From positions 1,142,001 through 1,206,000 of the forward strand of contig NZ_CP015381.1 in assembly GCF_001854245.1 (NCBI RefSeq): 64,000 nucleotides of DNA, given 5' to 3'. The position numbers and the translations under genes were made by a program. Shown in pieces: positions 1 through 64,000 of this stretch (position 1 is the stretch's first letter; the number at the start of each line of letters is the position of its first letter). The notes beneath the pieces are model-generated. The model ran no database searches, was not told where the DNA came from, and worked only from the letters and a program-made list of their open reading frames with translations. This stretch comes from Desulfococcus multivorans (GTDB lineage: Bacteria > Desulfobacterota > Desulfobacteria > Desulfobacterales > Desulfococcaceae).

Positions 1-1269
1 GACGCGCAGCCTTGGCGGCACCGCCGCGTCCAGCAGGCGGGTGTACGCGGCATAGTCGACCTCCGAAGGGATGCCGGGGATCAGGATGAGGGCCTTTTTG
101 ATCCGGTCGTTCATGGTGCGGATGATTTCCGGTGCCAGCCGAGCCGGGGCTGCATACACGGCCAGATCCACGGGATGCGGCAATGCCTCGAGAGAGGGAT
201 AGAGGGGGTAATCGACGCTGTCCAGGCGAAGACACCCCCCTTTGGGATTGACGAGGAAAATATCCCGGCGTCCCATGTCGTGGAGCTGCTGTGCGATATT
301 TCGTCCGATGCTGTGTTTTTCCGGGTTGACGGAAACACCGATGACGGCGATGCCCTGGGGATCGAAAAAACCGTCCAGATGGTGGGTGTTGATCCTCGAT
401 GCCGGGTATCGCTCGCATTGGAACGTGTGGAATTCAGCAAAGCCGTCTACCGCTACGAATCGGTGATCCCTGGCGAATACAAATGGGTTCACATCCAGGG
501 CTGTAATGATGAATTCGGGCTGCGGATCGGCGATAAAGGAGTAATGGTAGGCCAGAAGGCTCAACTTTCTGGCGGCGTCCGCGAGATAGACGAGGTATTC
601 GGGATGGCCGATCGCTTCGAATTTATACCGGATCTTGAGCGCAGCGATCATTTTGAGGGCCTCATTCCGCGTCAGGGGAGCCAGAGAGAGATTGGCCGGT
701 TCATAATGTCTGGCGAAAAATTCGGCGTCGTCTCCGCCCTTGCTGAGATTCAGCACCGGACCAAAGGCAGGATCGGCTTTGAATCCCAGTAAAACTTCAT
801 AGCCCAGGGCCTGGGTGTGTGGAATGTATTCCTCGATAAGGAAACCGCGAATTTCGGGGGAATCCGCGCTGTTGAAATGAGACAGGACCTCGTTTCTCAT
901 CTGTTCGAGAACGAACCGAATATAAAGCGGGTCTGAATTCCGCACTGTTTTCACCCCACCCAACTGCTGTTTGTGGGCGATGGACGGCGAGACGACCTTG
1001 AGCACCAGGTCGTGGTTGAACCGGCGCAGCAGGGCCTCATCGATCTGATCCGGGGACGCCGCAAAGACGTATTTCGGGGCTGCCAAACCGATGTGACCGA
1101 GAATATCGTAGACCTCATGCTCGTACAGGCTGTTACGATGGTCCCCGTCGGCTTTACGGAGCACGGCGTCAACCCGACGGAGCACCTTCCTCGAAAGCTT
1201 CGCCCCACCGGTGTGTTCGGAGGGTTTCGTCTGGTTGGGTGTTCCTTGTTTTCGTCGTGATGTCATCAT
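1..1269 (-). CDS. Acetate--CoA ligase (ADP-forming) family protein, C-terminus cut by window edge
   Basis: The reading frame runs off the left edge; 423 residues are visible. Residues ~45-280 read as an ATP-grasp subdomain of acyl-CoA synthetases (KVVSPSIAHKQQLGGVK is typical), and from ~300 a Rossmann CoA-binding domain begins (FFDPQGIAVIGVS). These are the domains of ADP-forming acetyl-CoA synthetases, which interconvert acyl-CoA and acid with ATP formation. The ATP-grasp-first order is the reverse of the common alpha-then-beta fusion. The start is uncertain: in-frame ATGs lie at 1269, 1266 and 1278, with no strong ribosome site. The substrate cannot be told, and the succinyl-CoA-ligase-like part would lie outside the window. 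Confidence 0.8.
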   Translation of the reverse strand, partial: MMTSRRKQGTPNQTKPSEHTGGAKLSRKVLRRVDAVLRKADGDHRNSLYEHEVYDILGHIGLAAPKYVFAASPDQIDEALLRRFNHDLVLKVVSPSIAHKQQLGGVKTVRNSDPLYIRFVLEQMRNEVLSHFNSADSPEIRGFLIEEYIPHTQALGYEVLLGFKADPAFGPVLNLSKGGDDAEFFARHYEPANLSLAPLTRNEALKMIAALKIRYKFEAIGHPEYLVYLADAARKLSLLAYHYSFIADPQPEFIITALDVNPFVFARDHRFVAVDGFAEFHTFQCERYPASRINTHHLDGFFDPQGIAVIGVSVNPEKHSIGRNIAQQLHDMGRRDIFLVNPKGGCLRLDSVDYPLYPSLEALPHPVDLAVYAAPARLAPEIIRTMNDRIKKALILIPGIPSEVDYAAYTRLLDAAVPPRLRV

Positions 1270-1278
1270 GCAGGCCAT

Positions 1279-1954
1279 CCGTCTGAATTCCAGAAAAATC
1301 CCGGCAATCCGGTAAGAATCCCCAAAAAAGATATCATAATGTTACGCCGATGCCGACGACACTGTCAACAATCGCATGCCGAGCGCCATATAAATGCGCA
1401 CCTTGTATGAAGGCGGTTGAAATCTTCGAAGGAATCGATTATACTGTAATCATTGAAAGGGGCGGCGCTCATACCGGTAAAGGCGTATAAGACCTCTTCA
1501 CTGACCGGCTTTCTGCGCGGCCTTGGATCCGGTCAGTATTTTAGGGCCGCCCCGGTCCTGGGTGCCATGGCGAACCCAGGCCGGGTTACTCATTTTATGC
1601 ACTTTCGCCGACCGGAATTCAGAGCGACACATATGACCGGTTAATGGCCTGATCCCTCATACAATCCTTTTTCCCATCTTCACAACCAACCCACACAAAC
1701 GGATTATCAGGAATCCCGCCGTCGGGGGACGCCCACCAGCATTTCGGCGTAACCGCTTTTTGTTGGACCTTTCAGCAATGATGCATGAGAAGTCCGTTGA
1801 AAACCGGGAAGATTTGCCTCATGATTTTCGTCGCGAAAATCTTCATCATGGATCCAAAAGTGATATAGAAGTTTTTGTTTCCAATAAAAATAAACAGGAT
1901 AGAATCAGATCTGTTTCTATCTTCAGCGTATCGGCCATATTAGAATATATTTTT
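1279..1954. other. Long gene-poor, partly AT-rich stretch
   Basis: No convincing gene was found. Two short open frames (1453-1644 and 1760-2056) have no ribosome site, family signature or typical codon use. A short perfect inverted repeat, GATTTTCG-TCG-CGAAAATC, lies at 1823-1841. From about 1850 the sequence becomes much more AT-rich than the rest of the window and leads into the promoter at 1955. Confidence 0.6.
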
Positions 1955-1983
1955 TTGACAAAACTCATAATAATACTTATAAA
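1955..1983 (+). promoter_or_regulatory. Strong sigma70-type promoter
   Basis: TTGACA at 1955-1960 and TATAAA at 1978-1983 are separated by exactly 17 bases in AT-rich DNA. Transcription would start near 1990, at the foot of the hairpin at 1993-2053, and read into the AT-hook gene at 2112. Confidence 0.7.
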
Positions 1984-1992
1984 ATTTAAAAG

Positions 1993-2053
1993 ATCTCCAG
2001 GCCGTCGTCGACAATATCTACCATTGTCCGGGTTGTCGAAATCATTTGGAGAT
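1993..2053 (+). promoter_or_regulatory. Structured 5' leader hairpin
   Basis: ATCTCCA (1993-1999) pairs with TGGAGAT (2047-2053), and TCGACAA (2008-2014) pairs with TTGTCGA (2033-2039), giving two 7-bp helices around a near-symmetric internal loop. It begins a few bases after the predicted transcription start and ends 58 bases before the start codon of the next gene, so it would form the 5' end of the mRNA. Its function is unknown; protection from decay or a protein/ligand site are possible. Confidence 0.45.
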
Positions 2054-2111
2054 TAAGGCGAAACCATAGAAGACATCAATAAAAAGATAAGAATTACAGA
2101 GGAACCAATAA

Positions 2112-2723
2112 ATGACAGCCAAGGAAAAAAAAAGTACGGTCCACCTGATCATCGAAACCCTGATGAGCGGGGATCCACTTCGCTCAAAAGATATCACCGA
2201 CATCATATCGGGGACCTCCGGAAAGGTTGTGAAAGTGCAGGATGTCGCGAGTATGCTCTCCCGAATTACCGATGCGAATAAATGTGAGTTGGGATTTTTT
2301 ATTCAAAAGAAACGCGATGGGAACCGGTATACCTATCGGGTGGTGGATGAGTTTTTGAACGTGTCGCCGAAACAGGCCTACGGGATGACCCTCAAAACCG
2401 GCAAGGGGCGATATTCGTTGGAACAGGCGCTCAGGGATTTTCCCGTTCTGGGCAAATACGTCGCGCCCAAACCGGGGAAGAAGGCCGTCACCGTGAAAAC
2501 GCGAGGCGGCCGGCCGCGAAAGGACCAGAAGAAGTCTGTCGATAAAAAAAGCATCGGTGTCGGGTCCACCCTGACATTGCGGGAGCTCACCGGCGGCCTT
2601 GGCGTGGAAGAAATAAAGGCGCTTGGAGAGTTGATTGACAAGGTCAAGGACATTGCTCTCCTCAAGGATATCAACGTCAACGTCAACCTGACCATCACCG
2701 TCGATGGACTTTGGACAAAATAG
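2112..2723 (+). CDS. Hypothetical protein with AT-hook motif
   Basis: A 203-residue basic protein that I do not recognise as a named family. Residues ~8-80 look like a winged-helix-type fold (SKDITDIISG, then VQDVASMLSRI and a YTYRVVDEF strand). A classic AT-hook core, GGRPRK, lies at ~132-137 in a Lys/Arg-rich linker, and the C-terminal ~50 residues are predicted helical with alternating hydrophobics. I infer a DNA-binding protein. The start has a GAGG ribosome site. The gene has its own strong promoter and structured leader, and its end is next to the peptidase gene that follows. Confidence 0.7.
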   Translation: MTAKEKKSTVHLIIETLMSGDPLRSKDITDIISGTSGKVVKVQDVASMLSRITDANKCELGFFIQKKRDGNRYTYRVVDEFLNVSPKQAYGMTLKTGKGRYSLEQALRDFPVLGKYVAPKPGKKAVTVKTRGGRPRKDQKKSVDKKSIGVGSTLTLRELTGGLGVEEIKALGELIDKVKDIALLKDINVNVNLTITVDGLWTK

Positions 2724-2754
2724 GTGTCGCTTCGAGATTGAAAAGAGCGTGGGG

Positions 2755-3693
2755 ATGGCCCTTCACATTTTGTGGGCCGTTCTGATGATTCTCCTTGCCT
2801 GGTGGACCCTGCCGTCCGCGGCAAGGAGCGAGGTCTATCACCGCACCGACCGGCCGGGGATAACGGTTTTTTCGCCTCCGGCGCTGAATATTGCGGCGGG
2901 AGATATCGCCGACCTTTTCCCTCGGCTGGGAGAAGAGTTGGCCGATCGGTTCGGATGGGCCTATACGGGTGAGACGATCGTCTGGCTTTTGGATGATGAA
3001 GCGCAGTTTCAGCGCATGATCGGCCGTCCCTTTTTCGCAGCCTTTGTAATGCCGGAAACCGGGGTGATGGTTATCGACAACACCAAAACGCGTATTCATC
3101 CGCTGACGCTTGAAACCATCCTCAAGCACGAACTATGCCACCTCCTGTTGCACCAGCATATTTCGGCGCACCATCTGCCAAAATGGCTCGACGAAGGCGT
3201 TGCACAGTGGGCCAGCGACGGGATCTCCGAACTGTTGGCACCCGGGTCGGGAGATGCGCTCCGCCGGGCGGTTCTGTCGGGGAAGCTTCCCTCCATGGCA
3301 GAGATCAACCACTATTTTATGCTGGACCAGCCGGCGGTTCAACTGGCTTATGAGGCCAGCAGAAGCATCGTCGACTATGTGGTCAGGCGGTACGGCGTTG
3401 CAGGACTGCTTAGGGTGCTATCCGAATTGAAAGGCGGCCGTTCTCCTGAAACCTCGATTCCAGCCGCGCTCGGGGTGACCCTCGGCGAAATCGAGGCCGG
3501 TTGGCAGGGATCTCTGGAAAAAACCGATATCTGGTGGCGGGTGACGACGGTCTACCTTTATGACCTTCTTTTTTTTGCGGCCGCCGTCATCACCCTTGTG
3601 GCATTTGTGCGGGGGATCGTCAGAAAGCGCCGGTATTCAGACGAAGTTGGGGCCGGGACGTCGGACGATGCCGATGAGAACGGTTTTCGTTAA
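2755..3693 (+). CDS. Membrane-anchored gluzincin peptidase (peptidase MA-like)
   Basis: A 312-residue protein with an N-terminal signal or anchor (residues ~4-22), a zinc-peptidase core with HELCH at 125-129 and a downstream WLDEG whose Glu147 fits as third metal ligand, and a C-terminal membrane span (~265-287) followed by basic residues. This matches the MA-clan (gluzincin) pattern; the substrate is unknown, and a periplasmic or extracytoplasmic active site is inferred. ATG 2755 is preferred, 8 bases after an AAAAGAG ribosome site; an in-frame ATG at 2704 would overlap the AT-hook gene but places 17 charged residues before the signal. Probably co-transcribed with 2112-2723. Its end overlaps mazG by 4 bases on the other strand. 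Confidence 0.75.
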   Translation: MALHILWAVLMILLAWWTLPSAARSEVYHRTDRPGITVFSPPALNIAAGDIADLFPRLGEELADRFGWAYTGETIVWLLDDEAQFQRMIGRPFFAAFVMPETGVMVIDNTKTRIHPLTLETILKHELCHLLLHQHISAHHLPKWLDEGVAQWASDGISELLAPGSGDALRRAVLSGKLPSMAEINHYFMLDQPAVQLAYEASRSIVDYVVRRYGVAGLLRVLSELKGGRSPETSIPAALGVTLGEIEAGWQGSLEKTDIWWRVTTVYLYDLLFFAAAVITLVAFVRGIVRKRRYSDEVGAGTSDDADENGFR

Positions 3694-4514
3694 GATTGCG
3701 GGCCGTCTTTGGGAGGGATCTTTTTAGCTTGATTCCAGAGCTGTTCTTTCTCTTGGCGCGGAACCGCGTCGATGTCCCTGCCGGTGGCTTCCGCTGTTTG
3801 CTCCAGATGATGAAATCGCCGTTCGAATTTCTGAGTGGCGCTGACCAGGGCGGATTCAGGGTGAATTCGAGCAAACCGAGCGACGTTGACAAGGGTGAAG
3901 AGGACGTCACCGAATTCCAATGCGATCTGTTCCCGGCGCTGTTCCGAACGGGATGGTTCGACGCCGTTTTTTCCGATCTCGGCCTTGAGTTCGGACCATT
4001 CTTCCTCTACCTTGTCCATGACGCCGCCCATATCGTCCCAGTCGAAGCCGGTGCGGGCGGCCCGCTCTGAAATCCGGTAGGCTCGCATCAAGGCAGGCAT
4101 GTTGCGGGGCACCGAGTCCAGGACGGAACCGGAGCGCCCGTTTTTTTCCTGCTTCTTGATTTCGTGCCATTGCCGGCGAACGGCCTCGGTCTCCGTGATG
4201 GTGACGTCGCCGAAGACATGGGGATGGCGCCGAATCATTTTCTCCGCGCTTTTCCGGGCCGCGGCTTCAATGTCGAAAAGCCCTTTTTCTTCGAAAAATT
4301 TCGCGATAAAAAGTACCTGAAACAGTACGTCTCCAAGCTCCTCGCAGATATCTTCGGTGTTGCCGGATTCAATGGCCGCAAGCAGTTCATGGGCCTCTTC
4401 GATGAGATATACGGCTATGCTTTCGGGGGTCTGCTTCCGGTCCCACGGGCAGCCGTTTTCGCTTCTCAGGGATGCGATGATCCCGTCGAGCCTTTTGATG
4501 GGGTTCTGGTCCAC
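3690..4514 (-). CDS. mazG: Nucleoside triphosphate pyrophosphohydrolase MazG
   Basis: A 274-residue protein, the usual length for the two-domain MazG that hydrolyses NTPs and dNTPs to the monophosphate plus pyrophosphate. The N-terminal domain shows CPWDRKQTPESI and the acidic metal-binding helices EEAHELLAAIES...CEELGDVLFQ; the second domain repeats this with KVEEEWSELKAEI and EFGDVLFTLVNVARF. The role is cytoplasmic house-cleaning of aberrant nucleotides or stress control of nucleotide pools. It converges on the peptidase gene with a 4-base overlap. Confidence 0.93.
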   Translation of the reverse strand: MDQNPIKRLDGIIASLRSENGCPWDRKQTPESIAVYLIEEAHELLAAIESGNTEDICEELGDVLFQVLFIAKFFEEKGLFDIEAAARKSAEKMIRRHPHVFGDVTITETEAVRRQWHEIKKQEKNGRSGSVLDSVPRNMPALMRAYRISERAARTGFDWDDMGGVMDKVEEEWSELKAEIGKNGVEPSRSEQRREQIALEFGDVLFTLVNVARFARIHPESALVSATQKFERRFHHLEQTAEATGRDIDAVPRQEKEQLWNQAKKIPPKDGPQS

Positions 4515-4557
4515 GATACGCCTCTGATTTCGGATTAAACGTTCATGTCGGAAAGGG

Positions 4558-5265
4558 TTATGCGGAAGTTTTCATCATCTGCATCATCTGACGTTGCATT
4601 TTCCGGGTGACCGCTTTGCGATCATGATCGTTTTTGAGGCGGTATCCCAACAATTTGCCTGCATCCGCCGCCGCCTGCATCAAAATCGGATCTTTTGAAA
4701 CGTCGGGAATCATTTCGGGGGTGATCTTGACGTTCTCCCCGTACAGCATGCTGGGAACACCCACTTTGCAGGTTTCACCGTAGCCGCAGGAGTAGCAGGA
4801 GGCCGCACCTTGCCCCGAAACCTTTGCGACGGTTTCGATGAAGTTGTACATGAAAAATTTTTCGATATTTTCTGCAGGAAAGCGGCCGTCCATGCCGCCG
4901 ACGCCCACGGCCACAGCCAGCTTTCCCCAAAGGAGATTCCCCGCCTGGTGTCGGAACTGAAACCAACGCTCAAGGAAGGCATGGGTGCCGGCATTCAGTG
5001 TCGAGTAATAGTTGGGTGCCCCGATGACGTATGCGTCCGCGGCGACGATTTCCTCCCGAAGGCTCTCCAGATCGTCCTTGACCTTGCAGACATTGTCCGG
5101 GGCGCATCCGAGGCAGGCGATGCAACCGCCGATGGTTTTGCCGCGAAGGGAAATCAGATCATAATCAAGACCGGTGTTTTCGAGGACGGTGGATACGAGC
5201 TTATAGGTGCCGGAGACCTTTTCTTTTCGGGGGCTTCCGGAAATACCGAGTATTCTGATTCTCAT
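4558..5265 (-). CDS. NADPH-dependent FMN reductase / iron-sulfur flavoprotein
   Basis: A 235-residue flavodoxin-like protein opening with ILGISGSPRK, the phosphate-binding loop of NADPH-dependent FMN reductases. A cysteine cluster CIACLGCAPDNVC (residues ~32-44) and a second one (CYSCGYGETC) suggest an iron-sulfur flavoprotein or disulfide centre. GAPNYYSTLN is the typical FMN-edge loop. ATG 5265 was chosen because AAGGAG sits just upstream; the frame is open to 5478 without support. Electron donor and acceptor are unknown. Probably a cytoplasmic anaerobic redox enzyme. Confidence 0.8.
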   Translation of the reverse strand: MRIRILGISGSPRKEKVSGTYKLVSTVLENTGLDYDLISLRGKTIGGCIACLGCAPDNVCKVKDDLESLREEIVAADAYVIGAPNYYSTLNAGTHAFLERWFQFRHQAGNLLWGKLAVAVGVGGMDGRFPAENIEKFFMYNFIETVAKVSGQGAASCYSCGYGETCKVGVPSMLYGENVKITPEMIPDVSKDPILMQAAADAGKLLGYRLKNDHDRKAVTRKMQRQMMQMMKTSA

Positions 5266-5332
5266 AGCATTCTCCTTTGTGCTGGGGGTGTGATTGTGGC
5301 TTCCACCGCGTTGCCGTCGCGTCACATGGCCG

Positions 5333-7957
5333 TCATGTCCTTTCGATGATACCGTAAACCGATTCGAGGGCTTCATCCAGTTTTTCGGGCCGGGTGCCGC
5401 CCGCCTGCGCCATATCCGGCCGTCCGCCCCCGCCTCCGCCGACAACGGCAGCCGTCTCTTTGACGATGTTTCCTGCATGGAATCGTCCGGTCAGATCCTT
5501 TGTGACCACCACGATCAGCATGGCCTTGTCGTTCGCGGCGCCGCCGAGAACGACGATACCGGATTGGAGCTTGTCCTTGAATTTATCCGCCGCGTCCCTG
5601 AGAGCGGCAGGGTTGTCGGCTGCAACGCGTTTGGCCAATACCTTGACACCCTTGATTTCCCGGATTTCATCGTCGATCCCCGCCGCGGACATGGTGGCCA
5701 TTTTCGATTTGAGTTGTTCGACCTCCCGTTCCAGGGCACGGTTTTCCGCCAGGGTCTTTTCGATTCTTTGAACGACGGCGTCCGGTTTGTCTTTGAGAAG
5801 GGCCGCGGCATCCCGAAGGGCGGCGGCCATCTTCTGCACGACGGCGACGGCCGTTCGGCCCGACACGGCCTCGATTCTTCGAACCCCTGAGGCGATGCTC
5901 GATTCCGAGATGATCTTGAAGCAGCCGATGTCCCCCGTGAGCCGGGTGTGGGTGCCGCCGCAAAGTTCTTTGCTGAAGGCGTCAAGGGAGATGACCCGAA
6001 CCCGATCACCATACTTCTCCTCGAACAGGGCCATTGCACCGGTTTTAAAGGCCTCCTCGGCCGCCATTTCCACGATGTTCACCGTGGCATTCCGACGAAT
6101 GTAGTCGTTGACCCGAGCTTCGATCCGATCGAGGGTTTCGGGATCCACTTGAGAAAAATGGGTGAAGTCAAAGCGGAGTCGGTCGGGGGCGACAAGAGAA
6201 CCCGCCTGCTTGACGTGGTCACCCAGAATTTCCCGCAGGACCGCGTGAAGAATATGGGTGGCCGTATGATTGCAGGCCGTGGCCTGTCGGGCGGCTTTAT
6301 CCACCGAAAGGCTGACGGTGTCCCCCACGTGGATGTTCCCCTTGACCACCTTGCCTTTGTGGATGATCATCCCGGTGGGGTCTTTGGTCGTATCGGTTAC
6401 GGTCATCTCGAAGGCCGTCCCGGTGATTTTTCCGATGTCGCCCACCTGTCCACCCGATGCGCCGTAAAACGGCGTTTTCTTTACGACCACTTCGACAGTG
6501 TCGCTTTCCCCGGCGGATTCGATCGCTTTTCCGTCCTTGACCAGCAACAGTATGGTGCTGTCGCAGAGAGTGGTTTCGTACCCTATGAATTCAGGGATGA
6601 TGCCGTCGGCCGACAGTTTTTTGTAGGCGTCGCTGATCTGGGAGAAACTAACCACCGAGCGGGATTTTTCCCGTTGTTCGGCCATCTGTCGGTCAAAAGT
6701 CGCCATGTCGAGCGTCATATTGCGATCCCGGACCACATCACGAACGATATCCACCGGGAACCCGAAGGTGTCGTAAAGTTTGAAGATGACGTTCCCTGGA
6801 ACCTCGGTCTGCTTTTTTTCCGTCATCTCGGCCAGGGTGTCGTTGAGCAGGGCGAGGCCCTTGTCGAGGGTTTCGGAGAAGCGGATTTCTTCGTTTCGGA
6901 TAACGTTGGTAATAAAGGCCTCCGCTTTGGCGAGTTCAGGATAGGCCGGCTTCATGATGTCAAAAACAACCTTGGCGGTTTCGTGGAGAAAGGGCCGCAT
7001 CAGGTGCAGGTTGCGACCGTATCGGATCGCTCGGCGCATGATGCGGCGAAGCACGTACCCACGGCCTTCATTGGAGGGCAGGACGCCGTCGCCGATCAGA
7101 AACGCCATGGCTCGGCTGTGGTCGGCGATGACCTTCATGGCCACGTCCGTCTCCGCCGATTCGCCCAACCGGCGTCCCGAGAGGCCCTCGGCTTTGCGCA
7201 TGATGGGCATGATCAGGTCTATGTCATAGTTGGTGGCGGCGTTCTGGATAACAGAGACGATCCGTTCGAGGCCCATGCCGGTATCGATGCTCGGTTTGGG
7301 CAGGGGCGTCATGTTGCCGGACTGGTCCCGATTGAACTGCATGAAGACCAGGTTCCAGATCTCCAGATACCGATCGCATTCACACCCCAGGCTACAGTCG
7401 GGTCCGCACCCGAATTCAGCGCCTCGGTCGATGTGGATTTCTGAGCATGGACCGCATGGGCCCGTATCGCCCATGGCCCAGAAATTGTCCTTTTCACCGA
7501 AACGGACGATTCGGTCTTCAGGGACGCCGACCACGGTCCGCCAGAGGTCGAAGGCTTCGTCATCGTCCAGGTAGATGGAGACCCACAGCTTATCTTCGGG
7601 GAGTCCATAACCGTTGGTCAGAAGATCCCATGCGAACTCGATGGCTTTTTCCTTGAAATAGTCGCCGAAGGAAAAATTGCCCAACATCTCGAAAAACGTG
7701 TGGTGTCGCGCGGTGTATCCGACGTTTTCCAGATCGTTGTGTTTCCCGCCGGCCCTTACGCATTTCTGGGACGTTGCGGCCCGGACGTATCTGCGTTTTT
7801 CCTCCCCGAGAAAGGTGCGCTTGAATTGCACCATTCCCGCATTGGTGAAGAGCAGGGTCGGGTCGTCTTGAGGAATGAGGGACGAACTTCGTACTATCTG
7901 ATGGTGATGTTTCTGGAAATAATCAAGAAATTTCTGTCGGATTTCGTTGCCTGTCAT
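5333..7957 (-). CDS. alaS: Alanyl-tRNA synthetase
   Basis: An 874-residue class II synthetase, normal length for AlaRS. It has the catalytic N-terminus (HHTFFEMLGNFSFGDYFKEK), the tRNA-recognition domain, the editing domain with its zinc motif including HTATHILHAVLR and CGGTH, and a C-terminal DHHA1 domain ending in a glycine-rich GGGGGGRPDMAQAGG. It charges tRNA-Ala. ATG 7957 has GGAGAG upstream and is preferred over the in-frame GTG at 7972. It lies 90 bases downstream of recA with no terminator between them, so the two are probably co-transcribed; recX, often found here, is absent. Confidence 0.97.
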   Translation of the reverse strand: MTGNEIRQKFLDYFQKHHHQIVRSSSLIPQDDPTLLFTNAGMVQFKRTFLGEEKRRYVRAATSQKCVRAGGKHNDLENVGYTARHHTFFEMLGNFSFGDYFKEKAIEFAWDLLTNGYGLPEDKLWVSIYLDDDEAFDLWRTVVGVPEDRIVRFGEKDNFWAMGDTGPCGPCSEIHIDRGAEFGCGPDCSLGCECDRYLEIWNLVFMQFNRDQSGNMTPLPKPSIDTGMGLERIVSVIQNAATNYDIDLIMPIMRKAEGLSGRRLGESAETDVAMKVIADHSRAMAFLIGDGVLPSNEGRGYVLRRIMRRAIRYGRNLHLMRPFLHETAKVVFDIMKPAYPELAKAEAFITNVIRNEEIRFSETLDKGLALLNDTLAEMTEKKQTEVPGNVIFKLYDTFGFPVDIVRDVVRDRNMTLDMATFDRQMAEQREKSRSVVSFSQISDAYKKLSADGIIPEFIGYETTLCDSTILLLVKDGKAIESAGESDTVEVVVKKTPFYGASGGQVGDIGKITGTAFEMTVTDTTKDPTGMIIHKGKVVKGNIHVGDTVSLSVDKAARQATACNHTATHILHAVLREILGDHVKQAGSLVAPDRLRFDFTHFSQVDPETLDRIEARVNDYIRRNATVNIVEMAAEEAFKTGAMALFEEKYGDRVRVISLDAFSKELCGGTHTRLTGDIGCFKIISESSIASGVRRIEAVSGRTAVAVVQKMAAALRDAAALLKDKPDAVVQRIEKTLAENRALEREVEQLKSKMATMSAAGIDDEIREIKGVKVLAKRVAADNPAALRDAADKFKDKLQSGIVVLGGAANDKAMLIVVVTKDLTGRFHAGNIVKETAAVVGGGGGGRPDMAQAGGTRPEKLDEALESVYGIIERT

Positions 7958-8047
7958 GGATCTCTCCGTCACAAGATGTTGTCGTCTATACCTAAGGCCT
8001 CACTCATTCCTCTTTGAGATTGTCGGCTTTGCGGACCCTTTCGTCGC

Positions 8048-9085
8048 TCACTCCGCATCTTTCTGGGGAGGCGGTTGCGGTTGGTCTTCCTTGACCAGCC
8101 CCAAACCGACCCGGACCTTTTTGAGGATGGCGTCGTAGACCTCGGGGTTTTCGGCCAAAAACTTCTTGACGTTTTCACGACCCTGGCCGATGCGATCGCC
8201 GTCATGGGAATACCAAGAGCCGCTTTTCTCGACGATTCCCATCTCAACGCCCATGTCGATCAGGTCGCCCGTACGCGAAATGCCTTCTCCATAAGTAATG
8301 TCGAATTCAGCCTCCCGAAAGGGCGGTGCCATCTTGTTTTTGACCACCCGTACCTTGGTTCGGTTGCCGATTTGTTCCTGCCCGTCTTTGATGGCACCCA
8401 TCCGCCGGATGTCGAGGCGAAGGGACGCATAGAATTTCAAGGCGTTGCCGCCGGTTGTGGTTTCGGGATTGCCGAACATCACGCCGATTTTCATCCGGAT
8501 CTGGTTGATGAAAATCACCGATGTCATCGTCTTGCCGATGGTGCCGGTCAATTTTCTGAGGGCCTGGGACATCAGTCGGGCCTGGAGCCCCATATGGGCG
8601 TCCCCCATCTCTCCCTCGATTTCCGCGCGGGGAACCAGGGCGGCTACCGAGTCGATCACCACGATGTCCACCGCGCCGCTGCGGACCAGCATATCTGCAA
8701 TTTCCAGAGCCTGTTCGCCGGTGTCGGGCTGGGATATCAGCAGTTCGTCGCAATTGACCCCGAGCTTTCGGGCGTAGACCGTGTCCAGAGCGTGCTCGGC
8801 ATCGATAAAGGCGGCGATGCCTCCCTGTTTCTGAGCTTCGGCTACGGCATGAAGGGCCAGCGTTGTCTTCCCCGAGGATTCCGGACCGAAAATCTCGATG
8901 ACTCTTCCCCTGGGAAAACCGCCGATGCCCAGAGCCTTGTCCAGGGCAAGCGAGCCGGAGGGAATGACGGGGATATTCTGAACCTCTTTGCTCCCCAGTT
9001 TCATGATCGAGCCCTTGCCGAACTGGCGTTCGATCTGGGTTATAGCGGACTCCACCGCTTTTTGTTTATCGGGTGAAATATTCAT
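8048..9085 (-). CDS. recA: Recombinase RecA
   Basis: A 345-residue RecA with Walker [10 protein letters not shown], the L1/L2 DNA-binding loops (including [20 protein letters not shown]) and an acidic C-terminal tail. It forms filaments on single-stranded DNA, catalyses strand exchange and triggers LexA self-cleavage in the SOS response. The start at 9085 follows an excellent CAGGAGGG ribosome site; an upstream in-frame ATG at 9118 lacks one. I did not recognise a LexA box upstream. Followed directly by alaS. Confidence 0.98.
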
Positions 9086-9256
9086 ATTTCCCTCCTGGAA
9101 CATTTGTATTTGTTTCATATCGTTATGGACTTTCCGGCCGCAATGTGGTGCCGCGTCTCAGTTTGCCGGGCAATGGCCGACATGACCACCCTGCATGTCG
9201 GGTGCCATCATGCTCTGAAAGTCGTTCGTATCCGGCCGTCTGTTGATCGGAACGTC

Positions 9257-9835
9257 TCAACCCGCCAGGACGGCCGTTTTCAATTCCGTATAGATCGGTC
9301 CTCTGGGATAAAGCTCGCTTTGAAACAAAATCAATTTGTCCACCGAAAATTGGGGGGATTCGGCGGAACCTGCCGAGGCCAAAAGCAATGCAAGCTTCTG
9401 GGGGTTCAGCGGTCCGCGAGCTCTACCGATGGTGAGATGTGCCTTGAACGATCTGAGTTCCGGGGCAAACCCCAGCGCTTCGAGGGCCACATCCAGTCGG
9501 CGCTGAAGATCGATGAGAAGGGCGGTATCTCCTTTAAGGCCGATCCAGAGCACTCGCGGCCGATGGATGCCGGGAAAGACACCGAGCCCCTTGGCGCTGA
9601 ATCGGAGGGGGAATGCGGCTTGGACCGAACCCGTCATCGCTTCAAAAATCGATTCCACAGCCGTCGGTCGGATGTCGCCCAGAAACTTCAATGTCAGATG
9701 AACGTTTTCGACGGGAGTCCATCGCATGGAGATCCCTCCGGCTGCAAGCGTCTCCTGGATGCTCCGGATATGACACAAGACGCTTTCCGGAATTTTAAAC
9801 GCGATAAAGGCTCTAATACGATCCATGCCGCTCAT
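9257..9835 (-). CDS. thpR: RNA 2',3'-cyclic phosphodiesterase (LigT/ThpR family)
   Basis: A 192-residue 2H phosphoesterase. Both catalytic HxT motifs are visible, HLTLKFLGDI near residue 46 and HLTIGRARG near residue 134, and the N-terminus (RAFIAFKIPESV) is typical. Family members hydrolyse 2',3'-cyclic phosphates on RNA ends. An alternative start at 9826 (MDRIRAF) is equally possible. It lies downstream of the DUF39 gene with 60 bases between. Confidence 0.9.
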   Translation of the reverse strand: MSGMDRIRAFIAFKIPESVLCHIRSIQETLAAGGISMRWTPVENVHLTLKFLGDIRPTAVESIFEAMTGSVQAAFPLRFSAKGLGVFPGIHRPRVLWIGLKGDTALLIDLQRRLDVALEALGFAPELRSFKAHLTIGRARGPLNPQKLALLLASAGSAESPQFSVDKLILFQSELYPRGPIYTELKTAVLAG

Positions 9836-9895
9836 GCCGTCAACCCCGTCCGAGGGGGCACCCCCTTCTTTATTTATAGAGGGGCCGCCGAAAAG

Positions 9896-11062
9896 CTAGG
9901 ACGGCAGCGTAAATTGAGGCTCACCCAGAAGGAAGGTCCCCTCGGAGATCCATTCTTTGAGAATGTCGGCGATCCGGCGGGCTTTCACCATACTCGACAG
10001 GGGAACGGTCTGAACGGTTTCGCCTTCGATGGTGACGACACCGCTTTTCAGTTCGGCGTAACTCACCCGGCCGTAAGTTTTGGCGATGCCGTTGCCGTAG
10101 TCATGGCCGTAATCGACCACTTGGGTGAAAAGGTCTTCATCGGAAACGCCGGTGTATCCAGCCATCTCTTCATTCAAAATGGGTATTGGAATCCCTAACC
10201 CTACGGCAAGGGAGCATCCGTATCCCTGAATACTGACCCCCTTGATCCAATCCGGACTCATGCCCTTCATGTCTCCCATAACAAAAAGGGTGCCCGCAGG
10301 TTTCATCGGGGTGCCCTGGGGCGTCCTGTCGACAGCGGGATTGTGCTGAGTACCGGCCCAGGTGACATACCCGATGCCGCCGCCCAGAAATATTCGTGTC
10401 CCCAGGCCGATAGTCTTGTAATAGGGATCGTTGAACAGGGGGCTCAGCTGTCCGGCGGAGCAGTAATTGGCGTTGGCGATTTTGGGCTTTAGCGCTCCCA
10501 TATACGTATAGACGGTCTTGTTGGTGAGGTTGACGGCACAGTTATAGTTCTGATAACCGTTTCGGGGGTTGCACAGCACTGCGTAAGGGAGGGTTTCGAG
10601 ACTCACTTTCTTTTCGAAACGGGTATTGGGGTAACAAGTGGTGCCGTAACCCGTGGCTCGGAGCTGAACCTTCTTTCCGGCAAGAAGGTCTTCGATGACA
10701 TGACCTCCGCCGTAGTTGAACTCACCCGGATAAACCTTGTTCAAGGGATCGTCTTCGCAAACCTCCGTTGCACCGATATAGCAATCGACGGCCGCAATGC
10801 CGCCATAGGCGGGGACGTTGTTGAGCCATACCTTGGACGCCTTGATTGTGGGAACCGAATGTCCGAAGTTGATAAATGCGCCGGAAGAGCACATGGGAGC
10901 GAATGTTCCCGTGGTGACCACATCCACCTGTTGTGCCGCCTCCACCGGACCGTTCTCCCTGACGATCCCGATCATCTCTTCGGCGGTCACGACAACGGCT
11001 TCTCCACTCTGAATTTTTCGGTTGATGGTTTGATAGGTCTTGTTGACCTTGAAATCTTTCAT
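9896..11062 (-). CDS. Homocysteine biosynthesis protein (DUF39, L-aspartate semialdehyde sulfurtransferase type)
   Basis: A 388-residue DUF39 (HcyBio) protein. In methanogens this family, with a NIL-domain ferredoxin partner, makes homocysteine from aspartate semialdehyde and a sulfur donor. Candidate catalytic cysteines are Cys58 (FAPMCSSGAF) and Cys143 (GYGTTCYPNT). Unlike the archaeal enzyme it ends without CBS domains. ATG 11062 has CAGGAG upstream and is preferred over 11101. No partner ferredoxin is present in the window. The family call is firm, while the reaction in this organism is inferred. Confidence 0.87.
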   Translation of the reverse strand: MKDFKVNKTYQTINRKIQSGEAVVVTAEEMIGIVRENGPVEAAQQVDVVTTGTFAPMCSSGAFINFGHSVPTIKASKVWLNNVPAYGGIAAVDCYIGATEVCEDDPLNKVYPGEFNYGGGHVIEDLLAGKKVQLRATGYGTTCYPNTRFEKKVSLETLPYAVLCNPRNGYQNYNCAVNLTNKTVYTYMGALKPKIANANYCSAGQLSPLFNDPYYKTIGLGTRIFLGGGIGYVTWAGTQHNPAVDRTPQGTPMKPAGTLFVMGDMKGMSPDWIKGVSIQGYGCSLAVGLGIPIPILNEEMAGYTGVSDEDLFTQVVDYGHDYGNGIAKTYGRVSYAELKSGVVTIEGETVQTVPLSSMVKARRIADILKEWISEGTFLLGEPQFTLPS

Positions 11063-11105
11063 GGATGGCTCCTGAATCCGACGGGATATCGTTTCTCGCA
11101 CGATA

Positions 11106-12461
11106 TCAGTCGATGGTATCGATTCTAAGCGTTATGTTGTTCCTGATCCACTCCGGGTCCCACCATTCCACCGGATTGACAAAAACGCCGCCGACGAGCA
11201 TACCGTAATGAAGATGATCGCCTCCTGCAAGCCCTGTCGTGCCGGTGGTGCCGATAATATCTCCCCGGTTGACCATCTGATTCGGTTGAACCTGAATGCT
11301 GTTCATGTGGGAATAAGTGCTGAACAGCCCGATGCCGTGATCGATGACGACGGTTTCGCCGTAGATACCGATGGGCCCGGCAAAAACGACCTTTCCCGTG
11401 TTGCCGGCCGGCACCGGAGCGTGGGCGAGGGAAGCCAGATCAATGCCAAGGTGCACTTGTCGGTCAATGGTTTCCCCCTGATACCGGTAATCCCGATGAT
11501 CGGCAAAGCTGGCCTTTCGGGCGGCGTTCGGAAGCCTCAGGAAGGCGTTGTCCCATCGAATGGTACCATCGGAGATCGATGACAGGCGTTGGAACTCCTG
11601 AGCATTGGCGGAACGGATCTCCCTGTTGATGGCCAGAAACTTGTCCACCGGCGACGTTGGCGGCGTCTTGAAGAGACTGTCGTCGAATTCCGGCATTTTC
11701 TGAGCCAGAAAATTATCGGAGAGTTGAATCAGATCCGTTTTGAAAGTTTTGCTTCGGATATGGTGGTAGAATCCGGCCTTGGAAATATTCCCGGCTCGGT
11801 CCGCTGCGCTGATGGATACCGGTGTCTCCTTCCCTTGACGATAATCGAGCGCGAACAGACATACCAGACGGTTGTTTTTGTCGTCCGCCAAGGGGTACCC
11901 CTGGAAGAAGTTGTCGCCGACCTGAACCCCGTGCCGAAGGCATGGCTCGGACAATCTGTAGACCACCAGGCCCGCGCCTCCCTGGTTGATGTTGTGCTGT
12001 CGGCTCAGGACCTCGATTCTCGGTGGATGGGAATCGATCAACACGGATTTCTCGAGGACGGTCTTATTGCCGTGCCACCAACTCCGCCATGCATAATCCC
12101 TTGCCGTCAGATGAAGCGTGGCGTTGCCGTCGGAAAAACCGTGTTTCTGTGGTTCGATGGTGACGGCCAGATCCTTTTCGGAGACCTTCCCGCCGGCGAT
12201 TATGTTGATGGCCGGATAGGTTTCATCAAAGAGCACCACCTTTTTGCCGTCCTTTTCCAGGGTGATGGTGATGCTCCGGATACCGCTCCTGGGATCGGAG
12301 ATCCTGATGTCGAGTTCGTTCGAGGCTTGGACGGTATCCTCCAATCCCTGGATCGTTACCGTCGGTCCGCTGCCTTCAAGCTTGAAATAGAGAAAGACCC
12401 CCAGTCCTGCAAGGAGCAGGATGCCCGTGATAAGGAAAATTCGATTTTTCAATGTTTTCAT
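11106..12461 (-). CDS. M23 (LytM) family metallopeptidase, membrane anchored
   Basis: A 451-residue protein with one N-terminal membrane segment (~5-25), a long beta-rich extracytoplasmic region including Ig-like stretches (~35-230), and a C-terminal LytM domain with zinc-binding HLGIDLAS, SHMNSIQV and HLHYGM. These residues support an active endopeptidase on peptidoglycan cross-links, in the periplasm or cell surface. The start is uncertain: ATG 12461 is used; TTG codons at 12470 and 12485 lie closer to a GGGGAGGG tract. Transcribed divergently from kdsA. Confidence 0.88.
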   Translation of the reverse strand: MKTLKNRIFLITGILLLAGLGVFLYFKLEGSGPTVTIQGLEDTVQASNELDIRISDPRSGIRSITITLEKDGKKVVLFDETYPAINIIAGGKVSEKDLAVTIEPQKHGFSDGNATLHLTARDYAWRSWWHGNKTVLEKSVLIDSHPPRIEVLSRQHNINQGGAGLVVYRLSEPCLRHGVQVGDNFFQGYPLADDKNNRLVCLFALDYRQGKETPVSISAADRAGNISKAGFYHHIRSKTFKTDLIQLSDNFLAQKMPEFDDSLFKTPPTSPVDKFLAINREIRSANAQEFQRLSSISDGTIRWDNAFLRLPNAARKASFADHRDYRYQGETIDRQVHLGIDLASLAHAPVPAGNTGKVVFAGPIGIYGETVVIDHGIGLFSTYSHMNSIQVQPNQMVNRGDIIGTTGTTGLAGGDHLHYGMLVGGVFVNPVEWWDPEWIRNNITLRIDTID

Positions 12462-12558
12462 CTTATCTTTCAATGGATTATACAACCCTCCCCGCTGAAT
12501 GTTTCGTGGGCGACAATATCAGTTAAAACCGCTGTAATCAAGGCCTGTTTTTCGTTTC

Positions 12559-12587
12559 TTGACTTTTCACCCCACCCACGATAAACA
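12559..12587 (+). promoter_or_regulatory. Possible sigma70 promoter for the kdsA-lpt block
   Basis: TTGACT at 12559-12564 is followed after 17 bases by TAAACA at 12582-12587, a good -35 and a weak -10. It lies in the short gap between divergent genes, so transcription would start only ~15-20 bases before the kdsA start codon. Confidence 0.35.
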
Positions 12588-12609
12588 GCTATTAAGGGAA
12601 ATTAACAGG

Positions 12610-13425
12610 ATGAATAATTTGGTAAATATCGAAAATTTGCTTATGGGCGTCGGACAGCCGTTGGTCCTGATTGCGGGGCCCTGTGTCATCGAGGAGGAAT
12701 CGCGCGCTTTTGAGATTGCCGCGTATCTCAAGGAAATGACCGGGGATTTGCAGATCCCGCTGATTTTCAAGGCTTCCTATGACAAGGCCAACCGGACGTC
12801 GATTCACTCCTTCCGGGGGCCGGGGATCGAGAAGGGGCTGAGGACACTTGAAAGAATCAAACAAGAGCTGGGGTTGCGCATTCTTTCGGACGTCCATCGC
12901 ATCCAGGACGTGGATACCGCTGCGGCAGTCTTGGATGTCATCCAGATTCCGGCCTTTCTCTGTCGACAGACCGATTTGATCCTGGCCGTTGCCCGGACCG
13001 GAAAGCCGGTCAATATTAAAAAAGGGCAGTTCCTCGCCCCATGGGACGTGTCGAATATCGTCGAGAAGATCCGGTCCGTCGGCAACGATCGCGTGATCAT
13101 CACGGAACGAGGCGTTTCTTTCGGCTATAACAATCTCGTCGTCGATTTTCGGGGTATCGGGATTATGCGGAATACAGGTTGCCCGGTCATTTTCGACGCC
13201 ACCCACAGCGTTCAACTGCCGGGGGGCGTTGGAGCGGCGTCGGGAGGGCAGCGGGAGTTTGCCCCGGTATTGGCAAAAGCAGCGGTCGCCGCAGGGGTGG
13301 ACGGGGTCTTTCTCGAAGTACATACCGATCCGGACAATGCTCTATGTGACGGGCCGAATTCCCTCAAGATCGACACTCTGGCACCGCTGCTGTCAAAACT
13401 GAAGCGTATCCGGGAGGTGGCATGA
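12610..13425 (+). CDS. kdsA: 3-deoxy-D-manno-octulosonate 8-phosphate synthase
   Basis: A 271-residue KdsA that condenses phosphoenolpyruvate and arabinose 5-phosphate into Kdo 8-phosphate for LPS core. IAGPCVIEEE near residue 21-30 places a Cys at the position that binds metal in the metal-dependent class; the metal-independent E. coli enzyme has Asn there. Other family motifs present are FKASYDKANRTS and FDATHSVQLPGG. ATG 12610 follows AGGGA and ACAGG; 12559 is an unsupported upstream ATG. It overlaps kdsC by 4 bases, so the two are translationally coupled. Confidence 0.96.
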   Translation: MNNLVNIENLLMGVGQPLVLIAGPCVIEEESRAFEIAAYLKEMTGDLQIPLIFKASYDKANRTSIHSFRGPGIEKGLRTLERIKQELGLRILSDVHRIQDVDTAAAVLDVIQIPAFLCRQTDLILAVARTGKPVNIKKGQFLAPWDVSNIVEKIRSVGNDRVIITERGVSFGYNNLVVDFRGIGIMRNTGCPVIFDATHSVQLPGGVGAASGGQREFAPVLAKAAVAAGVDGVFLEVHTDPDNALCDGPNSLKIDTLAPLLSKLKRIREVA

Positions 13426-13988
13426 TCCTTTCCGGACCGGAAGCGGAACGTGATGTTCCGCTGAAAACTGAAAAGCTCAGGGAGATCCGGCTGCTGCTCC
13501 TGGACGTAGACGGCGTGATGACCGACGGCCGGATTACCTATACCGAATCAGGCGCCGAAATTAAATCCTTCGACGTCAAGGACGGGCTCGGCATTCGCCT
13601 GGCAATGGATGCGGGCATCCGGGTGGGGGTCGTCACTGCGCGGACATCGGAAGCGCTGCGACATCGATGCCGAAATCTGGCAATCGACCTGGTGTTCGAC
13701 GGTGTCAGGAATAAACGGGCCGTACTGGATGACATCGTGAAAACGACAGGCGTTTCGGCATGCCGGATTGCCTTTGTGGGAGACGATCTTCAGGATTTGC
13801 CGCTGATGCGGCGCGTCGGGTTTTCAGTTGCCGTCGCCGATGCCCACGACATTCTTATCGAGCATGCGGACATGGTCACAACCCGCCGGGGCGGGCGGGG
13901 AGCGGTGCGCGAGGTGTGCGAGGCTCTCCTGAAAGCCCAGGGGGCGTGGGGGAATGTCATGAATCGATACGTGAATGATGAAAAATAA
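13422..13988 (+). CDS. kdsC: Kdo 8-phosphate phosphatase (HAD family)
   Basis: A 188-residue capless HAD phosphatase. The nucleophile motif LLLDVDGVMTDG, the VVTARTS threonine/serine motif and the acidic GDDLQDLPLM motif are all intact. It removes phosphate from Kdo 8-phosphate, the step after KdsA, and forms tetramers in known members. Its start overlaps the kdsA stop and its end overlaps the lptC start, as expected for a tightly coupled LPS operon. Confidence 0.94.
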   Translation: MILSGPEAERDVPLKTEKLREIRLLLLDVDGVMTDGRITYTESGAEIKSFDVKDGLGIRLAMDAGIRVGVVTARTSEALRHRCRNLAIDLVFDGVRNKRAVLDDIVKTTGVSACRIAFVGDDLQDLPLMRRVGFSVAVADAHDILIEHADMVTTRRGGRGAVREVCEALLKAQGAWGNVMNRYVNDEK

Positions 13989-14553
13989 CACTTTCAAAAA
14001 AATAAAAGTCATACTTCTGCTCTTCATAACGATCACGTTGGTGGCGGTAATTGCCGTATTTACGGGATACCGCCATCTGATGGACGAGGAAGAAAGCCTG
14101 GTTTCCACCGTTCAGGAGGGTGCGGGAATGGCTATCTCCTCCGTCCGGCAGACCGCAGTCCGGAACGGCATGCTGGAATGGTCCCTCAACGCGGCTTCCG
14201 CCGAATATCTCAATGCCGAGAATCAGGCGGTTTTTACCCTGCCGTCGGTAACTTTTTTTATGGAGGGACGGGAGGAGATCGTAATGACCGCCGCAAAGGG
14301 AACCGTCCGAACCGATTCGAACAACATCAGTGTGAGCGGTGACGTCGTCGTGAGGGACGCGACATACGAATTGAGGACCGAGGTCCTTAATTACGACAAT
14401 GCGGAACACCGGTTTTTCACCAATCTTCCTGTCGTGCTTTCAGGGGCGGGATTTGATCTGACCGCCGATTCGGCGTCTCTGGATATGAAGACACGGCAAG
14501 CCATACTGGAAGGAAACGTCAAGGGGATCCTGAGTGAAGATATTGAACTGTAA
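13975..14553 (+). CDS. lptC: LPS export periplasmic protein LptC
   Basis: A 192-residue bitopic inner-membrane protein with one N-terminal span (~9-27) and a periplasmic beta-jellyroll domain of the OstA-like type (for example AAKGTVRTDSNNISVSGDV). LptC links the LptBFG extractor to the LptA bridge. Sequence identity to well-known LptC is low as usual for the family, but length, topology and position between kdsC and lptA make the call firm. It overlaps both neighbours. Confidence 0.88.
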   Translation: MMKNNTFKKIKVILLLFITITLVAVIAVFTGYRHLMDEEESLVSTVQEGAGMAISSVRQTAVRNGMLEWSLNAASAEYLNAENQAVFTLPSVTFFMEGREEIVMTAAKGTVRTDSNNISVSGDVVVRDATYELRTEVLNYDNAEHRFFTNLPVVLSGAGFDLTADSASLDMKTRQAILEGNVKGILSEDIEL

Positions 14554-15109
14554 TCTTCTCAAACGGTTTTTCGGCGCCTTTTGCCTGATGTCGCTCATGT
14601 GGGTCGAGACGGTTATCCCCTCGGCGGTTTCGGCCGAGACGTCGCCTGCCGACCGGCCTGCCGGGAAGGAGAACATCCATATAACTTCAGAAAGTCTTGT
14701 GGTGAATGACGCCGAAAAATATGCCGAATTCATCGGCAACGTGAAGGCGCTTCAGGGGGATACGGAGATTCTGTCGGATCGTCTGAAAATCTACTACGAG
14801 GGAAACCCCCGGACGCGTTCGGGTAAATCGAATCAGAAAGATGGTGCCGGGCGGGATTCCATCCAAAAGATCGTTGCTAACGGCAATGTCAGGATTACTT
14901 TCGATGATACTGTGGCGGAGAGCCGGGAGGCGGTCTACACCACCGCCGATCGGATTCTGATACTTTCGGGCCCCAATTCCAGGGTGACCAAATCTTCCAG
15001 CGGGGAAATTTCGGGTTCCAGGATATCGATCAATCGTGAGAGCGGTCAGATCCGGTTTGACGGCAATGTCCAGGGCGTTTTTTTCCCCGGAGAAAAGGGA
15101 TTGAATTGA
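14534..15109 (+). CDS. lptA: LPS export bridge protein LptA (OstA-like)
   Basis: A 191-residue protein starting with GTG, with a signal peptide (~8-34, cleavage after VSA likely) and an OstA jellyroll domain: ITSESLVVNDAEKYAEFIGNV is the family entry motif and FDGNVQGVFFPGEKG the exit. It forms the periplasmic bridge that carries LPS from LptBFGC to the outer membrane. It overlaps lptC by 20 bases, and lptB begins 2 bases after its stop. Confidence 0.92.
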   Translation: MKILNCNLLKRFFGAFCLMSLMWVETVIPSAVSAETSPADRPAGKENIHITSESLVVNDAEKYAEFIGNVKALQGDTEILSDRLKIYYEGNPRTRSGKSNQKDGAGRDSIQKIVANGNVRITFDDTVAESREAVYTTADRILILSGPNSRVTKSSSGEISGSRISINRESGQIRFDGNVQGVFFPGEKGLN

Positions 15110-15110
15110 C

Positions 15111-15833
15111 GTGGCGGAGTTGAGCCTCAGGTCCCTCGTAAAGGCATATCACGGTCGCCGGGTGGTCGCTTCAGCAAGTCTGTCGGTGAAATCCGGCCAG
15201 GTGGTTGGGTTATTGGGGCCTAACGGCGCCGGAAAGACCACTACCTTTTACATGGCCGTAGGGCTGATTCAACCCGATGACGGGCGGGTATATCTTGATG
15301 AGGAAGACATTACGGATTATCCTATGTACAAACGAGCCAGGAGAGGTGTTGGGTATCTGCCTCAGGAGACCTCCATATTTCGGAAGCTGACGGTCCGACA
15401 GAATGTTCTGGCCATTCTCGAGTTCCTTCCCATTCCCCGGGAGGAGCAGGAGCGGCGAGCGGATCAGTTGCTGGAGGAGTTGGGCATCCTTCGACTCAAG
15501 ACCCAGAAGGCGAACGTCCTGTCCGGAGGAGAGCGGCGGCGGTTGGAGATCAGTCGTGCACTGGCGACCAATCCGTCGTTCATCCTGTTGGATGAACCTT
15601 TTGCCGGTGTCGATCCTCTGGCGGTGATCGATATCAAAAAGATCGTCGAACATCTGAAGCGGAGGGGTATCGGCATCCTGATATCCGATCATAATGTCAG
15701 GGAAACGTTGGGGGTATGTGATTACGCCTATATTTTGAATGCGGGAGAAGTGATCGAGGCGGGTCCCCCTGAAAGAATCGCGGCAAGCAAAACCGCCCGA
15801 AGGTTTTATTTAGGGGATGAATTCAGGTTATAA
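15111..15833 (+). CDS. lptB: LPS export ABC transporter ATP-binding protein LptB
   Basis: A 240-residue ABC ATPase starting with GTG. It has Walker A GPNGAGKTT, the Q-loop LPQETSIFRKLTV, signature LSGGERRRLEIS, Walker B ILLDEPFAGVDP and the switch His in SDHNVRET, all typical of LptB. It powers LPS extraction with LptF and LptG, which are not in the window. It is followed by rpoN after 2 bases, an arrangement conserved in many proteobacteria. Confidence 0.96.
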   Translation: MAELSLRSLVKAYHGRRVVASASLSVKSGQVVGLLGPNGAGKTTTFYMAVGLIQPDDGRVYLDEEDITDYPMYKRARRGVGYLPQETSIFRKLTVRQNVLAILEFLPIPREEQERRADQLLEELGILRLKTQKANVLSGGERRRLEISRALATNPSFILLDEPFAGVDPLAVIDIKKIVEHLKRRGIGILISDHNVRETLGVCDYAYILNAGEVIEAGPPERIAASKTARRFYLGDEFRL

Positions 15834-15835
15834 CA

Positions 15836-17287
15836 ATGGCAATTGAACTCAGACAACAGCTCAAGCTGACGCAGCAGCTGGTGATGACACCTCAGCTCCA
15901 GATGGCGATCAAGCTCCTGCAGTTGTCTCGCCTGGAACTGATGGATACCATTCGACAGGAGCTGGAGGAAAACCCTGCGTTGGAGGAGGTCCAGGAAGAG
16001 ATCCGCCTGGAAGAACGAACGGCGGACGGTCTGGACGACGACCGCATGGCGGATAAAAACGACGCGTCGCCGGAAAGCCTCGAAGTGAAGATCGAGGAGA
16101 AAATCCCCGAGGACATTGACTGGAGCAGTTACATCGAGGAATATAATTCTCCAGGCAGGGTCAGCTATGAGGCCGAAGAAAAGGAAGCACCTCGTTACGA
16201 GGCCTTTATTGCTCAAAAGGAACTGCTGAGCGGCCACCTGTTATGGCAGTTTTTGATGACATCGCCTTCACCGGAGGAAGAAAAGATCGGCAGCCTCATT
16301 ATTGGCAATTTGAATCGGAACGGGTTCCTGGAGGTATCGGTGGAGGAACTTGCCGAGATGGGTTGTGTGAACACGGATCGCGTCCAAAAGGTGCTCACCC
16401 TGCTTCAGGGATTTGATCCGATCGGCGTCTGCGCACGGAATCTTCAGGAGAGTCTGCTGATCCAGGCCAGGCACTATGGATGTGACGATCCGGTGGTGAC
16501 GGAGATCATTAATCATCATATCAATCACCTGGAAAACAAGAATTACAAGGCGATCGCCAGAGCCCTCAAGGTCGGCATCGACCACGTAATCGCCGCCGTG
16601 AATGTCATCAAGGGTCTCGAACCCAGACCGGGACGTCAGTTCAGCGATGACGAATCCCATTACATCACGCCGGACATTTATGTCTACAAAGTGGAAGACG
16701 ATTTTGTCATTGTGTTGAACGACGACGGTATGCCAAAGCTCCGTGTCAATCATTTTTACCACCATGCCATGGGTAGGGGAGGCGCGCTTTCGGGATCGGT
16801 CCGGGAGTATATGCAGGAGAAGATGCGATCGGCCGCTTGGCTCATCAAAAGCATACAGCAACGTCAGAAAACGATTTACCGTGTGATGGAGAGTATTTTA
16901 AAACATCAAAGGGCTTTTTTCGAAAAAGGGATAGCCCATTTAAGGCCCATGATTCTCAAGGATGTGGCTGAAGACATCGATATGCACGAGTCCACCATCA
17001 GCCGGGTGACGACAAACAAATACGTCTACACCCCCCAAGGTATTTTTGAGCTGAAGTACTTTTTCAACAGTTCCATCAACCGGGTAAACGGTGATGCCGT
17101 CGCGTCGGCGAGCGTCCAGGATCGGATTCGTCAGATTATCGAAGGGGAGGACCCCAGGAAACCATACAGCGATGAGAAAATTTCACGGATCCTGGAAGCC
17201 TCGAACATCGACATTGCGAGAAGAACCGTCGCAAAGTACAGAGAAATGATGAAAATACTGCCATCGAACAAACGCAAACAATTTTAA
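15836..17287 (+). CDS. rpoN: RNA polymerase sigma-54 factor
   Basis: A 483-residue sigma54. It has the Gln/Leu-rich N-terminal activator-interacting region (QQLKLTQQLVMTPQLQMAIK), an acidic linker (~55-110), the core-binding domain, a helix-turn-helix (MHESTISRVTTNKYV) and the RpoN box ARRTVAKYRE near the C-terminus that reads the -24 element. It directs transcription from -24/-12 promoters with AAA+ activators, one of which is encoded at 53595-54602. Candidate target promoters were found at 49879-49893 and 53372-53386. Confidence 0.97.
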   Translation: MAIELRQQLKLTQQLVMTPQLQMAIKLLQLSRLELMDTIRQELEENPALEEVQEEIRLEERTADGLDDDRMADKNDASPESLEVKIEEKIPEDIDWSSYIEEYNSPGRVSYEAEEKEAPRYEAFIAQKELLSGHLLWQFLMTSPSPEEEKIGSLIIGNLNRNGFLEVSVEELAEMGCVNTDRVQKVLTLLQGFDPIGVCARNLQESLLIQARHYGCDDPVVTEIINHHINHLENKNYKAIARALKVGIDHVIAAVNVIKGLEPRPGRQFSDDESHYITPDIYVYKVEDDFVIVLNDDGMPKLRVNHFYHHAMGRGGALSGSVREYMQEKMRSAAWLIKSIQQRQKTIYRVMESILKHQRAFFEKGIAHLRPMILKDVAEDIDMHESTISRVTTNKYVYTPQGIFELKYFFNSSINRVNGDAVASASVQDRIRQIIEGEDPRKPYSDEKISRILEASNIDIARRTVAKYREMMKILPSNKRKQF

Positions 17288-17301
17288 GGGAGGTCTATAC
17301 T

Positions 17302-17832
17302 ATGCAGACATCTGTTACGTTCAAAAATATCGATCCCTCAGATCACCTTAAAGCCTATGTAGGAGACAAACTGAACCGATTCGACCGTTTTCTCGACAAT
17401 CCTGCCGAAGCGAGCGTGGTCCTTTCCGTCGAAAAGTTCCGCCATATTGCTGAAATAAACATTACCGGAGACCGGCTTAAGATTAACGGAAAAGAAGAGA
17501 CCAACGATATGTATTCCGCGATCGATATGGTCATGGACAAACTTGAAAAACAGATCAAGAGAAGCAAACAGAAGATCCGAGACCGGAGGGGCAGAGGCGG
17601 CGCGAAGGTCGATACGGCTCCCGAAGGATTTGATTATGTGCGTCCTTTGGACGACGAGGCTGAAATCATTGTCAAGACCCTGGAATATAAGCCCATGGAT
17701 GCCGAAGAGGCCGTGATGCAACTGGATCTTGCCGATGACAATTTTATCGTGTTCACCAACGCCAGAACAGATCGGATCAATGTCGTATACCGCCGGAATG
17801 ATGGCCATTACGGCCTGATTCAACCCCAGTAA
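17302..17832 (+). CDS. hpf: Ribosome hibernation promoting factor, long form
   Basis: A 176-residue protein with an N-terminal S30AE domain (~1-100) that binds the small subunit near the decoding site, a basic linker (KRSKQKIRDRRGRGG) and the C-terminal dimerisation domain (VKTLEYKPMDAEEAVMQ...VFTNARTDRINVVYRR) that distinguishes the long form able to form 100S dimers alone. AAGGGAGG precedes the start. Located just after rpoN, as in many Gram-negatives. Confidence 0.94.
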   Translation: MQTSVTFKNIDPSDHLKAYVGDKLNRFDRFLDNPAEASVVLSVEKFRHIAEINITGDRLKINGKEETNDMYSAIDMVMDKLEKQIKRSKQKIRDRRGRGGAKVDTAPEGFDYVRPLDDEAEIIVKTLEYKPMDAEEAVMQLDLADDNFIVFTNARTDRINVVYRRNDGHYGLIQPQ

Positions 17833-17840
17833 ACCTCGAT

Positions 17841-17897
17841 GATGCCTTATCGGCATCTGTCGGCACGGCAAAGGCCCCACTTGAAAAGGTCGGGGCC
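17841..17897 (+). terminator. Tandem hairpins after hpf
   Basis: GATGCC-ttatc-GGCATC at 17841-17857 is a perfect 6-bp hairpin, followed by GGCCCC (17873-17878) pairing with GGGGCC (17892-17897). No T-run follows, so this may be a Rho-dependent or partial terminator, or an mRNA-processing structure, between hpf and ptsN. Confidence 0.35.
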
Positions 17898-18078
17898 GGA
17901 ATAATTGCAGCCCCGAGGGCCTCCCTGAGTCCTGACGTTTTCATTCGGGGGAAAGATTTTCGAAGGAACACGGGTCAAATATCGATAATTTCCTGCTCCG
18001 TGTCGGCGTCAGTGATCAAAGACGTACTTCTCAAATAGGCCTTGAGACAAAGGTCGCTTTTCTGGATACAGTTTTAGC

Positions 18079-18537
18079 ATGAAAATTCTTGATGTCTTAC
18101 GAAAAGATGCGATTATCGTCGACCTGAAATCCACTGAGAAGAAGGGCGTTATCGAAGAACTGGTCGTTCCCCTGGCACAGTCCTCCGGTGCTGATCCGGC
18201 GGACCTCGTAAAGGTTCTCATGGAACGTGAGCGACTCGGGAGCACCGGCATCGGCGGGGGGATCGGCATTCCTCACGGGAAACTGAAAGGGCTCGATTCC
18301 CTTGTCGTCGGCTTCGGACTGAGTCGCAAAGGGGTCAATTTTGAATCCATGGATGGGCGACCGACCCACATCTTTTTTCTGCTGGTCACGCCGGAAAATT
18401 CCATTGACATCCACCTCAAGCTGTTGTCCCGGATATCCAGAATCCTGAAAAACGATCTCCTGAAGCAGCGATTGCGCAATGCGAAGACCAGCGAGGATGT
18501 GCTGAATATCATCAGGGAAGAGGATGAAAGCTTCTAA
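18079..18537 (+). CDS. ptsN: Nitrogen-regulatory PTS enzyme IIA (EIIA-Ntr)
   Basis: A 152-residue PTS EIIA of the fructose/mannitol fold. The phosphorylatable histidine is His66 in GGGIGIPHGKL. EIIA-Ntr proteins regulate rather than transport, tuning potassium, nitrogen and sigma54-linked functions according to phosphorylation. It sits in the classic rpoN-hpf-ptsN-rapZ order. No ptsP or npr gene is in the window, so the phosphate donor is not visible. Confidence 0.93.
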   Translation: MKILDVLRKDAIIVDLKSTEKKGVIEELVVPLAQSSGADPADLVKVLMERERLGSTGIGGGIGIPHGKLKGLDSLVVGFGLSRKGVNFESMDGRPTHIFFLLVTPENSIDIHLKLLSRISRILKNDLLKQRLRNAKTSEDVLNIIREEDESF

Positions 18538-18567
18538 ATCGATGTTAATAGCGGTTCCGGGTGATGC

Positions 18568-19434
18568 ATGCCGGAAGAATTGAAAATGATCATCATCACG
18601 GGATTGTCCGGCTCCGGTAAGAGCACCGCAATGGCGGCTTTTGAGGATGCGGGATTCTACTGTGTCGATAATATGCCCGTTTCACTGCTGCCGGATTTTT
18701 TGAATCTGCCCATCAAGAAAGAATACACCGGGTTGGCGTTCGTGATGGATCTCCGGGAGAAGTACTTTCTGGATCGATATGAGCGCGTATTCGAATCTTT
18801 GGGGAAAACAGGCTACCGTTTCGAGATTATTTTTTTCGAGGCTGATGAAAATGTTCTGCTGAGACGGTATTCCCAGACCCGAAGGTTTCATCCCCTCGCC
18901 CGGACTCGCGGTGTCCTGGAGGGGATACGCCTCGAACGGCAGAAGATGATGCCTTTGAGACGCATAGCGGGTCAAGTGATCGATACGTCGAATTATACGA
19001 TACACGAACTTAAATCTCGTATTTTCGATATCGCCCGGGAGAAGGAAAAGCGGATTCCGCTGAGGATCACCATTCTGACCTTCGGCTTCAAGTACGGGCT
19101 GCCGAACGATGCGGATCTGGTAATGGACGTCCGGTTTGTCGCTAATCCATATTTTGTGCCTGAACTGAAACCTCTCGACGGCAGGGCACCGGAAATTCAA
19201 AACTATGTGATAAATCGGGACATAACACATCGATTCATCGAGAAATACACCGACCTGCTTGATTTCCTGATACCTTTGTATGAAAAGGAGGGAAAGGCAT
19301 ACCTGACGATCGCTATTGGCTGCACCGGGGGGAGACATCGATCGGTCGCCATCGCATGCTCGATTTATGAGCACATTAAAGGTCGGCATGGATGGGTCCA
19401 CATCGTTCACAGGGATATCGGAAAAGACAATTAG
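18568..19434 (+). CDS. rapZ: RNase adapter / nucleotide-binding protein RapZ
   Basis: A 288-residue P-loop protein with GLSGSGKS at residues 12-19, the family stretch DNMPVSLLPDFL and the C-terminal IGCTGGRHRSVAI motif. RapZ homologues bind nucleotides and amino-sugar metabolites; in E. coli RapZ guides RNase E to the glmZ small RNA. ATG 18586 (MIIITG) is an alternative start with GGAAG upstream. Conserved neighbour of ptsN. Confidence 0.94.
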   Translation: MPEELKMIIITGLSGSGKSTAMAAFEDAGFYCVDNMPVSLLPDFLNLPIKKEYTGLAFVMDLREKYFLDRYERVFESLGKTGYRFEIIFFEADENVLLRRYSQTRRFHPLARTRGVLEGIRLERQKMMPLRRIAGQVIDTSNYTIHELKSRIFDIAREKEKRIPLRITILTFGFKYGLPNDADLVMDVRFVANPYFVPELKPLDGRAPEIQNYVINRDITHRFIEKYTDLLDFLIPLYEKEGKAYLTIAIGCTGGRHRSVAIACSIYEHIKGRHGWVHIVHRDIGKDN

Positions 19435-19473
19435 ACGCCTGTCCCTGAGTAAGAGAGATGATTTAGGAATATT

Positions 19474-19887
19474 ATGATCGGTATTGTCATTGTCACACAT
19501 GGTCAACTGGGATCGGTATTGATTGATACGGCCGAGCTTATCGTCGGATTTCGGCCGGAGGCTATGATAGCGGTGTCCATTAATATAACGGAAGATGTGG
19601 ACAAGCTTCGAGGCAAGGTGGCGCGGGCTGTGAAAGAAGTCACCCGAAAACATGGCGCCTTGATACTGACCGATATGTTCGGCGGCACACCGTCCAATAT
19701 CAGCTATTCCTTTCTTCGGGAAGGTCATGTAGATGTCGTTTCCGGGGTTAATCTGCCGATCGTCATCAAAGCGATCAACAGCAGGGAAAACATGGATCTT
19801 GGAGAGCTTGCCGAATGCCTGGAAAATTTCGGAAAACGAAGCATTTCCATGGCCAGCGGCATTTTAAGAGGAAATAAGCGGGGATGA
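19474..19887 (+). CDS. PTS EIIA domain protein, mannose family
   Basis: A 137-residue EIIA-Man domain, with the phosphorylation histidine in IVTHGQLG (His9) and the family motif LTDMFGGTPSN. Such stand-alone proteins in Desulfobacterota occur in incomplete PTS chains and are thought to be regulatory. No HPr, enzyme I or EIIBC genes are in the window, so transport of a sugar is not supported here. It follows rapZ after 39 bases. Confidence 0.88.
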   Translation: MIGIVIVTHGQLGSVLIDTAELIVGFRPEAMIAVSINITEDVDKLRGKVARAVKEVTRKHGALILTDMFGGTPSNISYSFLREGHVDVVSGVNLPIVIKAINSRENMDLGELAECLENFGKRSISMASGILRGNKRG

Positions 19888-19983
19888 AAAGGTCGAACGC
19901 ACCGGTCTTTTGAATCAAAGAAACCGACGGACATTTTTGATGAACGGTCCGGGAGGCGGCTAAAGCCGGAGAGGAGTGTGAAT

Positions 19984-20742
19984 ATGGGAGAGCGGAAGCC
20001 TTTTATCGCCGGAAATTGGAAGATGTTCAAAACCGCTCGTGAAGCGATGGAGACTGCGACAGCATTGGTGAATCGGGTTTCGGACGTTACAGGGGTCGAG
20101 GTGATGATCGCCCCGAATTTTACGGCGCTTACCGCCGTATATGATGTCGTTCGGGAAAGCGCCGTCCGTCTCGGCGCGCAAAATCTGTTCTGGGAGGCCG
20201 AGGGTGCATTTACCGGAGAGACATCTCCGAACATGCTTCGGGATGTCGGGTGTCGTTACGTGATTATCGGCCATTCTGAACGGCGCCAGTATTTCGGTGA
20301 AACGGACCAAACGGTGAACAAAAAGATTAAAGCCGCCGTAGAACACGGCCTCGCGCCTATTTTTTGTGTAGGTGAGACGGAGAATGACCGTGAGGCAAAA
20401 AAAACGTTTTCTGTGCTTGACAAACAGGTCCAAAACGGTTTAAAAGACCTCCGCTCAGATGACGTGGCGATGTTGGTTATTGCCTATGAGCCTGTGTGGG
20501 CTATCGGTACCGGGAAAACGGCAAGCCGGGAACAAGTTCAGGAAGTTCACAACTTTCTACGTTCTTTAATCGAAAAAAAATATGGAAATGAGCTTGCCAA
20601 TTCCATAAGGATACAGTATGGTGGCAGCGTAAAGCCCAACAATATAAAGGCGTTGATGGAAATGCCGGATGTTGATGGGGCATTGGTGGGCGGCGCAAGC
20701 TTGGATGCGGATACGTTCAGCAAAATCATTCATTTCCAATAA
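19984..20742 (+). CDS. tpiA: Triosephosphate isomerase
   Basis: A 252-residue TIM barrel with all hallmarks: AGNWKMF (Asn, Lys active site), GHSERR (His), and YEPVWAIGTGK (catalytic Glu and flexible loop), ending in GGASLDADTF. It interconverts dihydroxyacetone phosphate and glyceraldehyde 3-phosphate in glycolysis and gluconeogenesis. ATG 19984 is preferred over the GTG at 19978 because GAGGAG sits at suitable spacing. secG follows after 20 bases. Confidence 0.97.
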   Translation: MGERKPFIAGNWKMFKTAREAMETATALVNRVSDVTGVEVMIAPNFTALTAVYDVVRESAVRLGAQNLFWEAEGAFTGETSPNMLRDVGCRYVIIGHSERRQYFGETDQTVNKKIKAAVEHGLAPIFCVGETENDREAKKTFSVLDKQVQNGLKDLRSDDVAMLVIAYEPVWAIGTGKTASREQVQEVHNFLRSLIEKKYGNELANSIRIQYGGSVKPNNIKALMEMPDVDGALVGGASLDADTFSKIIHFQ

Positions 20743-20762
20743 ATAAGGAAACTATATCGTCG

Positions 20763-21182
20763 ATGTCCGCGTTATTGATCGTGATACATGTAATCGTCTG
20801 TATCGCTCTCATTATGATCGTCTTGTTACAGACAGGAAAGGGAGCGGATATGGGTGCGGCTTTCGGTGGCGGAGCGAGCAACACGCTCTTCGGCAGTACG
20901 GGTGCCTCGACTTTTCTGGGTAAGGCTACTACGGCAGCAGCCATTATCTTCATGATCACTTCGCTCACCTTGGCTTACATGTCCGGTCATCGCATGGAAG
21001 GTTCCGTCATGACCGACACCAAGGTCAATCAGACGATGAATCCTGTGGATTCGGGTACGGAGGCGGGCGACGACGGCAGCGTGGAGGGCGACACCACATC
21101 CACGAACGACCAATCGGTTCAAACACCTCAATCCACGGAAACCACACCGACGGATAACAGTACCGGGAATACGGTTGAATGA
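20763..21182 (+). CDS. secG: Protein translocase subunit SecG
   Basis: A 139-residue protein with two membrane spans (~2-22 and ~55-74), the loop LLQTGKGADMGAAFGGGASNTLFGS typical of SecG, and an unusually long acidic Thr/Ser-rich C-terminal tail. SecG is the accessory subunit of the SecYEG channel. The tpiA-secG-tRNA-Leu order is common in bacteria and supports the call. Confidence 0.94.
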   Translation: MSALLIVIHVIVCIALIMIVLLQTGKGADMGAAFGGGASNTLFGSTGASTFLGKATTAAAIIFMITSLTLAYMSGHRMEGSVMTDTKVNQTMNPVDSGTEAGDDGSVEGDTTSTNDQSVQTPQSTETTPTDNSTGNTVE

Positions 21183-21193
21183 TCTTTTCTTGT

Positions 21194-21280
21194 GCCGAAG
21201 TGGTGGAATTTGGTAGACACGCTATCTTGAGGGGGTAGTGGGCTACGCCCGTGCCGGTTCAAATCCGGCCTTCGGCACCA
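21194..21280 (+). tRNA. tRNA-Leu (anticodon GAG)
   Basis: An 87-base class II tRNA with long variable arm. The acceptor GCCGAAG pairs with CTTCGGC, followed by ACCA, so the CCA end is encoded. The anticodon stem CTATC/GGTAG encloses loop TTGAGGG with anticodon GAG, which reads CUC and CUU. The T arm has GGTTCAAATCC. It starts 12 bases after secG and is likely co-transcribed with it. Confidence 0.97.
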
Positions 21281-21292
21281 TTTTTCGATATT

Positions 21293-21345
21293 GAAGCCAA
21301 GAGATGGATCTAAATCGGTTAGGATCCTTCATCTTGGCTTTTTTT
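21293..21345 (+). terminator. Rho-independent terminator after tRNA-Leu
   Basis: AAGCCAAGA (21294-21302) pairs with TCTTGGCTT (21332-21340), extended by further pairing of the GGATC segments, and a run of T residues follows directly. This should end the tpiA-secG-tRNA transcript. Confidence 0.85.
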
Positions 21346-21376
21346 GTTCCGGAGAATTCCCCGAGAAAGGAAGCGT

Positions 21377-22234
21377 ATGGTCTTTGCATACAGCAGCAAC
21401 GCATTTGTCAAGTATCCCCTTGTCGAATCCATCGAAAAGATCGCGCGCATAGGCTTCAAGGGAATCGAGATCATGTGTGACAAACCTCACCTTTATCCGC
21501 CTGATTTCAATGCGGAAGATCTGGCTGCCGTGGCAGCCGCTCTTGAACGATGCGGCTTGAAAGCCACAAACCTCAATTGTTTTACGCTGTTTGCCGTGGG
21601 AGATACCTATCTGCCGTCCTGGATCGAGCCGGATGAGTCCCGACGGGAGATCCGCATCCGTCACACTCTGGCATGTCTGAAGGTCGCTGAACGGCTGAAA
21701 TGCAAATGCATTTCCATACCGCCAGGCGGACCTGTCGACGGCATTGGTGAACACGAAGCCTTTGTGTTATTTCGAAAAGGACTGGAACGCGTCATCCCTC
21801 AAGCCGAGGCACTGGATATTCATATCCTCATAGAGCCGGAACCGGACCTCCTCATTGAAAATACGTCGCAATTCAAGGCATTCATGAAGGAAATTTCATC
21901 GCCGATCGTCGGCCTAAATTTTGACGTCGGTCATTTTTACTGTGTCGGCGAAGATCCGGCCGCGGCCTTTGAGGAACTTTTCGAGTGGATTGGTCATATC
22001 CATATCGAGGATATCGCCGATACCCGGATCCACCGCCATCTCGTTCCCGGACGCGGTGCAATCTCCTTTATTTCGGTGTTCAAAGCCATGAAGCGGCTGG
22101 GATATGCCGGGGACATCTGCCTGGAGCTTTATCCCTACGTGGATATGCCGGAACTGGCCGGTCGTGAAGGGCTTGCTTACCTGACGCCGATTTTTCAGGA
22201 TGCCGATCTGAACATCGACGGAATTTCCAATTAA
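21377..22234 (+). CDS. Sugar-phosphate isomerase/epimerase-like TIM barrel (EboE-like candidate)
   Basis: A 285-residue protein of the xylose isomerase/AP endonuclease TIM-barrel superfamily. Metal-ligand candidates typical of the fold are visible: a Glu in HILIEPEPDLLI, an Asp and His in LNFDVGHFYCVGE, His in GHIHIEDIAD, and Glu in CLELYPYVD. AAAGGAAG precedes ATG 21377. Its substrate is not known. The next gene encodes a dehydroquinate-synthase-like cyclase; this pairing resembles eboE-eboD of the ebo metabolite clusters, so I infer a shared pathway. Confidence 0.75.
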   Translation: MVFAYSSNAFVKYPLVESIEKIARIGFKGIEIMCDKPHLYPPDFNAEDLAAVAAALERCGLKATNLNCFTLFAVGDTYLPSWIEPDESRREIRIRHTLACLKVAERLKCKCISIPPGGPVDGIGEHEAFVLFRKGLERVIPQAEALDIHILIEPEPDLLIENTSQFKAFMKEISSPIVGLNFDVGHFYCVGEDPAAAFEELFEWIGHIHIEDIADTRIHRHLVPGRGAISFISVFKAMKRLGYAGDICLELYPYVDMPELAGREGLAYLTPIFQDADLNIDGISN

Positions 22235-22280
22235 AATTGAGGAATTCCGGAATGACGTCATACTTTGATAACTTGGAACT

Positions 22281-22352
22281 CAACTTTCGACTTTCATAGG
22301 CCGTATACTCCCGGCGCCTCTGTCCGGTCACCATCATGAAAGTCGAAAGTTG
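22281..22352. repeat. Dispersed long palindrome, copy 1
   Basis: CAACTTTCGACTTTCAT at 22281-22297 is a perfect inverted repeat of 22336-22352, giving a 17-bp stem around a 38-base loop. The loop's right half (from CCGGCGCC at 22311) and the right arm match copy 2 at 34964-35025 closely. It lies just before the cyclase gene, in the same transcript as the isomerase gene. Confidence 0.85.
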
Positions 22353-22370
22353 AATTGGAACAGATCCGTC

Positions 22371-23534
22371 ATGAATGCGAAACCCTACATCCAGTCCTTT
22401 TCAGTCCCTTTTGAATATCCGGTCTATTTTACCGAAGATCTTTTTTCGCCCGACAACACGATTCTGGTGAAGGCGACCGGGCGGCTAAACGAGCTGCGTC
22501 GGCACCGTTGCCTGGTTTTCGTGGATGCAGGCGCCGCCGCCGCCCGGGAAGACCTGCTGTTGCGTATCCAAAAGTATTTCGCTCATCATTCCGGCGATAT
22601 CGATCTTGTGGCACCTCCATCCGTGGTTCCGGGCGGGGAATCGGTTAAAAACGGATGGCGTCATGTTCACGATATCATCAATAAAATCAACGAGTGTCGT
22701 CTGGATCGGCAGAGTTACGTTGTCGCTGTTGGTGGAGGAGCGGTACTCGACATGGTCGGATTCGCGTCGGCCGTCGTTCACCGTGGGCTGAGACTTCTGC
22801 GGGTGCCGACCACAACGCTGGCGCAGAACGATGCCGGCATTGGCGTCAAAAACGGCATAAATGATCAAGGTCAGAAAAATTATATCGGTACATTTTCACC
22901 CCCGTTTGCAGTGCTGAACGATGTATTGTTCCTGTCGACCTTGAGTTTTGAACAATGGATCAGCGGAATTTCCGAGGCGTTCAAGGTTGCCGTCATCAAG
23001 GACGCCGATTTTTTTGAGTTTCTGATACGGTCAGCCGCAGCGCTTAAAGCACGTGATCTGACGGCCATGGCAACAGTCGTCGAAAGGTGCGCACTTCTTC
23101 ACCTGGATCATATCCGAAGCAACGGGGATCCCTTTGAATTCGGCTCGGCGCGACCCCTGGATTTCGGTCACTGGGCCGCTCACAAATTGGAGAATATGTC
23201 CGATTATGCCATTGGTCACGGACAGGCGGTGGCCGTCGGCATCGCTCTGGATTCCTATATCGCGGTACGCCTCGGGTTGATGACCCAGGCGGACTGGGGC
23301 CGGATTGTCGATGGACTGAAGGCCTGCGGCCTGCCGGTATGGGATGAACGACTCAATCGGCGTGTATCCGACGGGTCCCTGGAAATCATGGTCGGGCTGT
23401 CCCAATTCCGAGAGCACCTTGGCGGCGACCTGGCGATTACGTTACCCATGGGGATCGGCCGAAAAACAGAGGTCAACGTCGTTTCACCGGATGATATTGC
23501 GGCAGCTGTCGACCGTTTGAGAGATATCGGGTAA
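22371..23534 (+). CDS. 3-dehydroquinate synthase-like sugar phosphate cyclase (EboD-like)
   Basis: A 387-residue protein of the dehydroquinate synthase superfamily. It has the NAD-binding AVGGGAVLDMVGFAS, VPTTTLAQNDAGIGVKNG, and zinc ligands in SEAFKVAVIKD (Glu), FGHWAAHKLE (His) and IGHGQAVAVG (His). Divergence from AroB, such as FGHWAAHKLE, points to a secondary sugar-phosphate cyclase of the EboD or valiolone-synthase type rather than the shikimate enzyme. ATG 22371 is used; a TTG at 22350 would overlap the palindrome. The substrate is not known; sedoheptulose 7-phosphate is a family possibility. Confidence 0.78.
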   Translation: MNAKPYIQSFSVPFEYPVYFTEDLFSPDNTILVKATGRLNELRRHRCLVFVDAGAAAAREDLLLRIQKYFAHHSGDIDLVAPPSVVPGGESVKNGWRHVHDIINKINECRLDRQSYVVAVGGGAVLDMVGFASAVVHRGLRLLRVPTTTLAQNDAGIGVKNGINDQGQKNYIGTFSPPFAVLNDVLFLSTLSFEQWISGISEAFKVAVIKDADFFEFLIRSAAALKARDLTAMATVVERCALLHLDHIRSNGDPFEFGSARPLDFGHWAAHKLENMSDYAIGHGQAVAVGIALDSYIAVRLGLMTQADWGRIVDGLKACGLPVWDERLNRRVSDGSLEIMVGLSQFREHLGGDLAITLPMGIGRKTEVNVVSPDDIAAAVDRLRDIG

Positions 23535-23587
23535 AATGTGTGATTCAAACGCTTCAAGAGATGGTGTCGGAGGAGAGACATAGAGAT

Positions 23588-24478
23588 ATGTTTGATTTGA
23601 AGCGTTATCTCGCTGAAAAGCGTCGGACCGTCAATGCGGCACTTGACCGCCTCTGCGGTGAGGCCGACAGTCCCTTTCGAATCGTTCAGGCGATGCGGTA
23701 TTCCCTGCTGGCCGAAGGAAAACGTCTCAGGCCCATTCTTTGTATCGCTGCCGCGGAGGCCGTGGGCGGTGGTGAGACACATGCGCTGATCCCGGCATGC
23801 GCTCTTGAAATGATTCATACCTATTCGCTCATTCACGACGATCTTCCTGCGATGGATAACGATGACCTCCGGCGGGGGCGACCAACCAACCATATTCAGT
23901 TTGATGAGGCTACGGCGCTGCTGGCGGGGGATGCGCTGCTCACGATGGCCTTCGAGGTTCTCGCGGAAGGTGCCGAACAGGAAGGCCCAGACCCGACGCG
24001 CAGGCTCAAGGTTATCCGCGAGATCGCCGTTGCTGCCGGCTGCAAAGGCATGATCGAGGGCCAAATGCGGGATCTCGCCGCCGAGGGACTGGTTTTGGAT
24101 GCGACTTCACTTGAGGCGATGCATTCCCTGAAAACCGGTGCGCTCATCCGGGCATCGGTGGCGGCGGGTGCAATATCGGGCGGTGCGGATGCGGACCGTA
24201 TTAACGCGCTCCTGCATTACGCAGATCGTATCGGGCTGGCGTTTCAGGTAACGGACGACCTCCTCAACGTGGAAGGGGATCCCTTGGTGATGGGAAAAGC
24301 CGTCGGCACCGACAGGAACCGCGGCAAAAGTACCTACCCGGCCCTTATGGGCTTAGAGGGATCGAGGCGGTTTTCGCATGAGCTGATTCAAGAGGCGCTG
24401 GCGGCCATTTCGCAGTTTGACGACCGAAGTGAGCCCCTGAGGGCCATCGCCGGATATATCCTTCACAGAAAACGATAG
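23588..24478 (+). CDS. ispA: Short-chain polyprenyl diphosphate synthase (farnesyl/geranyl type)
   Basis: A 296-residue all-alpha prenyl synthase. The first aspartate-rich motif is DDLPAMDNDDLRRGRPTNH, preceded by GKRLRP. The second reads DDLLNVEGD, with Asn where the common motif has Asp. Length and motif spacing match IspA-type farnesyl diphosphate synthases that join IPP to allylic diphosphates; product length cannot be fixed by eye. ATG 23588 follows a GGAGGAGAG stretch; 23561 is an alternative. Directly after the cyclase gene (53 bases), so probably one operon. Confidence 0.88.
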   Translation: MFDLKRYLAEKRRTVNAALDRLCGEADSPFRIVQAMRYSLLAEGKRLRPILCIAAAEAVGGGETHALIPACALEMIHTYSLIHDDLPAMDNDDLRRGRPTNHIQFDEATALLAGDALLTMAFEVLAEGAEQEGPDPTRRLKVIREIAVAAGCKGMIEGQMRDLAAEGLVLDATSLEAMHSLKTGALIRASVAAGAISGGADADRINALLHYADRIGLAFQVTDDLLNVEGDPLVMGKAVGTDRNRGKSTYPALMGLEGSRRFSHELIQEALAAISQFDDRSEPLRAIAGYILHRKR

Positions 24479-24529
24479 ACATCCCCTCTACCTTTGTGGC
24501 GTCCTGCCGCGGAAAGGGGATGTGGCGGT

Positions 24530-25117
24530 CTACGTCGCCTTGTTGACCATTGGGTTGGGGGGTGAGATCGACTTCGGGGTCCTCCGGGACGTTCCGCCTG
24601 CTTTTTCGAGCCATGCATTGATCCGGTCCCGGATTATCTCTGAATCCATGGTATCCTTTACGTTTTTGATCACGGTGCGTTCTTCGCCGTTTTTGAGCAC
24701 GGCGATGATATCTGTTGCCCCTTCTCCTTCTTCCGACTCCGGATCCGCATTTTCGAGCCAGATGTTTCTGAGATCCCGGGTTGGAAAAATTTCATTGGAA
24801 ATGAAATAGGGCAGCGGCCCATGCCGGACCACCATTTCTTTCCGGGTAAGTTGAATGACTGTACGGTTCAAGGCCAGAACAAGCATCCAATATACCGGAA
24901 CCAGCCACAACAGCACGAACAGCAGTGTTGCCACGGCGGCTTTAAGCGCCGGCATCTGCCCGGAAACCAGTTTGAGCAGCTCATTGTAGAACAGAATAAA
25001 GCTCAAGATGTTCCACACCCCGAAGAATATGCATGCCGCCTTGTGGTAGGGTTCGTACCAGCGGTAGGTTATTTCCAAAAAGTTTTGATCTTCTATGACA
25101 TTCTGATCCAGGCTCAT
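24530..25117 (-). CDS. Membrane protein of unknown function
   Basis: A 195-residue protein I do not recognise. Residues ~25-50 and ~60-90 form two strongly hydrophobic segments (FFGVWNILSFILFYNE and LLFVLLWLVPVYWMLVLALN), followed by a soluble beta-rich domain resembling PH-like membrane-protein tails (VIQLTRKEMVVRHGPLPYF) and a Pro-rich end. GAGGT precedes ATG 25117; the upstream in-frame ATG at 25225 lacks support. It is convergent with the prenyl synthase gene. Confidence 0.65.
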   Translation of the reverse strand: MSLDQNVIEDQNFLEITYRWYEPYHKAACIFFGVWNILSFILFYNELLKLVSGQMPALKAAVATLLFVLLWLVPVYWMLVLALNRTVIQLTRKEMVVRHGPLPYFISNEIFPTRDLRNIWLENADPESEEGEGATDIIAVLKNGEERTVIKNVKDTMDSEIIRDRINAWLEKAGGTSRRTPKSISPPNPMVNKAT

Positions 25118-25457
25118 TCTGCGTACCTCACATTTTATCGAATTCAGACGGCATATGTGTGCCGTTTTTTCTCTCCTTACAGTAAGCATGTTCGGCAAAA
25201 ACCCAACAAATTTAAACAGCATCAAAAAAACTTGGTGATAGATTTGTCTCTTCTCTTTACTATGGTCTCTGATGATGATAAAGAGAATAGGGAAAAATTA
25301 CGTTTTTTCTGTTACGTCCCGCCGAGTTATCTAACACCATTGAACTGAAGCACTGAGCTGTATAGCGGTTGACCGAGGGTGGGCTCACACCGTTTGGGGA
25401 GTAGGGCGTACTATAAATGCATCCGTGTTTCGGGGATTGAACGAGAAAGGAAATCTT
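25118..25457. other. Divergent intergenic region, no gene seen
   Basis: A 340-base gap between divergent genes. It must hold both promoters, but I could not pick a convincing -35/-10 pair; an ACTATAAAT stretch near 25410 is the best -10 candidate for the forward gene. No RNA gene or strong hairpin was recognised. Confidence 0.4.
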
Positions 25458-25919
25458 ATGGCTGTAGATCTCAACCTTCTTGAACAGCTTGAGATGTTTG
25501 AGGGGCTTGAACATGGGGATCTGGAGATGGTGAAGGCGCTTTTCAATTCCATTCGGGTCAGAGAGGGAGAATTGCTGACCCGCCGCGGTGATCCGGCGCA
25601 GAATTTCTACATCATTCTTTCCGGCAATTTTATGATCTCCTTCAAGGATGGAAAAGCCTTCACCCTTCATGAAAAGGGCGACGTGATCGGGATGTCCACC
25701 ATGCTCGAGCCGTTCGATTATCGCGGGACGACACTGGCGCTGACGGACGGCGAGGTTCTTATGGCGGCGGGGGATAAATTCAACGAGCTGCTCCGGGGGA
25801 ATGCCCGCCTGAGTGAAACGATCATGCGAAGGCTCAACGACGTGATCGCCCAACGGCGTCCCTTCTTCAATGATGAAGGCGCGTCGTCGGATGCCGACAG
25901 TATCGCTCCGGAGGTTTGA
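25458..25919 (+). CDS. Stand-alone cyclic nucleotide-binding domain protein
   Basis: A 153-residue protein that is essentially one cNMP-binding (Crp-like) beta-barrel, with FYIILSGNFMISF and EKGDVIGMSTMLEP. It lacks the C-terminal winged helix of Crp/Fnr regulators, ending in an acidic tail, so it is not a classical DNA-binding regulator. The phosphate-binding cassette arginine is not evident, so ligand binding is unsure. AAAGGAAA precedes ATG 25458. It lies upstream of oadG-oadB and may sense or scaffold. Confidence 0.75.
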   Translation: MAVDLNLLEQLEMFEGLEHGDLEMVKALFNSIRVREGELLTRRGDPAQNFYIILSGNFMISFKDGKAFTLHEKGDVIGMSTMLEPFDYRGTTLALTDGEVLMAAGDKFNELLRGNARLSETIMRRLNDVIAQRRPFFNDEGASSDADSIAPEV

Positions 25920-26079
25920 CGTCTCGGTCCAGAGAAATACGGCTTGATCGACCTTTGGGTGATTTGGTATGAAATTAAATCATTTTCGGCGATTGTCGTT
26001 GTCATTTGCCCGATTTTCTTTATTTGACGTCTAATCATCACGATCCCTGGATAAAATGCACAGATAAAGGAGGTATTCA

Positions 26080-26499
26080 TTGACCGGTTTTGAAGCCATT
26101 TCCGCTCATAATGGTTGGTCCATTGCGGCAGTGGGGATCAGTATCGTATTTACGGGGCTTGTCTTGCTCTCCGTAGCCATCGCCCAACTCCACAAGATAC
26201 TGGCCTTCTGGGAGGATCGCGACCAATTCTACGAGCAGTTTCGTAAAAAACGCGATAAACACGCGACAACCGAAGAGGTCTGCATCGTTATTCCGGGGAA
26301 TATTCAGGAGCCTGCCCGACATTTCAAGCTGCTGGCGGACCGCATGGCGGAGCCGTTCGCGCTTCCAAAGCTCCTTGAGAATGCCGTACGATGCGGCATT
26401 TCGCATCCCCATTCCACGCTCAACACCCTTCTGCTGTCCGATATCGTCGTTCCGGACGGAGAGGGATATTATCGATGGAACCAAAACGCCCGGTTATGA
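26080..26499 (+). CDS. Sodium-pumping decarboxylase gamma subunit (OadG-like)
   Basis: A 139-residue protein starting with TTG after a strong AAGGAGG. One membrane span (~13-35, VGISIVFTGLVLLSVAIAQL) and a charged cytoplasmic tail match the small gamma subunit that anchors the carboxyltransferase to the beta subunit in oxaloacetate or methylmalonyl-CoA decarboxylases. The tail is longer than usual and less conserved. oadB follows 64 bases downstream. Confidence 0.78.
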   Translation: MTGFEAISAHNGWSIAAVGISIVFTGLVLLSVAIAQLHKILAFWEDRDQFYEQFRKKRDKHATTEEVCIVIPGNIQEPARHFKLLADRMAEPFALPKLLENAVRCGISHPHSTLNTLLLSDIVVPDGEGYYRWNQNARL

Positions 26500-26563
26500 T
26501 TTATCGATGCGGCAGAAATTGTCGTAAAACAACAGGAAACAAAGAGGAGCGGAAGCGGAATCC

Positions 26564-27703
26564 ATGGAACAGCTGCTAGATTTGCTTACACAATTTATCA
26601 ACAATACAGGATACTACATGCTCGATTACCGATATCTGATCATGATCGGCGTCGGGCTCATCTTCATTTATCTCGGCATTGCCAAGAATTACGAACCGTT
26701 GCTTCTGGTGCCCATCGGGTTTGGCATTCTCGTCGGGAACATTCCGGTTTTTCAGGGGCTTGGCCTGGGCATTTACGAGGACAACAGCGTCCTGCATTAT
26801 CTTTACATGGGTGTTACTCTTGGCATCTATCCGCCCCTTATTTTTCTGGGGATCGGGGCGATGACCGATTTTTCGACCATGCTGGCCCGGCCTCTGCTCA
26901 TGCTCCTGGGTGCAGCGGCCCAGATGGGGATATTTCTTACCTTTCTGGGTGCTCTTGCCCTGGGCTTCGATCCTAAGGAAGCCGCTTCCATCGGGATCAT
27001 CGGTGGCGCGGACGGTCCGACGGCCATCTTTCTGACCGCTCAACTGGCCCCCAGACTGATCGGGCCCATCGCAGTTGCGGCCTATTCCTACATGGCCCTG
27101 GTTCCCGTGATCCAGCCGCCGATCATGAAGCTTCTGACCACGCGAAGAGAGCGACTGATTCGAATGGAGGATCCCCGGGAGGTTTCCAAGAAAGAGAAAA
27201 TTCTGTTTCCCGTCATCGGGTTTCTGCTCTGCTGTCTTCTGGCCCCGGCAGCCTTGCCGCTTCTGGGTATGCTGTTTTTCGGCAACCTCCTCAAGGAGTG
27301 CGTGGTGGCGGAACGACTGGCCGTGGCCGCCCGAACGGTCGTGATCGACACGGTTACCATTCTGTTGGGCATTACCGTGGGCGCCAGCACCCAGGCGGAT
27401 GTATTTCTGACGCCTCAATCCGTTGGAATATTTATATTGGGCGCCCTTGCTTTTGGCGTAGCGACCGCATCGGGCGTTCTTTTCGCGAAGTTCATCAATC
27501 TTTTTCTGCGGGAAAAGATCAATCCTCTTCTGGGTGCCGCGGGGGTTTCGGCTGTTCCCGACTCCGCCCGGGTGGTTCAGCATGTCGGCCATGAGGCGGA
27601 CCCGACCAATTTCCTCCTTATGCACGCCATGGCGCCCAATGTATCCGGCGTCATCGGTTCAGCCATCGGCGCCGGTGTTATGTGGAGTTTTCTGGCGCGG
27701 TAA
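26564..27703 (+). CDS. oadB: Sodium ion-translocating decarboxylase beta subunit
   Basis: A 379-residue multi-span membrane protein with the key motif IGIIGGADGPTAIF holding the conserved aspartate of OadB, MAPNVSGVIGSAIGAG near the end, and about nine hydrophobic spans. It couples decarboxylation of carboxybiotin to export of Na+. The biotin carrier and carboxyltransferase alpha subunit are not encoded next to it, so the substrate (oxaloacetate, methylmalonyl-CoA or glutaconyl-CoA) cannot be assigned. Confidence 0.93.
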   Translation: MEQLLDLLTQFINNTGYYMLDYRYLIMIGVGLIFIYLGIAKNYEPLLLVPIGFGILVGNIPVFQGLGLGIYEDNSVLHYLYMGVTLGIYPPLIFLGIGAMTDFSTMLARPLLMLLGAAAQMGIFLTFLGALALGFDPKEAASIGIIGGADGPTAIFLTAQLAPRLIGPIAVAAYSYMALVPVIQPPIMKLLTTRRERLIRMEDPREVSKKEKILFPVIGFLLCCLLAPAALPLLGMLFFGNLLKECVVAERLAVAARTVVIDTVTILLGITVGASTQADVFLTPQSVGIFILGALAFGVATASGVLFAKFINLFLREKINPLLGAAGVSAVPDSARVVQHVGHEADPTNFLLMHAMAPNVSGVIGSAIGAGVMWSFLAR

Positions 27704-27713
27704 AAGTGTCGTC

Positions 27714-27745
27714 TCGGGGCATTCCGAACCAGCGAAATGCCCCGA
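27714..27745 (+). terminator. Hairpin after oadB
   Basis: TCGGGGCATT (27714-27723) is perfectly complementary to AATGCCCCGA (27736-27745), with a 12-base loop, 11 bases after the oadB stop. No T-run follows, so it is a possible Rho-independent terminator of weak type or an mRNA 3' stabiliser. Confidence 0.45.
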
Positions 27746-27978
27746 TCACAAAACCTTTACGTCCTTCTACATCCTCGGAAAAATCTTTCCAGTCGACGCA
27801 TGCCGCTCTTGGTCCCTTTGTCGATTATCAGCCGTTATTCCGGAAGCCACGCCAAAAAATCACAGGCAATGTCGCCGACACCGCGCGGCTTATGGAAATC
27901 CTGTTCCGGTTGGAAAAATGCAACGTCAACGGCTGAGCGGTGAGCATCGTGAGGAGAATCCCTTTCGGGAAAAGGGTG

Positions 27979-28008
27979 TTGATTGTTGGCGTAAAGCGAT
28001 ACTATAGT
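27979..28008 (+). promoter_or_regulatory. Probable sigma70 promoter of aconitase
   Basis: TTGATT at 27979-27984 and TATAGT at 28003-28008 are 18 bases apart. Transcription would begin near 28015 and give an ~80-base leader before acnA. Confidence 0.45.
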
Positions 28009-28094
28009 ACGCTCATATGTCGACTTTCGAAAATGGCCGTGTCTCCATGCAAACGGCTTGCGGGACGATAACCTACAGTGATCAAGGAGGGGGA

Positions 28095-30842
28095 ATGATT
28101 AACCGAGAGGAATTTTTACGCCAGGTCAAGGTGGACGGCCGGAACTATACGGTGATGGACGTCCGTCTGATGGAAAAAAAAGGCATCGCCGATATTGAAA
28201 GGTTGCCCTTTTCCATTCGGATTCTGGTTGAAAACCTGCTGAGAAAACTGGATGGTCGTGTGGTCAGGGAAGAAGACCTGCTGAATATCGCCCGGTGGCG
28301 GAAACGGTACGAGGCGCCGGTGGAAATTCCATATCATCCGGCTCGGGTGCTGATGCAGGACTTTACGGGCGTTCCCGCCGTCGTTGACTTGGCGGCCATG
28401 AGAGATGCCATGAAAGCGTTGGGTGGCGATCCTCGGAAAATCAATCCCATGATTCCCGTTGAATTGATCGTCGATCACTCCGTTCAAGTGGATTACTATG
28501 GCACCGCCGACGCTCTCAGAAAAAACGTGGCCAAGGAATACGAGCGTAACGGCGAGCGGTACGCCTTGCTCAAATGGGCACAGAAAAGCTTCGACAATTT
28601 CAAGGTTGTGCCCCCCAATTCGGGCATATGCCACCAGGTCAACCTGGAACATCTAGGGCGTGTTGTGATTACGGCGACGTCGGACGGCGGTATGGCGGCC
28701 TTCCCTGACTCCCTTGTCGGAACGGACTCCCATACGACCATGATTAACGGCATCGGGGTCATGGGGTGGGGTGTCGGCGGCATCGAGGCGGAAGCGGTCA
28801 TGCTTGGCCAGCCGTATTTCATGGCCATTCCGGAGGTCATCGGTGTACGGATGACCGGTGAACTCAGGGCCGGCGTGACGGCCACGGATTTGGTGCTGAC
28901 CGTCACGCAGATGTTGAGGGAATACAATGTCGTCGAAAAGTTTGTCGAGTTTTTCGGTCCGGGAATGAAGGGCCTTACTGTTCCCGACCGGGCCACCATC
29001 GCCAATATGTCCCCGGAGTACGGTGCTACCATGGGGTTTTTCCCGGTAGACGAAAAGACCATCGACTATCTCGATATAACCGATCGGGAGGCCCAGGCCC
29101 GGGTCGTGGAGCGATGCACGCGCGAGCTGGGCCTTTTCTACACCGGAGATGAGACGCCCGAGTACACGGCCGTTCTGGATCTGGACCTCTCCACTGTCTT
29201 ACCTTCCCTGGCCGGACCTTCGCGGCCTCAGGACCGCATTGTGCTGAACGACCTGGAAAGCCACTTCGACAATATGCTGAAATGCGGTCACGAAAGAGAT
29301 GCCGACATCGACAACATCTCAAAATTTCTTGACGAGTCGGGTTCCGTCACTCATCGGGAAGCCTACTGCGCGCCGAGCGGCCGAAGACGGTTCACTACGA
29401 ACATCAACGGCAGGGAGGTGAGCGTGGGGGACGGGAGCATCGTCATCGCCGCCATCACCTCGTGCACCAACACATCCAATCCCTATGTCATGCTGGGGGC
29501 GGGGCTTTTGGCTAAGAATGCCGTTGAGAAGGGGCTCAAAGTGCCGCCTCACGTCAAGACCTCCCTTGTGCCCGGCTCGAAGGTCGTGGTGGATTACCTT
29601 GAGGATGCCGACCTGATGCCCTACCTTCAGGCCTTGGGATTCCATTTGGCAGGATTCGGATGCACCACCTGCATCGGCAACAGCGGTCCGCTTCATCCTC
29701 AGATCGAGCGCCTGATTCGGGAACACGATCTGACGGTGGCTTCAGTCCTCTCAGGAAACCGGAATTTCGAGGCGCGGATCCACCAGGCCGTCAAGGGCAA
29801 TTTCCTGGCCTCACCGATGTTGGTGGTCGCGTTTGCCATCGCCGGACGGATCGACGTCAATCTCCTCAGGCGTCCCCTGGGTCTGGATCCGAATGGAGAG
29901 CCGGTCTATCTCGAGGATGTCTGGCCCCGCCGAAGCGAGATCGAGTCTTTCATCCAGCGGCATGTCAAGCAGACGTTCTACCGGAAGGAATACGCCAGAA
30001 TATTTGACGGGGACGAATTCTGGGCGGCGCTGGACACCCCTGAGAGCACCACCTTCAAATGGGACGAGGCATCCACATATATCAAGAATCCTCCTTATTT
30101 CGAAGGGTTTGACCTCGAAGTAAGAAAAATCGAGGATATCGACGGTGCGCGTCCTTTGCTCCTTCTGGGCGATTCGGTGACTACCGATCATATCTCGCCG
30201 GCCGGGGCGATTCCGGCGGAATATCCCGCTGGTCGGTATCTTGTCGAGAAAGGTGTGGACGTCAAGGCTTTCAACTCCTACGGCTCCCGTCGGGGCAACC
30301 ACGAGGTGATGATGCGGGGCACCTTCGGCAACATCCGGATCAAAAATCAGATGACGGCCCCCAAAGAGGGCAGTTACACCCGAAAATTTCCAGAGGACGA
30401 GGAGGCATTCATTTACGAGGCCGCCATGAAATACAAGGCTGATGGGGTTCCCCTGGTGGTGATGGGCGGCAAGGAGTACGGGACCGGCTCTTCCCGGGAT
30501 TGGGCCGCCAAGGGCACCATTCTCCTGGGCGTTCGGGCCGTTATCGCCGAATCCTTCGAGAGGATCCATCGGAGTAACCTCGTGGGCATGGGTGTGCTGC
30601 CGCTCGTTTTCAAGGAAGGCGAGGGATGGCGGCAACTCGGTCTGGACGGTTCGGAAACCTATACGCTGAGCGGCCTGGCGGATATGAAACCCCGAAGCAT
30701 CATCAAAGTCCGGGCCGTCACAAAGGACGGCGACGTGAGAGAGTTCGAGACTGAATCCAAATTGAACACGGACATCGAGGTGGACTATTTTCAGAATGGG
30801 GGTATTCTGCCTTATGTTCTGAGAAAGCTCATGAAGGATTGA
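28095..30842 (+). CDS. acnA: Aconitate hydratase A
   Basis: A 915-residue AcnA/IRP-type aconitase, full length. The three [4Fe-4S] cysteines are in TSCTNTSNPY and GCTTCIGNSGPL; substrate motifs GTDSHTTM, DSVTTDHISPAG and GKEYGTGSSRDWAAKG are present. It isomerises citrate and isocitrate. ATG 28095 directly follows AAGGAGGGGGA; the in-frame ATG at 28017 would add 26 unsupported residues. It stands alone with its own promoter and a strong hairpin downstream. Confidence 0.96.
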   Translation: MINREEFLRQVKVDGRNYTVMDVRLMEKKGIADIERLPFSIRILVENLLRKLDGRVVREEDLLNIARWRKRYEAPVEIPYHPARVLMQDFTGVPAVVDLAAMRDAMKALGGDPRKINPMIPVELIVDHSVQVDYYGTADALRKNVAKEYERNGERYALLKWAQKSFDNFKVVPPNSGICHQVNLEHLGRVVITATSDGGMAAFPDSLVGTDSHTTMINGIGVMGWGVGGIEAEAVMLGQPYFMAIPEVIGVRMTGELRAGVTATDLVLTVTQMLREYNVVEKFVEFFGPGMKGLTVPDRATIANMSPEYGATMGFFPVDEKTIDYLDITDREAQARVVERCTRELGLFYTGDETPEYTAVLDLDLSTVLPSLAGPSRPQDRIVLNDLESHFDNMLKCGHERDADIDNISKFLDESGSVTHREAYCAPSGRRRFTTNINGREVSVGDGSIVIAAITSCTNTSNPYVMLGAGLLAKNAVEKGLKVPPHVKTSLVPGSKVVVDYLEDADLMPYLQALGFHLAGFGCTTCIGNSGPLHPQIERLIREHDLTVASVLSGNRNFEARIHQAVKGNFLASPMLVVAFAIAGRIDVNLLRRPLGLDPNGEPVYLEDVWPRRSEIESFIQRHVKQTFYRKEYARIFDGDEFWAALDTPESTTFKWDEASTYIKNPPYFEGFDLEVRKIEDIDGARPLLLLGDSVTTDHISPAGAIPAEYPAGRYLVEKGVDVKAFNSYGSRRGNHEVMMRGTFGNIRIKNQMTAPKEGSYTRKFPEDEEAFIYEAAMKYKADGVPLVVMGGKEYGTGSSRDWAAKGTILLGVRAVIAESFERIHRSNLVGMGVLPLVFKEGEGWRQLGLDGSETYTLSGLADMKPRSIIKVRAVTKDGDVREFETESKLNTDIEVDYFQNGGILPYVLRKLMKD

Positions 30843-30848
30843 TACCGC

Positions 30849-30892
30849 CCGGCTTCCGCTTCCGTCGGATCGGACGGAGGAGCGGAAGCCGG
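30849..30892 (+). terminator. Long GC-rich hairpin after acnA
   Basis: CCGGCTTCCGCT (30849-30860) pairs perfectly with 30881-30892, and inside it TCCGTC (30861-30866) pairs with GACGGA (30873-30878), leaving a 6-base loop and a 2-base bulge. It begins 7 bases after the acnA stop. The lack of a following T-run leaves open whether it terminates or protects the mRNA end. Confidence 0.55.
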
Positions 30893-31055
30893 CGGGTAAA
30901 TGCGGGTGCCGCTTTCGAACCGCTCTCATGGGGTTGATGCCCCTGTATTTCCGCCAAAATAAGGCTTGCATCTCCGACGCAATTTGCGTAAACGTGGGGG
31001 CGATTGAAGAAGAGAAACAAAAAAGAAATATTTCAGTATAATGGGAGCGATATCG

Positions 31056-31931
31056 ATGCACTACGAACATCCCCACCGGGTTATCCGGCCGCCGAGCGAG
31101 GCTTACAGCATCCTGCTGCAGGCCACCGTCGGCTGTTCCCACAACAAATGTACCTTCTGCGGCGCTTACAAGGGACTTCGCTTCAAGATAAAGTCCGACG
31201 AAAGAATTTATGCCGACATTGCCTATGCCGCCCAACATTACGCCGACGTGCGGCGCGTCTTCATCTGTGACGGGGATGCCCTGATCATCCCGCAACAGCG
31301 GCTTCTGAACATTCTCAAGGAGATCCAGCGTCGGCTGCCCTGGGTTACGCGGGTTGGTCTGTACGCCAATACCAAGGGAATCGATCTGAAAAGCGATGAA
31401 GATCTCGCGGCGCTTCACGCCCACGGACTGAAAATTGCCTATATGGGGTTGGAGTCCGGGGATGACGTCACTCTCGACAAGGTGCGGAAGGGCGCTGATG
31501 CCGATAAAATGATCAGAATGGGACAAAAGATCCGCAAAGCCGGCATCAAGCTTTCCCTCACGGTGCTTTTAGGCTTGGCCGGAAAAGCGCGTTCCCGAAT
31601 CCATGCGGAGGCCACCGGCCGGGTCCTCAGCGCTATCGACCCTGAATACGTGGGGGCTTTGAGCCTTATGTTGATTCCCGGAACGCCCCTCCACGACGAA
31701 TATACCTCGGGGCATTTCGAGTTGATGGCGCCTGAGGAGATGCTCATGGAGTTGCGAACCATGATCGCTCACACCCACATATCCCGAGGACTGTTTCATG
31801 CCAACCATGCCTCCAATTACCTGCCCATCAAGGCCAGGCTTCCCAAGGATCGGGAGACCGTCCTCAAGTTGATAGACGAAGCCCTGTCCGGCGGAATCAA
31901 ACTGAAACCTGAATGGCTGCGGGCGTTATAG
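31056..31931 (+). CDS. Radical SAM protein of unknown function
   Basis: A 291-residue radical SAM enzyme. The cluster-binding motif reads CSHNKCTFC (Cys27, Cys32, Cys35), that is CX4CX2C rather than the usual CX3CX2C, as in Elp3/HemN-related subgroups. GLESGDD and LLGLAGK match later barrel strands; no extra cluster domain follows. The reaction is unknown. ATG 31056 has GGGAG upstream; 31041 is an in-frame alternative. It stands alone between acnA and tkt. Confidence 0.8.
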   Translation: MHYEHPHRVIRPPSEAYSILLQATVGCSHNKCTFCGAYKGLRFKIKSDERIYADIAYAAQHYADVRRVFICDGDALIIPQQRLLNILKEIQRRLPWVTRVGLYANTKGIDLKSDEDLAALHAHGLKIAYMGLESGDDVTLDKVRKGADADKMIRMGQKIRKAGIKLSLTVLLGLAGKARSRIHAEATGRVLSAIDPEYVGALSLMLIPGTPLHDEYTSGHFELMAPEEMLMELRTMIAHTHISRGLFHANHASNYLPIKARLPKDRETVLKLIDEALSGGIKLKPEWLRAL

Positions 31932-32136
31932 GCCATTATCATATCGTTTGAAAGGTCCTGTCTAAAAGGGTGCGCGAAGCCGGAACATCAGTCATGCCGG
32001 CCGATATCAACGACAATCGGTCGTCAAGATCCCGATCTGATCGGGACAGAAAAGCGCGATCCGGTTGTCTGCCCTGTTTTTGTCCGATTTTCATGGGCTT
32101 ACATCTGAAATGAAACATCAAGGAGAAACAATCAAA

Positions 32137-34161
32137 ATGAACCAACCATCGGCGGAATGCCGCGCCATCAACGATCAACTGTGCATCAACACCATTCGCA
32201 CCCTCTCCATGGATGCTGTTCAGGCAGCCAATTCCGGGCATCCTGGAGCGCCTATGGGCTTGGCTCCCGCCGCCTATGTTTTGTGGACCCAGGTAATGAA
32301 GCACAACCCCAAAAACCCACAATGGCCTGACCGGGATCGGTTCGTGCTTTCCGGGGGGCATGCATCCATGCTGCTATACAGCGTTTTGCACCTGACGGGC
32401 TACGATGTGACCCTGGAGGACATCCGGAATTTCCGACAGTGGGGCAGCAAAACGCCGGGACACCCTGAATACGGCCATACGCCGGGGGTGGAAACCACCA
32501 CCGGACCCCTGGGACAGGGGATTGCCAATGCCGTAGGCATGGCCATGGCCGAGCGGTTTCTGGCCGACCGCTTCAACCGAGAAGGCAATACCATCGTTGA
32601 TCACCATACCTATGTCATGTGCGGAGACGGCGATCTGATGGAGGGGATCAGCTATGAGGCCGCCTCCCTGGCCGGTCATCTCGGGCTCGGGAAGCTGATC
32701 TGTATCTATGACGACAACAGGATTTCCATAGAGGGAAGCACCGACCTCGCCTTCACCGAGAATACGGCACTCCGGTTCGAAGCCATGAACTGGCATGTGC
32801 AGCGCGTGGCGGACGGCAACGATGTCGATGCCATCCGTAATGCACTGACAGCGGCCAAGGACGAGACCGAAAAGCCTTCGGTGATCCTGTTGCGCACTCA
32901 CATCGCCTACGGCAGCCCCAACAAGCAGGATACCGCCGACGCCCACGGCGCACCCCTGGGGGAGGAGGAGGTTCGACTTACCAAGATCAATCTGGGATGC
33001 TCGGAGGACAAATGCTTCTGCGTATTGGAAGATCCGTTGAAGGTGTTTCGGAAATGTGTCGACAGGGGTCAGGCCCACCAGATGAAATGGCTCGAAGCCT
33101 TCAATGCTTATGCGACGGCCCACCCCGAACCGGCTCGGGAATGGAACGAAATGATCACCGGAACGTTGCCTGAAGGATGGGACGCCGACCTTCCCGCCTT
33201 TTCAGCGGCGGACGGTCCCGTGGCGACCCGTTCGGCGTCGGGGCGCGTTATCAACGGACTGGCGGGACGGATTCTCAACCTTATCGGCGGTTCGGCCGAT
33301 CTCGGACCTTCCAACAAGACTCACATCGACGGCGCCGCAGACTTCCAGAAAAACGTTTACAGCGGCAGGAACATCCGTTTCGGAGTTCGGGAACATGCCA
33401 TGGGCGCGATTCTGTCGGGTTTGGCGCTTCACGGCGGCATCCGGCCTTTCGGCGGCACCTTCCTGGTGTTCGCCGATTATATGCGGGCGTCCATTCGATT
33501 GGCGTCCCTCATGAAGATACCGGTTACTTACGTTTTCACCCACGACAGTGTGGCCGTGGGTGAAGACGGCCCGACCCATCAGCCGGTGGAGCACCTGATG
33601 AGTCTTCGGGCCATTCCAGGGCTTACGGTGATCCGACCGGCAGACGCCAATGAGACGCGGGAAGCCTGGCGCATTGCCATGACCCATGGCGCGGGTCCCA
33701 CAGCGCTGATTCTAAGCCGCCAGAAACTGCCGGTGATCGATCGGAAAACCTGCGCGAATGCCGCCGGCCTTGCCGCCGGCGGATATATCCTGTTGGATTG
33801 TGAAGGGCGGGCGGATATTATTCTTATCGCCACCGGCGCCGAGGTCCATCTCATCCTTGAAGCCCAAAAGGTGCTGGCGGAAAAAGGCGTCAAATCCCGG
33901 GTGGTCGGCTTGCCGAGTTGGGAGTTGTTCGAAAAGCAGGACGCTGCTTACAAGGATCAGGTCCTTCCACCGGAGGTCAAGACGCGGTTGGCGGTGGAAG
34001 CCGGCCAGCCCATGGGATGGGAACGGTATGTCGGTGCCCGCGACGCCGTCATCGGTATCGACACCTTCGGCACTTCCGCGCCCGGCAGCCTGGTGTTGGA
34101 GCGCTACGGTTTCACGGTGGAAAACGTCGTCCAGAAAGCGCTGGCGCTCCTGAACCGATAG
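32137..34161 (+). CDS. tkt: Transketolase
   Basis: A 674-residue transketolase. The thiamine diphosphate site is seen in [18 protein letters not shown], the N-terminal [11 protein letters not shown] is canonical, and the pyrimidine domain has [11 protein letters not shown] and [20 protein letters not shown]. It moves two-carbon units between sugar phosphates in the non-oxidative pentose phosphate pathway and so makes sedoheptulose 7-phosphate and supplies erythrose and ribose phosphates. ATG 32137 lies 11 bases after AAGGAG; in-frame ATGs at 32110 and 32065 are less likely. Confidence 0.95.
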
Positions 34162-34186
34162 GCAAAACCCTTTCTGCGGCGGAACA

Positions 34187-34207
34187 GGCGGAGGTGATTC
34201 CTCCGCC
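34187..34207. terminator. Hairpin between convergent tkt and DUF3786 genes
   Basis: GGCGGAGG-tgatt-CCTCCGCC is a perfect 8-bp stem with a 5-base loop, 25 bases after the tkt stop. It could act in both directions; T-richness on either side is modest. Confidence 0.5.
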
Positions 34208-34259
34208 TTGACATGCCCGCCTTTTTCGGATTGGCGGGGATTTTGCCGGAAGATATTTC

Positions 34260-34868
34260 TCAGCCCAGTATGCGGATGATTTTCCGGGTGGTGTATTCTC
34301 CCGTATCCGCAAGACCGTCCATGGGGATGAAATCAAGTGCGTTGGCGGAAAAGAGGCAGGTGACGGAGGCTGGAAAGTCTTCGTCGGCCTCATAGAAGAT
34401 GTAGCAGAGGGCGATTTTCGGCAGCGGCATCACCTGAAAGGCGAAATCGCCCCCCACACCGTCCACGGCGGTGCTTCCGCCCAATGCTTCCACGATGTCG
34501 GACATGTGGGTGCGAACGGCCTCCACAAAAGGCACAAGAGCTTCCTGAGTGTAGGCCGCGAAGGCGCCCACATAGGGCATGCTGCCCGGAAAATCCTTGA
34601 AGGCCCGGAAGGGCGTCATAACCATGGCGCCGGGATTGGCCGACCGGGCATAAAGGGCGATAATAATGCCCAGCGGCCCTTCCTGTTTGACGCCCGACAG
34701 GAAAATACCCTCCGGTCCGATGCGGCAGGGTTCACCAAAAGCTGAAAAACGAACGCCGGTGCCGTCGACAGCGCCGGGCAATTGCTCGGCGAGTTCCCTT
34801 GCAGCGTTGGAATTTTTGAAAAGCGCATCAATATGGGTCTGAACGATGACGGCGTAATTGTCTTTCAT
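34260..34868 (-). CDS. DUF3786 domain protein
   Basis: A 202-residue cytoplasmic protein matching my recollection of the DUF3786 family found in anaerobes, sometimes near corrinoid or iron-sulfur genes. Visible conserved stretches are GVRFSAFGEPCRIGPEG, GPLGIIIALYARSANP and CYIFYEADEDFPASVTCLFSANALDF. Function is unknown. ATG 34868 has GAGGAAAGG upstream and is preferred to 34901. It is convergent with tkt and divergent from the ETF-QO gene. Confidence 0.75.
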   Translation of the reverse strand: MKDNYAVIVQTHIDALFKNSNAARELAEQLPGAVDGTGVRFSAFGEPCRIGPEGIFLSGVKQEGPLGIIIALYARSANPGAMVMTPFRAFKDFPGSMPYVGAFAAYTQEALVPFVEAVRTHMSDIVEALGGSTAVDGVGGDFAFQVMPLPKIALCYIFYEADEDFPASVTCLFSANALDFIPMDGLADTGEYTTRKIIRILG

Positions 34869-35270
34869 GATCCTTTCCTCCATCCCATTTAGATCATTCA
34901 ACGTCCGGCTTTCGCGATGGCGACGGTACGGACCCTGAACACCGAAAACCGGATCAGATACCGCAACTGTCGACTTTCATGTGCCGGCACCGCTATCCGG
35001 TCACCATCATGAAAGTCGACAGTTGAGCAGATAACATGTCAACTTCCGATCCCGGACGAATTCAGCGGAAGATTTCCCGTCCAAACAGTCAAGATGCCGG
35101 CCCGGTCAATTTTCCCTTGTATTTTGTGTGGGAGTTTGTAACATATTTTGGCTGATATTTGGCAGTGATATCTTTTGAGCCGATGCGAGATCAAAAAATG
35201 CCTTCCCGGTCCCCATCGGCGACTGATGTATCCCATCCAACCCGAATAGAACAGTTAAGGTGATAACGAT
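34869..35270. other. Divergent intergenic region with palindrome copy 2
   Basis: 400 bases between divergent DUF3786 and ETF-QO genes. It contains the long palindrome at 34964-35025 and an AT-richer stretch around 35110-35170 that probably holds the ETF-QO promoter. No gene was found. Confidence 0.5.
34964..35025. repeat. Dispersed long palindrome, copy 2
   Basis: CAACTGTCGACTTTCAT at 34964-34980 is a perfect inverted repeat of 35009-35025 with a 28-base loop. Compared with copy 1 one base in the left arm is changed (T to G) and its partner in the right arm is changed to match (A to C), so pairing is kept. The loop shares the CCGGTCACCATC segment with copy 1 and contains a small palindrome, GTGCCGGCAC. 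Confidence 0.85.
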
Positions 35271-36938
35271 ATGAACGTGGAACACGAAGAGATACCGTTT
35301 GACGTGGTGTTTATCGGCGGCGGGCCTGCAAGTCTCGCCGGAGCCATCCGACTGATGCGGTTGGCCCGAGAGAACAATATGGAACTGGAGGTCGCCCTGA
35401 TTGAAAAAGGGGCTGAAATCGGCGCCCATGCCGTGAGCGGGGCGATTCTCAATCCCATCGCTTTGAAGGAATTGATACCGGATTATGCCGAGCGGGACTG
35501 CCCTTTGGACGGTGTGGTCCGGGATGACGCATTCTGTTTTCTGACATCGGACAGACTCTTTCAAATCCCGTTCGTGCCGAGGCAGATGCACAACAAGGGG
35601 CATTATATCATCAGTTTGTCACGTTTCACCCGATGGATGGGCGAGATTGCGGAAGAACTGGGGGTTAACATTTTTCCAGGCTTTACCGGTAAGGAAGTGC
35701 TTTACACCGCCGACGGTCGCTGTATCAGAGGGATTCGTACCGGCGACAAGGGGCTTGACAAGAATGGGGAGCCCAAAAGCAATTTCGAACCGGGCATCGA
35801 TCTCACGGCCAGGGTGACCGTATTCGGAGAAGGGGCCCGGGGCAGCCTGATGCAGGATATCGCGGCGCGACCGGGTATTTTTTCGGATCGGGAGCCGCAG
35901 GTCTATGAAACCGGAATCAAAGAGGTGATTCAGCTTCCCGAGGACCATTTTTTCAAAACGAGCCGGGCCAACGCTATTCATCTGATGGGTTATCCCCTGG
36001 GATTGAATCCTCCGGGGGGTGGATTCATATATGAAATGAAGGATAATCGGGCCGCCTTGGGGTACTTGACGGCGCTTTGCTATGAAAATCCACTCCTCGA
36101 TCCCTATGAAGAGTTCCTCAAATTCAAGCAGCATCCTTTTGTGGCGAAGATCATCAAGGGCGGGAAAGTGCTTGAACAGGGCGCCCGTACGGTTTCCACC
36201 GGCGGTTACTTCTCCATACCCCGGCTGTTTGCGGACGGCGGCCTGTTCATCGGCGGTGCTGCGGCCATGCACAACACCCCGGGGCTCAAGGGCATTCATC
36301 TTTCCATGAAATCCGGCATGCTGGCGGCTGAAGCCTGCCTGACAGCCCTGCAGCAGGGACGGTTCGATGCTGAGACCCTTCAGGTCTACCATCAACGATT
36401 CAAGAGCAGTTGGGCCGAACAGGAAATGTACGAGGGGAGAAATTTCGCCCAGGGGCTGGCTAAAAAAGGGCTTTTGAAGCTGATATATCTGGGGTCCCAA
36501 TATCTTACCCACGGCCGTGGCGTTCGCGATTTTATGCCGCTGGAGGAGGACTTTCGGACCCTTCAACCGGCGGATCGCGTTGACGTTCCGGAGCGCGTCG
36601 ACCCCAAATCCCTGGATGGGACCCTGCACGTCGACAAACTGACGGGCGTCTATCTCTCCAAAACACTTCATCGTGAGGATCAGCCGTCCCACCTGATCGT
36701 TCATGACCGGGAACTTTGCGTCCGGGTCTGCTACCCGACCTACGGGAGCCCCTGCACCCGGTTCTGTCCAGGCAATGTCTACGAGATGGCGGCCGATGAG
36801 AAAACCGGAAAAATGCAGCTCAAGCTGAATCCTTCAAATTGTTTTCATTGCAAAACCTGTGATATCAAGGATCCTTATAAGAATATCACCTGGACCTGTC
36901 CCGAAGGCGGCGAGGGGCCGGGATATACCCTTGTCTGA
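35271..36938 (+). CDS. Electron transfer flavoprotein-quinone oxidoreductase
   Basis: A 555-residue ETF-QO with an N-terminal FAD site (VVFIGGGPASLAGAIRL), the GAHAVSGAILNP motif, GGAAAMHNTPGLKGIHLSMKSG, and a C-terminal [4Fe-4S] ferredoxin-like domain with cysteines in SPCTRFCPG and NCFHCKTCDIKDP. It passes electrons from ETF to the quinone pool at the membrane, linking beta-oxidation-type acyl-CoA dehydrogenases to respiration. No etfAB genes are adjacent. The divergent upstream region carries palindrome copy 2. Confidence 0.95.
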   Translation: MNVEHEEIPFDVVFIGGGPASLAGAIRLMRLARENNMELEVALIEKGAEIGAHAVSGAILNPIALKELIPDYAERDCPLDGVVRDDAFCFLTSDRLFQIPFVPRQMHNKGHYIISLSRFTRWMGEIAEELGVNIFPGFTGKEVLYTADGRCIRGIRTGDKGLDKNGEPKSNFEPGIDLTARVTVFGEGARGSLMQDIAARPGIFSDREPQVYETGIKEVIQLPEDHFFKTSRANAIHLMGYPLGLNPPGGGFIYEMKDNRAALGYLTALCYENPLLDPYEEFLKFKQHPFVAKIIKGGKVLEQGARTVSTGGYFSIPRLFADGGLFIGGAAAMHNTPGLKGIHLSMKSGMLAAEACLTALQQGRFDAETLQVYHQRFKSSWAEQEMYEGRNFAQGLAKKGLLKLIYLGSQYLTHGRGVRDFMPLEEDFRTLQPADRVDVPERVDPKSLDGTLHVDKLTGVYLSKTLHREDQPSHLIVHDRELCVRVCYPTYGSPCTRFCPGNVYEMAADEKTGKMQLKLNPSNCFHCKTCDIKDPYKNITWTCPEGGEGPGYTLV

Positions 36939-37418
36939 TGCGTCGGTCGACTGTGGCGGCCCATAACGGGCGATTCATCGATCGCACAATATGCCCGTAC
37001 CTCATCAGGCATATTGCATAGAGCAGCCCTGAGTTGGAATCCGGCGGCATTTATCTTCAGGTGAACTGCGAATCTTCTGAAGAACACAACCCGGGAATGC
37101 TTCAATCCGCCCCTTTCCTGCATTATGTTAAGAATCGGGAACGGCATGCGTGGAAGCGTTCTTTTTTCTGTTTCAATGTCGTCGTCATCCAAAAGATTCT
37201 TTTCCGGCCGATCCGCATCATGTCGGAATGGTGACGTGCAGACGGCGTCGCCATTGGCTGTTTCAGCTCTCATGGATCCAGGTGACAGCGGTCCAGAGGC
37301 GATAGAGGGCGAAGCCCAATGGGAATTACGGCAAAGATCGGGTGGGTGACGGCCGGTGGGATGGATGATGCCGACGGGGTAGGCGGCGGCTCAACTCGCT
37401 TGGAAGGAGGCAGATGAC
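36939..37418. other. 480-base intergenic region
   Basis: No gene is supported; short open frames overlap on both strands without ribosome sites. A hairpin is formed by CAATATGCC (36987-36995) and GGCATATTG (37008-37016), possibly ending the ETF-QO transcript. The final ~100 bases are G-rich and lead to the DUF190 gene. I looked for a fluoride riboswitch because of DUF190 and did not find its consensus. Confidence 0.5.
36987..37016 (+). terminator. Hairpin after ETF-QO gene
   Basis: A 9-bp perfect stem, CAATATGCC with GGCATATTG, and a 12-base loop, ~50 bases after the stop codon. No T-run follows, so termination is tentative. Confidence 0.35.
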
Positions 37419-38705
37419 ATGACCATTCGATACCGTGTTATTGAAATCTTTACCCGTGAGAATGCAAGATGCCGCAGTCAAATCCTTTATGAGGAAATTC
37501 TCGCCTATGTCAGAAGCCTGAAAATAGCAGCTCGGTGCACGGTCACCAAGGGTACCGATGCCTGCTACGAGGACGGCGAGACGGCAAGTCAGAGCAGCGT
37601 TGATCCTTCCCATAACCTGCCGCTCAAAATCGAGATCATTCTGCCGGCCTCCGAGCTGAGTCCGGTCATGGATGTGCTCGAGCAGATGGTTTGCGAAGGT
37701 ATTGTGGGTGTGCGGGAACTCAATGTCCACTGGCACAAGACCAGAAAGCGACTGTTGCCGCCTCGGATCAAGATCCGGGACGTCATGACCCCTTTCCCGA
37801 AACGGGTTCGCACGACAACACCGGTGGACCAGGTGGTCCGGTTGCTTTTGTCTGAAACATTCACCGGTCTTCCGGTGGTTGACGCCCAGGATCGCCCGGT
37901 AGGCGTTATCTCCCAGACCGACCTGATCTACCGAGCGGGTATGCCCATGCGGCTCGCTCTCATCGCCGGTTCCGAACCGGATATCGTCGACATGATCCTG
38001 AAATCCCTTTCGGAGACGACGGCCGAAGCCATCATGACCCGGCCGGATGTCCATATTCAGGAGGATGCGCTTCTGACGGACGGCGTCAATCTGATGCTCG
38101 ATAAAAACGTCAAACGTCTTCTGGTCGTCGATGCCTGGGGAAAGCTGACCGGGATCGTGTCGCGAATGGATGTCTTTCGGACCATTGCCCGGGAATCCCC
38201 CGACTGGGGAACTATCCGGAAGAGCGAGATCACTTTGACCGACGCCCATTTCGTTTCCGATATCATGCGACGGGACACCCACACTGTAATGCCGGACACC
38301 TCGGTGGAAGCGGTGCTGCACATGATCGATGACGACGATATCCAGCGGGTAGCTGTTGTGGATGAGGCGGGACACCTGCAGGGTTTGATCTCCGATCGGA
38401 ATCTCCTGTCGGCATTTTCCGACGACCAACCGGGTATGTGGCAGTATTTGACCCGATTTGCCGGTTTTACCGAGAAAGGGAAGCACGGGAAAGCCCTGCA
38501 GGATCGCCTCCGACGACGAAAGGCGAAGGATGTGATGAAAAAAGAGATCATCACTGTCCGCGAGGACGCCTTTATCGAAGACGCCATCCAGATCATGACC
38601 GAAAAAGAGATCAGACGTCTCCCCGTGGTGGATGAAGAGGGGATCTACCGGGGGATGATCAATCGGGAAGCCGTGCTTCGAGCGGGATTCAAAGAAAAGC
38701 TGTGA
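37419..38705 (+). CDS. DUF190 protein fused to four CBS motifs
   Basis: A 428-residue protein. Residues ~1-105 form a DUF190 (PII-like ferredoxin fold) domain, with the typical RCTVTKGTDACYEDG and IVGVRELNVHWHK stretches. Residues ~115-428 contain two pairs of CBS motifs, each marked by a DVMT/DIM entry and a V.D..G...G.I exit. CBS pairs bind adenine nucleotides, so this is likely a nucleotide-sensing regulator; the target is unknown. A very good AAGGAGG precedes the start. Confidence 0.85.
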   Translation: MTIRYRVIEIFTRENARCRSQILYEEILAYVRSLKIAARCTVTKGTDACYEDGETASQSSVDPSHNLPLKIEIILPASELSPVMDVLEQMVCEGIVGVRELNVHWHKTRKRLLPPRIKIRDVMTPFPKRVRTTTPVDQVVRLLLSETFTGLPVVDAQDRPVGVISQTDLIYRAGMPMRLALIAGSEPDIVDMILKSLSETTAEAIMTRPDVHIQEDALLTDGVNLMLDKNVKRLLVVDAWGKLTGIVSRMDVFRTIARESPDWGTIRKSEITLTDAHFVSDIMRRDTHTVMPDTSVEAVLHMIDDDDIQRVAVVDEAGHLQGLISDRNLLSAFSDDQPGMWQYLTRFAGFTEKGKHGKALQDRLRRRKAKDVMKKEIITVREDAFIEDAIQIMTEKEIRRLPVVDEEGIYRGMINREAVLRAGFKEKL

Positions 38706-38814
38706 TCCGCCCGAGGCCGGCATAGGAATCTTTTCCCCCGCGGCTGTGAGCGAATCCGTGCTGCCGGAGTGTTGGGAAATATATCGTCAATGTATGCCGC
38801 AAGATGAGGTTGAC

Positions 38815-39318
38815 ATGCCGATTTACGAATTCTACTGCAGCGACTGCCACACGATTTACAGTTTTTTCAGCAGAACCATCGATACCACCACCTGCCCGAC
38901 CTGTCCCAACTGCAAGAACCGGCGGCTGACGCGTCAGGTATCCCTGTTCGCGTTCACGGGAAGGGCCAGGGAGACAGATGAAACGGACGACCTTCCCGTT
39001 GACGATGCCAGGATGGCCAAGGCCTTGGCGACATTGGAAAAGGAAGCCGATAAAATCGATGAAAACGATCCGCGGCAGGCAGCCGATCTGATGCGCCGAC
39101 TGAGCGACATGACCGGTCTTCAACTGGGTCAGGGCATGGAAGAGGCCTTGGCGCGCATGGCGCGCGGCGAAGATCCGGACGCCATCGAATCGGAAATGGG
39201 AGACCTGTTGGGAGATGAGGCGCCGTTCCTTCCAACAGGCAGGAAAATTGTTGGCTCCGCAGGGCGCAGAACCGCTCCCAGGCGGGACGAGACCCTTTAT
39301 GATCTCAAGGCGGATTAA
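38815..39318 (+). CDS. FmdB-type zinc ribbon protein
   Basis: A 167-residue protein whose first ~45 residues form a zinc ribbon of the FmdB/CxxC_CxxC_SSSS type (MPIYEFYCSDC and CPTCPNCKN). The rest is acidic and helical, rich in Asp/Glu/Met. Family members were first named as putative regulators, without proven function. GAGGT precedes ATG 38815; the open frame upstream to 38746 lacks support. The macro-domain gene follows 13 bases later. Confidence 0.82.
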   Translation: MPIYEFYCSDCHTIYSFFSRTIDTTTCPTCPNCKNRRLTRQVSLFAFTGRARETDETDDLPVDDARMAKALATLEKEADKIDENDPRQAADLMRRLSDMTGLQLGQGMEEALARMARGEDPDAIESEMGDLLGDEAPFLPTGRKIVGSAGRRTAPRRDETLYDLKAD

Positions 39319-39331
39319 TCAGGAGCGTCCT

Positions 39332-39859
39332 ATGATAAAACCGGAAATTATGAAACGTCTGGAGGTCCGGACGGGCGACATTGCCCAACTGGCGGTGGAT
39401 GCCATTGTCAATGCGGCCAATCGGTCGCTTCTGGGGGGCGGCGGGGTGGACGGTGCCATCCACAGGGCTGCCGGACCGGAACTCCTGGCGGAATGCCGTA
39501 CTCTGGGGGGCTGCCCCACGGGGGAGGCCCGGATCACCAAGGGGTATCGCCTGCCGGCCAGGTATGTGATTCACACCGTCGGGCCCGTTTACAAAGGATC
39601 CCCCGAGGATCCCCTGCTGCTATCACGATGCTATGAGAATTCCCTCGCCATTGCGGCCGATCGACGTTTTGACACCGTTGCTTTTCCTGCCGTCAGCTGC
39701 GGGGTATACGGCTATCCCCTGGAGGCGGCCTGCCGGGTTGCCGTCGAGACCGTCGCGGGCTTTCTGGAGCGAAACGCGTATCCAAAGCGGGTGATCTTTG
39801 TACTTTTTTCAGAAGATGTCCGCAGGGTTTACGATGACTTTCTGAAATCGTCGCGGTGA
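39332..39859 (+). CDS. Macro domain protein (O-acetyl-ADP-ribose deacetylase type)
   Basis: A 175-residue single macro domain. The ADP-ribose-binding loops are clear: AIVNAANRSLLGGGGVDGAIH and FPAVSCGVYGYPLEAA. Bacterial members of this TARG/YmdB-like class hydrolyse O-acetyl-ADP-ribose or remove ADP-ribose from proteins. CAGGAG sits before ATG 39332. Cotranscribed with the FmdB gene. Confidence 0.93.
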   Translation: MIKPEIMKRLEVRTGDIAQLAVDAIVNAANRSLLGGGGVDGAIHRAAGPELLAECRTLGGCPTGEARITKGYRLPARYVIHTVGPVYKGSPEDPLLLSRCYENSLAIAADRRFDTVAFPAVSCGVYGYPLEAACRVAVETVAGFLERNAYPKRVIFVLFSEDVRRVYDDFLKSSR

Positions 39860-39976
39860 TGGTTCTGATGCCTCTCTCCTTGACATCACCGGGGGTTTGG
39901 TTTATTAAAAATTCCTTATTCGGCGGCGTCCCTCTCGACCCTGAATCCATATGCCAACGGGCAGATAGTGAAGACG

Positions 39977-42010
39977 ATGAAAAAGAAGAGCGGCATAGAG
40001 CATATCAGAAATATCGGCATCATCGCGCATATCGATGCCGGAAAGACGACCGTCACCGAGCGGATCCTTTATTATACCGGAAGATCCCACAAGATCGGTG
40101 AGGTCCACGACGGCGAGGCCGTTATGGACTGGATGACCGACGAACAGGAGCGGGGGATCACCATCACGTCGGCCGTGACGACCTGTCCCTGGAAAGGGCG
40201 GGATATCCAGATCATCGACACGCCGGGACATGTCGATTTCACCATCGAGGTGGAACGATCCCTTCGGGTGCTGGACGGTGCCGTCGGGGTCTTCTGTGCC
40301 GTCGGCGGGGTCGAACCCCAGTCGGAGACCGTATGGCGCCAGGCCGATAAATATCATGTGCCCAAGATGGCCTTTATCAACAAAATGGACCGGATCGGCG
40401 CTGATTTTTTCGGTACCGTGGAGATGATGAAGGAGCGATTGCACGCCCGACCGCTGTTGCTCCAACTGCCGGTCGGTCTTGAAGACACCTTTTCCGGCGT
40501 CGTCGATCTGATTCGCATGAAGCAGATCACATGGAGAAACGATGATCTGGGCGCCACGTTCGATGAGGGCGAGGTGAGCTCCGATCTTCTGGAAACGGCG
40601 CAGGCCTATCGGGAAAAACTGCTTGAAACATTGGCTGAAACCGATGATGCCCTCATGGAGGCCTACCTGTCGGAGCAGGAGATCACCGAGGCCCAGCTGG
40701 TGGCGGCGATCCGAAAAGCCACCGCATCGCTGACGCTGGTGCCGGTGCTTTGCGGCTCCGCCTTGAGAAATAAAGGTATTCAACCCCTTCTCGACGCCAT
40801 CGTCAATTTCATGCCCAGCCCCGAGGACGTTCCGCCGATTCACGGTACAAACCCCCAGACGGGCGACGAGTTGAAATGTCTGCCCTTTGAAAACAGACCG
40901 TTGGCAGCCCTGATCTTCAAGGTATCCATGATGGAGGGACGAAAGCTCACCTATGTGAGGGTCTACAGCGGGAAATTGAAGTCCGGCGACGACGTGTTCA
41001 ACACGAGCCTCAACAAAAAGGAAAAACTGTCCCGCATTCTCAAGATGCACGCCAACAAGCGGGAGCGAGTCGACACCGCCGGCCCGGGGAGCATCGTCGG
41101 GGTTGTCGGACTGAAGGATTCGGGGACGGGCGACACCCTCTGTCATCCCGATCATCCGATTCTTCTGGAAAAGATGGAATTTTACGAACCGGTCATCTCC
41201 ATTGCCATCGAGCCTAAAACCCATTCGGACCAGGAAAAACTGGATCAGGTTCTGGCCAAATTCGTCGCCGAGGATCCGACCCTCAGGGTTCGGATGGATG
41301 AAGACACCGGTCAGACCATTCTGTCGGGAATGGGAGAACTCCACCTGGAGATCATTATCAGCCGGATGATGCGGGAGTTCAGCACCAGTGTCAATGTCGG
41401 CAAACCCCAGGTCGTTTATCGGGAGACCATCGCCGAGACCGCCCGGGCCGCCGTGGTGTTCGACAAGGATATCGCCGGCCAGCATCACTACGGAGAGGTC
41501 CTTCTCGAATTGCGGCCTCTGGAACGAGGGGCCGGGGTACGGTTCGTATCGGAAATGACCGGGGGAGAGATTCCCGAGATATTCATTCCGGCCGTACGTG
41601 CCGGGGTGATGGAATCGCTGGGAAGCGGTTCGTTGATGGGATACCCCGTCATGGACGTGGAAGCGGTGCTTCTGGGCGGCGGCTACAAGGAGTCCCAGGG
41701 CACCGAACTGGCCTATCGGGTCAGTGCCAGCATGGCGACCAAGGAGGCCATGTCAAAAGCTTCTCCCTATCTGTTAGATCCCATCATGAGGGTGGAGATT
41801 CTTGTCCCCGAAGCCTTCATGGGGGAGGTCATCGGTGATCTCAATGCCCGAAAGGGAAAGATCGAAGCCATTGACGTTCAGCGGGGTGTTCAGGTTATCA
41901 AGGCCGTCGTGCCGTTGGCGCGAATGTTTGGATATTCCACCAGTCTCCGGTCTGCGACGCAGGGTCGAGGCACCTTTACCATGCAGTTCTCCCATTTTGA
42001 TCGGAATTGA
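39977..42010 (+). CDS. fusA: Elongation factor G
   Basis: A 677-residue translational GTPase. G motifs are [17 protein letters not shown] and NKMD; the switch region [11 protein letters not shown] and domain IV-V ([41 protein letters not shown]) are complete. It is not next to rpsL, rpsG or tuf, so this may be a second EF-G paralogue rather than the one in the str operon. ATG 39977 was chosen over GTG 39968; neither has a strong ribosome site. Its end overlaps the convergent M48 gene by 35 bases. Confidence 0.95.
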
Positions 42011-43514
42011 AGGGCGTCTCCCGATTTCGCTGGTTTCGTCGGATTCTTGAATTCTTGTCGGCGGGAGCCTCCTCCTTCGACTTCTCCTCCTCGGTCTGCT
42101 CCTTTTTTGCCTGGGACAACAACTCTTCGGCCTCGGCTTTCTGGATGGGATCCTCGGAATGCTTGATCACCTGACGGAGATGGAAGGCGGCGTTTTTGAA
42201 ATCGCGCCGCGCATGGTGGTAGCGTCCAAGATAATAATGGGCATCGCCCATTCTGCCTGCTTTTCCGTAAGCCTCTCCCAGATAAAAGAGCGCCCGAATG
42301 GAGTTGGGCTGTTTTTCGAGAACGGTTTTAAAGGATTCCGACGACTGGAGATACTCCCCTTGTTCGAGTTGCGTTCGTCCCAACAGGAAGAACGTCTCAA
42401 AATCGTTGGGATCGATACCCTTGCTGCCTTCCAATGCCTTTCGGGCGGCGTCGTACTGTCCGTCCATGAAGGCGATTTCCCCCAGATCCTTCAACATGAC
42501 GGCGTCAAAGGGTTTTTTCTCCAGGGCTTTTCTGACGAAACCGATACCTTCTCCGGGGCGATCGTTTCGGGCCAGGGCAATGCCGTAGCCGTGGAGGACC
42601 ATCGCATCATCCGGATGTATTTTAAGAGATGCGGCCATTTGTTTCAGGGCCAGGGCAGGGTTCCCGTAAGCGGCGATCAAGCGGGTTCGCACCCGGCGGA
42701 ATTCGGAGTTGTCGCGTCGCTTTATGATCGTCAGCGCCTCGGGATGGCCCTGGATCCACGTATCCAGATAGGCGAGGCGATCGTCAACAGCCGGGTGCGT
42801 CATCAGGTAAGAGGGAACGTCCGACGCACCAAACCACTGCTTGTCCCGTATTTTCTTGAGCATGGTCATCATACCGAAACCGCTGTAGCCGGCGGCCGTC
42901 AAGATATCGATACCCAATTCGTCCGCCTGAATTTCATCCTGGCGACTGTAGGCCAGAAATGCCGACTGGGTGGCGGCCGCCGATCCGATGGTGAGCGCGC
43001 CGCCCGCTTCCGCGCCGCCCCCGACGCCCAGGAAGATACCGGCTACCATGCCTGCCAAGGTGGCCCACTGAATCCGGGATGCCCGCTCGATTCTCTGGCT
43101 AATGTGGCGCGCCTTGACGTGGGTAATCTCGTGGGCCAGAATACCGGCGAGTTCATCCTCATTGTCCATAGCCTCGATCAGGCCGCTGTTGATAAAAATA
43201 TTGCCGGCCGGTCCGGCAAAGGCGTTGTAGACATCCTCCCGGATAACGTAAAAACGGTACTGGAACGGCTGGGGTGGAAGCTGGGCCAGAATTTTTCGGC
43301 CGACCCGGTTGACGTACCTTGCAACGGCGGGATCATCGATGAGTCGGTATTGTCGGACGGCCAATTTCATGAACTCCTTACCGAGGGTCTCCTCCTCCTG
43401 GATCGTGATGCCGGCGGCGGAACCGATATGAATGCTCTGAATGCCGATAATGACAACCGTCAGAATCGCCAGTTGTTTTTTGAACGCATTTATGTGTCCC
43501 CTGAAAGGCTGCAT
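41976..43514 (-). CDS. M48 metallopeptidase with TPR repeats (BepA-like)
   Basis: A 512-residue periplasmic protease: a signal peptide (~12-35), an M48 domain with HEITH at 128-132 and the downstream DEIQADELG glutamate as third zinc ligand, then TPR repeats (~310-480) and a charged tail. This is the layout of BepA/YfgC, which degrades or helps fold outer-membrane proteins such as LptD, a link to the LPS export genes here. ATG 43514 is chosen for a normal signal peptide; 43649 is possible. It converges on and overlaps fusA. Confidence 0.88.
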
Positions 43515-43701
43515 TCGTCGAATCAAGGGGGTGCGCCGTGAGTCGCTCCTGGTCGCTAAACGGTTGCCGGCATCGGAAAAGAAGGGCTGGGAAAAAGGAA
43601 AAAGATTGGATAACAAATTGTTTTTCCTAAATATCAAAGCGTTAGGCATTTTAAACTCATTTCTTTCCAAAAATAAACAATTATGGTAGGATAAAATAAT
43701 T

Positions 43702-44466
43702 ATGACACAGATAATATGCATCGCCAATCAAAAAGGCGGGGTCGGCAAAACCACCACCGCCGTCAATTTGTCGGCAGCCTTGGCTTTGTCGGAGAAACGG
43801 ACGCTTTTGATAGACTGCGATCCCCAGGCCAATGCCACCACGGGCCTGGGGATCGACAAAAATGATCTGACAAAAACCCTCTATCATGGTTTGATCGGCG
43901 AAGCGGATGCCGAGAGCCTCATCATTGGCTCCGAGATCGATAACCTGAGCCTCCTGCCGTCCCGTGTGGAGCTGATCGGCTTCGAAGTGGAGATGATGAA
44001 CGAGCGTGAGCGTGAACATTCCCTCAAAAAGCTCATCCGAAGCGTTGCCGACAGGTATGATTACATCATCATCGATTGCCCGCCTTCCCTCAGCCTCCTG
44101 ACCCTCAACGCCATGGCGGCGGCCGACACGCTTCTGATTCCGCTGCAGTGTGAGTTCTATGCCTTGGAGGGTCTGGGGCAGCTCCTGCAGACCAAGGAAT
44201 TGATAAACGCCGGCATCAATCCCGGCCTGTCTATATTAGGCATTCTGCTGACCATGCTCGACAAAAGGACCAATCTTTCCCACCAGGTCGCCGAGGAGGC
44301 GATGAAATATTTTAAAGGGAAAGAGCGCGTTTTCAATACCAGCATTCCCCGAAATGTACGGCTGGGGGAGGCGCCCAGCTTCGGGAAGCCCATTCTGCTA
44401 TACGACGCTGCTTCCATGGGTGCAAAAAGCTATCTTGCCTTGGCGAAAGAGATTATCGATGGTTGA
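43702..44466 (+). CDS. parA: Chromosome partitioning ATPase ParA/Soj
   Basis: A 254-residue ParA with deviant Walker A KGGVGKTTTAVNLSAAL, switch DCDPQANATTGLG and Walker B IIIDCPPSL. It forms a nucleoid-bound gradient that moves ParB-parS complexes. It overlaps parB by 8 bases. No glutaredoxin-like or gidA/gidB genes accompany it, and I saw no parS consensus in the window. Divergent from the M48 gene. Confidence 0.95.
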   Translation: MTQIICIANQKGGVGKTTTAVNLSAALALSEKRTLLIDCDPQANATTGLGIDKNDLTKTLYHGLIGEADAESLIIGSEIDNLSLLPSRVELIGFEVEMMNEREREHSLKKLIRSVADRYDYIIIDCPPSLSLLTLNAMAAADTLLIPLQCEFYALEGLGQLLQTKELINAGINPGLSILGILLTMLDKRTNLSHQVAEEAMKYFKGKERVFNTSIPRNVRLGEAPSFGKPILLYDAASMGAKSYLALAKEIIDG

Positions 44467-45385
44467 GAACGGCGACGTGCTGGGAGATAAATCAGAGGGA
44501 CAATCCGAAACATCTTCAAAGAAGCGTAAAAAGATGGCACTCGGCAAGGGTCTGGGGGCGCTGATTCCCAAAATGGAGGCCTCATCACCGCCCTCTGTTG
44601 ACGGGAAATATTTCAAATGTGACCTCCACCGGATTCTGCCCAACCGGTATCAACCTCGCCGACGGTTCTCCGAAGAGGACCTCAGGGAACTCTCTGCTTC
44701 TATCAAGGAACAGGGCATCATTCAACCGCTGGTGGTTCGCGAGAGCGGGGGCGGGTATGAACTGATTGCCGGTGAGCGACGATTTCGGGCTGCGAAAATG
44801 GCGGGCCTGGCCCAGGTACCGGTGGTGGTGAAAAGCCTGCCGTCGGAAGGGCTTCTGGAGATGTCCCTTGTGGAAAACATCCAGCGAGAGAATCTCAACC
44901 CCATTGAAGAATCGGACGCCTATCACCGCTTGATGACGGAATTCGGACTCAACCAGGAGCAGGTGGCCGTGCGCGTGGGAAAGAGCCGACCCGCCGTGGC
45001 CAATTTTCTGAGACTCCGGCAACTCCCCGAGGAGATTCGATCGGCGATGGTGGAGGGGCGGTTCAGCATGGGACATGCCAAAGCCGTTTTAGGTCTTGAT
45101 AACCCCGCCCATCAGCGGGATATATTTCAGTTGGTGATCACAAAAGACCTGTCGGTCCGGGAAACGGAAATCTTGGTCAATCGGCTGAAGGCGGTTCAAA
45201 AAGATCCGGAATCCCCTGAACCGAGTTCCGAGGATATCTATTTCGCCAGTGTCGCGGAGGACCTTTCCCGAAGACTGGGCACTAAGGTCCAGATCAAACG
45301 TCGCGGACGTCGAGGCAAAATGATGATCGAGTTCTATACGGATGAAGATCTTGATCGTCTTCTTGAAATTTTTGGTGGTGATTGA
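44459..45385 (+). CDS. parB: Chromosome partitioning protein ParB
   Basis: A 308-residue ParB/Spo0J. The N-terminal ALGKGLGALIPK, the CTP-binding GERRFRAAKMAGL and ENIQRENLNPIEE, and the helix-turn-helix VAVRVGKSRPAVANFLRLRQLP are standard. It loads on parS as a CTP-dependent clamp. The start overlaps parA, showing coupling. ispH-ubiA follows after only 3 bases. Confidence 0.95.
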   Translation: MVENGDVLGDKSEGQSETSSKKRKKMALGKGLGALIPKMEASSPPSVDGKYFKCDLHRILPNRYQPRRRFSEEDLRELSASIKEQGIIQPLVVRESGGGYELIAGERRFRAAKMAGLAQVPVVVKSLPSEGLLEMSLVENIQRENLNPIEESDAYHRLMTEFGLNQEQVAVRVGKSRPAVANFLRLRQLPEEIRSAMVEGRFSMGHAKAVLGLDNPAHQRDIFQLVITKDLSVRETEILVNRLKAVQKDPESPEPSSEDIYFASVAEDLSRRLGTKVQIKRRGRRGKMMIEFYTDEDLDRLLEIFGGD

Positions 45386-45388
45386 TCG

Positions 45389-47125
45389 ATGAAAATATCC
45401 GTCGCCAGAAACGCGGGGTTCTGTATGGGGGTTCAACGGGCCGTCGAGATGGCGCTGGATGCCTCCCATCGTTATCCCCCTCCGATCTATACCTACGGTC
45501 CTCTGATCCATAATCCTCAGGTTTTGAAGCTGCTGGATGAAAAGGGAATTTCGGTTATGAATGAAATTCCCGAAAAAGGATCCGGGACGGTCCTGATCCG
45601 GGCCCACGGTGTTCCACCCGATACCAAGACACGACTCGAATCCGCCGGCTATACGGTTATCGATGCCACCTGCCCGAGGGTCATCAAGGTCCAGGCCATC
45701 ATTCAGAAGCATGCCCGGGAAGGTTTCGCCTCGATTATCGTCGGAGATCGGGATCACCCCGAGGTTATCGGTCTTTTGGGATATGCCGGATCGAACGGCC
45801 ACGTGGTGGGAAGGCTCCACGACCTGGATACCCTGCCTGCGTTCGACAAGGCCATCATCGTGGCCCAGACCACTCAGAACGTTCATTTCTTCGAGGCCGT
45901 CAAAAAGTGGGCCCAAAAGCATCATCCCGGTTACAAGGTTTTTGAAACCATCTGCGGCTCGACGGAACAGCGCCAGAATGAAACCCAACGACTGGCCAAA
46001 GAGGTCGATGCGGTGATCGTTGTGGGTGGCCGGAATAGCGGGAACACTCAGCGGTTGGTCGAGATCGTAAAGGATGCGGGTAAGCCGGTGTGCCATATCG
46101 AAACCGAGAGCGATCTGGATATGGAACTCCTGCGGTCTGTAAAACACATCGGTATTACCGCCGGAGCCTCCACACCCAACTGGATCATCAAGCGGATTTA
46201 CCGGATTATCGAGGCCCTTCCCCTGGAAAATGAAAAAGTCTGGAAGCGTCGCCTCTTCATGGCTCAGCGTTTCGCCCTCGCTACCAACCTTTACATCGCC
46301 GTCGGCGCCGGTGCCCTTTGTTATGCCTGTTCGGTGCTTCAAAATGTCCGCACCCCATTTCCATATATCCTGATTTCAAGCCTTTATGTTCTTTCCATGC
46401 ACACCCTGAACAATCTCACGGGATTGAGGGAGGCGCGATACAACAATCCCGACCTGGCCGTCTTTTTCGAAACCCACAAGTCGAAGATGATTCTTCTGGC
46501 CCTTTCGTCGGGGGCTATCGGGCTTTTCGTGGCGGCCGGCATGGGGATATTGCCTTTCGTTCTCCTGCTGATCATGACGCTCATGGGTCTTTCTTACAAT
46601 CTTCAGATCGTCCCGGACAGCGTCCCCAACGCCAGATATCGGTCCATTCGTGACATTCCCGGCTCCAAAACCCTTCTTATCTCGCTTGCCTGGGGCATGG
46701 TGACGGCCCTGTTTCCCATTTTAGCCGCCACCGGAACCGTCGCATGGGCCACTATTTTTACATTTATCTGGTCCGTAGCCATGGTCTTCGTTCGAACGGC
46801 ATTTTTCGAGGTGCTGGACATGCAGGGCGACCAGATCGTCGGAAAGAATACCATACCGATTCTGCTGGGAAAGAAGCAGACCTTGGCTCTGCTGCGGTTG
46901 ATCCTGCTCTTTGTCTTCGTTATGTTGTTCCTGTCGGTGGTCTTCGGTGTTCTGCCGGGTTTGGCGCTGGCCCTGATTCTTTGCCCCATCTATCTGGCGG
47001 TGGTCATGGCGTTTCATCGGCGGGCGTACATTCGCCCGGGGATTCGGCTGGAGTTTTTAACCGAGTCACAATTCCTCCTGGCAGGCCTGATCACCCTGAT
47101 ATGGCGTATCGGATTTCGCGGCTGA
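45389..47125 (+). CDS. ispH: Fusion of IspH (HMBPP reductase) and a UbiA-family prenyltransferase
   Basis: A 578-residue two-part protein. Residues 1-~280 form a complete IspH with cluster cysteines Cys12, Cys95 and Cys189, plus HNPQV, AHGVPP and the TTQN motif; it reduces HMBPP to IPP and DMAPP. Residues ~288-578 are a multi-span UbiA-like membrane domain with the second Asp motif DMQGDQIVGKNTIP (Asp477, Asp481); the first is altered, NNLTGLREARYNNPD. The fusion places the isoprenoid precursor maker on a membrane prenyltransferase. The frame is continuous, without an internal start signal. Co-transcribed with parAB. Confidence 0.88.
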   Translation: MKISVARNAGFCMGVQRAVEMALDASHRYPPPIYTYGPLIHNPQVLKLLDEKGISVMNEIPEKGSGTVLIRAHGVPPDTKTRLESAGYTVIDATCPRVIKVQAIIQKHAREGFASIIVGDRDHPEVIGLLGYAGSNGHVVGRLHDLDTLPAFDKAIIVAQTTQNVHFFEAVKKWAQKHHPGYKVFETICGSTEQRQNETQRLAKEVDAVIVVGGRNSGNTQRLVEIVKDAGKPVCHIETESDLDMELLRSVKHIGITAGASTPNWIIKRIYRIIEALPLENEKVWKRRLFMAQRFALATNLYIAVGAGALCYACSVLQNVRTPFPYILISSLYVLSMHTLNNLTGLREARYNNPDLAVFFETHKSKMILLALSSGAIGLFVAAGMGILPFVLLLIMTLMGLSYNLQIVPDSVPNARYRSIRDIPGSKTLLISLAWGMVTALFPILAATGTVAWATIFTFIWSVAMVFVRTAFFEVLDMQGDQIVGKNTIPILLGKKQTLALLRLILLFVFVMLFLSVVFGVLPGLALALILCPIYLAVVMAFHRRAYIRPGIRLEFLTESQFLLAGLITLIWRIGFRG

Positions 47126-47135
47126 CGCTTCCCAA

Positions 47136-47750
47136 TTACAAGGGAGGCTCTTTACCTGCCGCCAGGCGACGGATATTTTCCCGGTGACGGATAAATATGC
47201 CTGCGGCAACCAAGACGCCGGCAGCGGTGAAAACGAGGGAGTGGTTGAATTTCCAGAGAACTGCGGGAATCAGCGCCGCAGCAGCCAGAGATCCTGCCGA
47301 TACCCGTCGTGTCAGGAAGATCAGCAGCAGAAAAATTGAAACGGCCGCAGCGACGGCCGCCGGCGAGACCGCCAGAAAGCATCCGCCTGCGGTGGCCACG
47401 CCTTTTCCACCGCCTTTGCCTTTCGTGTAAAGAGGGAAAAGATGCCCTGTAAAAGCGGCGAGAAGCACAACGGCGACATAGAGATCTTTGGAAATCCCGC
47501 CCGTTCCGACAAAGTATACGGCCAGAAATGTGGGCACCCAGCCTTTCAGGACATCGAGGACCAGTGTCAGTATACCCCAGGCTGTTCCGGCGGTTCGACG
47601 CACGTTGGTGGCGCCGATATTGCCGCTGCCCGACGTCCGGATATCCACGGCGGTGAACGTCCGGGTCAAGACGACTCCCCAGGGAACAGACCCCAGGGCA
47701 TAGGCGAAGAGCGGCAGTACCAGAAAACAGACGGTATCGGCGATGGACAT
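47136..47750 (-). CDS. plsY: Glycerol-3-phosphate acyltransferase PlsY
   Basis: A 204-residue inner-membrane protein with the three PlsY motifs: GSVPWGVVLTR, GSGNIGATNVRR, and the phosphate loop with KGKGGGKGVAT. It transfers acyl groups from acyl phosphate to glycerol 3-phosphate, the first step of phospholipid synthesis; its partner PlsX is not in the window. GAGG precedes ATG 47750. It converges on ispH-ubiA. Confidence 0.96.
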   Translation of the reverse strand: MSIADTVCFLVLPLFAYALGSVPWGVVLTRTFTAVDIRTSGSGNIGATNVRRTAGTAWGILTLVLDVLKGWVPTFLAVYFVGTGGISKDLYVAVVLLAAFTGHLFPLYTKGKGGGKGVATAGGCFLAVSPAAVAAAVSIFLLLIFLTRRVSAGSLAAAALIPAVLWKFNHSLVFTAAGVLVAAGIFIRHRENIRRLAAGKEPPL

Positions 47751-47861
47751 GCAAAACCTCTTTTCGGATATTTCGGATTGAAGAGCGCCTTCGACATTAT
47801 GGGATTTGTTTAGGATATTCGAGGCGGGGATTCAACAAAATTGTGCAAAAAAGGTCGAATC

Positions 47862-48140
47862 GTGAAAGACCGTATCATTTCAATGCCCATAGAGGATGTT
47901 CTGGACCTGCATACGTTTCAGCCCAAAGAAGTTTTTAATTTACTGGAGGACTATTTCGAGGCCTGTATTCAGAACGGTATTTTTTCGGTCAGGGTCATTC
48001 ACGGGAAGGGCCGCGGTATTCTCAGACAGCGGGTTCGCTCCATACTGGAACGGCATCCCATGGTCGAATGGTACGGCGATGCGGCTCTGGACAGCGGCGG
48101 TTGGGGAGCCACCCGGGTTAAACTGAAATCCCGGATATGA
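47862..48140 (+). CDS. Smr-domain protein
   Basis: A 92-residue protein consisting of an Smr domain: LDLHTFQPKEV at the start and VRVIHGKGRGILR in the middle, typical of nicking endonuclease or RNA-cleaving Smr domains of MutS2 and stand-alone members. GTG 47862 is preferred, 7 bases after AAAGG; ATG 47883 and TTG 47841 are alternatives. Substrate is unknown. Confidence 0.82.
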   Translation: MKDRIISMPIEDVLDLHTFQPKEVFNLLEDYFEACIQNGIFSVRVIHGKGRGILRQRVRSILERHPMVEWYGDAALDSGGWGATRVKLKSRI

Positions 48141-48273
48141 TCCCGAAGATCGTTTTCGATCCAGCCAAATCCGATCCTGTCATTGGAGCGACTTCAGCCG
48201 ATTTTTTCCCGATCAGGACCGATCCGATACCCCAGGCGACAAAAGGTTTGTTGGAACAACAGAAGGAGATGCC

Positions 48274-49701
48274 ATGAAAAAGCTTGAAAACCTGATGGAT
48301 CGTGTCATCAATCGTGTGAACATCAATCTGAGAGAATTTTCCATTGAGGTCGGGGCACTTCTCCGTGACCTGGTTCCTGAAAATCAACTGGTTAAATTCT
48401 ATGCCTTTTACGGCATCTGGTCCAATCATCCGATCCATTTCCATTTCAGCAATTCCAGCCTTGCCGGAAGTTATTTTCTGGGGCGTTGCAAGGTCGACAA
48501 CTCAATCCTGTACAAGTGCGACATCCGTGGTGATGAGTTGAAAATGAAGGGGGATGTCTTCGATGTGAACGGCACCGCCGTTACCGTCGAGGACGACGAG
48601 GTCATCTGGATCAAGGACAGCCTCCTCATCAAAACACTGGTCCACAACTATTCCCACAATCCCGAAAAACTGGAATTGTTCCTGATCAAGAACTCCGCAT
48701 CGGCGCCTTACGCCAACATTCACGGGTCGCCCATCGAGGGGTGCTTTCTGGAACCTTTCTCTACGGTCGACCTCACGAGTCTTCACGACTGCCGGGTGGG
48801 AACCTATACTTATGTCCAAGTCGGAGAGTTGTCCCATATCGAGGTGGAATCGGGCCGTGTCTGGATCAGAAACAAGGATATCTTCGATTTCAATTATCGT
48901 TTTCCCCAGGATGTGTTACGCACCCGTTATATCGCCTTTGTTCCCGGAAAGGGTGCCATGGGCATGTTCATGGATTTCGCTGAAGACCGCAAAATGGATT
49001 TTCAGCGACTCTATGATGTCGTGCACCTCGATTCTCCCATCAAGGAGATCCCCCAAGGGGCATCCATCAATCGGTACAGTGTCTGGAAAGGGAAAAATCA
49101 CATCAGCCGGAATGTACTGGTTTCCCAGCGGGCGTTTCTGGAGGAGGCGTGGCTGGGTGAGGGCGCCAATGCGCAGGAGAACTGTTATATCAGCTATTCA
49201 CGTCTCGAGGGATTCAACGTGACCGCCCACGGCGCCACCATTATCTACGCCCAACTGGGAAGAAAGGTTTTCGTGGGCTTCAACTCGTTCCTCCAGGGAA
49301 AAGCCGATGCTCCCCTGATCGTCGGCGACGAGAGCATCATCATGCCCCATACGATTATGGATTTGACCGAATCCGTCACCGTTCCGGGAAACCACCTGGT
49401 ATGGGGATATATCCGGACCCAGGAAGATCTTGAAGACCACAGCATTCCACTGGAGCGGCTTTCGAAGATCAAGGATGAGATCTCCATCGGCAACATGCAA
49501 TTCCGAGGATCGGGCGAGGCCTTTGTTGCCGCATTCCGGCATCGAATTCAGCATATACTGGAAGCCAACGGCGCTTTCTTTGACGGCGAATACGGCAAGG
49601 GACATGCCCAGACCGGACAGAATATTTCGTTCAACATCATACAGCCCTATCCCCGTGGAGAAGCCCGAGGGCTCTTTCCGACCATCGATATCGAGCCTTG
49701 A
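48274..49701 (+). CDS. Left-handed beta-helix (hexapeptide-like) protein of unknown function
   Basis: A 475-residue protein with repeated short strands of the hexapeptide/left-handed beta-helix kind across ~60-400 (for example NSSLAGSYFLGRCKVDNSILYKCDI, HDCRVGTYTYVQVGELSHIEV, NCYISYSRLEGFNV). This is the fold of acyl- and nucleotidyltransferase tails; no catalytic domain was recognised. AGGAG lies before ATG 48274. It may be a structural or acyltransferase-like protein; I do not assign an activity. Confidence 0.6.
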   Translation: MKKLENLMDRVINRVNINLREFSIEVGALLRDLVPENQLVKFYAFYGIWSNHPIHFHFSNSSLAGSYFLGRCKVDNSILYKCDIRGDELKMKGDVFDVNGTAVTVEDDEVIWIKDSLLIKTLVHNYSHNPEKLELFLIKNSASAPYANIHGSPIEGCFLEPFSTVDLTSLHDCRVGTYTYVQVGELSHIEVESGRVWIRNKDIFDFNYRFPQDVLRTRYIAFVPGKGAMGMFMDFAEDRKMDFQRLYDVVHLDSPIKEIPQGASINRYSVWKGKNHISRNVLVSQRAFLEEAWLGEGANAQENCYISYSRLEGFNVTAHGATIIYAQLGRKVFVGFNSFLQGKADAPLIVGDESIIMPHTIMDLTESVTVPGNHLVWGYIRTQEDLEDHSIPLERLSKIKDEISIGNMQFRGSGEAFVAAFRHRIQHILEANGAFFDGEYGKGHAQTGQNISFNIIQPYPRGEARGLFPTIDIEP

Positions 49702-49758
49702 TTCATTGAAAACGTCCAGGTGGTCGAATAGCATGGACTTGTGGCGGTTTTGGGTCTC

Positions 49759-49775
49759 TTTTACACCCTGTAAAA
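49759..49775. promoter_or_regulatory. Inverted repeat, candidate activator site
   Basis: TTTTACA-CCC-TGTAAAA is a perfect 7-bp inverted repeat, centred about 113 bases upstream of the -24 element of the candidate sigma54 promoter at 49879. That is the usual distance for an enhancer-binding-protein site. The binding protein is not known. Confidence 0.45.
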
Positions 49776-49878
49776 AAAATCGACACCCACGGTGGTCGTT
49801 ATCGTGACCATGGTTAAAACTCTGTTTTGATGCTATTTTATTTCAGACAGTTGGACGTTGTCCCGAAAATTGTCCGTT

Positions 49879-49893
49879 TGGCGTGAGAATTGC
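49879..49893 (+). promoter_or_regulatory. Candidate sigma54 (-24/-12) promoter
   Basis: TGGCGTGAGAATTGC matches the TGGCAC-N5-TTGC pattern with the essential GG and GC at the correct spacing, preceded by T and followed by T as favoured. Transcription would start near 49905, giving an ~80-base leader to the response regulator gene. Confidence 0.65.
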
Positions 49894-49986
49894 TTTTTGT
49901 TTTCCTGAAAGTTATCCGCCTTAAAATAAAGAGATAAATCTAAAAATATCAATCTCAATCTTAACAGCAACCAGGAGGATAGGGTG

Positions 49987-50418
49987 ATGACAATGGCATT
50001 TGTGATGCTTGTGGACGACGAAGTCCCGTTTGTGGAAACTATGACCAAACGCCTGGAAAAAAGAGGGATCGATATCACCACTGCGTTCAGCGGAAAGGAG
50101 GCGCTCGAGAAACTGGATCAGAACAGCAAGATCGAGGTCGTCATCCTCGACGTAAAGATGCCCGAAATGGACGGTATCGAAACGCTACGGCAGATCAAGA
50201 TGAAATTCCCGCTGGTGGAAGTCATCATGCTGACGGGCCACGCCACCGTTGAATCCGGGCTTGACGGTATGAAATTGGGAGCGTTCGATTATCTTATGAA
50301 GCCCTGCGACATGGATGTGCTGATTGCCAAGGTGGATGAAGCTGCGACCAAGAAGCGCAAGCATGAGGAAAAGATCCTGGAGGCCCGGGTTAAGGAGATT
50401 ACAAGCCGCCGTACCTGA
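49987..50418 (+). CDS. Single-domain response regulator
   Basis: A 143-residue receiver domain. The acidic pocket MLVDDE, phosphoacceptor Asp in VILDVKMPEMDG, Thr in MLTGHAT and Lys in MKPCD are all present. A charged coiled-coil tail (~118-143) replaces any output domain. AGGAGG precedes the start; GTG 49984 is an adjacent alternative. No histidine kinase lies in the window. A candidate sigma54 promoter stands upstream. Converges on the SLC13 gene. Confidence 0.9.
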   Translation: MTMAFVMLVDDEVPFVETMTKRLEKRGIDITTAFSGKEALEKLDQNSKIEVVILDVKMPEMDGIETLRQIKMKFPLVEVIMLTGHATVESGLDGMKLGAFDYLMKPCDMDVLIAKVDEAATKKRKHEEKILEARVKEITSRRT

Positions 50419-50498
50419 TGTCCGGTTGGAAATCCGGCATGAGAGGGATGGGTGTGTCCTGTTTCAGGTTTGATCGCATACATCCGGAACAGACGTCA

Positions 50499-50536
50499 AT
50501 AAGGGCCTGTCGAATGACATTCGGCAAAGCCCTTAT
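50499..50536. terminator. Hairpin between response regulator and SLC13 genes
   Basis: ATAAGGGC (50499-50506) pairs with GCCCTTAT (50529-50536); the loop has 22 bases with some internal pairing. A short T-rich run follows on the forward strand. Probably a shared terminator for the two convergent genes. Confidence 0.5.
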
Positions 50537-50584
50537 CGATTTTCTAAAGTGAATTCGTAAAGACAATCCCCGGGAGAGCGCCGG

Positions 50585-52072
50585 CTATCCCAGCCGGATC
50601 GACATCCCCATGATAGGCCACAGGATATATACCGCAAAACCCGTCAACAGCATCAGCAGGATGCTCGCCGGAATGCCGTAAAGGAAGAATTCGCCCGTTG
50701 TGAACTGCTTGGAGTCGTAGGCGATGGCGTTGGGGGCCGCACCCACCAGAAGCAGAAACGGCATGCCGGCCACGACCAGTGAGGCGAAAAGGATCACCTC
50801 GCCGGCCACGTTGAGATAGGGCGCGATGACCAGAGCCACCGGCAGCGAGATGGCGATGGCGGCCACGTTCATAATGAAGTTCGTCATAATCATGACGAAG
50901 AAGGCGATTCCCATCACGAAGACGAACCAGTTGGACTCCTTGAAGATGGTCAGCCAGTTGATGGCCAGCCATTCGGCGGCGCCCGTCTCCCAGAGGCAGA
51001 AACCGATGCTCATGGCGCCGGCGAAGAGGAGAATGATGTTCCAGGGGATCTCCTCCAGGTCGTTGATGTCGAGAATGCCGAAGACGAAGAAAAGAATGGT
51101 GGAGATCAGGATGATGCCGGTTTTGTCGGGCGGAACAAATCCGGGAATGGCGCTTTTCATGACGGCCGAAGCCCCCAATATCAGGATAACGGAGCCGACG
51201 ATAACGGCGGCGACAATCTCTTTTTTCGTGATTTTCCCCAAATCGGCGTTCAGCTTCCTGGCCCGATCCTTGAGCCCTGGGATGGTTTTCTTCTCGGGCT
51301 TGCAAACGATCATGAAAAATCCCCAGAGCAGCGCAACCATGAGCCATCCCACTGGAAACATGTAGTAGGAGAGCTCGAAAAATCCGATCTCCTGCTTCAT
51401 GATATCCTTGAAAAATCCCAACGCCACGGCCCCTCGCGCCGCGCCCAGGAGGGTAACGACGGAACCGGCGCCGGCGACATAGGCCATGCCCATAAAAAGC
51501 CCTTTGCCGAACTTGGTCGGTTTGTCGCCTTCGCCGTAGAGGGAGTATATGGCCACGAGAAGGGGATAGATGGTGGCCGCCACCGCCGTATGGGCCATGA
51601 TGTGCGTCAAGGCGGCCGTGACGAAAAAGCATCCCAGGTAGATCATGCTTGTCTTTTCGCCGACAATCATCAGCATCTTATAGGCAAGCCTGCGGGTCAG
51701 CCCGGTTTTGGTGAAAACCAGACCGATGACGATGGACCCGAAGATGAAGAGAACCGACGGGTCCATGAAATCCTTGAATGCGACGTTGGCCGGCCGGATC
51801 ATGAACAGCACCTGGAGAACGCCGATGGCAAGGCTCGTGACGCCGATGGGAACCACTTCGAACACCCACCAGGTGCCGGCCAGCAGGAATACGGCGATGG
51901 CGCCCTTGCCTTCCTTGCTGAGGGAAAACGCCTTGCCGGTGGGATCGACGGCATCGGGCCACATGGGGGAGTAATAAACGATCATGAACAGAAATACACC
52001 GAGCAGAATGAACAGAATCTTTTTCCAGTTGGTGCTGTTTGCATTTGGTACTGCCGCAGCGTCGCTTGCCAT
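50585..52072 (-). CDS. DASS/SLC13 family anion transporter
   Basis: A 495-residue membrane protein with about 12 spans, of the divalent-anion:Na+ symporter (SLC13) family, which carries dicarboxylates, sulfate and similar anions. The two helix-hairpin SNT motifs of well-studied members are altered: AHTAVAATIYPLL near residue 160 and TNFIMNVAAIAISLP near 400. GAAPNAIAYDSKQFTTGEF is a familiar late motif. GGAGG precedes ATG 52072. It follows the CBS gene by 56 bases, so regulation by a nucleotide-sensing partner is likely. Substrate not assignable. Confidence 0.88.
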   Translation of the reverse strand: MASDAAAVPNANSTNWKKILFILLGVFLFMIVYYSPMWPDAVDPTGKAFSLSKEGKGAIAVFLLAGTWWVFEVVPIGVTSLAIGVLQVLFMIRPANVAFKDFMDPSVLFIFGSIVIGLVFTKTGLTRRLAYKMLMIVGEKTSMIYLGCFFVTAALTHIMAHTAVAATIYPLLVAIYSLYGEGDKPTKFGKGLFMGMAYVAGAGSVVTLLGAARGAVALGFFKDIMKQEIGFFELSYYMFPVGWLMVALLWGFFMIVCKPEKKTIPGLKDRARKLNADLGKITKKEIVAAVIVGSVILILGASAVMKSAIPGFVPPDKTGIILISTILFFVFGILDINDLEEIPWNIILLFAGAMSIGFCLWETGAAEWLAINWLTIFKESNWFVFVMGIAFFVMIMTNFIMNVAAIAISLPVALVIAPYLNVAGEVILFASLVVAGMPFLLLVGAAPNAIAYDSKQFTTGEFFLYGIPASILLMLLTGFAVYILWPIMGMSIRLG

Positions 52073-52128
52073 AAATATTCCTCCTGTTTTAGCAATATGC
52101 CTTGTCTGTCAATACAATGGGTTCAGAC

Positions 52129-52683
52129 CTAAATGTTGCAGGCGATGATCATGTCGCTGATCTTTGTAAATACGTCCGTCAGTCGTAAAATGCCGATGAT
52201 GCGTTTGTCCTCCGTTACCAGAAGGGATTGATGGTGTCCCATGACAAACTGATGGATGGCTTCGTTCAGAGAGGCGTCCTTTTCGACACATTCCCCTTCG
52301 TCGGGCCTCACCATAAAATTTTCAACCTTGATATCCGCCGCTTTCTTGCAGATGTCCTTGAGCGGTGCTTCCCAAAGCCGCAGCTGTTCCAGCATGGCTT
52401 TTTGGAACTGGCGTGTGAAGCCGAGGTGCATCGGCCGCTTGTCTGATATCATTTCATCATATTTGGGTTCGAGGGCCCGAAGGATGCAGATCAGGCTGAG
52501 TTTTCCAATGACGTTTTTCTTTTCGTCCAACACCAGGATAGCTCTATGGCGGTATTTGTTTGGGTCGAATACCTTCTGGGCGTCTCTCAACGCTTTCACG
52601 GCCTCGGCCAACGTTGCGTCTTTGGATACGGTGGCATATTCCGAAAGCGGAACCATCAAGTCTTTAACGAATTGGGTTTTCAC
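52129..52683 (-). CDS. CBS domain protein upstream of the SLC13 transporter
   Basis: A 184-residue protein with two CBS motifs (LMVPLSEYATVSKDATLAEAV... and FMVRPDEGECVEKDASLNEAI...GILRLTDV) separated by a ~50-residue insertion. It begins with GTG after a strong AAGGAGG. CBS pairs bind AMP, ATP or related ligands. Placed directly before the transporter gene, it probably modulates transport or transcription. Confidence 0.88.
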   Translation of the reverse strand: MKTQFVKDLMVPLSEYATVSKDATLAEAVKALRDAQKVFDPNKYRHRAILVLDEKKNVIGKLSLICILRALEPKYDEMISDKRPMHLGFTRQFQKAMLEQLRLWEAPLKDICKKAADIKVENFMVRPDEGECVEKDASLNEAIHQFVMGHHQSLLVTEDKRIIGILRLTDVFTKISDMIIACNI

Positions 52684-52835
52684 AATAAACCTCCTTGGTG
52701 AGTGTTTTCAAAATGTTTGACCAGCGGCTTTCCGGGGCGACCGGCGTTTCGGGGACAGCACTCTTATCTCACATTGGCGGATACCTGCCGTCCCAGTGGG
52801 GCATCCATCAATTACTGTGTATATGCTTTCCAGGG

Positions 52836-53324
52836 TTAAAGGGACACCATCTGAATAAATCGATTCAGGATATCATCCAGATGGATGCCCCCAACGACCT
52901 CCTGTTGCCGGATTACGGGCAGAAAAGTGGCTCGGTGCTTGTTCAGCAGAAAGACGGCCTCCATAATGTCCTGGGAACCGCCGATGCAGGCCGAAACGGG
53001 GGTCATAATGTCGGCCACTCGTCTTGAAGCCGCTGTCGGCATTTCTGTTTCCAGGCGACCCTCCCAGAGAATCGGGCCGATTTTTCCGGCGCTTTTCAGA
53101 AAATGACCCATGATTCCGAAGACGATCTCTCGGGACGACAGGGATCCGATCACGGTTTCCCTGGCTTGCCGGTTTTTTCCGATTACGAGGAGGCAGGGCA
53201 TCTTACCCTTCGATGCAGCCTTTGCGATCAAGTGAAGGGCGTCTCCGACATTTTCATCCCCTTGGATCGCGTAGTAATGATGCAGGGGATGCATAAAGTT
53301 CTCGATAGTTCGATTGGAACGCAT
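52836..53324 (-). CDS. CBS domain protein
   Basis: A 162-residue protein with two CBS motifs; the second (VADIMTPVSACIGGSQDIMEAVFLLNKHRATFLPVI and GGIHLDDILNRF) is clearer than the first. ATG 53324 (MRSNRTIENF) follows a GGAGAA ribosome site; the longer open frame to 53561 crosses the promoter region. It heads the CBS-SLC13 block and is divergent from the sigma54 activator gene. Confidence 0.8.
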   Translation of the reverse strand: MRSNRTIENFMHPLHHYYAIQGDENVGDALHLIAKAASKGKMPCLLVIGKNRQARETVIGSLSSREIVFGIMGHFLKSAGKIGPILWEGRLETEMPTAASRRVADIMTPVSACIGGSQDIMEAVFLLNKHRATFLPVIRQQEVVGGIHLDDILNRFIQMVSL

Positions 53325-53371
53325 CCGTGAGCATTCTCCGCTCGTTTTTGTTGAAAAGGTGTTATAGCACT

Positions 53372-53386
53372 GCAAACATAATACCA
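53372..53386 (-). promoter_or_regulatory. Candidate sigma54 promoter for the CBS-SLC13 block
   Basis: Read on the reverse strand, TGGTATTATGTTTGC keeps the essential GG and GC of the TGGCAC-N5-TTGC pattern at exact spacing. Transcription would start near 53360, ~36 bases before the CBS gene start. The sigma54 activator gene lies divergently next to it. Confidence 0.5.
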
Positions 53387-53403
53387 TAATATAAACCAAG
53401 AGG

Positions 53404-53417
53404 TTGATTTCTATCAA
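53404..53417. promoter_or_regulatory. Inverted repeat near the sigma54 promoter
   Basis: TTGAT-TTCT-ATCAA is a perfect 5-bp inverted repeat (extendable to 7 of 8), about 20 bases upstream of the -24 element on the reverse strand. A modifier or IHF-adjacent site is possible. Confidence 0.3.
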
Positions 53418-53485
53418 TCTGTTGAAATAATGCTGAAATATGAAGATATGGCCGTAAAAGACCGTTTTCGGGCGGACGTGATTCA

Positions 53486-53499
53486 GGCAAAGTCTTGCC
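53486..53499. promoter_or_regulatory. Candidate enhancer site for the divergent activator
   Basis: GGCAA-AGTC-TTGCC is a perfect inverted repeat ~100 bases upstream of the -24 element at 53372-53386 and ~100 bases upstream of the activator's own start codon, a position suited to bind the activator encoded at 53595. Confidence 0.4.
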
Positions 53500-53594
53500 G
53501 CTTGAGGCAGAAGGTTGCCGATTTGCCGTTGACAATGACCTGGGATTGAGCTAATCCGCACAACGGAGATAGATACCGTTGTGGTGGTGACAAT

Positions 53595-54602
53595 ATGAAA
53601 ACCCGTTACACTTTCCCCGAATGCGCCGAGCGATCGGTTTTAGATGAATTTATCCTCGGTTGTGATATCATGGCGGAGATCATGGCCGTGATCCGGCAGG
53701 TGGCCCTCTATGATGTCAATGTCCTGTTGGCAGGCGAGAGCGGTACGGGGAAGGAGATGTTGGCGAAGATCATTCACCTTCAGAGCCCCCGGGCGGAGCA
53801 TCCGTTTATTCCCGTCAACTGCGGCATCCTTTCCGGTATGATGTTCGAGGACAAGCTTTTTGGCCATGAAAAAGGGGCGTTCACCGGAGCGGTCGAACAG
53901 AAGATCGGTTGTTTCGAATCGGCGCACCGGGGAACCCTTTTTCTGGATGAAGTCGCGGAACTGCCCCTCGACAATCAGATCGATTTTCTTCGCGTTCTCG
54001 AGGATTTTCGTTTCATGCGGATCGGCGGCAACGAGATGATCGAGGTGGACGTCCGCGTGATTTCCGCGACCAACAAGGATCTCAAGGGAGAGATCAAAAA
54101 AGGACTTTTCCGGGAAGATCTCTTTTATCGCCTGCAGGTGATTCCCATCTACCTGCCCCCCCTGCGCGATCGCAGAAACGCCATCCCCGGGATGGTCTCC
54201 CATTTCCTCAACCAGTTCGAAGCCCTTTACAACAAGCCCAAACCCGTGCTTCATCCCGAGGTCATCGATCTTTTCGTACGGTATGACTGGCCCGGAAATG
54301 TCCGGGAACTCAAGAATATGATGGAGCGGATCTTTATCATCAGCACCAACAAGACCATCCACGTTGATGATCTTCCCCCTGATTTTTTGTGGCATTTCCG
54401 AGAATCGACGGAAACGATGGACCTGGCCGAGGTTCGAAAGAAGGCGGAGACCGGGGCGATTCTGGAGGCGCTGCACCGTGCCCGGGGCGACCGGGAAAAG
54501 GCGTCCAGGATGCTTGGAATCAGTCCCCGGACGCTCAGACACAAGGTCCAGAAATACGATATCAGGATCGACAGGATCGGCGGCACCTTTCCGGACCCTT
54601 GA
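53595..54602 (+). CDS. Sigma54-dependent transcriptional activator without receiver domain
   Basis: A 335-residue protein: AAA+ domain (~15-250) with Walker A GESGTGKE (47-54), the sigma54-contacting loop GAFTGA (94-99) intact, Walker B GTLFLDE, and sensor RDLFYRL-type motif; then a Fis-type helix-turn-helix at ~290-325 (REKASRMLGISPRTLRHKV). The N-terminus is only ~15 residues, so it lacks a receiver or GAF domain; activity is probably controlled by abundance or by a partner. It is divergent from the CBS-SLC13 block. Confidence 0.93.
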   Translation: MKTRYTFPECAERSVLDEFILGCDIMAEIMAVIRQVALYDVNVLLAGESGTGKEMLAKIIHLQSPRAEHPFIPVNCGILSGMMFEDKLFGHEKGAFTGAVEQKIGCFESAHRGTLFLDEVAELPLDNQIDFLRVLEDFRFMRIGGNEMIEVDVRVISATNKDLKGEIKKGLFREDLFYRLQVIPIYLPPLRDRRNAIPGMVSHFLNQFEALYNKPKPVLHPEVIDLFVRYDWPGNVRELKNMMERIFIISTNKTIHVDDLPPDFLWHFRESTETMDLAEVRKKAETGAILEALHRARGDREKASRMLGISPRTLRHKVQKYDIRIDRIGGTFPDP

Positions 54603-54667
54603 TGACCGGTCGGCGAATTGGAAAGCGGCTTGAGGGGGGCCCGGGATGCCGGACCGCCTGATTCTTT

Positions 54668-56104
54668 TTACTCCGACCGCCGGATGTAGGTGTCGAGAGT
54701 GGGCGGCGTAGCGATATAACCATAGAGCGGTTTCCATTCGCATCTCGCCGTGAGCTCGACACCGCCCTGAATGACGGAAACGGGTCGATCCGCCGAAACC
54801 ACTACGGCCATGATATGGTCGTGGTGATTGGTAAATCTGAGGGCCGAATTGTAACGGGCGCCCCTTGATCGGTCTTCACCCGGTACGGCATAACCATCCA
54901 GAAGACAGGCAAATCCGTGGAGGTGAAGGTCTTTGCCGATGTGAAGGGCGCCGTCCACACGAGCCAGAGCTTTGGCCAACGCCAGTTGGGATTCCCGCCT
55001 CAGGTCGAGGGGATGTTCCAGGTGCTGGCCGGAGATATTGATGGGGGCGGGGTTGAGATCGATGACGATGGTGCACCCATACCGCTCTTCCTGAGCGTTG
55101 TGGACGATGTTTGAGATGATTTTGAACAAGTCGTTGCCGTCATTCGATTCGTTCTGCCACTCCAGCAATATTTCCTCGACCTGCACCAGCTTTGCTTTCC
55201 GGGTCGAGGAATGGAACCTCCCATCGAAAAAGCTGCAGATCAAATCACCGTTCAGGCGGAGAAAACCATGGCCGGACCGGAAATCGGCGATAATACATCC
55301 CCGGGGCATCTTTCCCACGGCGATGCCGATGATGCTCTTGCCGTCGGAAACAAGCCGTCTTATGGAGTTCTGCACAGATAAGAGCAGTTTCCGGACGTGC
55401 TTATAGTTTTTGAGTTGAGGGCGCTCCAACTCGGGAAATCGGGCGATGAAGCGGATCTCTTCAACGGCGCAGGGTTCTACAAAGGCGAGAATGCCCCTGG
55501 GCCAGACGCCCTCTTCGAAGGTTTCGGAGATCCCCAGCACGGCGTCGAGGGTCGGATAGACCCGAATGTGGGTATCCCACCCGATGAGGGAGATCCGTTT
55601 GTCGACGATGTAGTCCCTGACGGCGTGGCCGGCATATTCACGAAGAACGTATCCCGACGTGCCGATGCACGGGGCGTCCGCATTGGCCATGTCCTGGGAA
55701 AGCAGCCAGACGGCATGCTCAAGCCATCGCTCTGTCGGACCCGTGGAGCACATGTCCGGATGGTGCTCCGTGAACCACATCTGATAGGCGATTGATCGGG
55801 ACCTGCCGCCGAAAGAGATGAGGCCGGCCAATTGAAGGTTTTCCTCGTGTTGCACCTCGAATTTCTTCATTTTAGTCAAGTCGAAATCAGCTTTTCGCCA
55901 GGCATGGCTGTCCAGGTAAAGCTCTTTCAGCTTGGGTTCGTGACCGTGCAAAAGCAGCTGCGGATCATAGATGCGAATGGGATCATCGGCATGAATGGCA
56001 TAAATCAGGGCCACCCGACTCGGCGGTGAAAAATGGGAGAGTCCCTCACGCAGACCGTCAAATACATGAAAAATGCACTGATTTTGAACAGAGTCCTTTT
56101 TCAT
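54668..56104 (-). CDS. Diadenylate-cyclase-like protein (DisA_N/DACNV type)
   Basis: A 478-residue protein. The C-terminal ~130 residues resemble the DAC domain that makes cyclic di-AMP: VDGALHIGKDLHLHGFACLLDG contains the DGA motif (384-386), and RGARYNSALRF (414-424) stands where active enzymes have GTRHR, so the usual His-Arg is Tyr-Asn. The N-terminal ~340 residues look like a novel sensor with no clear family. I recall a DACNV sensor subgroup with this variant but cannot verify it. ATG 56104 is chosen over 56170. Cyclase activity is therefore uncertain. A perfect palindrome lies 76 bases upstream. Confidence 0.72.
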   Translation of the reverse strand: MKKDSVQNQCIFHVFDGLREGLSHFSPPSRVALIYAIHADDPIRIYDPQLLLHGHEPKLKELYLDSHAWRKADFDLTKMKKFEVQHEENLQLAGLISFGGRSRSIAYQMWFTEHHPDMCSTGPTERWLEHAVWLLSQDMANADAPCIGTSGYVLREYAGHAVRDYIVDKRISLIGWDTHIRVYPTLDAVLGISETFEEGVWPRGILAFVEPCAVEEIRFIARFPELERPQLKNYKHVRKLLLSVQNSIRRLVSDGKSIIGIAVGKMPRGCIIADFRSGHGFLRLNGDLICSFFDGRFHSSTRKAKLVQVEEILLEWQNESNDGNDLFKIISNIVHNAQEERYGCTIVIDLNPAPINISGQHLEHPLDLRRESQLALAKALARVDGALHIGKDLHLHGFACLLDGYAVPGEDRSRGARYNSALRFTNHHDHIMAVVVSADRPVSVIQGGVELTARCEWKPLYGYIATPPTLDTYIRRSE

Positions 56105-56409
56105 GGTATGCTCTGATGGATCCTTTCTTGACGTTTGGAACACGACTTTTGACTTTCGTGTTGATATCAAAAAACAGGTTTTAAGTCATGACTTAAATGG
56201 CCGATGAAAAAGCGTATGATGCTCGAGGTTATCGGTATGAACCATCGCTTTGTTATGATATATTCCAGCCGCTTTTCTTTACCATCACAAAAGCCGAAAA
56301 TTGCATGGTTCAGATATCAACAGCCGATACAAACCTTCAATCGCAGGAGATCGGAGGTCGGTCGTATAATCCCTACAGGAGTTGAATTTCAGTGAAAATT
56401 TCAAGGTGC
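56105..56409. other. Divergent region with operator-like palindrome
   Basis: 305 bases between the divergent DAC-like and NlpC-like genes. It holds a 7-bp hairpin (AACACGA 56139-56145 with TCGTGTT 56156-56162) and the 18-bp palindrome at 56180-56197. Two overlapping 62-63-codon open frames after 56197 lack support. Confidence 0.5.
56180..56197. promoter_or_regulatory. Perfect 18-bp palindrome, likely operator
   Basis: TTTAAGTCATGACTTAAA reads identically on both strands with no spacer. Its size and place, 76 bases before the DAC-like start codon in a divergent intergenic region, fit a dimeric repressor or activator site (MarR-like in size). The regulator is not identified in the window. Confidence 0.55.
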
Positions 56410-56949
56410 ATGAACAAACAAAGGCGATGGAAAATCCTCCTGAAATGCGCAATAGCCTTTTCCCTGGGGGTCATATGGATGACGCCGGCGGTGGCGGCGC
56501 TACCCGAGGCGTCACTTGCAGCAGTTAGAAACGGCATTCCCGGTATTGCCGAACGATATGTTGGGATGCCGTACGCCTTTGGCGCGGACCCCGAGCATCA
56601 CGGAGCTGCGGACAACTCTCATCTCATTTGCGCCATTTACGGCGAAGCGGCAAGGAATGCGGGTTTTGCCTTCCCCGGCTACATGCCCATGAAGATGCTG
56701 CTGGCCCGGACGATCAGGATCCATCCGGACATGGTTGAACCCGGCGATCTGATGGTGCTCAAAGATGGGCACGCGGCCATGATCTACCATGTGGAGGATG
56801 CCGAAAATTTCGATTTGATCTATGCGTCCCTCAAGCGTGGTAAGGTTGTGGCTTTTAACAGCCGCAACCTTGTATACGAGGTTTACTGGCGGGTCCATCT
56901 GGACGGGTTTTATCGGTTCGATCCAACGCTGTCGGCGCCGGTGGATTGA
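56410..56949 (+). CDS. NlpC/P60-like exported protein lacking the catalytic cysteine
   Basis: A 179-residue protein with a signal peptide (residues ~8-30, AVAA cleavage) and an NlpC/P60-like fold: GMPYAFGADPEHHGAADNSHLICAIY and PGDLMVLKDGHAAMIYHVED. Active family enzymes have DCSGLV; here DNSHLI places Asn69 at the nucleophile position, while the His121 segment remains. A nearby Cys74 is four residues after the usual site. It is probably a catalytically dead binding protein or a changed active site. ATG 56410 follows AAGG; a GTG at 56392 is possible. Confidence 0.7.
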   Translation: MNKQRRWKILLKCAIAFSLGVIWMTPAVAALPEASLAAVRNGIPGIAERYVGMPYAFGADPEHHGAADNSHLICAIYGEAARNAGFAFPGYMPMKMLLARTIRIHPDMVEPGDLMVLKDGHAAMIYHVEDAENFDLIYASLKRGKVVAFNSRNLVYEVYWRVHLDGFYRFDPTLSAPVD

Positions 56950-57056
56950 TCGATTCTGTTTGATCCGGTATGTTCCCGCCCGGTTGGATTTCATTGAATG
57001 GCATGTGCGGCACGAACTGTCAAAACTGCGATACCTTTCCACGAAGGAGGTGCTGA

Positions 57057-57527
57057 ATGATCGAGATCGATGTTCCCGGATACGGAAGATTGCGGATGGC
57101 GCACCTGGTGCTGGATTACAATGGGACCCTTGCCGTTGACGGCCGTTTGGTCGACGGCGTGGACACGGCTCTGAATGCCCTTGCGGGTCATGTCGGTGTC
57201 CACGTTCTCACCGCCGACACGTTTGGAAAGGCCGAAGCGGCCCTGGAGGGGATTTCCTGCCGTCTTGCCGTTCTGCCTCCGGACAGGCAGGACGAGGAAA
57301 AGTTGGCCTATGTCCAACGACTCGGATGTGAAGAGACCGTCTGCATCGGCAACGGCAGAAATGATCGCCGGATGCTGGCCGCGGCTGTTTTGGGGATCGC
57401 CGTCATTCTCGAGGAGGGCGTTGCCGTGGAAACGCTCACGGCTGCGGATGTCGTGTGTACCGATATCCTTTCGGCGTTGGCGCTCCTGTCCCATCCCCTC
57501 AGGCTGGTAGCAACCCTGCGATCATAA
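57057..57527 (+). CDS. HAD-family hydrolase (soluble P-type ATPase-like, COG4087 type)
   Basis: A 156-residue protein with HAD motif I LDYNGTLA, where the second acidic residue of DxD is Asn as in the COG4087 subgroup, motif II T in VLTAD, and motif IV GNGRNDRRML. It resembles the soluble phosphatase part of P-type ATPases. AAGGAGG precedes the start. Substrate unknown. pepA follows after 89 bases. Confidence 0.82.
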   Translation: MIEIDVPGYGRLRMAHLVLDYNGTLAVDGRLVDGVDTALNALAGHVGVHVLTADTFGKAEAALEGISCRLAVLPPDRQDEEKLAYVQRLGCEETVCIGNGRNDRRMLAAAVLGIAVILEEGVAVETLTAADVVCTDILSALALLSHPLRLVATLRS

Positions 57528-57616
57528 TTTTTCAGCCGGCTGCGGGACGTCCCGGCGGGCGTTGAAACGGTCCCCATAACCCTTAAACGACGAACAGAGA
57601 AAAGGAGATCTCCACC

Positions 57617-59086
57617 GTGCTGGAACTCAAAGTGGTCAATCCCAAGAAAGACCCCCTTAAAACCCTCATCATTCCGGTGTGTGAAGACACCGATATCCAT
57701 GACAACCGAAGCGTTGGCCTGCTGGTGAAAAAAGCGATGGCTCTGGAAGAGTTCAACGGTAAAATCGAAGAGGAAGTGGTTTTTCATCATCCTGCGGAGG
57801 TGTCGGCAGACCGCGTAATTTTCATGGGGGCGGGACCGAAGGCCACCGCGGATACCGAGGTGTTTCGCGCTTTGACCGGCCGAGCGGTCAACAGATGCAT
57901 CACTCGAGGGCTTGACGACGTTTTGCTGGCCGTTCCTTCGGCGGCCAAATGCGGTCTGGACGCCGCCGACCTGCTTGAGGCAATGATGGAGGGCGCTTTT
58001 CTGGGCAACTATCGTTTTGACCAATACAAGAGCGAGAAAAAACAGATCCCCTTGAAAAAGATCGGATTCTGGGCCAAGGCTCAGGATGTCAGACGCTTTT
58101 CAAGGCTTCCGACCCGGGTGACGGCGGCCTGCAGGGGTACCCTCCAGGCGCGGGAATGGGTTTCCGTTCCCGCCGTCGATAAGCGACCGGATGCCTATGC
58201 TGAATCGATTGCCGCTCTTGCCCGGGCAGAAGGGCTTGATGCCGTGATATGGGATGAAAAGATCCTTGCGGAAAATGGATTTGGTGCTCTTCTGGCCGTC
58301 GGGCAAGGGAGTCATGCCGCACCCCGGCTGGTGTTCCTCGAATATCGGACCGAAGGCGCCGAAAAGACCGTCTGTCTCGTGGGCAAGGGGGTTACGTTTG
58401 ATTCCGGCGGTCTGAATCTGAAGATCGGAGGGGCCATGGAAGGTATGAAGATGGACATGGCCGGTTCAGCCGCAGTGGCGGCGACGCTCATCAGCGTGGC
58501 CAGGCTCAAACCGAAGCTCAACGTGGTGGGGGTGCTGCCCCTGGTCGAAAATATGCCTTCAGGTAAAGCGATCAGACCCGGGGATATCATCCATACATAC
58601 TCCGGCAAGACGGTGGAGGTCGGCAATACGGATGCCGAGGGGCGGCTCATTCTGGCCGATGCCATCGCCTATGCCGTCGAGGTTTACAAGCCCCATATCC
58701 TCATTGACATGGCGACCCTGACCGGTGCCTGCGTAGTGGCCCTTGGAGAAAAAATTGCAGCGGTTTTTACAGAGGAGGACGCCCTGGCCGAGGCGATTAT
58801 CGCATCGGGAAGGCGCACCTTCGAACGATGCTGGCGAATGCCCATGCCCGAGGATTACAAGGAACTGCTCAAAAGCGATTTTGCCGACATCAGCAATATG
58901 AGCAGCTCCAAGTGGGGAGGCGCCATTACGGCTGCCCTGTTTTTGTCGGCATTTGTAAAAGATACCCAATGGGTCCATATCGATATCGCCGGTCCCGCCT
59001 ATGCCAAGAAAAGCGGCGCCTATTGTACCCCCGGGGGAACGGGGTTCGGTGTTCGACTCCTGCTGGACCTCCTGGAAAAATTGTGA
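57617..59086 (+). CDS. pepA: Leucyl aminopeptidase (M17 family)
   Basis: A 489-residue M17 aminopeptidase. Metal and catalytic residues lie in VGKGVTFDSGGLNLK, MKMDMAGSAAV, and the signature NTDAEGRL. It removes N-terminal amino acids as a cytoplasmic hexamer with two metal ions per site. The start is GTG after AAAGGAGA. The peptide-binding protein gene follows 18 bases after the stop, so peptide use may be linked. Confidence 0.96.
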   Translation: MLELKVVNPKKDPLKTLIIPVCEDTDIHDNRSVGLLVKKAMALEEFNGKIEEEVVFHHPAEVSADRVIFMGAGPKATADTEVFRALTGRAVNRCITRGLDDVLLAVPSAAKCGLDAADLLEAMMEGAFLGNYRFDQYKSEKKQIPLKKIGFWAKAQDVRRFSRLPTRVTAACRGTLQAREWVSVPAVDKRPDAYAESIAALARAEGLDAVIWDEKILAENGFGALLAVGQGSHAAPRLVFLEYRTEGAEKTVCLVGKGVTFDSGGLNLKIGGAMEGMKMDMAGSAAVAATLISVARLKPKLNVVGVLPLVENMPSGKAIRPGDIIHTYSGKTVEVGNTDAEGRLILADAIAYAVEVYKPHILIDMATLTGACVVALGEKIAAVFTEEDALAEAIIASGRRTFERCWRMPMPEDYKELLKSDFADISNMSSSKWGGAITAALFLSAFVKDTQWVHIDIAGPAYAKKSGAYCTPGGTGFGVRLLLDLLEKL

Positions 59087-59104
59087 AAGGCCGGGAAACA
59101 GGCC

Positions 59105-60667
59105 ATGAACAGATCCGGATGGACAGTGATCATTTTGGTGGGAATGGGGTGGCTGGCAGCGCTCTCGGGGGCATCCGAAGAACAGATCCTGAAGCTTGGT
59201 GCCGAAAGAGATCCCGTCTCACTGGACCCTCACGCACAGTTGTCTGCCGAAACCCTTCAGTATGCTCACATGGTCTTTGATCCGCTGGTGCGTCGGACCG
59301 CCGACATGACATTCGAGCCGCGTCTGGCGGAACGATGGGAGCGTATCAGCGACAGGGCCATGCGGTTTTATCTGAAGCGGGGCGTGACGTTTCACAGCGG
59401 TAATCCGTTTACCGTGGAAGACGTGAAATGGACTGTGCATCGTCTGATGAAAAGCCCGGATTACAATAGGCTTTTCAAGGATCTTGAAGACGTCAAGATC
59501 ATTGATGACCAAACGGTCGATCTTGTGACGCAAAAACCCTGCGCCCTCATCCTCAACATGGCGGCCTTGATTTTTCCCATGGACCGTCGATTTTACAGGG
59601 GGATGGATGAAAACGGACGCTACAAGGATGCCGTTGTTACGGCCGGTCCTTCTTTTGCCGCCACCCACGCTTCCGGAACCGGAAAGTATCACGTCACAAT
59701 GCGGGATCCGGGTCTAAAAACTGTTTTTCAAAAATTTCCGGGATATTGGGACGACAAATCCCTTGGCAATATCGACAGGATCATCCTGATTCCCATTAAA
59801 AACGATGCCGCTCGGGTAAGCGCGCTGAGGTCGGGAAATGTCGATATGATCACGCCGGTGCCGCCCCAGGATTACGGGCGTATCGAGGCGGATGAGAATC
59901 TTCGGCTGATTGCGATAACGGGAAGCCGTATCATCACGCTTCAACTGAATCAGAAGCGTCGTCCCGAGTTCAGAAACCCTCAGGTTCGACTGGCCATGAA
60001 TTGGGCAGTAAACAAAGCGGATATCGTAGAGAAGATCATGAAAGGGGCTGCCACGGCAGCGGGTCAACAAGGGCCCAAAGGCTTTTCGGGATATACCCCG
60101 CGCCTGACGCCCCGTTTTGATCCGGCCAAGGCCAAGGCACTGATGAAATCGGCCGGATATGAAAACGGGTTCGAATGTACCATGATCGCTCCCAACAACC
60201 GCTACGTCAACGATGCCAAGGTGGCTGAAGCGGTTGCCGTCATGCTTTCCAGAATCAATATCACGGTGGACCTCAAGACGCTGCCCAGGATTCATTACTG
60301 GGATCGCTTCGACGCCCAAACCGCTGATATCCAGATGATCGGATGGCATCCGGAAATGGAGGATTCCGCCAATTACACGGAAAACCTCCTGATGTGTCCT
60401 GATACGGAAACCGGATATGGCCGCTACAACAGCGGAAATTACTGTAACGCGAAAGTGGATGAGCTCATCCTCGCCTCCCGGATGGAAACCGGCAACGCCC
60501 GACGCCGGGTATTGCTCCAGAAGGTCGAGCAGATTCTCTATGACGAGGCGGCCTTTATTCCCCTCCATTGGGAGAAGGTGTCATGGGCCGGAAAACGGCA
60601 TCTCGGGATCGAGCCTGTTGTGAACCTCCAGAATGTTGCCTATTTCGGAGATCTGATGATCCACTAG
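59105..60667 (+). CDS. ABC-type peptide/solute-binding protein (SBP family 5)
   Basis: A 520-residue exported solute-binding protein of the DppA/OppA family, with an N-terminal signal (~1-23) and family motifs SLDPHAQLSAETLQYAHMVFDPL and VKWTVHRLM, ending in a domain that closes over the ligand. No permease or ATPase genes are adjacent. It is 18 bases after pepA. The ligand is not known. Confidence 0.9.
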   Translation: MNRSGWTVIILVGMGWLAALSGASEEQILKLGAERDPVSLDPHAQLSAETLQYAHMVFDPLVRRTADMTFEPRLAERWERISDRAMRFYLKRGVTFHSGNPFTVEDVKWTVHRLMKSPDYNRLFKDLEDVKIIDDQTVDLVTQKPCALILNMAALIFPMDRRFYRGMDENGRYKDAVVTAGPSFAATHASGTGKYHVTMRDPGLKTVFQKFPGYWDDKSLGNIDRIILIPIKNDAARVSALRSGNVDMITPVPPQDYGRIEADENLRLIAITGSRIITLQLNQKRRPEFRNPQVRLAMNWAVNKADIVEKIMKGAATAAGQQGPKGFSGYTPRLTPRFDPAKAKALMKSAGYENGFECTMIAPNNRYVNDAKVAEAVAVMLSRINITVDLKTLPRIHYWDRFDAQTADIQMIGWHPEMEDSANYTENLLMCPDTETGYGRYNSGNYCNAKVDELILASRMETGNARRRVLLQKVEQILYDEAAFIPLHWEKVSWAGKRHLGIEPVVNLQNVAYFGDLMIH

Positions 60668-60765
60668 TGTTATTTCATTTTCGACTTTCGGGATGCTGGC
60701 GTGGTTCGAAGGCGGCTTACGTCCTGCGCAGCTGCATTGGAGAATCAGGCGAAGAATTGAAAGGC

Positions 60766-60785
60766 GCACCGGCGATAGCCGGTGC
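60766..60785. terminator. Hairpin between convergent SBP and thrC genes
   Basis: GCACCGGC-GATA-GCCGGTGC is a perfect 8-bp stem with a GATA tetraloop. On the reverse strand a moderately T-rich run follows, fitting termination of thrC; it may serve both genes. Confidence 0.5.
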
Positions 60786-60794
60786 CATGGTCCA

Positions 60795-62297
60795 TCATAA
60801 TGCGACAAGATCCAGCGTCCTGGCGATCTCCTCGGATACCCTGCGGACAAATTTTTCGAAATCCTCGCCGTCAATGGGATTTCCCGGTGCCGGGACCTTC
60901 TCCAGATCGTCCGGCCGCATATAAACGGGTCGGTTCATCAGCCTCGGATCAGGATGGATTCCGAACTCATCGGGGAACCGATTTTCGAAGTACATTTCCT
61001 GAAAACCAGCGAATTTGAGGGCGTGAGCCGTGGAGTCCACCACAGCTGTTTCATCAGTATCGACCAATCCCGTCTGTCGAGCCCGAACGAGTCCGGCTAA
61101 GGATTCTCCGCCGTGGGTGCAGGCGATGTGACCGTTATGGTTGGCCGTCAACTCCCAATCCATGATCTCCTGCTCGGTGACCTCAACGAAAAAAACCCGC
61201 TGTTCACCGGCGATTTGGTTGTATTTTTCCGCCAGATGAATGACCCTGGGCATGGAGACGGGGTTTCCGATCATGGCGGCCTGGGCGACGCTGGGTTTGA
61301 CGGCCATGGGGACAAATCGACGTTTGGCGGGGTCCGGCTCCATGTAGTAGCGGTAGACGGGATTGGCATGGGCCGACTGGACCCCGATGATTTTAGGCAG
61401 AACGTCGATAATTCCGATATCGTAGAATTTCAGGAACCCGCTCATGACGGCGGTGATGTTTCCGGCGTTGCCGATGGGAACGACAATCACCTTTCCGGCC
61501 ATGTCGTACTCGAAGTCTTGAGCGATTTCATAGGAATAGGATTCCTGCCCCAGTATGCGCCAGGCGTTTTTCGAGTTGAGAAGCGCTACCGGGTAGTGTT
61601 CGGCGAGGTGCTCCACCACCTTCATGCAGTCGTCAAAAACCCCGGGAATTTCGAAGACCCGCGCACCGCTGCCCAGGGGTTGGGAGAGTTGTTGGGGAGT
61701 GACCTTCTTGTGAGGCAACAGCACGGCCGATTTGACATGGGGCTTGAGATAAGCCGCATAGAGGGCGGCCGCTGCCGAAGTGTCGCCCGTCGAGGCGCAA
61801 ACGGCCAGGACATTCTTGATCTTGCCGCTTTTGATCAGGTAGTTGATATAGCTGAAAGCGCTGGCCATGCCGCGGTCTTTGAACGAGGCGCTGGGGTTCT
61901 GGCCGTCGTTTTTGAAAAAGAAGGCCATGCCCGCCAACTCCTGCAGCGTGTTATTGGCTGAAACGATGGGGGTGTGCCCTTCGCCCAGGTAGACAATATC
62001 CGACAGGGGAATGACGGAGCCGATAAATTCGTGGTAGAGATAGATGCCTTTCAGGGCCGGGATCTTGAGCATCCGTCGATAGTCGAAAATACGGCGCCAG
62101 AGCGGACCCGGGATTTGTCTGAGCCGATCGAACTGCTCATCCTGAATGAGCAGCACCTGGCCGCAATCCGGGCAGGTGTAGAGCAGCTTGTCAATTCCGT
62201 GCACCGTACCGCAGCCGAGACAGTGGTAGGCGAGCCGGCCTGCTTTTTCGGGAATCAGATAAGAGCGGATTTCTTTCGGAAAGTCTTGTGGCTTCAA
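60795..62297 (-). CDS. thrC: Threonine synthase
   Basis: A 500-residue PLP enzyme. An N-terminal zinc ribbon (CLGCGTVHG and CPDCG) precedes the catalytic core, where the Schiff-base Lys is in NPSASFKDRGM and the phosphate-binding loop is VPIGNAGNITA. It converts O-phosphohomoserine to threonine. It starts with TTG after AGAGA, 12 bases after serS, so the two are likely one operon. The DUF39 protein competes upstream for aspartate semialdehyde. Confidence 0.95.
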   Translation of the reverse strand: MKPQDFPKEIRSYLIPEKAGRLAYHCLGCGTVHGIDKLLYTCPDCGQVLLIQDEQFDRLRQIPGPLWRRIFDYRRMLKIPALKGIYLYHEFIGSVIPLSDIVYLGEGHTPIVSANNTLQELAGMAFFFKNDGQNPSASFKDRGMASAFSYINYLIKSGKIKNVLAVCASTGDTSAAAALYAAYLKPHVKSAVLLPHKKVTPQQLSQPLGSGARVFEIPGVFDDCMKVVEHLAEHYPVALLNSKNAWRILGQESYSYEIAQDFEYDMAGKVIVVPIGNAGNITAVMSGFLKFYDIGIIDVLPKIIGVQSAHANPVYRYYMEPDPAKRRFVPMAVKPSVAQAAMIGNPVSMPRVIHLAEKYNQIAGEQRVFFVEVTEQEIMDWELTANHNGHIACTHGGESLAGLVRARQTGLVDTDETAVVDSTAHALKFAGFQEMYFENRFPDEFGIHPDPRLMNRPVYMRPDDLEKVPAPGNPIDGEDFEKFVRRVSEEIARTLDLVAL

Positions 62298-62309
62298 CTT
62301 GATATCTCT

Positions 62310-63590
62310 CTATTTTTTATGGTCTATTTTTTCGAGGCCGCCCATATAGGGTTTCAGTGCTTCAGGGATAAGCACTGATCCGTCGGCCTGCTGATAGTTT
62401 TCAAGGATGGCGGCAAAGGTCCGCCCAACGGCAAGGCCCGAACCGTTAAGGGTATGAATCCATTCCGTTCCTTTCCTGCCCTTTTGCTTGAACCGGATGT
62501 TGGCGCGTCGTGCCTGAAAATCCTCGAAATTGCTGCAGGACGAGATTTCCCGATACTTGTTTTGAGCCGGAAGCCAGACCTCGATGTCATAGGTCTTGGC
62601 GGATGAAAATCCCAAATCTCCGGTACACAGGGTGATGACTTGATAAGGCAACTCCAGGCGCTTCAGAATGGTTTCGGCGTGTTCGAGCAAGGATTCCAGT
62701 TCGGTATAAGAATGATCGGGATGGACAAACTTGACGAGTTCGACCTTGTTGAACTGGTGCTGGCGGATCAATCCTCGGGTGTCTTTGCCGTAGGAACCGG
62801 CCTCGGAGCGGAAGCACGGGGTGTAGGCCGTGTGGTAAATCGGGAGGTCTTCTTCGGCGAGGATGTCGCCGCCGTAAATGTTGGTTACGGGAACCTCGGC
62901 GGTGGGGATCAGAAAATAATCCCAGTTTTCCAGCTTGAAAAGATCGGCCTCGAATTTAGGGAGTTGACCGGTGCCGGTCATGGCGGCGCGGTTGACGATG
63001 AACGGCGGCAGGGTTTCCGTGTATCCGTGTTCGGTGGTGTGGATATCGAGCATGAAGTTGATAAGCGCCCTCTCCAACCGTGCGCCCGCACCGATATAAA
63101 GTGGAAACCTGGCGCCGGTGATTTTGGCGGCCCGTTCCAAATCGAGGATTCCCAGATTTTCACCGATATCCCAATGGGCTTTGGGCGTGAAATCAAATCG
63201 GGTGGGAGTGCCAACCTGTTTCAACAGGATATTTTCCGACTCGTCGCGTCCAATGGGAACCGAAGCATGCGGTATATTGGGGAGCGTCATCAGGATACCC
63301 TGAAGCGTTTCATCATAACGCGCCAACCGGATGTCCAGCGCTTTGATCCGAGAGGAGACGTCCCGCATTTCCGTCACGAGGCTTTCGGCGTTTTCACCAT
63401 TTTTCTTCATATCGGCGATCTGTTCTGAAACCACATTTCTTCGATGCCTCAATATCTCGATTTCCTGGAGGATCTCCCGTCGTTTTTCATCCGCATCACG
63501 AAAACCACCGAGGTCGGCTTTGTCGTTCCGTGTGGTCAGCGCTTTTTGTACTTCCGCTAAATTTTGTCTCACAAACTTGATTTCCAGCAT
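62310..63590 (-). CDS. serS: Seryl-tRNA synthetase
   Basis: A 426-residue class II synthetase of normal length: N-terminal coiled-coil (~1-105) that holds tRNA-Ser, then motif 2 ([21 protein letters not shown]) and motif 3 ([18 protein letters not shown]). It charges tRNA-Ser and tRNA-Sec. AGGAA precedes ATG 63590. A divergent promoter pair and a leader hairpin stand upstream. Confidence 0.97.
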
Positions 63591-63603
63591 AATAATTCCT
63601 ATA

Positions 63604-63636
63604 ATCTCAAAAGTCGGTTGTATATAAAGTTGAGAT
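63604..63636 (-). promoter_or_regulatory. Hairpin in the serS leader next to the ribosome site
   Basis: ATCTCAA (63604-63610) pairs with TTGAGAT (63630-63636), enclosing a 19-base loop. It ends ~14 bases before the serS start codon on the reverse strand, so it could affect translation initiation. Confidence 0.35.
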
Positions 63637-63698
63637 CGTTATCGCTGAACCGGGTCCCGGCAAAACGATTGCTCGGCAACTCCAGGATAATTGTTAAA

Positions 63699-63727
63699 AA
63701 GTTATCATGGGCAGAGAGGGGAGTCAA
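63699..63727 (-). promoter_or_regulatory. serS promoter (sigma70 type)
   Basis: On the reverse strand, TTGACT (63727-63722) and TAACTT (63704-63699) are 17 bases apart. Transcription starts near 63692, leaving a ~100-base leader. Confidence 0.55.
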
Positions 63728-63740
63728 TGGATAATATCAG

Positions 63741-63770
63741 TTGACTCTAATCGGAAAAATTAATTATATT
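63741..63770 (+). promoter_or_regulatory. Promoter of the cyclo-ligase gene (sigma70 type)
   Basis: TTGACT (63741-63746) and TATATT (63765-63770) are 18 bases apart. Its -35 box faces that of the serS promoter, so GAGTCAA and TTGACTC form a 7-bp inverted repeat at 63721-63747. Confidence 0.5.
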
Positions 63771-63823
63771 ACTATAATATATCAAAAAAATGTCTTGGAG
63801 CTCAGCGGATAGGAGAGCAGTGT

Positions 63824-64000
63824 ATGGATGAGATCAGAGAGAAGAAGAGCAGTATCCGGACTGACATGATCACGATGATGGACGCCCTTTCCGATGATGT
63901 TTTCAGGAAAAAGACTAAAAACTTGGAGGAAAGGCTTTTCGATTTCGCTAATTTCATAGAAGCCAAGATTTCCCTCCTGTACGTGAACCTCAAGCACGAG
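63824..64000 (+). CDS. 5-formyltetrahydrofolate cyclo-ligase, N-terminal part
   Basis: Only 59 codons are visible before the window ends. The start MDEIREKKSSIRTDMITMM and the following KNLEERLFDFANFIEAKISLLYVNL match the N-terminal helix and first strand of the 5-FCL family (YgfA/MTHFS), which uses ATP to convert 5-formyl-THF to methenyl-THF. AGGAGAG precedes ATG 63824. The call rests on this short stretch. Confidence 0.55.
   Translation, partial: MDEIREKKSSIRTDMITMMDALSDDVFRKKTKNLEERLFDFANFIEAKISLLYVNLKHE

Follow-up and report, generated by a model that had tools for sequence, protein, structure and literature searches.

Desulfococcus multivorans carries a gene in which IspH, the enzyme of the final step in bacterial isoprenoid synthesis, is followed in the same frame by a UbiA-like membrane domain lacking the first Mg-binding Asp, and it is of interest which chemistry such a UbiA site may perform beside a predicted maker of IPP and DMAPP. 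Earlier, the question could be put as one about a second prenyltransferase; it was sharpened by a survey of the motifs, by signs of one joining followed by losses, and by the CruF-like neighbours of the gene in other genomes. If the two halves exchange substrate, the protein would represent a membrane-bound isoprenoid branch point in a large group of anaerobes. The gene is located in a stretch of 64,000 nucleotides of the D. multivorans genome, hereafter the window, and its features are listed in Table 1.

Table 1. Features of the ispH-ubiA locus, in positions of the window
Feature	Position	Strand	Basis or remark
parA and parB	43702..45385	+	Neighbours in the window, not parts of the enzyme
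ispH-ubiA fusion gene, 578 aa	45389..47125	+	Sole IspH match in the genome
IspH (HMBPP reductase) domain, residues 1-275	45389..46213	+	Pfam LYTB, TIGR00216, fold
Cluster cysteine Cys12	45422..45424	+	146/146 aligned fusions
Cluster cysteine Cys95	45671..45673	+	146/146 aligned fusions
Cluster cysteine Cys189	45953..45955	+	145/146 aligned fusions, one gap
Linker, residues 276-286	46214..46246	+	No in-frame start with a ribosome site inside
UbiA-fold membrane domain, residues 287-578	46247..47122	+	Pfam UbiA, fold
Altered first Asp motif, N341-N-L-T-G345-L-R-E-A349	46409..46435	+	Aligns with AfUbiA N68, D72, D76
Tyr403, at the position of the TM4 tyrosine found in nearly all UbiA proteins (AfUbiA Y139)	46595..46597	+	142/146 fusions
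Second Asp motif, E474-x-x-D477-x-x-x-D481	46808..46831	+	Alignment of fusions
plsY	47136..47750	-	Pfam G3P_acyltransf, E 6.4e-47; convergent gene next to the fusion, separate from the enzyme

The gene encodes a real single protein, IspH joined to a UbiA-like membrane domain. An earlier note, made from the letters of the window, had described one uninterrupted frame with a complete IspH, all three cluster cysteines, and a multi-span UbiA second half, and each of these points was borne out. The frame begins with ATG and runs through 578 codons. Pfam LYTB matches residues 3-274 with E 7.8e-91, and TIGR00216 gives the IspH domain 287.3 bits against a cut-off of 187.85. In the full-length fusion the best Pfam UbiA stretch covers residues 368-545 (41.9 bits, gathering cut-off 34.2), and the membrane half alone reaches 45.6 bits. 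In the AlphaFold2 model of the fusion (pLDDT 95.1, pTM 0.90, every stretch at least 50), residues 1-280 match E. coli IspH with Z 33.3 and rmsd 2.0 over 280 aligned residues, and residues 298-574 match A. pernix UbiA, 4od4, with Z 20.4 and rmsd 2.9 over 256. The Pfam score and the fold match rule out a membrane half that is not UbiA-like. Likewise, a scan for starts and Shine-Dalgarno sites in the window and in 146 fusions, which also answers the concern of the earlier note about an internal start, rules out two proteins made from one gene. In the window, Met291 is the first in-frame start within residues 270-349, and it is not preceded by a Shine-Dalgarno-like core; of the 146 fusions, 1 has a five-base core ahead of an in-frame start within residues 276-311.

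The complete genome of D. multivorans (4.46 Mb) contains one IspH match only, which is the fusion. Since this is the sole IspH of a cell that presumably depends on an essential MEP pathway, the IspH half must be expected to work and would convert HMBPP to IPP and DMAPP.

Fusions of this kind have been published. Rao et al. 2015 (PMC4746011), in the available text, described 47 IspH-UbiA hybrids ("Rosetta stone" proteins), chiefly from Desulfobacterales, classed the UbiA half as PT_UbiA_5 with no function assigned there, and proposed a membrane prenyltransferase fed by IspH; expression of the full-length hybrid failed. The impression of the earlier note that the fusion had not been characterised is thus wrong as to its description and holds as to its biochemistry. 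Literature searches, mostly at the level of listings, found no later study of an IspH-UbiA fusion, and PMC12605070 only cites Rao et al. on the hybrids. According to the same available text, the published hybrids resemble the protein of the window in having UbiA C-terminal to IspH, in occurring in sulfate reducers (Desulfobacterales) and in the presence of a separate UbiA or MenA in the genome, but they are reported with two DXXXD sites, whereas the first motif in the window contains no DXXXD (G345, A349). Relatives from the order of the window contain D349-x-x-x-D353 (e.g., SDRYND in L011), one turn past the canonical place, and this may be the first DXXXD counted by Rao et al., whose D. toluolica hybrid is known here by description. 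The window therefore provides a further member of a published kind, with a first motif more degenerate than the available text of PMC4746011 describes. The status of the fusion as sole IspH, its spread in the phylum, the history of joining and loss, the family-wide change of the first motif and the CruF-like neighbours are new here. The earlier note suggested that the fusion would link the making of IPP/DMAPP to prenyl transfer, a plausible hypothesis that Rao et al. had also put forward.

A search across Desulfobacterota, as the earlier note had proposed, was made with the UbiA half of the window as query (395 genomes, E <= 1e-5). Matches were found in 151 of the 395 genomes, which is a lower bound because five divergent fusions occur among the genomes with no match. 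Loci were fetched from 142 of the 151 genomes (all but G175, G313, G236, G191, G113, G078, G163, G323 and G383), and IspH and UbiA lie in one frame in 140 of them; the two exceptions are G278, where the locus runs into a contig edge, and G022, where stops interrupt the gene. In the latter locus (L155), the two halves occupy different frames and stops lie between them or inside them, from an assembly error or a recent break. The alignment used throughout comprises 146 single-frame fusions, including the window and six named loci, L036-L041, from a short exact-pattern scan. It leaves out L006 (the locus of the window itself, counted as the window row), L151 (a free-standing UbiA), L153 (10 bases), L154 (contig edge), L155 (frame broken by stops) and the five divergent fusions.

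The fusion is typically the only IspH: in a sample of 80 of the 151 genomes, an IspH match was found in 78 and was the sole one in 77. A second match was seen in one of the 80 genomes, G135, which has the fusion and another IspH in a 373-aa frame (C153:20915-21745 and C172:15735-16559). Among 50 genomes sampled from the 244 with no UbiA-half match, 44 have IspH. Seven of these 44 frames exceed 500 aa; five are the divergent fusions (G028, G032, G065, G069, G073) and two (G015, G064) are not fusions. The UbiA profile is weakest on G065 (E 0.0054), but the proteins of G065 and G028 share 76% identity over 547 residues.

The UbiA half is not the only UbiA in these cells. All 50 fusion genomes checked have two or more UbiA matches, i.e., at least one besides the fusion, and D. 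multivorans has three other UbiA genes, so the fused domain is ruled out as the only quinone prenyltransferase of the genome. One of the three exceeds the cut-off set for UbiA-like polyprenyltransferases in general but stays below those of the MqnP models, and it adjoins a frame that reads as UbiX-like by its sequence.

The UbiA half rarely has free-standing relatives in the phylum; three are among the matches listed (G030:C6, G378:C1, G250:C31) when fragments at contig edges or in broken frames are set aside. One such relative, L151:3977-4840, comes from G030, a genome that also has a fusion; its first motif is N-R-L-T-D-V-E-E-D, with Arg after the first Asn and both later Asp present. A search against plasmids gave no match for the UbiA half and five weak haloarchaeal matches for L151.

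The history of the fusion was approached with 94 IspH domains (67 rows of the alignment of 146, the 5 divergent fusions and a sample of 22 lone IspHs) on a quick tree that is midpoint-rooted and leaves many forks open. The fused or lone state changes five times on this tree, compared with an average of 20 in shuffles and none of 500 shuffles as low; the starred branches alone force three changes. The group containing the window has 75 rows, 70 fused and 5 alone (SH-aLRT 89), and its closest relative to the window is uncultured Desulfococcus L036, with 82% identity in IspH. The lone IspHs inside this group, L215, L224, L238 and the pair L233/L240, would represent about four events in which the UbiA half was later lost. 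Outside the main fused group, on a long branch, stands the f42 pair (L217, L221), whose placement is unsure. The topology fits one old joining, vertical descent and some losses, where the assignment of gains and losses is our reading.

Such a history could also be produced by chance, if two isoprenoid enzymes were frozen on one chain and each kept its own job with no functional exchange. Mostly vertical descent from one joining fits any fixed accident, and the lone IspHs L215, L224, L233, L238 and L240 inside the fused group agree with it. The long retention, the constraint on both halves described below and the rarity of the free-standing form in the phylum are not in favour of this, and we consider an accident unlikely.

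The affinity of the UbiA half was examined by profiles. In an NCBIfam scan of 68 members (E <= 0.001), the PRK13591 prenyltransferase model matches 58, three geranylgeranylglycerol-phosphate transferase models match 52, 45 and 38, and MenA models match up to 13. The EboC model NF035940 matches none of the 68 UbiA halves at this threshold. The UbiA half of the window is far below the curated cut-offs of the listed models (e.g., 23.5 bits with the best GGGP/DGGGP transferase model, cut-off 296) and is a member of none of them. Among solved proteins, a single UbiA half found no match in the PDB with phmmer, and the profile at E <= 0.1 found only DGGGP synthase (6m31; E 9.7e-8, in two weak stretches; E 4.1e-7 with the full fusion profile) and AfUbiA (E 0.016). 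The earlier note had offered EboC or polyprenyl-glycerol phosphate transferases as the family to decide between; by profile, EboC drops out and the UbiA half appears to lean to the side of the archaeal GGGP/DGGGP transferases. These differ from the domain of the window, which has an altered first motif and is fused to IspH.

The fold is shared with AfUbiA (4tq3/4tq4) and ApUbiA (4od4/4od5) at Z 18-20, and the active site can be compared with them. According to the available text of Huang et al. 2014 (PMC4106721), Mg is bound in AfUbiA by N68, D72, D198 and D202, replacement of D72 by Ala abolished GPP binding, and a MenA mutant matching D72A lost function; the role of AfUbiA Y139 is taken from the same source. 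A profile of the fused UbiA domains matches AfUbiA weakly but collinearly through the first motif, so that N341 corresponds to N68, residue 345 to D72 and residue 349 to D76. Both statements of the earlier note about the motifs proved right: the first is altered and the second is intact. Only the Asn of NDxxDxxxD remains in the window, with Gly345 at the place of D72 and Ala349 at the place of D76, while the equivalents of N68 and D202 are present. The correspondence of Tyr403 to Y139 follows from sequence context, not from a structural overlay.

Across the 146 fusions, residue 341 is Asn in 133. Residue 342 is Arg in 70, His in 32, Asn in 22, another residue in 22 and Asp in none. AfUbiA itself has Ala at this place and so, like the fusions, no Asp after the first Asn; a change at 342 alone therefore need not harm. 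Residue 345 is Gly in 20 and Asp in 107 when counted by alignment column, or Asp in 105 when counted at a fixed distance from the Asn column. The second motif is kept, with Asp or Glu at 474 in 143 and D481 in 143; D477, in 91, is less constant. On the tree of the IspH part, the state of 345 changes 8 times and that of D481 twice.

The loss of the acid at 345 does not coincide with decay of the rest of the site. His338, Tyr403, Trp435, Arg469 and Asp481 are each kept in 142-143 of the 146 fusions, and in the 35 fusions with neither Asp nor Glu at 345, H338, N341, Y403 and W435 are present in 35/35 and D481 in 34/35. When the window is compared with L036, dN/dS (Nei-Gojobori) amounts to 0.093 in IspH and 0.100 in the UbiA half, and in ten chosen pairs the UbiA half ranges from 0.09 to 0.20. 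A dN/dS near 0.1, like that of the IspH half, shows that the UbiA half of the window is under strong constraint despite its non-canonical first metal site. Together with the kept residues, it rules out a pseudodomain in the lineage of the window.

It is quite possible, even if somewhat less probable than an active enzyme, that the UbiA half acts as an anchor keeping the sole IspH at the membrane or as a ligand sensor through which a prenyl diphosphate or quinone may tune IspH, with no prenyl transfer. The first motif has been eroded repeatedly, as seen from the 35 fusions and the 8 state changes mentioned above, every one of the 50 fusion genomes has another UbiA, and the UbiA half was lost entirely at about four places. 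The divergent fusions L216 and L218 (f38), L217 and L221 (f42) and L220 (f46) possess neither the Asn and Asp of the first motif nor the TM4 Tyr, and retain D481 in 5/5 and an acid at 474 in 3/5. These proteins and the losses indicate that the canonical site is not needed everywhere, and the divergent fusions moved our assessment slightly from an active enzyme towards an anchor. However, a bare anchor need not keep the five residues from His338 to Asp481 conserved in the main family, nor does it need a dN/dS near 0.1, and the PF04240, dxs and ispA neighbours described below point to isoprenoid chemistry.

The altered first motif also resembles that of UbiA-type terpene synthases (Fma-TC, EriG, Tps1A), for which the available text of PMC9835599 gives NXXX(G/A)XXXD as motif I and QDXXDXXXD as motif II. 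The window shares with them the NXXX(G/A) start and the three acids of motif II, but has no Asp at +8 and no Gln in motif II, which reads F-E-V-L-D-M-Q-G-D, i.e., an acid triad with Glu first and Phe where Gln is expected. In the order of the window, the fused UbiA could have left prenyl transfer and become an intramembrane cyclase of this type in place of a transferase. The pattern with Gly, N-x-x-x-G-x-x-x-D, is literally present in 14 of the 146 fusions, all within the starred group of 21 rows that includes the window. Moreover, the acid triad is complete in 22/22 fusions with Gly or Ala at 345, compared with 65/105 with Asp and 14/19 others. Asp at +8 follows the same division (14/22 with Gly or Ala at +4, 7/105 with Asp, 2/19 others), but the Fisher p of 1.5e-8 overstates the association, as the rows belong to one clade and are not independent. 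The pattern may go back to one chance substitution, since L016 and L022 of the same starred group have Asp at both +4 and +8; the window and L036, both with Ala at +8, lost the second Asp. No terpene genes were found among the scanned near neighbours of the fusion in the window. We regard a terpene synthase here as very unlikely, and the wider version, in which the domain turned into an enzyme resembling a terpene synthase, or into another one-metal enzyme, supplied by the IspH half of its own chain, as equally improbable. If true, it would mean a self-supplying membrane-bound maker of terpenoids in sulfate reducers, with a CruF-like hydratase as partner in other lineages.

In the window, three bases separate the parB stop from the ATG of the fusion. 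A ParB-like gene lies near the fusion in 15 of the 146 loci, where the flanks are often short, and the plsY cluster in 13. In other lineages the fusion lies among genes of the pathway: of the 146 loci, many of which have short flanks, 17 have a TlyA-like gene at -1, 10 have dxs at -2 and 13 have a NifU-like gene at +2. G030 shows the arrangement ispA-dxs-tlyA-PF04240-fusion, with TlyA assigned by sequence.

The CruF-like family PF04240 is absent from the genome of the window. Among the 24 genomes with both PF04240 and the fusion, the two lie within 8 kb of each other in 16 (codes f16, f59, f40 and f20) and farther apart in 8 (five f92 genomes and one each of f25, f16 and f59). No enrichment of PF04240 in fusion genomes was found (24/151 vs 33/244, Fisher p 0.56). 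Twelve control genomes with PF04240 include eight with a lone IspH, three with no IspH match and G073, where PF04240 lies beyond 8 kb of the divergent fusion. PF04240 is within 8 kb of the lone IspH (frame below 400 aa) in 0 of the eight genomes, by a by-eye comparison limited by draft contigs. Thus only the adjacency of PF04240 stands out and the overall co-occurrence does not. In Arthrobacter, the genes of the UbiA-family lycopene elongase Lye, CrtD and CruF cluster, as stated in the available text of PMC9122864, and the PF04240 genes near the fusion can be likened to this cluster, although the genome of the window has none. The likeness concerns gene neighbourhood in other genomes, not sequence; since lycopene elongase and CruF share a cluster there, C5 prenyl transfer is a candidate activity for the UbiA half.

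On balance, we tentatively prefer, with a confidence that falls short of even, a membrane-tethered sole HMBPP reductase whose UbiA half performs non-canonical chemistry on local isoprenoid diphosphates. The UbiA-fold domain would keep the only IspH of the cell on the cytoplasmic side of the membrane, and the IspH half would make IPP and DMAPP there. The UbiA half would remain an enzyme with a non-canonical first metal site and act on an isoprenoid diphosphate, with its own IspH half supplying the building blocks at the membrane. An active UbiA half is supported by the site residues kept in the 35 fusions with no acid at 345, by the acid triad present in all 22 fusions with Gly or Ala there, by its dN/dS equal to that of IspH, by the pathway neighbours (TlyA-like, dxs, NifU-like, ispA, PF04240) and by the rarity of free-standing relatives. 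It is weakened by Gly at the place of the Mg ligand and Ala at the place of D76 in the window, by at least one further UbiA in each of the 50 fusion genomes checked, which leaves no known reaction lacking an enzyme, and by the absence of PF04240 from the genome of the window and its lack of enrichment in fusion genomes. We thus place an active enzyme first, an anchor or sensor second as its main rival, an accident third and a terpene synthase last.

Two more arrangements of PF04240 were observed. In G048 (L171:1233-10485), carotenoid-type genes, among them PF04240 and those for a squalene/phytoene synthase, a glycosyltransferase and a CrtI-like amine oxidase, form a stretch that stops one frame short of the fusion. 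In G158, a genome with no UbiA-half match from family f42, to which two of the genomes with divergent fusions also belong, six PF04240 matches occur on one strand within about 6 kb (C317:1466-7568).
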